Assembly (NCBI GenBank): GCA_900321905.1
Contig: ONXZ01000007.1
Coordinates: forward strand, 1 to 23,080
Length of the DNA stretch: 23,080 bases
Source of the DNA: an uncultured Eubacteriales bacterium
Lineage (GTDB): Bacteria; Bacillota; Clostridia; Oscillospirales; Acutalibacteraceae
Reading direction: 5' to 3'
Under the pieces are notes generated by a model. The model saw only the letters and a program-made list of their open reading frames with translations. It did no database searches and had not been told where the DNA came from. Made by a program: the position numbers and the translations under genes. Positions 1 to 23,080 of the stretch are shown here, piece after piece. Numbering within the stretch: position 1 is the stretch's first letter; each line of letters opens with the position of its first letter.

Positions 1-53
1 TGACATGTGCCGGCACGTATACTAATATCAACCCTGTGAGGAGAAAGATCAAA

Positions 54-317
54 ATGAAAAATTCGTTCAGATTTTTTGAAAACCGGGACTGCAAATATTT
101 TCCGTGTCATCAGGGACTGGAAGACTTCAACTGCCTGTTCTGCTACTGCCCGTTTTACCTGCAGGACAGCTGTCCTGGAACGCCGGCAGTGATCACGCAT
201 GAAGACGGCACGGAGATCCGCGACTGCTCGGACTGCGTATGGCCGCACAGACCGGAAAATTACAGCGAGATCATCAAGCTGCTTTCCAAAGCCTGCCGGA
301 AGAGGAAAGATAACTGA
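54..317 (+). CDS. Cysteine-rich small-domain (putative metal-binding) protein
   Basis: The product is an 87-residue Cys-rich protein. It carries closely spaced cysteines in the pattern D-C-K-Y-F-P-C-H, C-L-F-C-Y-C-P and D-C-S-D-C, followed by an H-R-P-E-N-Y motif. This matches my memory of the 'cysteine-rich small domain' family (zf-like), thought to bind a metal and sometimes found near cobalamin genes; no such neighbour is visible here. I chose the ATG at 54 because a TGAGGAGA Shine-Dalgarno sequence lies 9 bases upstream; an in-frame GTG at 36 sits before that site and would place the SD inside the gene. The HAD hydrolase gene starts 9 bases after the stop, so the two are probably co-transcribed. 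The molecular function is unknown. Confidence 0.8.
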   Translation: MKNSFRFFENRDCKYFPCHQGLEDFNCLFCYCPFYLQDSCPGTPAVITHEDGTEIRDCSDCVWPHRPENYSEIIKLLSKACRKRKDN

Positions 318-326
318 GGAGACAGC

Positions 327-1148
327 ATGCATAAAAAAATAGTATTTCTGGACATCGACGGTACACTGACAACCTTTCAGGGCATGCTTCCTGATTCGGC
401 GCGCGAAGCGCTCGCCGCTGCAAAGCGGAATGGACATGAGATGGTTCTCTGTTCTGGGCGCACAGCCACCCAGATCTATCCTTTTCTGTGGGATTCCGGC
501 GTGTTCAGCGGCATGGTCTGCGGTGCCGGTGCCGAGGTACGAAGAAACGGGGAGACGATCTATGAGAAGTACGTAGATCCGGAACATCTGGCAATCCTTG
601 TGGATTATATGAAAACGGTTGGCGCGCGTTATTATCTGCAGTGCAGATCAGGGCTCTACGGAACGTCCGACATCACAGAGCAGGAAGGTGCTCTGTTTGC
701 GGGAGATCCCGGCACGAAAGAAAAAAGAGAAGAAATTTTTGGAAAGATCACGACAGATAATCATCCCAAACTGCGCCGGGATGTGAACAAGTTCGCCTAT
801 TATGAGGCAAATGCGGATATCGACACGATCAGAAAAAATCTTGGCGATTATTTCTATGTGATGGAATCGAGCTTCCGACTGTCGGAAAAATCGGATGGAG
901 AGGTTACGATCCGCGGCATCACGAAAGCCACCGGTATGCAGATCTACCTGAATGCAGCGGGCATCGGTCGGGAGGACGCCATCGCTTTTGGCGACGGACC
1001 GAATGATCACGAGATGATCGACTTTGCAGGAGTCGGCGTTGCCATGGGAAATGCTTCCGATGACCTGAAAAAACATGCGGATCTGGTTACGGATAGAGTA
1101 GACCGCGACGGTCTGCAGAAGGCCTTTCAGAAGCTCGGGCTGATCTGA
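327..1148 (+). CDS. Cof-type HAD-IIB family hydrolase
   Basis: A cytosolic phosphatase of 273 residues, the usual length for the Cof subfamily. Motif I is D9-I-D-G-T13 (nucleophile and general acid Asp), motif II is S43-G-R, motif III Lys is near K200 and motif IV is G222-D-G-P-N-D227, which binds Mg. The insertion between motifs II and III is the C2b cap that selects the substrate. Family members dephosphorylate sugar phosphates, flavin or PLP; the substrate cannot be told from sequence. A GAGGAGA ribosome-binding site precedes the ATG. It lies 9 bases after the Cys-rich gene, so an operon is likely. It is intact. Confidence 0.9.
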   Translation: MHKKIVFLDIDGTLTTFQGMLPDSAREALAAAKRNGHEMVLCSGRTATQIYPFLWDSGVFSGMVCGAGAEVRRNGETIYEKYVDPEHLAILVDYMKTVGARYYLQCRSGLYGTSDITEQEGALFAGDPGTKEKREEIFGKITTDNHPKLRRDVNKFAYYEANADIDTIRKNLGDYFYVMESSFRLSEKSDGEVTIRGITKATGMQIYLNAAGIGREDAIAFGDGPNDHEMIDFAGVGVAMGNASDDLKKHADLVTDRVDRDGLQKAFQKLGLI

Positions 1149-1228
1149 TGGGTAATGGAGAAATTTCAGCTTGCCCGAACTGATCAGATACAACAGCCCG
1201 GCTGACAAAAGAGTAGGGGGATACAGCA

Positions 1229-2107
1229 ATGTGGATTGCGTTTGCTTTTGGTTCTGCATTTTTTGCGGGAATCACGGCGATTCTGGCCAAATGTGGTATC
1301 AGAAAAACAGATTCTACCGTAGCAACGGCAGTTCGAACGATTATTGTTCTTGCTTTTTCCTGGCTGATGGTTCTGGTGACCGGTCAGATGAGTGCACCGT
1401 CATCGATCAGCGATAAGACCTGGGTCTTCCTGATCCTGTCGGGACTTGCCACAGGCTTTTCGTGGCTGTGCTATTTTCATGCGCTGCAGATCGGCGAAGT
1501 CAACAAGGTTGTGCCGATCGATAAATCCAGTACGATTCTGACAATTATTCTTGCCTTTATTTTTCTCGGGGAACCCGTCAGCTGGGCAAAAGGGGCGGGC
1601 GTCGTCCTGATCGGCGTTGGAACCTTGCTGATGATCGAGAAGAAGAAAACTGAGGATAAGGAGAAAACGCCGGGTAAATCTGGTCACGGGTGGATGTTCT
1701 ACGCCTTCGGTTCGGCGATTTTTGCCAGCCTGACGTCTATCCTCGGAAAGATCGGCATTGAAGATGTCCCGTCCAATCTGGGGACGGCAATCCGGACCTG
1801 CGTTGTGCTCGTGATGGCCTGGATGATGGTCCTTGTCACGGGCAAGACGAAGAAAGTGCGCGGCATTCCCCATGGCGAGATGGCGTTTATCTGCCTTTCC
1901 GGTGTCGCTACGGGAGCGTCATGGCTTTGCTATTACCGGGCGCTTCAGACCGGACCGGCCAGCGTGGTCGTTCCGATCGACAAGCTGAGTATTGTCGTTT
2001 CCATTATTTTTTCCAGGATCATCTTCGGAGAAAAATTAACGCGGAAGTCGTTTGCGGGACTGGTCCTGATCATTACGGGAACGATGATCATGGTTTTTGC
2101 AGCGTGA
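1229..2107 (+). CDS. EamA/DMT-family inner-membrane transporter
   Basis: A 292-residue integral membrane protein with an obvious internal duplication. The halves start with matching blocks (FGSAFFAGITAIL near residue 8 and FGSAIFASLTSIL near 159). Each ends with an S-W-L-C-Y ... A-L-Q block followed by V-V-P-I-D-K. This is the two-EamA-domain, ten-helix architecture of drug/metabolite transporters. A charged linker rich in K and E (residues ~133-150) separates the repeats. Substrate is unknown; relatives export amino acids or metabolites. An AGGGGG-like ribosome-binding site lies about 10 bases before the ATG. The gene stands alone, 80 bases after the HAD gene. Confidence 0.88.
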   Translation: MWIAFAFGSAFFAGITAILAKCGIRKTDSTVATAVRTIIVLAFSWLMVLVTGQMSAPSSISDKTWVFLILSGLATGFSWLCYFHALQIGEVNKVVPIDKSSTILTIILAFIFLGEPVSWAKGAGVVLIGVGTLLMIEKKKTEDKEKTPGKSGHGWMFYAFGSAIFASLTSILGKIGIEDVPSNLGTAIRTCVVLVMAWMMVLVTGKTKKVRGIPHGEMAFICLSGVATGASWLCYYRALQTGPASVVVPIDKLSIVVSIIFSRIIFGEKLTRKSFAGLVLIITGTMIMVFAA

Positions 2108-2116
2108 GTATGCTTT

Positions 2117-2220
2117 GTGTACACTCGAATCAGTTGTTCGCGGTGGAGACAATGAAGTAAACGCAAGTAGTAATACAGGTTGTATATACTCGGGTAAGCT
2201 GTTCACAGTGACAGGAATGA
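2117..2220. repeat. Imperfect ~38-bp direct repeat in intergenic DNA
   Basis: Two related segments lie between the EamA and RidA genes, at about 2117-2154 and 2181-2220. They share ACTCG, T.AG.TGTTC.C.GTG and a terminal AATGA. A weaker third copy may follow near 2258. The stretch has no open frame. It could be a decayed duplication or a binding region; I see no clear promoter or terminator in it. Confidence 0.4.
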
Positions 2221-2304
2221 TAAGAGATTGTTGTGGTTAACAGGTGTACAGAGAGTTAAAGTGTATACAGTGATAGAGAACGCAAAATAACAGGAGGATC
2301 CGAA

Positions 2305-2694
2305 ATGAGTACAAAAGCGATTCACACAGAAAATGCACCGGCAGCGGTTGGCCCTTATTCACAGGGAATCAAGGCTTCAGGGAAGACGATCTATGTGTCA
2401 GGGCAGATCCCGATCGACCCGGCAACCGGTAAGTTTGCAGGTGAGGATATCGCCACGCAGACGAGACAGAGCCTTACGAATATCCGGAACATCCTGAAAG
2501 AGGCGGGGACGGATATGAGCCACGTGGTCAAGACGACGGTACTGCTCGCCGATATTGCTGATTTTACAGCAATGAACGAGGTTTATGCTGAATTTTTCCA
2601 GGAGCCGTATCCGGCCAGATCTGCTTTCCAGGCAGCGGCGATTCCGAAGGGCGCGCGCGTGGAGATTGAGGCTATCGCAGTCGTAGACGACTGA
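2305..2694 (+). CDS. ridA: RidA family enamine/imine deaminase
   Basis: A 129-residue YjgF/YER057c/UK114 protein that hydrolyses reactive 2-aminoacrylate and related imines made by PLP enzymes, acting as a cytosolic trimer. The active-site residues keep nearly the numbering of the E. coli protein: Y18, R105 in the P-A-R-S-A-F block and E120 in the C-terminal signature G-A-R-V-E-I-E-A. Length is exactly that of the family. A strong ACAGGAGG ribosome-binding site lies 8 bases before the ATG. It appears to be a stand-alone gene. Confidence 0.95.
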   Translation: MSTKAIHTENAPAAVGPYSQGIKASGKTIYVSGQIPIDPATGKFAGEDIATQTRQSLTNIRNILKEAGTDMSHVVKTTVLLADIADFTAMNEVYAEFFQEPYPARSAFQAAAIPKGARVEIEAIAVVDD

Positions 2695-2719
2695 AAGTGC
2701 TGATGATGAGACAGAGACT

Positions 2720-2767
2720 GGCTGCATGGTGACCGTGAAACGCAGCGGAAAACTGAGCCATGCAGCC
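2720..2767 (+). other. Inverted repeat between ridA and the DUF4317 gene
   Basis: GGCTGCATGG at 2720-2729 is exactly complementary to CCATGCAGCC at 2758-2767, leaving a 28-base loop. No T-run follows, so it is not a standard intrinsic terminator. It could be a leader hairpin of the DUF4317 gene, which starts 75 bases downstream, or mark the end of the ridA transcript. Confidence 0.4.
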
Positions 2768-2842
2768 GGCAGCTGAGTGCTGTGCACATACGAGAAATAC
2801 AGACGATGTTTGTGTGTCGTGGAACAGAGCAGGAGTTGACTG

Positions 2843-4012
2843 ATGAACAAGAAGGAAGTTACAGAAATCCGTAAACAGCTGAAGCCCGAGGATACCTGTC
2901 TGCAGAGAATCTGCGGATGCTACGTGGATGGGCACAAGCAGAAAATCTCTGAGATGAAGGAGGCTTTTCTCTCCCTGCCGGAGGAAGAGGTCCACAAGTA
3001 TTCGGATCTGCTTCGCAAGGCTACGTCAGGACAGGTGGGAAAAAGTCTGCTGAATCTGGAATTTCCTCTCGCCGAAGAGGCTGAGGGAGGCAGACAGGCG
3101 AAGCTGCTGGCACTTCGTGATTCTGAGCTCAAGGATGATGAGCTGCTGGAAGATTTTTACGACAGCGTGATCAGTACCTATCTGGATGCGGAAAATTATC
3201 TGATCCTTCTTGCGTTCGGCTCTTACGATGTACCCGGAAAGGCTTCCGATGGCATGCAGATGGATGACGCATCGGAATACGTTTATAATTTCCTTCTCTG
3301 CGCCATCTGCCCCGTTGCACTTTCCAAGCCCGGTCTCGTGTATGACGCCACGCTGAATCACTTCCGCGACAGCATCCAGGACTGGATGGTACAGATGCCG
3401 GAAGTCGGCTTTGTTTTTCCGGCGTTTAATGACAGAAATACGGATATTCACAATGTGCTGTATTATGCGAAAAATCCCGAGATCCTGCACCCGGAGATTA
3501 CGGAGGATCTTCTCGGCATTGATGTGCCGATGACAGCCGGGACGCAGAAGAAGACCTTTGATGCGATCATCGAGGAAACCTTCAGTGACAGCTGTGACTT
3601 CGAGGTCGCGAAGACGGTGCATCAAAATCTGAATGCGCTCCTGGAGGGCAAAAAAGAAGAGCCCGAACCGACACCGCTCGACAAGCAGGAGTGTCTGCGT
3701 TTTGTGCAGAGCTGCGGGGCTGATGCGGACCAGATCGCGCATTTTGAGCAGGCGTACGATGAGGAAGCGGGTGAGGATGGCGCGCTGCTCGCCTCAAACC
3801 TTGCGAGCACGCGGAAGTTCACCGTCGCATCGGATGATGTCAAGATCGCTGTCGATCCGACGCGGACGGATCTGATCGAGACAAGGGTCATCGACGGCGT
3901 GGAATATCTGCTGATTCCGGTGACGGATAATGTGACGGTCAACGGCATCAGGATACGGGCGTCGGCGGGAGAAAGACGCGCGGATGATGCTCCTGAACCC
4001 GGGGAAATTTGA
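2843..4012 (+). CDS. DUF4317 domain-containing protein
   Basis: A 389-residue soluble acidic protein that I recognise as the DUF4317 family of Clostridia, from its N-terminus M-N-K-K-E-V and the I-R-K-Q-L ... Y-V-D-G block, and the central F-P-A-F-N-D-R-N-T-D-I-H-N segment. No signal peptide or membrane segment is seen. The C-terminal ~40 residues look extended and low in complexity. The biochemical role is unknown to me. The ATG follows a CAGGAG ribosome-binding site. It is followed by an intrinsic terminator, so it forms its own unit or ends one with ridA. Confidence 0.85.
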   Translation: MNKKEVTEIRKQLKPEDTCLQRICGCYVDGHKQKISEMKEAFLSLPEEEVHKYSDLLRKATSGQVGKSLLNLEFPLAEEAEGGRQAKLLALRDSELKDDELLEDFYDSVISTYLDAENYLILLAFGSYDVPGKASDGMQMDDASEYVYNFLLCAICPVALSKPGLVYDATLNHFRDSIQDWMVQMPEVGFVFPAFNDRNTDIHNVLYYAKNPEILHPEITEDLLGIDVPMTAGTQKKTFDAIIEETFSDSCDFEVAKTVHQNLNALLEGKKEEPEPTPLDKQECLRFVQSCGADADQIAHFEQAYDEEAGEDGALLASNLASTRKFTVASDDVKIAVDPTRTDLIETRVIDGVEYLLIPVTDNVTVNGIRIRASAGERRADDAPEPGEI

Positions 4013-4031
4013 TAATCGTACACCAATGCAG

Positions 4032-4061
4032 GCAGACATTGAACATCTGTCTGCATTTTTT
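4032..4061 (+). terminator. Intrinsic terminator after the DUF4317 gene
   Basis: GCAGACA (4032-4038) pairs with TGTCTGC (4048-4054) across a 9-base loop, and a run of six T follows at 4056-4061. Confidence 0.8.
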
Positions 4062-4071
4062 GCTGTATATG

Positions 4072-4107
4072 CCGACTGCGGGAATCGCTTAGCGATGGAG
4101 CAGTCGG
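4072..4107 (+). other. Long imperfect hairpin in the 4013-4319 gap
   Basis: CCGACTGC (4072-4079) pairs with GCAGTCGG (4100-4107); inside it ATCGC (4084-4088) pairs with GCGAT (4092-4096) across a 3-base loop. There is no T-run. It may be a REP-like dispersed element of the left genome. The rest of this 307-base gap holds the terminator, a promoter and a palindrome, annotated separately. Confidence 0.5.
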
Positions 4108-4180
4108 GCTGAATACAGTGCTGCAGGTATCAGACGTCACCTGAGGCAGGGGATCAGACGGGATAAATTTTATTTCACAG

Positions 4181-4209
4181 CCGACATGGTGGCAACAATA
4201 TGTTAGAAT
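4181..4209 (+). promoter_or_regulatory. Promoter of the 3-hydroxyacyl-CoA dehydrogenase gene
   Basis: CCGACA (4181-4186), a 17-base spacer, then TAGAAT (4204-4209), with an extended -10 TG at 4201-4202. Transcription would start at about 4216, the left edge of the 4214-4256 palindrome. Confidence 0.6.
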
Positions 4210-4213
4210 ATTT

Positions 4214-4256
4214 CATATAAGCGCCGGCAAAGTCAGAAAATATCAGCGCTTATATG
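4214..4256. promoter_or_regulatory. 11-bp perfect inverted repeat at the predicted start of transcription
   Basis: CATATAAGCGC (4214-4224) is exactly complementary to GCGCTTATATG (4246-4256), with a 21-base spacer. It overlaps the expected +1 of the promoter at 4181-4209. It could be an operator with two half-sites or a stabilising 5' hairpin of the mRNA. Confidence 0.55.
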
Positions 4257-4319
4257 GAAGAACACGCGGAGAAGGCAAGGTATTTGGCTGTCATATGCTA
4301 TAAGTAAAGGAGGTTTATT

Positions 4320-5285
4320 ATGTTCTCTAATGTAACGATAATCGGAGGCGGCGTTCTTGGTACACAGATAGGTTTGATGTGCGCTTATACAGGCCATCAT
4401 GTGACATTCTGGCTGCGCAGTGAGGGCTCGATCGGCAGAACACAGCCGAAAATTGATCATTACAGCGCAGCAATGACGCAGGCCCTGGATCAGGCGAAGG
4501 CACTGATCGGCAATCCCATGGGTGCCTATCTCTATCCCAGGGGACTTGTTACTGACTGGAAATCGGCTACGCCTGAAATCATCGATGAACTGAAGGCGGC
4601 CTGGACGAAAAATCAGAAGGATCTCCTGCACATCACGCTGGATCTTGCAGAAGCCCTGAAAGATGCGGATATCGTTATCGAAGCGATGACAGAAGACCCG
4701 AAGCAGAAGATCGATATTTTTACCCGGATGAAGGATCTCATGCCGGAGAAAACCATACTCTGCACAAATTCGTCGACGCTTCTTCCCAGCATGTTTGCTC
4801 AGTATACCGGACGGCCGGAGAAGTTCTGCTCCCTGCATTTTGCCAACGAGATATGGAAGTCCAATACAGCGGAGATCATGGGACATCCTGGCACATCGCA
4901 GGAAACCATTCATCAGGTCATTGCTTTTGCAAGGGATATCCATATGATTCCGCTCGTTCTTCACAAGGAGCAGCCCGGTTACATCCTGAATTCCATGCTG
5001 GTGCCTTTCCTGGAATCGGCGGAGATGCTCTGGGCGAAGGGTGTGGCTGATCCCGAGACCATCGATCTCACGTGGAAGCTTGCCACCAGTGCGCCGGCCG
5101 GACCGTTCCAGATCATGGATATTGTAGGATTGAAGACCTGCTATGATATTGTTTCCATGAAACCCGAGGCACAGGATGAAAACTCCGTTGCACACAAAAT
5201 CAGCGTAATGCTGAAGGAGAAACTCGACAGGGGCGAAGGCGGTGTCAACAGCGGCAAGGGATTCTATGATTATACAAAGAAGTAA
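4320..5285 (+). CDS. 3-hydroxyacyl-CoA (3-hydroxybutyryl-CoA type) dehydrogenase
   Basis: A 321-residue NAD(P)-dependent oxidoreductase acting on (S)-3-hydroxyacyl-CoA, as in butyrate formation or beta-oxidation-type chemistry. The N-terminus has a Rossmann G-x-G-x-x-G fingerprint (G9-G14). E121, N150-S151, H173 and E185 fall where the family carries its adenine-binding and catalytic residues. The C-terminal domain ends with the typical G-K-G-F-Y-D-Y signature. It is longer than the usual ~282 residues because of an insertion around residues 60-105, and the usual H-F-F-N-P is H-F-A-N-E, so it is a divergent subgroup whose substrate may differ. AAAGGAGG precedes the ATG. No thiolase or crotonase gene is adjacent. 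Confidence 0.85.
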   Translation: MFSNVTIIGGGVLGTQIGLMCAYTGHHVTFWLRSEGSIGRTQPKIDHYSAAMTQALDQAKALIGNPMGAYLYPRGLVTDWKSATPEIIDELKAAWTKNQKDLLHITLDLAEALKDADIVIEAMTEDPKQKIDIFTRMKDLMPEKTILCTNSSTLLPSMFAQYTGRPEKFCSLHFANEIWKSNTAEIMGHPGTSQETIHQVIAFARDIHMIPLVLHKEQPGYILNSMLVPFLESAEMLWAKGVADPETIDLTWKLATSAPAGPFQIMDIVGLKTCYDIVSMKPEAQDENSVAHKISVMLKEKLDRGEGGVNSGKGFYDYTKK

Positions 5286-5402
5286 CATCCCTGATCCGGA
5301 TTATTGCCAGCGCTTTTTGTAAAAGGCAGTTAGTTGTTCCATCGATTGTTCAAATGCGGATCTTCAGGAATGATATGCAGGAAAAGGTGTAAGGAAATAT
5401 AG

Positions 5403-6185
5403 ATGGCTATGAATGCAGAAGAACGATATCAGCTCTGGCTGGACAGGCTTCCGCAGGACGATCCCATGCGGAAAGAACTGCTGTCGATCAGAGGTAATCA
5501 GCAGGAGATCAATGATCGCTTTTATCAGGAGATAGAATTCGGAACAGCGGGACTGAGAGGCATCTGCGGCGCGGGCACAAACCGCATGAATCCGCTCACC
5601 GTCGGAAGGGCGACGCAGGGAATCGCCAACTATCTGAAGAAATCCGGCGGAGATCTGCATCGCGGCGTGGCAATTGCCTATGACTGCAGATACCACTCCC
5701 GTGAGTATTCGGAGCTGGCAGCGGAAATCCTTGCCGGCAACGGAATCGCGGTCTGGCTCTTCCCGTCCATGCGGCCGACGCCGGAGCTTTCCTTTGCCGT
5801 GAGGGATCTTCACGCGATTTCCGGCATCAACATGACGGCCAGCCATAATCCGAAGGAATATAACGGATACAAGGTGTATCAGGAAGACGGCGCACAGATT
5901 TCGGGTGCAGTCTCCGATGGCATGATCAGGGAGATCCGTTCGCTGGATCTCTTCGACAGCTTTCCGCGGATGCCGCTCGCAGAGGGAATACAGAAGGGAC
6001 TGATCAGCTGCATCGGTGAAGAGATGGACCGGAAGTATCTGGACTACGTGGAAGGCATGCGGCAGCGGCCGGATGACCAGCTCGATAAATCGGTGACCGT
6101 AGTCTACACGCCTCTAAACGGTGCGGGAAGCATTCCGCTGGAGACGGTGGCGCGGGAGATGGGCTATACGGATTTCCATATCGTG
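5403..6185 (+). CDS. Phosphoglucomutase/phosphomannomutase, N-terminal half only (3' truncated at the junction)
   Basis: An alpha-D-phosphohexomutase interconverting hexose 1- and 6-phosphates. Visible are F46-G-T-A-G-L-R-G53, the phosphoserine loop T145-A-S-H-N-P150 followed by the N-G-Y-K-V-Y block, and the start of domain II. Family proteins of this type are about 560-580 residues; only ~261 are present. After residue ~261 (F-H-I-V) the frame runs to a stop at 6300-6302 through DNA that encodes the MFS transporter on the other strand, so residues ~262-299 are spurious. A TAAGGA ribosome-binding site lies ~7 bases before the ATG. The preceding 117 bases hold nothing I recognise. The loss is best explained by the contig junction. 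Confidence 0.85.
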
Positions 6186-7477
6186 GTTAACTGCGGTAGG
6201 AACTGTCTTAAACATTTCCATAATGAACAGCATAATAACGCTGACAATACCGCAGAGCATAAGGTTTTCGCCGAAGAACCAGTAAACGCAAACGATAATT
6301 GAATAACCGATTGCACGCGAATACTGGAAGAATACCATAATCTGCTTGTATGTAAATCGCTTGATAAAGTACGGCGTGAACAAATCGGGCGGCGTACCGG
6401 CAAACGAAACAAGCGCAACGATTATACTGTAAGCCGCACCGCTCAGACGGAAAGTATACAGATAAAGCACGGTTGTGAAAACGAGCATACCGTTGCCGAG
6501 CGAGTCGAGCAGTCCGACGACGGTGTAAATCCAGTAGTACCGGTTTCGCATAACGCCGAACATACCGTCCCAGAAGTTGATTTGCACCTTCTTTTCAAGC
6601 GGAGGCTGCGGAATACGCTCTTTAACTCTGCCTGCAAATACAAGAGTCAGTACAACAAATACAAGGAAGGAAATTGGAATAACCCACTTAAACAGTGCAA
6701 TATCTTCCCACTTATATTTGAGTTTGCCAATGATGATAGGCAGAATCATATTGAATATTGAATAGAAAATGTGTGAAAGCTTAATTGGGTATGAACGTAC
6801 AAAAATACGCTCGCGAACATTTGGAGAAATGTTCTGGGTGCAGGTTTCCATATTGTTAAGGAAACCGAATACGTTGTAAACAGCAAACAGAAGGTTAGCA
6901 ATCCAAACCCTGTCAACCTCGCTGTAAGTGCCAACGTTGTAGAACGGCGCCCAGCCGAGAACGAATACCATAATTACCTTTGGTATAGCGTCGCAGTAAA
7001 GCGAATACTTATATCTACCAAACTTAGGTATAAGTTTTTTCCTCCAGAAAATATTACGCGCGCCTACCCAGCCGTTGAACATAATATTTGTGCCGAGGAT
7101 TTTGATTGCAGAAGCGCAACTGATACCTTTAAGACCGTTCATAAACAGCACAAAGCGGTTTGTAGAACCTGCAAGCAGGTTATCAAACGGGAAGAATATC
7201 ATAAACAGACCGCCTGCAATCATGCACATATAAAGTATGTACAGTTTCCTTTCGGTCTTTTTCGGCAAGAAGCCGAGGTTGTCGCACACAAACCACCAGA
7301 TGAGAGTCCAGACGTAACTGAGCGGCATGTTGATGATGTTGATTACTGAGTATGAGAGATACGGCAGTTTGTAGTGATATCACGGTACGGAACGTACTTG
7401 CCTTTAGCAGGCACTTTCCAGTGAGTTTTAACTTCGGTAAAAAGTTGTTTTACCTTTGAGTTTCCTTTTTCGGACAT
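6177..7477 (-). pseudogene. MFS (GPH-like) sugar transporter, disrupted at both ends
   Basis: The main open frame runs from 7328 (ATG in the middle of a helix) to the junction. It encodes a hydrophobic protein with about ten helices and the typical V-P-T-A-V-N-H-D-M loop of glycoside-pentoside-hexuronide-type carriers near its end. The native C-terminus is missing because DNA beyond ~6177 belongs to the phosphohexomutase. The true start is probably the ATG at 7477, behind GGAAAGTGGAG. It encodes a soluble leader ending in G-K-Y-V-P-Y-R-D-I-T, and that frame stops just after 7369. The transporter frame resumes with K-L-P-Y-L-S-Y-S, and the first expected helix is absent. An out-of-frame internal deletion near 7365-7381 fits best. 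It diverges from the GH31 gene and would supply that enzyme's substrate. Confidence 0.75.
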
Positions 7478-7521
7478 AACTCCACTTTCCTTTCGTTATA
7501 ATAGCAAAACCATTATAACAG

Positions 7522-7547
7522 ATAATTAGTGAAATTGCACTAATTAT
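7522..7547. promoter_or_regulatory. Palindromic operator between the MFS and GH31 genes
   Basis: ATAATTAGTG (7522-7531) and CACTAATTAT (7538-7547) form a perfect 10-bp inverted repeat with a 6-base spacer. It overlaps the -35 hexamer of the GH31 promoter, so a bound dimeric regulator would repress that gene and possibly the divergent transporter. No regulator gene is adjacent. Confidence 0.65.
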
Positions 7548-7563
7548 TTTAACATTTTATAAA
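7535..7563 (+). promoter_or_regulatory. Promoter of the GH31 gene
   Basis: TTGCAC (7535-7540), a 17-base spacer, then TATAAA (7558-7563). A second TATAAT lies at 7613-7618 without a good -35. The promoter is embedded in the operator palindrome. Confidence 0.6.
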
Positions 7564-7651
7564 AAATTTAGTAATTAATCAAATATATATAGAAAATATG
7601 CGTGTTATAGTTTATAATATACTTACCTTATATCATAATCAGGGGGAAGGT

Positions 7652-9601
7652 ATGAAAAATACTAAAATACAAAACGGTGTTATACTGTATTCAAAGGCAG
7701 AGGAACTTATAAGGATAACCCCCTGCCACAACAACGCAATCAGATTTGAGTCGTTTTTTGACTGCAAAGAAAATGATGAAAACTACACACTCATGCCGCA
7801 GGGTGGCGACGCTTCAATAGTTGAACAGGACGGAAGCGTTACAATGTCCGTCGGCACGCTATCTGTAAAACTTGAGCAAAACGGCAAGGTGACATTTTTC
7901 AGCGGCAACAAGGTGCTGATTGAGGAGAAGCCTGAACTAACGTTTAACGACGGTTTTCGCCACTATGAAACCAACGGCGACAGGTGGTCGGCGCGCGTGA
8001 CGTTCAAGCCGAATGACGGCGAGCATTTTTACGGACTCGGTCACGAGGCGTCGGGCGTGTTTGACCTCAAAGGCAGTTCGTTTGACTTGCGGCACGTAAA
8101 CGCAAAATGCACTATACCGTATGTTTACTCATCGCGCGGATACGGTTTTATCTGGAACAACCCTGCTGTGGGCAGTGTTGAACTATCAAACAACCGCACT
8201 CGCTGGAGCGTTGGCGCAACCCGAAAAATTGACTACGTTGTAATTGCGGGAAGCCCCCGCGAAGCCAGCGCTGCGCTTGCCGATTTAACAGGTCACGCAC
8301 CTGTTATGCCGCACTGGGCGACAGGATTTTGGCAGAGCCGTCTGCGCTATGAAACGCAGGACGATTTGCTTGAAGTTGCAAGGCGTTATAAGGAAGAGAA
8401 TATTCCCCTGTCTGCAATCATTTGCGACTATTTTCACTGGACGGAACAGGGCGACTACAAGTTTGCACCCGAATACTGGCAAGACGTGCCGGCGATGGCT
8501 GACGAACTGCATAAAATGGGTACAAAACTTGTTGTTTCGATGTGGCCGACCATCAATGAGAACTCTGAAAATTATCGCTATATGCGCGACAATAATATGC
8601 TGATTCGCACCACCAAAGGCTCGGACAGAGTGTTTAACTTTTACGGTCCGCAGGCGGAAATTGACGTTACCAATCCGCAAACGCGCGACTATGTTTTTGG
8701 CAAACTGAAAGAGAACTATCTCGACAACGGCGTTGACGCGCTGTGGTTTGACGAGGCAGAGCCTGAAATACACCCCGAGCATTTCGGCAACCTGATTATG
8801 CACTTGGGCAAGGGCGATGAGGTCGGACTTATTTACCCGTATTACTATGCAAAAATGGCGTATGACGGTTTTAAAAAATTCAGCGACGAAGTGCCTGTAA
8901 CACTCATACGCTGCGCATATCTCGGCAGTCAGAAATACGGTGCGCTCGTATGGAGCGGCGACATCGTGTCCACCTTTGAGAGCCTGTCTCAGCAAGTCAA
9001 AGCAGGACTTAATATGGCTATGTGCGGTATACCGTGGTGGAACACCGACATCGGCGGTTTTTACGGCGGCGACACGCAGAGCGACACTTTCCGTGAACTG
9101 ATTGTGCGCTGGTTTCAGTACGGCGTATTTTCGCCTGTTATGCGACTGCACGGCAACCGCAACCGCCACGGTGAAAAGAAGCGCGACGTCAAGGAGCCGT
9201 CAGGCGATGCGAATGAAATCTGGAGTTTCGGCGAACGCAACTTTGGCATACTGAAAGACCTCATTTTCCTGCGTGAGCGCCTGCGCCCCTACATAGAAAA
9301 GCATATGGCTGTTGCTTCAAAAAACGGCGTGCCTATTATGCGACCGATGTTTTTTGACTACCCTGACGATGAGATTTGTTACTCTCTCGGCGAGCAGTAT
9401 ATGTTTGGCGATGACATCATTTTTGCGCCGATTGTGAACGAAGGTCAGACTGAAAAACAAGTATACCTGCCCGAGGGCGAATGGGTGCTGACAAAAAACG
9501 AACAGCCCTACCCTGCCGGCTGGCACACGGTAAAGACTGAAATTGATGAGTTTATTGCATTTGTGCGCAAAGGCTCGGAAGTTCTGGATTGCTTTAAGTA
9601 A
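7652..9601 (+). CDS. GH31 family alpha-glycosidase (alpha-glucosidase or alpha-xylosidase)
   Basis: A 649-residue intracellular retaining glycoside hydrolase; no signal peptide is present. The nucleophile is D367 in W-F-D-E-A-E-P-E, and the general acid is D437 in V-W-S-G-D-I. The blocks G-I-P-W-W-N-T-D-I-G-G-F and M-R-L-H-G-N are typical of the (beta/alpha)8 barrel. A beta-sandwich N-terminal domain occupies about residues 1-215. The W-F-D-E-A-E-P form of the nucleophile motif resembles xyloglucan-active alpha-xylosidases more than maltases, but this is only suggestive. I chose the ATG at 7652 because AGGGGGAAGG sits just upstream; an in-frame ATG at 7598 lacks such a site. It is divergent from the MFS transporter. 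Confidence 0.92.
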   Translation: MKNTKIQNGVILYSKAEELIRITPCHNNAIRFESFFDCKENDENYTLMPQGGDASIVEQDGSVTMSVGTLSVKLEQNGKVTFFSGNKVLIEEKPELTFNDGFRHYETNGDRWSARVTFKPNDGEHFYGLGHEASGVFDLKGSSFDLRHVNAKCTIPYVYSSRGYGFIWNNPAVGSVELSNNRTRWSVGATRKIDYVVIAGSPREASAALADLTGHAPVMPHWATGFWQSRLRYETQDDLLEVARRYKEENIPLSAIICDYFHWTEQGDYKFAPEYWQDVPAMADELHKMGTKLVVSMWPTINENSENYRYMRDNNMLIRTTKGSDRVFNFYGPQAEIDVTNPQTRDYVFGKLKENYLDNGVDALWFDEAEPEIHPEHFGNLIMHLGKGDEVGLIYPYYYAKMAYDGFKKFSDEVPVTLIRCAYLGSQKYGALVWSGDIVSTFESLSQQVKAGLNMAMCGIPWWNTDIGGFYGGDTQSDTFRELIVRWFQYGVFSPVMRLHGNRNRHGEKKRDVKEPSGDANEIWSFGERNFGILKDLIFLRERLRPYIEKHMAVASKNGVPIMRPMFFDYPDDEICYSLGEQYMFGDDIIFAPIVNEGQTEKQVYLPEGEWVLTKNEQPYPAGWHTVKTEIDEFIAFVRKGSEVLDCFK

Positions 9602-9608
9602 AACATTA

Positions 9609-9632
9609 GCCTCCCTTTTACTCAAGGGAGGC
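9609..9632. terminator. Bidirectional terminator hairpin between convergent genes
   Basis: GCCTCCCTT (9609-9617) pairs with AAGGGAGGC (9624-9632) across a 6-base loop. It lies between the convergent ends of the GH31 and hemolysin-III genes. T-rich stretches flank it only weakly on both strands. Confidence 0.7.
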
Positions 9633-9636
9633 ACTG

Positions 9637-10338
9637 TTATTTAAAATATATCGGAATATATGCTTCAAGAATACAGAACTTGAATATCGCCACAAAGTGC
9701 AGTGCGCTGCCGAGCAGAATAAACAAGTGGAACACCGAATGGCAGTAGCGCACGTGCGTACCCTTTGCAAAAAATATTATGCCCAGCGTATACGCAAGTC
9801 CGCCGCCGATAAGCCAGAGCGGCATTTCAATACCGTAAGCCTTATAAAGCGGATAGAATATCAGCAGCGCCGCCCAGCCTATTGCGAAGTAGCCTGTCAT
9901 TGATATTGCGGCGTACTTTTTCCAGTCTATTGCGGTGAACACAATGCACACTGCGCAGCCTGCAAAGACAAGCACGGACACAATAATAAATATGAGCGTG
10001 CTCTGCTCCCTGACGCCTGTCATCAGGACAGGAACATACGAGCCGAAAATCATTGCAAAAATCGAGCAGTGGTCAAGCACCTGCATAACCTTTTTCGGTT
10101 TTTCGGAAATAAGCCCGTGGTACACGCTTGAAATTGTGTAAAGGTAAATCATCATCACGCCGTAAATTGCGCTGCCGACAATCGCCCACGGGTTGTGCCT
10201 GATTGCCGAAAACACAACGCACAGCACAAGCGCAACTACACCGAAGCTTGCGCCGACTATGTGCGTGACCATATTCATTATTTCCTCCCCGCGCGTGTAA
10301 TCGGGGAGCTGTCTGTCCTCAAGCTTTGTTCGTTTCAT
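9637..10338 (-). CDS. Hemolysin III / PAQR-family membrane protein
   Basis: A 233-residue protein with seven hydrophobic helices. It carries the PAQR/HlyIII motifs: E-E-x-x-N-x-x-T-H-x-x-G at the N-terminus (residues ~18-29), S-S-V-Y-H after helix 2, L-D-H-C-S-I-F after helix 3 and a C-terminal H-S-V-F-H-L-F. The conserved Ser, His and Asp residues suggest a metal-dependent intramembrane hydrolase, as known for adiponectin-receptor relatives; a haemolytic role is doubtful. AAGGAATTAGT precedes the ATG. Its start is 22 bases downstream of the DUF1624 stop, so the two form an operon. Confidence 0.9.
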   Translation of the reverse strand: MKRTKLEDRQLPDYTRGEEIMNMVTHIVGASFGVVALVLCVVFSAIRHNPWAIVGSAIYGVMMIYLYTISSVYHGLISEKPKKVMQVLDHCSIFAMIFGSYVPVLMTGVREQSTLIFIIVSVLVFAGCAVCIVFTAIDWKKYAAISMTGYFAIGWAALLIFYPLYKAYGIEMPLWLIGGGLAYTLGIIFFAKGTHVRYCHSVFHLFILLGSALHFVAIFKFCILEAYIPIYFK

Positions 10339-10359
10339 ACTAATTCCTTAACTGTTTTG

Positions 10360-11130
10360 CTATTTATAAATTTGCACTATTATTAACATAACCGCATACA
10401 TCACCGCATATATAACCGGCTGGTGTGCAAGGTAGAACCAAAGGCTGTTCCTGCCGACAAATGACAGCGCTTTTGCGTGCTTTTTATATGTCCACGCAGG
10501 GAACGCGCCGTCCCTTGCGAATTTGCCGAGGAACGCGCCAAACAAAAACATAAAAAACCACGGTATCAGTGCAAAATAATCTGCGCTTTCAAATGAACTT
10601 GAATAAATGCCAAGCGGCATAAACAGGTTAGTTGTGTACCAGTTGTGCGGCAGTTTGACAAGACCGAACAGCAGAGTTCCTGACGATATGCCGTAACCCA
10701 CCGCAAACAGAAGTGCAGACACGAGCATACCCACCGCAGGCTTTACCTTTTCAATCAGCGGCATAAGCAGTCCTGTGATTATCATACAAGAGCCGAGGCA
10801 CGACAGTATGCCAAAGTATATTTCCGCCCCCGTAATGCCCATTTTTGGCATTATTACGGCGGTGACAAGCGTTACCGCAAGTCCCGCGCCGAGGACAATC
10901 GCGCCGCGTTTTACAGTATTCCTCGACAGACGCGAGCATATGCCGGATATTATTATGAAAATCGACCAGAATACCGGCTGCAAAACGCACAACTTATCAA
11001 AGACCTTGTAACCCCAGTCAAGTCCGAGCACAAAGCCTATATCATAAAATGTGTGATGCACAATCATCGCCAGAATCGCAAGACCGCGCAGTTCGTCAAG
11101 CAGTTCAATACGTTTTTTATCCGACTTCAA
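10360..11130 (-). CDS. DUF1624 / heparan-alpha-glucosaminide N-acetyltransferase-like membrane protein
   Basis: A 256-residue polytopic membrane protein with about seven helices. It begins with R-I-E-L-L-D-E-L-R-G-L-A-I-L, and H-H-T-F-Y-D follows in the first helix; this matches the DUF1624 (HGSNAT catalytic-like) family, related to membrane acyltransferases. It probably moves an acyl group across the membrane onto an envelope sugar, but the acceptor is unknown. A GGAGG site lies about 10 bases before the ATG. It is the first gene of a minus-strand pair with the hemolysin-III gene. Confidence 0.8.
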   Translation of the reverse strand: MKSDKKRIELLDELRGLAILAMIVHHTFYDIGFVLGLDWGYKVFDKLCVLQPVFWSIFIIISGICSRLSRNTVKRGAIVLGAGLAVTLVTAVIMPKMGITGAEIYFGILSCLGSCMIITGLLMPLIEKVKPAVGMLVSALLFAVGYGISSGTLLFGLVKLPHNWYTTNLFMPLGIYSSSFESADYFALIPWFFMFLFGAFLGKFARDGAFPAWTYKKHAKALSFVGRNSLWFYLAHQPVIYAVMYAVMLIIVQIYK

Positions 11131-11179
11131 AATATCCCTCCGATTAATGATATGTATATAATATAATATTTAATTGTTA

Positions 11180-11208
11180 TTGTAAATAGCGGATTTATAT
11201 GTTATATT
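11180..11208 (+). promoter_or_regulatory. Promoter of the GH28 gene
   Basis: TTGTAA (11180-11185), a 17-base spacer, then TATATT (11203-11208), followed by a GGAGGTG ribosome-binding site before the ATG at 11237. Confidence 0.55.
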
Positions 11209-11236
11209 AATAATAGCATTTCACGGAGGTGAAAAT

Positions 11237-12613
11237 ATGAAAGAATACAACGTTATGCAGTACGGCGCAAAGGGCGACGGCGCAACAAACGACGCCTTTG
11301 CTATACAGCACGCCATTGACGACTGCGCCAAAAACGGCGGCGGTCAGGTTGTGCTGCAAAGCGGCAAGACGTTTTACAGCGATTCAATAAAACTACGCAA
11401 AAACGTTGACCTGCATATTCAAAAGGGCGCGCGGCTCAAAGCGACATCCAACATTGACGGTTACATACGCCCCAACAAACTGATTAACGACCCAAAGACT
11501 GCGCTAATCGGCAACCCTGTTACAGGCAAACCGAGTTTTGTGTTCATCTACGGATACGAGGCTGACGGCTGTACAATCAGCGGCGAAGGAACTATTGACG
11601 CTAACGGTCACGCCTTTGTTCAGCGCAAGGACCAATACTATGTTACGGGCGAATTTTATCCGCGACCGACTGCGATTTATATTGAAAAGAGCGACCACAT
11701 CACATTCAAAGATTTCACCGTGGTTGACGCACCGTTCTGGACGCTGCACCCCGCAGGCTGCGACGATGTGCTAATCAGCAAAATCAGAATTCTCAACGAC
11801 CTTGATGTTGCGAATTCCGACGGCATTGACCCTGACCACTGCACAAACGTGCGTATACTCGGCTGCCATATCACCTGCGCAGACGACTGCATTTGCCTTA
11901 AAACTTCAAAGGGCAACAGCGAGTACGGACCGACAGAAAATGTTATTATCGACGGCTGCACGCTCGTTTCCACCTCCGCGGCAATTAAAATCGGCACAGA
12001 GGGCGTGGGCGATTTCAGAAACGTGCTTGTTTCAAACTGCGTTATCAGCCGCACAAACCGTGGACTGTCAATTCAGATTCGCGACGGCGGCAATGTTGAA
12101 AACGTGTCATATTCTAACATCATTATTGAAACGCGCCGTTTCTGCCCCGACTGGTGGGGTACGGCAGAGCCGATTGTTATAACCACCTTTAACCGTGACG
12201 AAAACACAAAAAGCGGTCACATTAAAAACATCCGCTTTTTTAACGTTACTGCAAAAGGCGAAAACGGTGTGCTGATTCACGGCAACGCGGACAATATTAT
12301 TGAGGACGTCACTTTTGAAAACTGCAACGTCTGCCTTACAAAAACATCAAAGTGGGACTGCGGACTCTACGACCTGCGCCCGTGCCTTGACTGGGGCGTT
12401 GAAAAATACGACAACTCCGCCTTCTTCATAAGATACGCAAAAGATGTAACGATTATGAAAACAAAGACGTCCTGGGGCAACCTGTGCGGCAGTTACAAGC
12501 ACGCGATTGACGCGGCTAATGTTGAAAACCTTGAACTGCTCCGCTTTGAGGGCAAAGCCGCAAGCGGCGACACAGACGATATTAAACTTAACAACGTAAA
12601 AATGGTGAGGTAA
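11237..12613 (+). CDS. GH28 family glycoside hydrolase (polygalacturonase-like)
   Basis: A 458-residue right-handed beta-helix enzyme. It opens with the Y-G-A-K-G-D-G ... N-D block typical of pectin hydrolases. The GH28 catalytic aspartates are present: N193-S-D-G196 and D216-D217 in C-A-D-D-C. The conserved R-G-L-S-I-Q-I-R-D lies near 275. The usual G-H-G histidine after the Asp pair is not obvious; the equivalent region reads G-T-E-G-V-G-D-F. No signal peptide is present, so it acts in the cytosol on imported oligogalacturonides, rhamnogalacturonides or related sugars, probably exo-wise. A GGAGGTG ribosome-binding site precedes the ATG. The SecB-like gene follows after 4 bases. Confidence 0.88.
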   Translation: MKEYNVMQYGAKGDGATNDAFAIQHAIDDCAKNGGGQVVLQSGKTFYSDSIKLRKNVDLHIQKGARLKATSNIDGYIRPNKLINDPKTALIGNPVTGKPSFVFIYGYEADGCTISGEGTIDANGHAFVQRKDQYYVTGEFYPRPTAIYIEKSDHITFKDFTVVDAPFWTLHPAGCDDVLISKIRILNDLDVANSDGIDPDHCTNVRILGCHITCADDCICLKTSKGNSEYGPTENVIIDGCTLVSTSAAIKIGTEGVGDFRNVLVSNCVISRTNRGLSIQIRDGGNVENVSYSNIIIETRRFCPDWWGTAEPIVITTFNRDENTKSGHIKNIRFFNVTAKGENGVLIHGNADNIIEDVTFENCNVCLTKTSKWDCGLYDLRPCLDWGVEKYDNSAFFIRYAKDVTIMKTKTSWGNLCGSYKHAIDAANVENLELLRFEGKAASGDTDDIKLNNVKMVR

Positions 12614-12617
12614 TAAA

Positions 12618-13028
12618 ATGATTGAACTTAAAGGCTACAAAATTGAATCTATTAATTTTGAAAACAATGTACCAAACGGTACGCAGTTAAAACTGCAAAA
12701 TCAGGTTAAGTACAACGTAAACTACATTGACGCTGAAAACAGGTGCATCGGCATACTCGATTTCAGAATTACAGACGCTGATATGAACCCGTTTGAAATT
12801 CGCATTAAAATGGTGGCTGAATTCACATACACCGAGGGCGAGCAAAAGCCTGATATCCACACAGGTTCATTTGACCAGATGTTCCCGTTCCTTCGCCAGT
12901 CGGTTAACGGACTGACCGCAATGGCCGGTATGCCCGGACTTTTGATACCGATGATGAAACTTGACAAAAACAGCGTTTCGGTAAACAACAACGCAGAGGA
13001 CGAGAACGAGAGTTCTCCACTGAACTGA
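12618..13028 (+). CDS. SecB-like chaperone-fold protein
   Basis: A 136-residue soluble protein. Residues ~85-115 (F-P-F-L-R-Q-S-V-N-G-L-T and then G-M-P-G-L-L-I-P-M) align by eye with the C-terminal helix-turn of SecB, the preprotein-export chaperone. The first half has the alternating beta-strand pattern expected for that fold. Clostridia often carry such distant SecB-like proteins whose role in export is not proven. Its ribosome-binding site overlaps the end of the GH28 gene. The acidic, Asn-rich tail (last 20 residues) is probably disordered. Confidence 0.65.
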   Translation: MIELKGYKIESINFENNVPNGTQLKLQNQVKYNVNYIDAENRCIGILDFRITDADMNPFEIRIKMVAEFTYTEGEQKPDIHTGSFDQMFPFLRQSVNGLTAMAGMPGLLIPMMKLDKNSVSVNNNAEDENESSPLN

Positions 13029-13029
13029 T

Positions 13030-13212
13030 ATGGCTCTGTGTGACGAGTGCCGCTACAACACGTTTGACGAGGAGAGCGAGGAATACTACTGCGACCTTGT
13101 GCTTGACGAGGACGAGTATGTGCGCCTGCTTGATGATGAGAGCAAGGGCAAACCCTGCCGCTACTTCATTAAAGACCTCGGCGAATACGGCGTTGTGAGA
13201 AAGCAAAACTAA
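13030..13212 (+). CDS. Small cysteine-containing acidic protein (DUF6472-like)
   Basis: A 60-residue protein with C4-x2-C7, C21 and C43, an acidic Y-C-D-L-V-L-D-E-D-E core and a C-terminal Y-G-V-V-R-K-Q. From memory this is the widespread clostridial family annotated DUF6472, which probably binds a metal through its cysteines. It starts one base after the SecB-like stop with a weak ribosome-binding site, so translation is likely coupled. A strong terminator follows. Confidence 0.72.
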   Translation: MALCDECRYNTFDEESEEYYCDLVLDEDEYVRLLDDESKGKPCRYFIKDLGEYGVVRKQN

Positions 13213-13215
13213 CAT

Positions 13216-13254
13216 AAAAACCGACGGATACTGTGAAGTATATCCGTCGGTTTT
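13216..13254. terminator. Bidirectional terminator
   Basis: The stem AACCGACGGATA (to 13230) pairs with TATCCGTCGGTT (from 13241), with an A-run before and a T-run after. It separates the GH28-SecB-like-DUF6472 unit from the convergent pseudokinase gene. Confidence 0.9.
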
Positions 13255-13266
13255 GTTATTTATCTG

Positions 13267-14898
13267 TTAATTTGCAGAATCTGTTGATTCCGTAGTTGTC
13301 GGCTGTGTGGTCTGCACTTCGCCGTAAACCTGCAGGATAATCTCCTCGCCGACTGCAACGGTTTCGCCTGCTGCAGGCGCTGAACCAAACGAAGCCTTAA
13401 CCGTGTTCGGTGAGTGGCCGCCGTCGTTGTAAACCTCAACACTCGACACCTTAAAGCCAAGCGCTTCAAGTTCTTTGGTCGCTTCCTCAAGCGTTTTGTT
13501 GCCGACATCAGGCACTTCAACCGTCTGGATACCCTTGCTTACGGTCAGGATAATCTCTGTACCGGATTCAACCTTTTCGCCTGCGGCAATGCTCTGCTTG
13601 AACACAACGTCCTTTTCAACGTCTGTTGAATAGTCATATTCAAACGTGATTGTGAACTGCTGGTTCCACGCGCCGTTATTTTCAACATCGCGTTTTGTGT
13701 AACCTGTGCCTACAAAGTTCGGCACCTCGTAAGTTTTGAGTTCAACAGTAGTGCTTGTTGTGGTCGGCTGTGAAAGAAGGTCGGTAAACTGCACAACGTA
13801 AATACCTGCGCCGATTGCCGCCATAATCAGAATTACAAGGATAATGATGATAATTCTGCTCTTGGCATTCTGCTTTTTATCATATTCCTGATGCTTGGTG
13901 TAGTCGGTAGATACTGCCGCTGCCTTTGCCTGAACTGAAGGTGCAGCGTCAAGACGTTCCCTGAAATCTGAAATATTTTTTATCCTCTTTTCAGGATAAA
14001 TCTGCATTCCGCCGCCGATTGCTTTGATAACGTGCATAGGGATAGTTTCCGCAATAGAATTCGGAATCATAATCTTATCGTTATTCTCGCGTGCTATAGC
14101 GCTTGGCGGATTTGTGCCGACAAGCGCACGGTAAATCACCGCGCTAAACGCATAGATATCTGTCACACCGCCGATTTTGTGGTTGTTATCATACTGCTCA
14201 AGCGCAGCATAACCCTCCTGCGGGGCAAATTCCAGCGCGCTTGTGATGTCGCAAGCCTCCTGAATACAAAACGGTGTGAGCCTGACTTTACCGTCCCTGC
14301 ACAGCACAAGGCTGTCAGGTGAAAGCGAGCCGTGAACAATGCCGTTGTTGTGCAGCGCTTCAATAGTTGTAAGCACAGGCATAAACATAAGACGTGCATT
14401 CTCCCACGGGATATTATTATTTTCGTTACGAAGAAGATAGTCATGAAGCGGAATACACTCCATATGCTCAATGATTGCGTAGTAGGTGTTGTTCGCCTCA
14501 ATCAAATCATAAACAGGAACAGCCGCTGACAGGCTGTGCATCTTAGCCATTGTTTGCCAGAGTTTTAGGAACGACGCCTTATATCTCTCACAAGCGTCGG
14601 TAAACTTCTGACGGTAGTGAATCTCGGTTGAACCCTCAAGTCTGCTTGCTGCACCCTTTGGGTAGAACTCTCTGATTTCAATTACCTTGTCAAGTTGCGT
14701 ATCGTAACCTGCATAGGTGACAGCGTCGCTCTCGTGCGATATCACTGCGCCTACAACGTATTTTTCCGCAAGAACAGTTTTGCGAGCAAGGTACATAGTA
14801 TCGTCGGGCGAGTCGTTGTCATATCCGCACTCTGCACAGACTGCGCCTTCCGTAAGTTCCTTAAAACAATTCAAACAAAGATTGTCAATATCTCTCAT
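13267..14898 (-). CDS. Zinc-ribbon / PASTA membrane protein with a degenerate Ser/Thr kinase domain (pseudokinase)
   Basis: From the ATG at 14898 the protein has 543 residues. It has a zinc ribbon (C8, C11, C21, C24), a kinase-like domain (~40-320), one membrane helix (~348-370), a Thr/Ser-rich linker and two extracellular PASTA repeats (~390-455, ~460-526). The family normally binds muropeptides with PASTA and phosphorylates cell-wall and division proteins. Here the Gly-rich loop is lost, the beta3 Lys is Arg (R76), H-R-D is H-G-S (189-191), the catalytic-loop Asn is Ser (196) and D-F-G is P-F-C (209-211). It should therefore be a scaffold or sensor rather than an enzyme. The substrate-lobe G-Y-A-A-L-E-Q-Y remains. 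A GGAG lies 12 bases before the ATG; an in-frame TTG at 14916 is an alternative start. Confidence 0.88.
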   Translation of the reverse strand: MRDIDNLCLNCFKELTEGAVCAECGYDNDSPDDTMYLARKTVLAEKYVVGAVISHESDAVTYAGYDTQLDKVIEIREFYPKGAASRLEGSTEIHYRQKFTDACERYKASFLKLWQTMAKMHSLSAAVPVYDLIEANNTYYAIIEHMECIPLHDYLLRNENNNIPWENARLMFMPVLTTIEALHNNGIVHGSLSPDSLVLCRDGKVRLTPFCIQEACDITSALEFAPQEGYAALEQYDNNHKIGGVTDIYAFSAVIYRALVGTNPPSAIARENNDKIMIPNSIAETIPMHVIKAIGGGMQIYPEKRIKNISDFRERLDAAPSVQAKAAAVSTDYTKHQEYDKKQNAKSRIIIIILVILIMAAIGAGIYVVQFTDLLSQPTTTSTTVELKTYEVPNFVGTGYTKRDVENNGAWNQQFTITFEYDYSTDVEKDVVFKQSIAAGEKVESGTEIILTVSKGIQTVEVPDVGNKTLEEATKELEALGFKVSSVEVYNDGGHSPNTVKASFGSAPAAGETVAVGEEIILQVYGEVQTTQPTTTESTDSAN

Positions 14899-14935
14899 AA
14901 TAGCATATCGCTCCAAATTAAAATCTTATTATACT

Positions 14936-14963
14936 TTTATAATATATCAGTATTGCACGTCAA
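14936..14963 (-). promoter_or_regulatory. Possible promoter of the pseudokinase gene
   Basis: On the minus strand TTGACG (14963-14958), a 16-base spacer, then TATAAA (14941-14936). Other A+T-rich -10 choices exist nearby, so the exact position is uncertain. Confidence 0.35.
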
Positions 14964-15000
14964 AGTCAAGCAGCGAGTTGTTAATAATAATTAAATTTCC

Positions 15001-15029
15001 TTGAAAGTATGCTCTAAATAGATTATAAT
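15001..15029 (+). promoter_or_regulatory. Promoter of the yhaM-prmA operon
   Basis: TTGAAA (15001-15006), a 17-base spacer, then a consensus TATAAT (15024-15029). CTGGAGG follows as the ribosome-binding site before the ATG at 15059. Confidence 0.75.
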
Positions 15030-15058
15030 ATTCATCAGAACAAATCTGGAGGTTACCA

Positions 15059-16021
15059 ATGAACTTTAAACAACTACCAAACGGTATGTGCGACGGCTTT
15101 GTTGTTTTGCGTAAATGCGAGGAGAAAAAGACGAAAAACGGCAGCACCTACCTCGATTTAATTATTGGCGACAAAGACGGCGAAATGACCGCAAAACTTT
15201 GGGATTATAACGGCGCAAGCGGCACATTTGAGCAGGAGATGATTGTTAAAATTCGCGGCACCGTAGAGCAGTACAACGGCAAGGACCAGTTCCGCGTGGC
15301 GCAAATCCGCCCTGTCGGCGACAATGACGAGTATAATCTGTCTGACCTTGTGCCTTCATCTGATGTAGGCGGTGAAATGCTGTTTGATATGATGGTAAAA
15401 AAGGTCGACGCGTTCACTAACGACAACCTGCGCCGCATTGTGCTTGAAATAGTTAACGATAAAAAAGAACTGATGATAAAGTATCCTGCCGCGCTCAAAC
15501 TGCACCACGCAATGCTTGGCGGTTTGATGTATCACACAATGAGCATTGTGCGCATGGCGGAGGAAATGTGCAAGATTTATCCGACAATCAACCGCGAACT
15601 TTTGCTGTCAGGCGCGATACTGCACGACGTTGCTAAAACGTGGGAACTTGAGCAAAGCAAAACAGGTCTTGCAAAGGGGTATACAACCGAGGGCGAACTC
15701 ATCGGTCACCTTGTAAAAGGTGCGATGATTATTGATGAAACCGCTAAAAAACTCGGTATCGAGTGCGAGGAAGTTACCCTGCTTGAACACATGATAATTT
15801 CGCACCACGGTGTGCCTGAATACGGCGCGGCGGTGCGCCCGATGTTCCTTGAAGCAATTGTGCTGTCAATGCTTGACGACCTTGACGCAACAATCTTTGA
15901 GGTAAATCACGCTACCAACAAGGTAGACGCAGGCTCGTTTACCGACCGCCAGTGGGCGCTTGATAACAGAAAACTGTACAATCACGGTCTTTCAGACACA
16001 GAACATAAGGTGAATTTTTAA
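15059..16021 (+). CDS. yhaM: 3'-5' exoribonuclease YhaM-like (OB-fold + HD domain)
   Basis: A 320-residue cytosolic nuclease. An N-terminal OB-fold (residues ~10-90; G-S-T-Y-L-D-L-I-I-G-D then A-K-L-W-D) precedes an HD metal-dependent phosphohydrolase domain with H159, H189-D190, H252-H253 and D277-D278-L-D. This architecture and length match YhaM/CBF1 family exonucleases, which trim RNA from the 3' end. The terminal stop overlaps the PrmA start (TAATG), giving tight translational coupling. It is intact. Confidence 0.93.
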   Translation: MNFKQLPNGMCDGFVVLRKCEEKKTKNGSTYLDLIIGDKDGEMTAKLWDYNGASGTFEQEMIVKIRGTVEQYNGKDQFRVAQIRPVGDNDEYNLSDLVPSSDVGGEMLFDMMVKKVDAFTNDNLRRIVLEIVNDKKELMIKYPAALKLHHAMLGGLMYHTMSIVRMAEEMCKIYPTINRELLLSGAILHDVAKTWELEQSKTGLAKGYTTEGELIGHLVKGAMIIDETAKKLGIECEEVTLLEHMIISHHGVPEYGAAVRPMFLEAIVLSMLDDLDATIFEVNHATNKVDAGSFTDRQWALDNRKLYNHGLSDTEHKVNF

Positions 16022-16977
16022 TGGGTATGACTAACGCTGTGTCCGAAGAAAAGTGGACAGAAATAAAAATCACCGTTGCAACAAACGATATTGAAACGGC
16101 GGGAAATATTGCAAATATGGTTGTGCCCTACGGCATATACATTGAGGATTACTCTGCTCTTGAAGCGGAAACTATGGAGATTGCTCATATTGATTTGATT
16201 GAAGAGAGCCTGCTGAAAAAGGACAGGACAAAGGGCATTATCCACGTTTATGTTAATCCGCACGAAAATCCGCTTGAAGCGACGTCTTTTATTAAAGACA
16301 GGCTCGATGGCGAGGGAATTGAGCATAGTATTGATGTCGGCGACTGTCTTACAGAGGACTGGCAGAACAACTGGAAACAGTACTATCACGCAATGCCGAT
16401 TGGCGAAAAGTTGCTGATACGTCCGCTGTGGGAAAACGATTTTGACGCAGGCGGCAGAAAGGTGCTGAACATTGAGCCTGGACTTGCTTTCGGCACGGGC
16501 TCGCACCCCACGACAAAACTCTGCCTTGAAACGCTTGAAGGTTACATAAACAGCAATTCTACTGTGCTTGACATCGGCTGCGGCAGCGGTATACTTTCAA
16601 TCGCTTCCCTTCTGCTCGGCGCTAAAAGCGCACTCGGTGTTGACATTGACGCGCTCGCAGTAAAAACCGCCGTGTCAAACGCAAGGGAAAACGGCTTTGA
16701 TGAGCCTGTTTTCACCGCTGTGCAGGGCAATCTGTCAGACAAGGTGAGCGGCAAGTTTAACGTTGTTGTGGCGAATATAGTTGCAGATGTGATTATGCAG
16801 TTCAACACACAGGTCGGCAATTTTCTTACCGATGACGGCGTATATATTACGGGCGGAATAATAGAAAACCGCGAGGACGAGGTGCTTGCCTCATTTGCAA
16901 AGAACAATTTTGAGGTAATCAGCCGCGCTGAAAATAACGGCTGGCTCGTGTTTGTGTTAAAAAAAGCCGTGTGCTGA
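16021..16977 (+). CDS. prmA: Ribosomal protein L11 methyltransferase
   Basis: A 318-residue SAM-dependent methyltransferase that modifies L11 of the large ribosomal subunit. It has an N-terminal substrate-recognition domain (~1-110), the PrmA signature E-P-G-L-A-F-G-T-G-S-H-P-T-T (~157-170), the SAM loop V-L-D-I-G-C-G-S-G (~186-194) and the N-I-V-A-D-V motif IV. The length is as expected. It overlaps yhaM by one base and has no separate promoter. Confidence 0.95.
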   Translation: MGMTNAVSEEKWTEIKITVATNDIETAGNIANMVVPYGIYIEDYSALEAETMEIAHIDLIEESLLKKDRTKGIIHVYVNPHENPLEATSFIKDRLDGEGIEHSIDVGDCLTEDWQNNWKQYYHAMPIGEKLLIRPLWENDFDAGGRKVLNIEPGLAFGTGSHPTTKLCLETLEGYINSNSTVLDIGCGSGILSIASLLLGAKSALGVDIDALAVKTAVSNARENGFDEPVFTAVQGNLSDKVSGKFNVVVANIVADVIMQFNTQVGNFLTDDGVYITGGIIENREDEVLASFAKNNFEVISRAENNGWLVFVLKKAVC

Positions 16978-16998
16978 CGCGTAGTTGCAGCACAGCAA

Positions 16999-17027
16999 TT
17001 GACCTTGTAATTGATTTATGGTAGTAT
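16999..17027 (+). promoter_or_regulatory. Promoter of the MBL-fold hydrolase gene
   Basis: TTGACC (16999-17004), a 17-base spacer, then TAGTAT (17022-17027) with an extended -10 TG at 17019-17020. Confidence 0.5.
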
Positions 17028-17047
17028 AAAAAAGGGAGATGACTTTT

Positions 17048-17893
17048 ATGTTAAAAATTACGTTTTTCGGTACAACAACATTGCTGTTTGACGACGGCAA
17101 GGACCAAATTTTTTTTGACGCTCACTTTACGCGTCCGTCGATAAAACAGTATCTCAGGGGCGAACTTGTTCGCACTGACACAGATATGTGCGACGATATC
17201 ATCAAAAAGCATAACATTGACAGACTCCGGGCGATTTTTGTTTCACACACCCATCACGACCACGTTATGGACGCACCGTACATGGCAAACAGATGCGGCG
17301 CAAAGATTTACGGCAGCGAGTCTGCAAAAAATGTCGCAATTGGCGGCAAGGTGAAAAAAACCAATATTGAGGTGTTTGAGGAAGGCAGTTGCTACACAAT
17401 CGGCGACTACAAGATTAAAATTTTAAAGGCGCTTCACTCAAAGCCGACAATCATTAACGACAACATTGGTCAGCCGATTGAAGAGCCGTTAGTTCAACCG
17501 ACTGCGCTGTGGAATTATCTTGAGGGCGGTTCGTACGATTTTGTTATGGAACACGGCGACAAAAAGATTTTGTTCCACCCGAGTTTCAACTACATAGAGG
17601 GCAAACTTGACGGAGTTCATGCTGATATCGCATTCCTCGGTGTTGCAGGCCTGGCTAAGGCTACACCTGAGGAGGAAAAAACCTACTTTGCAGAAACTGC
17701 TGAAAAGGTAGGCGCACACCTCATAATTCCGGTGCATTGGGACAACTTCTTTATTCCGCTTAATCATACGATTGAGGAAATGCCGGAGTATGTTGACAAG
17801 TCAAACGACGTTTTCTTTAAAACTTCAAAGTACTGCGCCGACAACGATATCAACTTCCTCATTCAGTATCCGCGCACCAGCATAGAACTTTAA
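17048..17893 (+). CDS. MBL-fold metallo-hydrolase
   Basis: A 281-residue cytosolic metallo-beta-lactamase-fold hydrolase. The zinc motif is S66-H-T-H-H-D-H72, giving H67, H69, D71 and H72, with later histidines (L-F-H-P and I-P-V-H-W-D) as further ligands. It resembles the UlaG/RomA-like group, whose substrates are varied, so none can be assigned. I chose the ATG at 17048 because GGGAG ends at 17038, giving a 9-base spacer; the in-frame ATG at 17039 directly abuts that site. A strong bidirectional terminator follows. Confidence 0.85.
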   Translation: MLKITFFGTTTLLFDDGKDQIFFDAHFTRPSIKQYLRGELVRTDTDMCDDIIKKHNIDRLRAIFVSHTHHDHVMDAPYMANRCGAKIYGSESAKNVAIGGKVKKTNIEVFEEGSCYTIGDYKIKILKALHSKPTIINDNIGQPIEEPLVQPTALWNYLEGGSYDFVMEHGDKKILFHPSFNYIEGKLDGVHADIAFLGVAGLAKATPEEEKTYFAETAEKVGAHLIIPVHWDNFFIPLNHTIEEMPEYVDKSNDVFFKTSKYCADNDINFLIQYPRTSIEL

Positions 17894-17906
17894 ATAAACT
17901 ATGACA

Positions 17907-17944
17907 AAAAGAACAGTGTATCCTAACGAATACACTGTTCTTTT
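17907..17944. terminator. Bidirectional terminator
   Basis: A 15-bp perfect stem: AAAAGAACAGTGTAT (17907-17921) pairs with ATACACTGTTCTTTT (17930-17944), with an 8-base loop. It serves the MBL gene and the convergent minus-strand remnant. Confidence 0.9.
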
Positions 17945-17956
17945 GTTATTGTAATC

Positions 17957-18177
17957 TTATTGACCTTGCGGTTTGTTAATTAGTTTTTGCAGTTTGCTGT
18001 CGAGCGTCATGCACAGCGGCAAACTGATTTCAAGCACAAAAATGTCTGCAAGCGAGTGAAAAAGCAACATAGTCATTTAAATAAATTGCGCATTGCTGTT
18101 TTTGAATATCTCTTGAAGAAGGTTTAATTCTCTTCGAGGTTCTTTGTTTGTTTTATTAATTTAGTTAAATCGTTCAT
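17957..18177 (-). pseudogene. Small frameshifted gene of unknown function
   Basis: On the minus strand an ATG at 18177 has an AGAGAGG ribosome-binding site and starts a frame (M-N-D-L-T-K-L-I) that stops after 17 codons at 18124. A second open frame, lacking its own start, runs through the same DNA from about 18160 to a TAA at 17957. It contains a hydrophobic block (F-H-S-L-A-D-I-F-V-L-E-I-S-L-P) and ends K-L-I-N-K-P-Q-G-Q. Adding one A to the four-A run at about 18151-18154 would join them into a ~72-residue protein. Codon use in the second frame resembles the host genes. It may be a decayed gene or a sequencing error. I do not recognise the product. Confidence 0.4.
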
Positions 18178-18205
18178 AATTAATACCTCTCTAATAATAA
18201 AATAA

Positions 18206-18230
18206 TCGGTTAAAGATAAACTTTAACCGA
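18206..18230. other. Perfect 10-bp hairpin
   Basis: TCGGTTAAAG (18206-18215) pairs with CTTTAACCGA (18221-18230) around a 5-base loop. On the minus strand an A+T-rich stretch follows and the small frameshifted gene starts 29 bases later, so it could be a leader hairpin of that gene. Confidence 0.5.
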
Positions 18231-18239
18231 CAAAATTTG

Positions 18240-18294
18240 TACTGCAGTTATACTGCAATTTTGCTGCAAATACTGCAGTTTTACTGCAATTTTG
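18240..18294. repeat. Two 24-bp direct repeats built from ACTGCA units
   Basis: Positions 18240-18263 and 18271-18294 are identical at 23 of 24 bases, separated by CTGCAAA. Each copy holds two ACTGCA units, giving four phased units within 55 bases plus a fifth partial CTGCA between them. This is the arrangement of iterons or of a cooperative repressor site. Confidence 0.65.
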
Positions 18295-18341
18295 AGTCTT
18301 TTGAAAGCATGTTGAACATACTTTGAAAATCAGGAGATTGT

Positions 18342-18408
18342 CCGCAAACCCTTTATTTGCAAGGATTTCGGGGTGATATAAAAGAAGACGGTGTACGAAT
18401 GTACACCG
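18342..18408. other. Imperfect inverted repeat plus short hairpin, possible attachment-site region
   Basis: CCGCAAACCCTT (18342-18353) is partly complementary to AAGGATTTCGGG (from 18361). Immediately after it, CGGTGTAC (18389-18396) pairs perfectly with GTACACCG (18401-18408) around GAAT. Such structures are common near ends of integrated elements, but no integrase or matching second copy is visible here. Confidence 0.3.
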
Positions 18409-18490
18409 CCAGGAATGGTCGAGGTGAACTGCGACCTATTAAACCCACATAGGAAATATAAACTCAGTAATATCAATATTCCTGCGAGAT

Positions 18491-18553
18491 AGGCTTTTGG
18501 GAGTAACTCGGTAGTATATTCATTACATATATTACCAATTCTCCTAAAAGCCT
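18491..18553. other. 63-nt two-segment hairpin (possible ncRNA or DNA structure)
   Basis: AGGCTTTTGGGAG (18491-18503) pairs with CTCCTAAAAGCCT (18541-18553) at 12 of 13 positions. Inside it, GGTAGTATAT (18510-18519) pairs with ATATATTACC (18527-18536) at 9 of 10. Only short unpaired stretches and a 7-base apical loop remain. A T-rich stretch (TTGTTTTAT) follows. The DNA is non-coding in all frames around it. Confidence 0.6.
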
Positions 18554-18562
18554 TGTTTTATA

Positions 18563-18601
18563 AGGGAAAAGTCGTTTGTAAAGTTACGAGGGAAAGGTCG
18601 T
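18563..18601. repeat. Pair of 13-bp direct repeats upstream of a weak promoter
   Basis: AGGGAAAAGTCGT (18563-18575) and AGGGAAAGGTCGT (18589-18601) match at 12 of 13 bases with 26-base periodicity. A consensus TATAAT lies at 18633-18638 with no good -35, which fits an activator-dependent promoter. Confidence 0.5.
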
Positions 18602-18679
18602 GAGTATCTGCTGAATGCGCACAAATATATTTTATAATGATTAGGACTATCTCAGAAAAAATCGGGGAAAGCGGGTATA

Positions 18680-18708
18680 TTGTTTTCCGCAGCGTAGCTA
18701 ATTATAAA
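18680..18708 (+). promoter_or_regulatory. Promoter upstream of the Mor-like gene
   Basis: TTGTTT (18680-18685), a 17-base spacer, then TATAAA (18703-18708). Transcripts starting near 18715 would meet the terminator at 18726-18764 almost at once. Confidence 0.5.
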
Positions 18709-18725
18709 TATATATTATTTTTTTG

Positions 18726-18764
18726 AAGACATTGAGATTTAGGCGCTCTCAATGTCTTATTTTT
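18726..18764 (+). terminator. Intrinsic terminator or attenuator before the Mor-like gene
   Basis: AAGACATTGAGA (18726-18737) pairs perfectly with TCTCAATGTCTT (18747-18758) over a 9-base loop and is followed by ATTTTTG. It sits between a promoter and the Mor-like gene 84 bases downstream. Confidence 0.75.
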
Positions 18765-18847
18765 GTCAAAATTTGGAAAAATACGTGGAAAAGTGCAGAT
18801 GAAAGTTCTACAACGGCGAATTATAATGAAAGGAGGATGAAAGGCTG

Positions 18848-19129
18848 GTGGTGGAAATCGACAAAAAAGACAAGAATAGCAGTACACTAAACGGCGTGTA
18901 TGAAACAATCAGTGACTTGATAGGGTTTGATAATGCCGTAAAGCTGTATGAAAACTTTCGAGGCTCTCAGGTCAACTTCCCGACCAGACTGTTTTCAAAA
19001 GATTTTGTCCTTCAGGAAGCGTTAAAGGTCTATGACGGAACCTCGGAATCAATCAATCTGATAGCTGTAAAATACGGCTACTCGGAAAGAACAATCAGAA
19101 AACTACTAAGAAATCACATTAATGAATAA
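18848..19129 (+). CDS. Mor-type transcription activator family protein
   Basis: A 93-residue protein. Residues ~20-45 (I-S-D-L-I-G-F-D-N-A-V-K-L-Y-E-N-F-R-G and then V-N-F-P) match the N-terminal dimerisation region of the Mor/C activators of phage Mu-like elements. Residues ~66-90 form a helix-turn-helix (S-I-N-L-I-A-V-K-Y-G-Y-S-E-R-T-I-R-K-L-L). It probably switches on the genes of this module by binding just upstream of a weak promoter. The start is a GTG at 18848, 11 bases after AGGAGG; a second GTG at 18851 is possible. It is followed after 11 bases by the next gene. Confidence 0.75.
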   Translation: MVEIDKKDKNSSTLNGVYETISDLIGFDNAVKLYENFRGSQVNFPTRLFSKDFVLQEALKVYDGTSESINLIAVKYGYSERTIRKLLRNHINE

Positions 19130-19140
19130 GGGAGAGAACT

Positions 19141-19545
19141 ATGAATTATAAAGCAATAATAGTTGCTAACGAAAAGCAATTTGAAAATGCAATAAGCCGA
19201 GGAAGCAAAGTCATTATAATTGATAATTCACAGGGTTTATTCGACATCGTATATAGTAAAATCAAAGACTTAAATAAAAACAATATGGTCAAAAAATCTT
19301 CAAAAGGTGCTGCTATATTTGGAGGAGTTACTCTAGTAGCAAGTATTATTAATCCCGCTCTTGCAATTGGTGAAATGATACTACTTGGTGCAACGACAGC
19401 TGGGATGGGTGCTATGTCAAAAGTGTATAGTAAAAAAGGAATAAAAAACTATTCTTTGCTAACCCTTGATGAACAAAAAAAGGAAGTTGTCCTCATACAT
19501 AAAGATTACAATAAGAAAAAAGACACATATCATAGATTTTCTTAG
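19141..19545 (+). CDS. Hypothetical membrane protein with a glycine-rich hydrophobic hairpin
   Basis: I do not recognise this 134-residue protein. An N-terminal soluble alpha/beta segment (~1-50) is followed by Lys residues and one long hydrophobic stretch or hairpin (~55-92). That stretch is rich in Gly and Ala (G-A-A-I-F-G-G, then L-L-G-A-T-T-A-G-M-G-A-M). A charged C-terminus with K-K-E-V-V-L-I-H-K follows. The Gly-x-x-x-Gly spacing is typical of membrane-packing or pore-forming helices, so a membrane effector, immunity protein or membrane anchor is possible. A GGGAGAG site precedes the ATG. It is very A+T-rich compared with its neighbours, which suggests separate acquisition. Confidence 0.7.
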   Translation: MNYKAIIVANEKQFENAISRGSKVIIIDNSQGLFDIVYSKIKDLNKNNMVKKSSKGAAIFGGVTLVASIINPALAIGEMILLGATTAGMGAMSKVYSKKGIKNYSLLTLDEQKKEVVLIHKDYNKKKDTYHRFS

Positions 19546-19586
19546 TTAAACACCATTGTTATATCACATTGAAAGGAGGACAAGCC

Positions 19587-19721
19587 ATGGGATTGTTCGG
19601 CGATTTGCTGGGTAGTCTTGCAGATGATGTGAAATCAGTTGCACAAGCAAACAAGAGCTTGAAAGACACCGATAAAGAACTTGATGAATTAAATAAGATG
19701 ATGGATGACGATGACGAATAA
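19587..19721 (+). CDS. 44-residue acidic small protein
   Basis: The frame M-G-L-F-G-D-L-L-G-S-L-A-D-D-V ... ends M-M-D-D-D-D-E with TAA. A perfect AAAGGAGG lies 7 bases before the ATG, and a strong terminator follows the stop, which supports a real gene. The first 12 residues are amphipathic with glycines and the rest is a charged helix ending in an acidic tail. Function is unknown. Confidence 0.65.
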   Translation: MGLFGDLLGSLADDVKSVAQANKSLKDTDKELDELNKMMDDDDE

Positions 19722-19735
19722 CGAAACCATCAGCG

Positions 19736-19768
19736 AGTGCCTGTCGTGAAAACGATGGGTGCTTTTTT
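19736..19768 (+). terminator. Intrinsic terminator with a GAAA tetraloop
   Basis: A 12-bp stem (19736-19747 with 19752-19763, four G-U pairs) is capped by the GNRA loop GAAA at 19748-19751 and followed by a run of T to 19768. It closes the Mor-like gene set. Confidence 0.85.
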
Positions 19769-19812
19769 GTTTTGCAAAGCAATGTCAAGGAACATAGAAA
19801 GGAGCATAGAAA

Positions 19813-19884
19813 ATGGATAAAATCGCATTTTTAGCAGGGTTTGTGATTGTAACAACCACGGTTCTTATACTTGAAAAACTATGA
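19813..19884 (+). CDS. 23-residue single-helix hydrophobic peptide
   Basis: M-D-K-I-A-F-L-A-G-F-V-I-V-T-T-T-V-L-I-L-E-K-L is almost entirely one membrane helix. AAAGGAG lies 9 bases before the ATG. It follows the terminator at 19736-19768, so it needs its own promoter, which I do not see clearly. It could be a toxin-like or regulatory membrane peptide. Confidence 0.5.
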   Translation: MDKIAFLAGFVIVTTTVLILEKL

Positions 19885-19896
19885 GAATAGGCAAAC

Positions 19897-19950
19897 AAAA
19901 ACCGCGTTTCTTTTAATGGAAAAAATCAAAAAGCCAATAATTAAAGGAGG
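19897..19950 (+). repeat. Leader repeat, copy 1
   Basis: A 54-base sequence ending in AAAGGAGG, closely similar to 20154-20206. Both contain CTTTT, GGAAAAA, ATCAAAAA, GC(C/T)AATAAT and end in the ribosome-binding site. Here the internal hairpin is weaker than in copy 2. Confidence 0.65.
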
Positions 19951-19959
19951 ATAACTATT

Positions 19960-20100
19960 ATGGTATTCGGATTAACAGCTTTAACGGCGGTAACAGCCGA
20001 GGTGTTTTTCGACTGCTTTTTAACGGGTGCGGTAACAGGATTAACGCTCGTCACGACTGGCAGTAAAGTTAAGAAATACTATAAAGCGAACAAGAAGTAA
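19960..20100 (+). CDS. 46-residue small membrane protein
   Basis: M-V-F-G-L-T-A-L-T-A-V-T-A-E-V-F-F-D-C-F starts a protein with two short hydrophobic stretches (~4-18 and ~20-34) and a basic tail (K-K-Y-Y-K-A-N-K-K). AAAGGAGG precedes the ATG by 9 bases within the first leader repeat. Such small cationic hydrophobic proteins can be membrane regulators, holin-like or toxic; nothing here decides between these. Confidence 0.6.
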   Translation: MVFGLTALTAVTAEVFFDCFLTGAVTGLTLVTTGSKVKKYYKANKK

Positions 20101-20109
20101 AAAATACAA

Positions 20110-20136
20110 TATAATAGGTAGAATTACCTTATTATA
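20110..20136. other. A+T-rich hairpin
   Basis: TATAATAGGTA (20110-20120) pairs with TACCTTATTATA (20125-20136) around GAAT with one bulged base. It lies just after the 46-residue gene and may end its transcript, though the following T-run is broken. Confidence 0.45.
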
Positions 20137-20153
20137 TATATTATTGAACGGAT

Positions 20154-20206
20154 AAAGCCCGTTGCTTTTCAACGGAAAAATCAAAAAAGCTAATAATAAG
20201 AGGAGG
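20154..20206 (+). repeat. Leader repeat, copy 2
   Basis: The 53-base partner of 19897-19950. It includes a perfect hairpin CCGTTG (20159-20164) with CAACGG (20170-20175), then AAAAATCAAAAAAGC and the AGGAGG ribosome-binding site of the DUF6809 gene. Confidence 0.65.
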
Positions 20207-20212
20207 AATTAT

Positions 20213-20476
20213 ATGACTATTCTGGAAGAACTTTACTACGGAAATCTAAACCCAACCGACATAGTAACTATGCCGAGCAAAGAAACAGACCATATGCTTG
20301 TACTCGTTGATAAACAGAAAAGGCGACTTGAAGAAGCTATTGATGATGAGGAACAGCGCAACGCTTTAAATCGGTATATTGCTTCTTCTAATGAGCTATC
20401 TGTGCTTACCGAGTGTGAGGCATTTATAAAAGGTTTCAGCATAGCGACAAAGATACTTGCGGAAGCGATGAGGTAG
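20213..20476 (+). CDS. DUF6809 family small protein
   Basis: An 87-residue helical protein. The N-terminus I-L-E-E-L-Y-Y-G-N and the later L-T-E-C-E-A-F-I-K-G-F ... A-T-K-I-L match, from memory, DUF6809, a family of small Firmicutes proteins common in mobile elements; function unknown. I chose the ATG at 20213 because it lies 6 bases after AGGAGG in the leader repeat; an in-frame ATG at 20162 would translate that leader. The next gene begins 5 bases after the stop, so the two are coupled. Confidence 0.8.
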   Translation: MTILEELYYGNLNPTDIVTMPSKETDHMLVLVDKQKRRLEEAIDDEEQRNALNRYIASSNELSVLTECEAFIKGFSIATKILAEAMR

Positions 20477-20481
20477 GAGCG

Positions 20482-20901
20482 ATGAAAAGGATTAATAAGC
20501 TAAGCGACTTACTTGCGCTAAAAGGAATAAACCCGTACATATGCGGATATCTTTTAAACTTAATAAACTTCTTCTGTAAACAGTATGACTGCTACGATAT
20601 TTCAGAATTCGGAGCGTTTATTGTTTTAGAGTCAGAGGAAGATACAAACAATCATAGCGCAATGGGATTATCACAGCCATTGAGCAAAACAACATTTGAA
20701 TATGTAGACCTAATAACAATGGAAACGAATGACGAGAGCATTACATTTGTGAATGCTCTCGTTCTTTTAAGTAACGACTTCGGAGTTAACATCTTCGCTG
20801 AATATGATTTACTCTCGGATGAAATCAAAGCGAAAATGCTTGAAGAATACACGGAAGAAAGGATAAAGATAGATGTTTCAAAATCAGAAATATGTAACTA
20901 G
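20482..20901 (+). CDS. Hypothetical protein of the element operon
   Basis: A 139-residue soluble acidic protein that I do not recognise. The N-terminal part (M-K-R-I-N-K-L-S-D-L-L-A-L-K-G-I-N) is helical, the middle is a mixed region with D-C-Y-D-I-S-E-F-G-A and the C-terminus is charged. AGGTAGGAG overlaps the end of DUF6809. Its own 3' end overlaps the DUF960 start by 29 bases, in a different frame, showing an operon with tight coupling. Confidence 0.7.
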   Translation: MKRINKLSDLLALKGINPYICGYLLNLINFFCKQYDCYDISEFGAFIVLESEEDTNNHSAMGLSQPLSKTTFEYVDLITMETNDESITFVNALVLLSNDFGVNIFAEYDLLSDEIKAKMLEEYTEERIKIDVSKSEICN

Positions 20902-21175
20902 AGGAATAGACGAGAGGCTGGAGCCAATCTTACAGTTATTCCTTTGGGACGCAGTAACACAAGCGGGTAAGAAAGTGAAACTAGACTACCTGCAAGTTTT
21001 TCAATTATCGCCTGCGGTTAAAGACGGGATAACAATGCAGCAGGTAATTCACACTCAGGAACAACCGCCGTACAAAAACGAATTATTCATAATCTGCGGC
21101 GAGCCAATCACGGCAAAGATATTCTGCATTGATGACGGCGACCACTCAACAATGCTCTTTGCGGAAGAATACTAG
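20873..21175 (+). CDS. DUF960 family protein
   Basis: A 100-residue protein. I recognise DUF960 from Y-V-T-R-G-I near the start, L-Q-L-F-L-W at ~21-26, L-D-Y-L-Q-V-F and the C-terminal I-D-D-G-D-H-S-T-M-L-F-A-E-E-Y. Members occur in Firmicutes genomes and mobile elements without an established function. An AAGGA site lies inside the upstream gene, with which it overlaps by 29 bases. Confidence 0.85.
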   Translation: MFQNQKYVTRGIDERLEPILQLFLWDAVTQAGKKVKLDYLQVFQLSPAVKDGITMQQVIHTQEQPPYKNELFIICGEPITAKIFCIDDGDHSTMLFAEEY

Positions 21176-21187
21176 GAGGGATATATT

Positions 21188-21715
21188 ATGTCAACAACCG
21201 AAAAAGCAACAATCAAATGTGAAGCGGTATTTTCTGATGACAGTCAGCACCGCTACTCAATGACAAAGATATGGGATAAGTCACTCCCCGTAGCAAATGT
21301 AATCACGATAGCACCGTCCGAAGATTACAATGTTACAAGCGACCTTACAACAAGCCTGATAACAAACAATGTCAGTATGCTCGGCTTCGGCGGTTTCACT
21401 CTCACTAACCTTATTTCAAAAGTAGGAGCTAACATTAAGAAGGTTAAGGGAACGAAAAACCTATGGGATTCGGAAACTGACCGTATCATAATTGAATCGG
21501 CACAGAAAGCTGACAAGATAATTCTTGCTTGGGGCAAGTTTACGGAAACGAGAAAGAAATTCGCCGAGCGAGAGGAAACTGTTATGACACTCTTACAGCC
21601 GTTCGAGGATAAAACATATCAGATTACAGACAGAAACGAGCGAGATTTTCTTCATCCGCTGACTCCCGCAATCCGTCAGGGCTGGGTACTGAAAGCGCAA
21701 AAATCGCCCAAATAG
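21188..21715 (+). CDS. DUF1643 domain-containing protein
   Basis: A 175-residue protein. The block D-D-S-Q-H-R-Y-S-M-T-K-I-W-D, the A-P-S-E-D-Y-N-V-T-S-D-L-T-T segment, I-I-L-A-W-G-K and the final H-P-L-T-P are hallmarks of DUF1643, a family carried by many phages and mobile elements. Its activity is unknown to me. AGGAGGG precedes the ATG, 12 bases after the DUF960 stop. It is the last gene before a terminator. Confidence 0.87.
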   Translation: MSTTEKATIKCEAVFSDDSQHRYSMTKIWDKSLPVANVITIAPSEDYNVTSDLTTSLITNNVSMLGFGGFTLTNLISKVGANIKKVKGTKNLWDSETDRIIIESAQKADKIILAWGKFTETRKKFAEREETVMTLLQPFEDKTYQITDRNERDFLHPLTPAIRQGWVLKAQKSPK

Positions 21716-21724
21716 CCGAATCTA

Positions 21725-21741
21725 TTGTGCAAGTTGCACAA
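21725..21741. promoter_or_regulatory. 17-bp perfect palindrome (candidate operator)
   Basis: TTGTGCAA (21725-21732), a central G, then TTGCACAA (21734-21741), directly after the DUF1643 stop. The compact symmetry is that of a repressor dimer site. No promoter is evident next to it. Confidence 0.45.
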
Positions 21742-21749
21742 AAGTTTTC

Positions 21750-21796
21750 CACATTGCCGAATCTGAGTAAAAAAATTTTTTCAATGTGATTTTTTT
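21750..21796 (+). terminator. Intrinsic terminator after the DUF6809-DUF1643 operon
   Basis: CACATTG (21750-21756) pairs with CAATGTG (21782-21788), an inner A-run/T-run extends the stem, and seven T follow at 21790-21796. Confidence 0.8.
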
Positions 21797-21910
21797 GTCG
21801 GAAGGCTTTCGGCTCCTAGCCACCTGGGCACCTCCTTGGACTGCTCAATTTTTTCTTTGATTTTTGCAGGGAATTTCCAATTCGGCTATGTCAAATTGTA
21901 GCGCTAAGCA

Positions 21911-21939
21911 TTGCCTTTTTCAGCGGATTTTCTTATAAT
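21911..21939 (+). promoter_or_regulatory. Promoter of the structured RNA
   Basis: TTGCCT (21911-21916), an exact 17-base spacer, then a consensus TATAAT (21934-21939). The start would be near 21946, the first base of a hairpin. Confidence 0.75.
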
Positions 21940-21945
21940 TAGTAT

Positions 21946-22056
21946 GCTCTCAAGAAGAGCAATATGCGAGTTCAATTTATATGAATACCTTTACCCGAAT
22001 GCCATCTGTAGTTAGCGTTCAGGTTGGTATCATTATTTTGAACTCGCTATTTTTTT
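21946..22056 (+). ncRNA. Candidate ~110-nt structured RNA with intrinsic terminator, upstream of the DUF927 gene
   Basis: It starts at the predicted +1 with hairpin GCTCT (21946-21950)/AGAGC (21956-21960). A long-range stem follows, GCGAGTTCAA (21966-21975)/TTGAACTCGC (22038-22047). Inside it are ATACC (21985-21989)/GGTAT (22026-22030) and ACC-c-GAATG (21993-22001)/CGTTC-a-GGT (22016-22024), with a 14-base apical loop (22002-22015). Seven T follow at 22050-22056. No open frame with a ribosome-binding site is seen. GAACTCGC is repeated at 22073-22080, so the 5' arm could pair there instead and undo the terminator. It is either a separate small RNA or a leader attenuator of the DUF927 gene. I do not recognise it as a known family. 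Confidence 0.7.
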
Positions 22057-22131
22057 CGCTCTGCGCATTAAAGAACTCGCAGAAAATATGCAGGGCGAGA
22101 ATCCCTAAATACTAAAAAAGGAGGAATTGCT

Positions 22132-23080
22132 ATGAGCAGAATATCCATTATAGGGAAACTCTGCGAGCTAGAAACGGGCGTAAGATATGCCCGACTCGCA
22201 GTGCAAGACGGAGCCGATTACAAAGAGGTCACAATACCAAGGAAAGAACTGTTTTCGAATAAGGAAGCGCTGTTACAATACGGCGCAAAAGTCACAAATT
22301 TCGCAAAAATGTGCGGCGACTTATATAAAGATGAAGAATATTTGGAAACAGAATATATTTATAAGAACCTCGGCTGGTCGCTTTATGAAAACCAACGAGT
22401 TTTCAAGGCAGACGAGCTCTTCGGAGCCGTCTCGATAGCTGCTCATTATTACGGCGCTTTAAGCATACAGCCTACGGGCAGTTTTGAAGCTTGGCGCAGC
22501 GGAATTATCGCATATGCGATGCCGCAAGTCGCTTTACAGATAAGTATAGCGACAGGAGTATCGGCACTGTTTGAGGGAATGCTTTCAGACGAACTCGACA
22601 GTTCGCTGATACTCCACATCAAAGGTGACTCCTCAAAAGGCAAAACAACCTTTGCAATGCTCGCCCTGAGCGTAGCGTGTAGCCCGCAATCAATCGAGGG
22701 TAACACCCTCTTTTGCGGTTGGAACAGCACTAACAACTTCAAGCTCAGCTTATTGAGGAATAACTATGGATATCCTATTGTATTTGATGAGATATCACAG
22801 GTTCAGGCTCATTCGCTAACGAACTTCGTCTACGACATAGCCAATCGTCAGGAGCGCGGCAGACTTAACTCCGACTCCTCGCAGAAAGATACGGGTACAT
22901 GGTCGACAACGGTCATAAGCACGGGCGAAGAATCGCTACTCGGTAAGTGCAACAACAATAAAGGACTTCTTGTCCGTGTACTCGAACTGGACTTTGAAAA
23001 TATAACAGCGGACGCAGAAAGCGCCGAAGCCTTGAAGGCGGTAATCGTTAATAACTACGGTCATCTTTACCCTGCCGTAC
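22132..23080 (+). CDS. DUF927 domain-containing ATPase (5' part; gene continues past the window)
   Basis: 316 residues are visible, with no stop before the window end. Walker A is G165-D-S-S-K-G-K-T-T173, Walker B is P-I-V-F-D219-E220, a sensor-like W-S-T-T-V-I-S-T-G follows at 257-265 and R282 is a candidate arginine finger. This is the DUF927 signature, an ATPase/helicase-like domain found beside primases in plasmids, phages and integrative elements. It probably acts in replication or mobilisation of this element. The first ~150 residues form a domain I cannot name. AAGGAGG lies 7 bases before the ATG. The structured RNA ends 75 bases upstream. Confidence 0.87.
   Translation, partial: MSRISIIGKLCELETGVRYARLAVQDGADYKEVTIPRKELFSNKEALLQYGAKVTNFAKMCGDLYKDEEYLETEYIYKNLGWSLYENQRVFKADELFGAVSIAAHYYGALSIQPTGSFEAWRSGIIAYAMPQVALQISIATGVSALFEGMLSDELDSSLILHIKGDSSKGKTTFAMLALSVACSPQSIEGNTLFCGWNSTNNFKLSLLRNNYGYPIVFDEISQVQAHSLTNFVYDIANRQERGRLNSDSSQKDTGTWSTTVISTGEESLLGKCNNNKGLLVRVLELDFENITADAESAEALKAVIVNNYGHLYPAV

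Follow-up and report, generated by a model that had tools for sequence, protein, structure and literature searches.

A structured, probable leader RNA ahead of the predicted replicative helicase gene of an SCC-like element, a candidate transcription attenuator

Transcriptional riboswitches and protein-responsive attenuators have a conserved core in a structure that is closed by a terminator stem and lies ahead of one gene. Type III toxin-antitoxin loci have the order promoter, RNA, terminator and protein gene, and the repeats of the RNA feed the toxin. SCC elements of pattern 1 are inserted at the 3′ end of rlmH. It has been argued that SCC-type elements, once excised, replicate with their own helicases (PMC7581432). 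In pIP501, the RepR transcript is attenuated by a terminator-like structure in its leader, which is said to work much as in pT181 (PMC5703833).

The window analysed here, by which we mean the whole stretch of 23,080 nucleotides, carries a structured RNA ahead of a DUF927 gene. A genome collection scanned with the DUF927 protein yielded a single relative, L022, which comes from an uncultured Clostridia MAG and has a second copy. We consider it somewhat more probable than not that the RNA forms the 5′ leader of an SCC-like element's helicase mRNA, where it would act as a transcription attenuator.

Parts of the probable leader RNA in the window

The gap between the DUF1643 and DUF927 genes extends from 21716 to 22131. 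It has 416 bases, one more than given in the preliminary description of this DNA. The features in and around it are listed below.

21188–21715, + strand: DUF1643 gene, the upstream border of the gap (PF07799, 2.9e-27)
21911–21939, + strand: promoter-like site TTGCCT-17-TATAAT (10/12), the presumed promoter of the leader
21946–21960, + strand: H1, a 5′ hairpin (GCUCU-CAAGA-AGAGC) at the predicted +1, 7 bases past the −10
21965–21979, + strand: strand A, the 5′ arm of the terminator stem with a 3′ extension; its possible partners are B and B′
21966–22047, + strand: H2, the long terminator hairpin, with an outer stem of 10 bp, a middle stem and an apical stem-loop
21993–22001, + strand: 5′ half of the apical conserved core, ACCCGAAUG, identical to L022 at 8/9 positions
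22017–22023, + strand: 3′ half of the apical conserved core, GUUCAGG, identical to L022 in 6/7 columns
22038–22047, + strand: strand B, the terminator 3′ arm, UUGAACUCGC, complementary to A (10/10)
22050–22056, + strand: T7 tract, an intrinsic terminator as read from the sequence
22053–22101, + strand: H3, a second hairpin between the terminator and the ribosome-binding site (ends ± about 1 nt)
22073–22081, + strand: strand B′ (GAACUCGCA), which lies in the H3 loop, repeats the terminator 3′ arm and is complementary to A
22120–22124, + strand: ribosome-binding site GGAGG of the helicase gene, read from the sequence
22132–23079, + strand: DUF927 gene, predicted Cch-like replicative helicase (PF06048, 6.3e-28; first 316 residues, where the contig ends)

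The hairpin at the predicted +1 and the seven-T terminator are placed as the preliminary description had them. It had also described nested stems of 10, 5 and 3+5 pairs: the outer ten pairs are present (21966–21975/22038–22047), and the inner stems of the predicted fold have 2+4+4, 3 and 6 pairs. The near-consensus promoter has the stated 17-base spacing and matches at 10/12, but taken alone the site is no better than chance, as 11 promoter-like sites occur in 17900–23080 compared with 12.2 ± 3.7 in shuffles. It gains weight because L022 has an equivalent site (TGGATA-17-TATAAT, 2781–2809, 10/12, its −10 preceded by TG) equally far from the RNA, in a region whose count of 1 promoter-like site is likewise not above shuffles (2.4).

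The 111-nt unit at 21946–22056 has a predicted folding energy of −40.2 kcal/mol, against −17.4 ± 2.9 in 200 shuffles (z −7.9, none as good). In a second shuffle set, the z-score was −6.7 in the window and −8.9 in L022, with 0/300 as good in each case. H2 alone reaches −32.3 kcal/mol (z −7.3, equalled by 0/300 shuffles; L022 counterpart z −8.4, 0/300), and H3 reaches −16.7 kcal/mol (z −2.5, equalled by 6/300; L022 counterpart z −3.8, 2/300). Together with the same layout in L022, the fold bears out the original observation as a whole, that is, a structured RNA with a promoter-like site and a terminator. The RNA had also been called undescribed, and no family reaches its cut-off: Rfam 15 at gathering cut-offs gave 0 matches in the window, and a permissive scan gave at best 28 bits against a cut-off of 80 in the window gap (a nematode snoRNA, on the minus strand) and, as the sole match with E up to 1 in the L022 gap, 26 bits against a cut-off of 56. 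A scan for tRNA and tmRNA found none.

A self-standing effector or antisense RNA of ~110 nt, as first proposed, fits the locus poorly. In neither the window nor L022 does a promoter-like site of at least 9/12 separate the terminator from the gene, and the element continues into a second conserved hairpin and a ribosome-binding site. Since the only promoter-like site found nearby precedes the terminator, we favor an attenuated leader over a free-standing RNA. An antisense role is likewise disfavored by the lack of a listed antisense promoter-like site across the leader: among sigma-70-type sites, the minus strand has none of at least 9/12 in 22050–23080 of the window and none in 2600–3400 of L022. 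There is no conserved unpaired seed either, and a trans-acting sRNA with a seed was rejected because the apical loop is not conserved. In both window and L022 we find, as a pattern of sequence only, a promoter-like site, a structured leader and a stem with a T tract on the strand of the gene that follows, and no promoter-like site closer to that gene.

Two coding readings were also set aside. A 44-codon ORF runs through the terminator in the window (21981–22115), and the matching frame in L022 stops after 12 codons; MRVQFI, a possible leader peptide that was read by eye across strand A, has no good counterpart in L022. Just past the DUF1643 gene is a palindrome, TTGTGCAA-N-TTGCACAA, at 21725–21741 in the window and 2639–2655 in L022, and a looser one, TTTGTGCA-TTT-TGCACAAA, was seen by eye at the same place in a distant relative, L119 (1153–1171). 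The palindrome is possibly an operator or an element site; an integron attC-like reading was rejected for its wrong orientation relative to the attC motif.

The second copy and the distribution of the RNA

The L022 helicase is 73% identical to the window DUF927 protein over 315 residues, and the DUF1643 protein at the same place is 94% identical over 173 residues. The hosts are probably of one family, as the family sample drawn around the L022 genome and that of the window hold loci with identical contig coordinates (in G968 and G031). Comparison of the two copies, at the level of sequence and predicted fold, establishes the structure, its conservation and the order of its parts, which in L022 is as in the window: promoter-like site, H1, H2, T tract, H3, GGAGG and helicase gene. 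The H1 counterpart, GCACUU...AAGUGC, stands at an equal distance, and its GCACU/AGUGC has one both-sided change relative to the window; the outer stem of H2 has 13 pairs, TAACGAGTTAGAT/ATCTAACTCGTTA.

All 27 consensus pairs hold in both copies (the window apical loop being trimmed for alignment), although the consensus structure derives from the same two sequences on which it is tested, and 22/27 pairs never vary. Compensatory changes, which the preliminary description had expected to support the stems, are present in the one relative found: five pairs differ between the copies, four by both-sided changes and one by a C-G to U-G change, and none is broken. All four differing pairs of H1 and the outer stem are both-sided changes, and for strands A and B, 3/10 pairs have changed on both sides in L022 with 0 broken. 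When the partners are slid by 1–3 columns, pairing falls from 100% to 31–45% and both-sided changes to 0. Column shuffles do as well in 33/500 cases, a weak control with two sequences only.

Conservation extends beyond pairing. The last nine aligned bases at the T tract, TATTTTTTT, are identical in L022, and the apical core, ACCCGAA(U/C)G with GUUCAGG, is identical in 14/16 columns, whereas the adjoining stretches are less alike (9/17 on the 5′ side and 10/15 on the 3′ side). The apical loop itself differs in the predicted folds: that of the window has 12 nt, whereas L022 has a GUAA tetraloop. That core letters are kept beyond what pairing explains hints at recognition by a protein or a ligand.

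These features bear on a simpler alternative, in which H2 is a static insulator, a strong terminator that shields the helicase gene from read-through of the DUF1643 operon and from leaky starts, with no switch. By its fold, H2 with the T7 tract is a good terminator, and basal read-through alone could yield low helicase levels. We nevertheless think this unlikely, because it leaves unexplained the promoter-like site just ahead of the terminator in both copies, the apical core (14/16 columns, against 9/17 and 10/15 in the adjoining stretches) and strand B′.

A model (R1) built from the two copies scores them at 102 and 115 bits, which is true by construction. Among 394 order-level genomes it gave 2 hits, its own genome and a weak one in G388, and so no third convincing copy; 391 class-level genomes, overlapping the 394, gave 1 hit, its own genome, and the 41 genomes of the L022 genus set gave 1, L022's own. 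These searches of sets of over 40 genomes used stricter filters, by which weak matches are lost. The G388 hit (30.8 bits, E 0.0245) was set aside, as the antisense strand of L022 alone reaches 32.3 bits. In an unfiltered search of six more loci, the best two matches were taken as chance, one on the minus strand of L119 over the DUF1643 end (22.1 bits, E 0.017) and one in L120 that is not upstream of the helicase gene (21.3 bits, E 0.024). Of two staphylococcal DUF927 loci, L115 gave nothing and L124 at most 9.2 bits.

Sixteen DUF927 loci were scanned for a promoter-like site followed by a terminator-like stem ahead of the gene, with gene starts assigned mechanically, so that the TTG or GTG starts of L019, L021, L111, L112, L119 and L125 are doubtful. 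This order occurs in the window, L022, L015 and L017, and is absent in 11/16 loci (12 with L111 set aside, which has the order, but a doubtful gene start and a 9/12 site). The leader RNAs of L015 and L017 are unrelated to the window RNA: L015 has a promoter-like site of 12/12 and a further 10/12 site at the terminator, before the gene, and in L017 the stem spans an interior of 148 nt and its T tract is weak. The leaders of more distant relatives (L014, L119 and others) are different ones. In L119, whose helicase is 39% identical, there is a 49-nt 5′ hairpin, and the scan flagged no terminator-like stem before the gene.

The gap, in its window and L022 versions, gave no DNA match among plasmids and phages. 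BLAST of the gap in 200 family genomes gave matches with E ≤ 0.01 in 10, one of them its own genome and the rest with matches of 19–32 bp. In viral contigs, searches with the helicase gave one relative (L125, 31%) and otherwise nothing, DUF1643 found one (L126, 26%), and a three-part DNA pattern found 87 stretches. We found no report of such a leader among the listed open-licence papers on SCCmec, cch, DUF927 and noncoding RNA (for one of these topics, 12 of 211), and structured RNA with DUF927 yielded no paper.

Two observations concern gene starts. At 2983–3003 in L022 a GGAGG is present, and the first listed in-frame start is a GTG at 3100, inside the conserved part; by eye, the helicase likely starts with ATT at 2995, a rare start that, if used, would hold expression low. 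In L119, a 13-codon ORF (MRKKFKRGWYILI, 1442–1483) behind AGGAGG overlaps the likely helicase start at 1465 (by eye), which suggests translational coupling behind the 49-nt hairpin.

The second hairpin and how the leader may act

The second hairpin (~22053–22101), with its repeat of the terminator arm (22073–22080), was absent from the preliminary description. H3 directly follows the T tract in both copies, and its loop repeats the terminator 3′ arm: GAACTCGC occurs at 22040 and 22073 in the window, and the equivalent repeat in the H3 loop region of L022 involves ATCTAACTCGTTA and ATCTTACTCGTTA. Strand A therefore has two possible partners in both copies, a double complementarity that the comparison again makes plain. 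A and B are complementary at 10/10 positions in the window and 13/13 in L022, and A and B′ at 9/9 (with 21965–21973) and 18/19, respectively, so that A:B′ in L022 exceeds the length of the terminator outer stem. By eye, A:B′ in the window can be extended past a 2-nt bulge by UUUA (21976–21979) with UAAA (22069–22072). Shuffles of the downstream stretch matched the observed A:B′ complementarity in 45/5000 cases for the window, a modest result, and in 0/5000 for L022. Of the eight A:B′ pairs compared across copies, five are the same, two have both-sided changes and one is broken in L022. Decoys of at least 8 bases were found for 3/129 distinct stems over the loci scanned, the third being in L004 with a weak fold; in a smaller set of loci, only the window and L022 combined a strong long-range stem with an 8-base decoy.

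In predicted folds with B held unpaired, A refolds onto B′ in the L022 leader, at a cost of 9.5 kcal/mol, and A:B′ does not appear in the window leader, where the cost is 18.3 kcal/mol. The decoy is thus present in the sequence of both copies, and refolding is predicted in L022 only. The mean predicted probability that B′ is unpaired is 0.91 in the window and 0.44 in the free L022 fold. The predicted openness of the ribosome-binding site barely changes between the two states (0.49 in both for the window, 0.61 and 0.70 for L022). With B′ located past the stop, A:B′ cannot block the first termination in cis and is no ordinary cis antiterminator; no upstream antiterminator was found, the sole competing partner being B′ past the terminator. 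A:B′ could instead be an alternative fold of the read-through RNA, a means by which the stub is bound in trans, or an action in trans on new transcripts.

The three related strands also admit an explanation at the level of DNA, which we regard as improbable. A, B and B′ would then be three copies of one protein-binding site, two of them inverted and one direct, to which the helicase or a repressor near an origin might bind, and the RNA fold would be a by-product. The three motif copies have changed together in the two elements, and in L022 ACTCGTTA is also found at 3677, within the helicase gene, and, reversed, at 1122. In the window, by contrast, GAACTCGC is at only these three places in 23 kb, and what is kept includes the T tract, the promoter spacing and the whole hairpin, not the motif alone. 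Cch2 of SCCmec binds iterons adjoining its gene, but its sites are downstream of that gene, and Cch2 and Cch belong to different helicase families (PMC7581432).

If the RNA is instead an attenuated leader, transcription would start near 21946, and H1 and then H2 would be made. Polymerase would mostly halt at the T7 tract near 22056 and leave a stub of ~110 nt; when H2 fails to form in time, polymerase would continue across H3 and the ribosome-binding site, which would allow the replicative helicase to be made. Strand A would serve as the switch, pairing with B (stop) or otherwise with B′ in the H3 loop, and A:B′ would hold the read-through RNA out of the stop fold. The apical core (ACCCGAA...GUUCAGG) would be the likeliest site of protein or ligand action. 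We infer transcription and termination in vivo, regulation and the identity of the regulator in this scheme. Given that the gene appears to encode a Cch-like replicative helicase, copy control by the leader RNA is possible.

Such control could also be exerted by the stub itself. Terminated copies would track the copy number of the element, and their strand A would bind B′ of helicase mRNAs, giving same-strand copy control. A is complementary to the mRNA loop region in both copies, B′ is mostly unpaired in the window (mean 0.91), and the gene, judged by its relatives, is a replicative helicase. We find this version quite doubtful, as A is locked in a stem of 10–13 bp within the stub, the mRNA supplies an A of its own in cis, the unpaired value of B′ is just 0.44 when L022 folds freely and the apical loop is not conserved. 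Feedback by RNA only, in which the H3-loop decoy of one helicase mRNA captures, in trans, strand A of nascent transcripts whose own terminator has yet to form, so that read-through increases until the element commits to replication and a same-strand decoy replaces plasmid antisense RNA, seems to us a long shot.

Should the leader be an attenuator, as we prefer, SCC-like elements would hold a concrete RNA control of their replicative helicase, and the shared decoy layout, in which one strand has two partners flanking a terminator, would be uncommon in regulation.

The SCC-like element and comparison with known systems

As the preliminary description had stated, the RNA precedes the DUF927 gene of a mobile module. 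Judged by its relatives and by profile matches, the DUF927 protein is a Cch-like replicative helicase. Five full-length relatives (P0001, P0002 and P0004–P0006) are 64–90% identical and a shorter one is P0019; P0003 seems to be the L022 protein itself (479 aa). The HTH domain of Cch, HTH_56, is present with PF06048 in the L022 protein and P0001, the L022 helicase matches the NCBIfam SCCmec Cch1 model NF047345 at 2.1e-62 (score 211, against a 700-bit equivalog cut-off), and a profile of 23 relatives matches PDB 5dgk ('Active helicase') at 6.1e-71. Another contig of the window's genome, C101, has at its end a matching 3′ piece of the helicase gene, from about residue 354, that is 58% identical to P0001 there. 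After it come small ORFs and then a large serine recombinase, arranged as in L022. The CcrB-like recombinase beside the L022 helicase matches the SCCmec CcrB model at 2.5e-53 (182 against a 900-bit cut-off), the one on C101 also stays below the cut-off, and as the CcrB model also matches below cut-off in 4/14 control genomes, the Ccr label is a loose one. Genes for DUF960 and DUF1643 lie upstream of the window helicase. On account of the Cch-like helicase, the CcrB-like recombinase and the upstream DUF960 and DUF1643 genes, we classify the element as SCC-like.

SCC-like gene sets, with a Cch-like helicase and large serine recombinases that resemble CcrB below cut-off, occur in the genome of the window (G000) on contigs C101 (10214–13160) and C153 (1084–2595) and on the L022 contig, and in a staphylococcal record DUF960 is found after the recombinases. 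A cluster of terminator-like hairpins past the metallo-hydrolase gene at 17900–18420, with 5 of the 11 found in 17900–23080, is possibly the end of the element.

The locus shares with type III toxin-antitoxin systems the order promoter, RNA, terminator and protein gene, but no repeats in its RNA feed a toxin, and its protein product is a predicted helicase. It resembles the pattern 1 replication module of SCCmec (LP1413-Cch) in having a Cch-like helicase near a CcrB-like recombinase and DUF960 and DUF1643 genes, although helicase (211 vs 700 bits) and recombinase (182 vs 900) both fall below the NCBIfam cut-offs, and the RNA model has no match in staphylococcal L115 and scores at most 9.2 bits in L124.

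As in riboswitches and protein-responsive attenuators, the core of the leader is within a terminator-closed structure before one gene; the leader differs from these in having no Rfam match at cut-off, two members only and no upstream antiterminator. With pIP501 and pT181 it has in common that a structured leader RNA precedes a replication gene of a Gram-positive mobile element. Those systems use a counter-transcribed RNA, whereas no antisense promoter-like site was found across this leader, and the second partner of its switch strand lies on the same strand, past the terminator. It would be a new RNA that acts as a known kind of device in an unusual arrangement.
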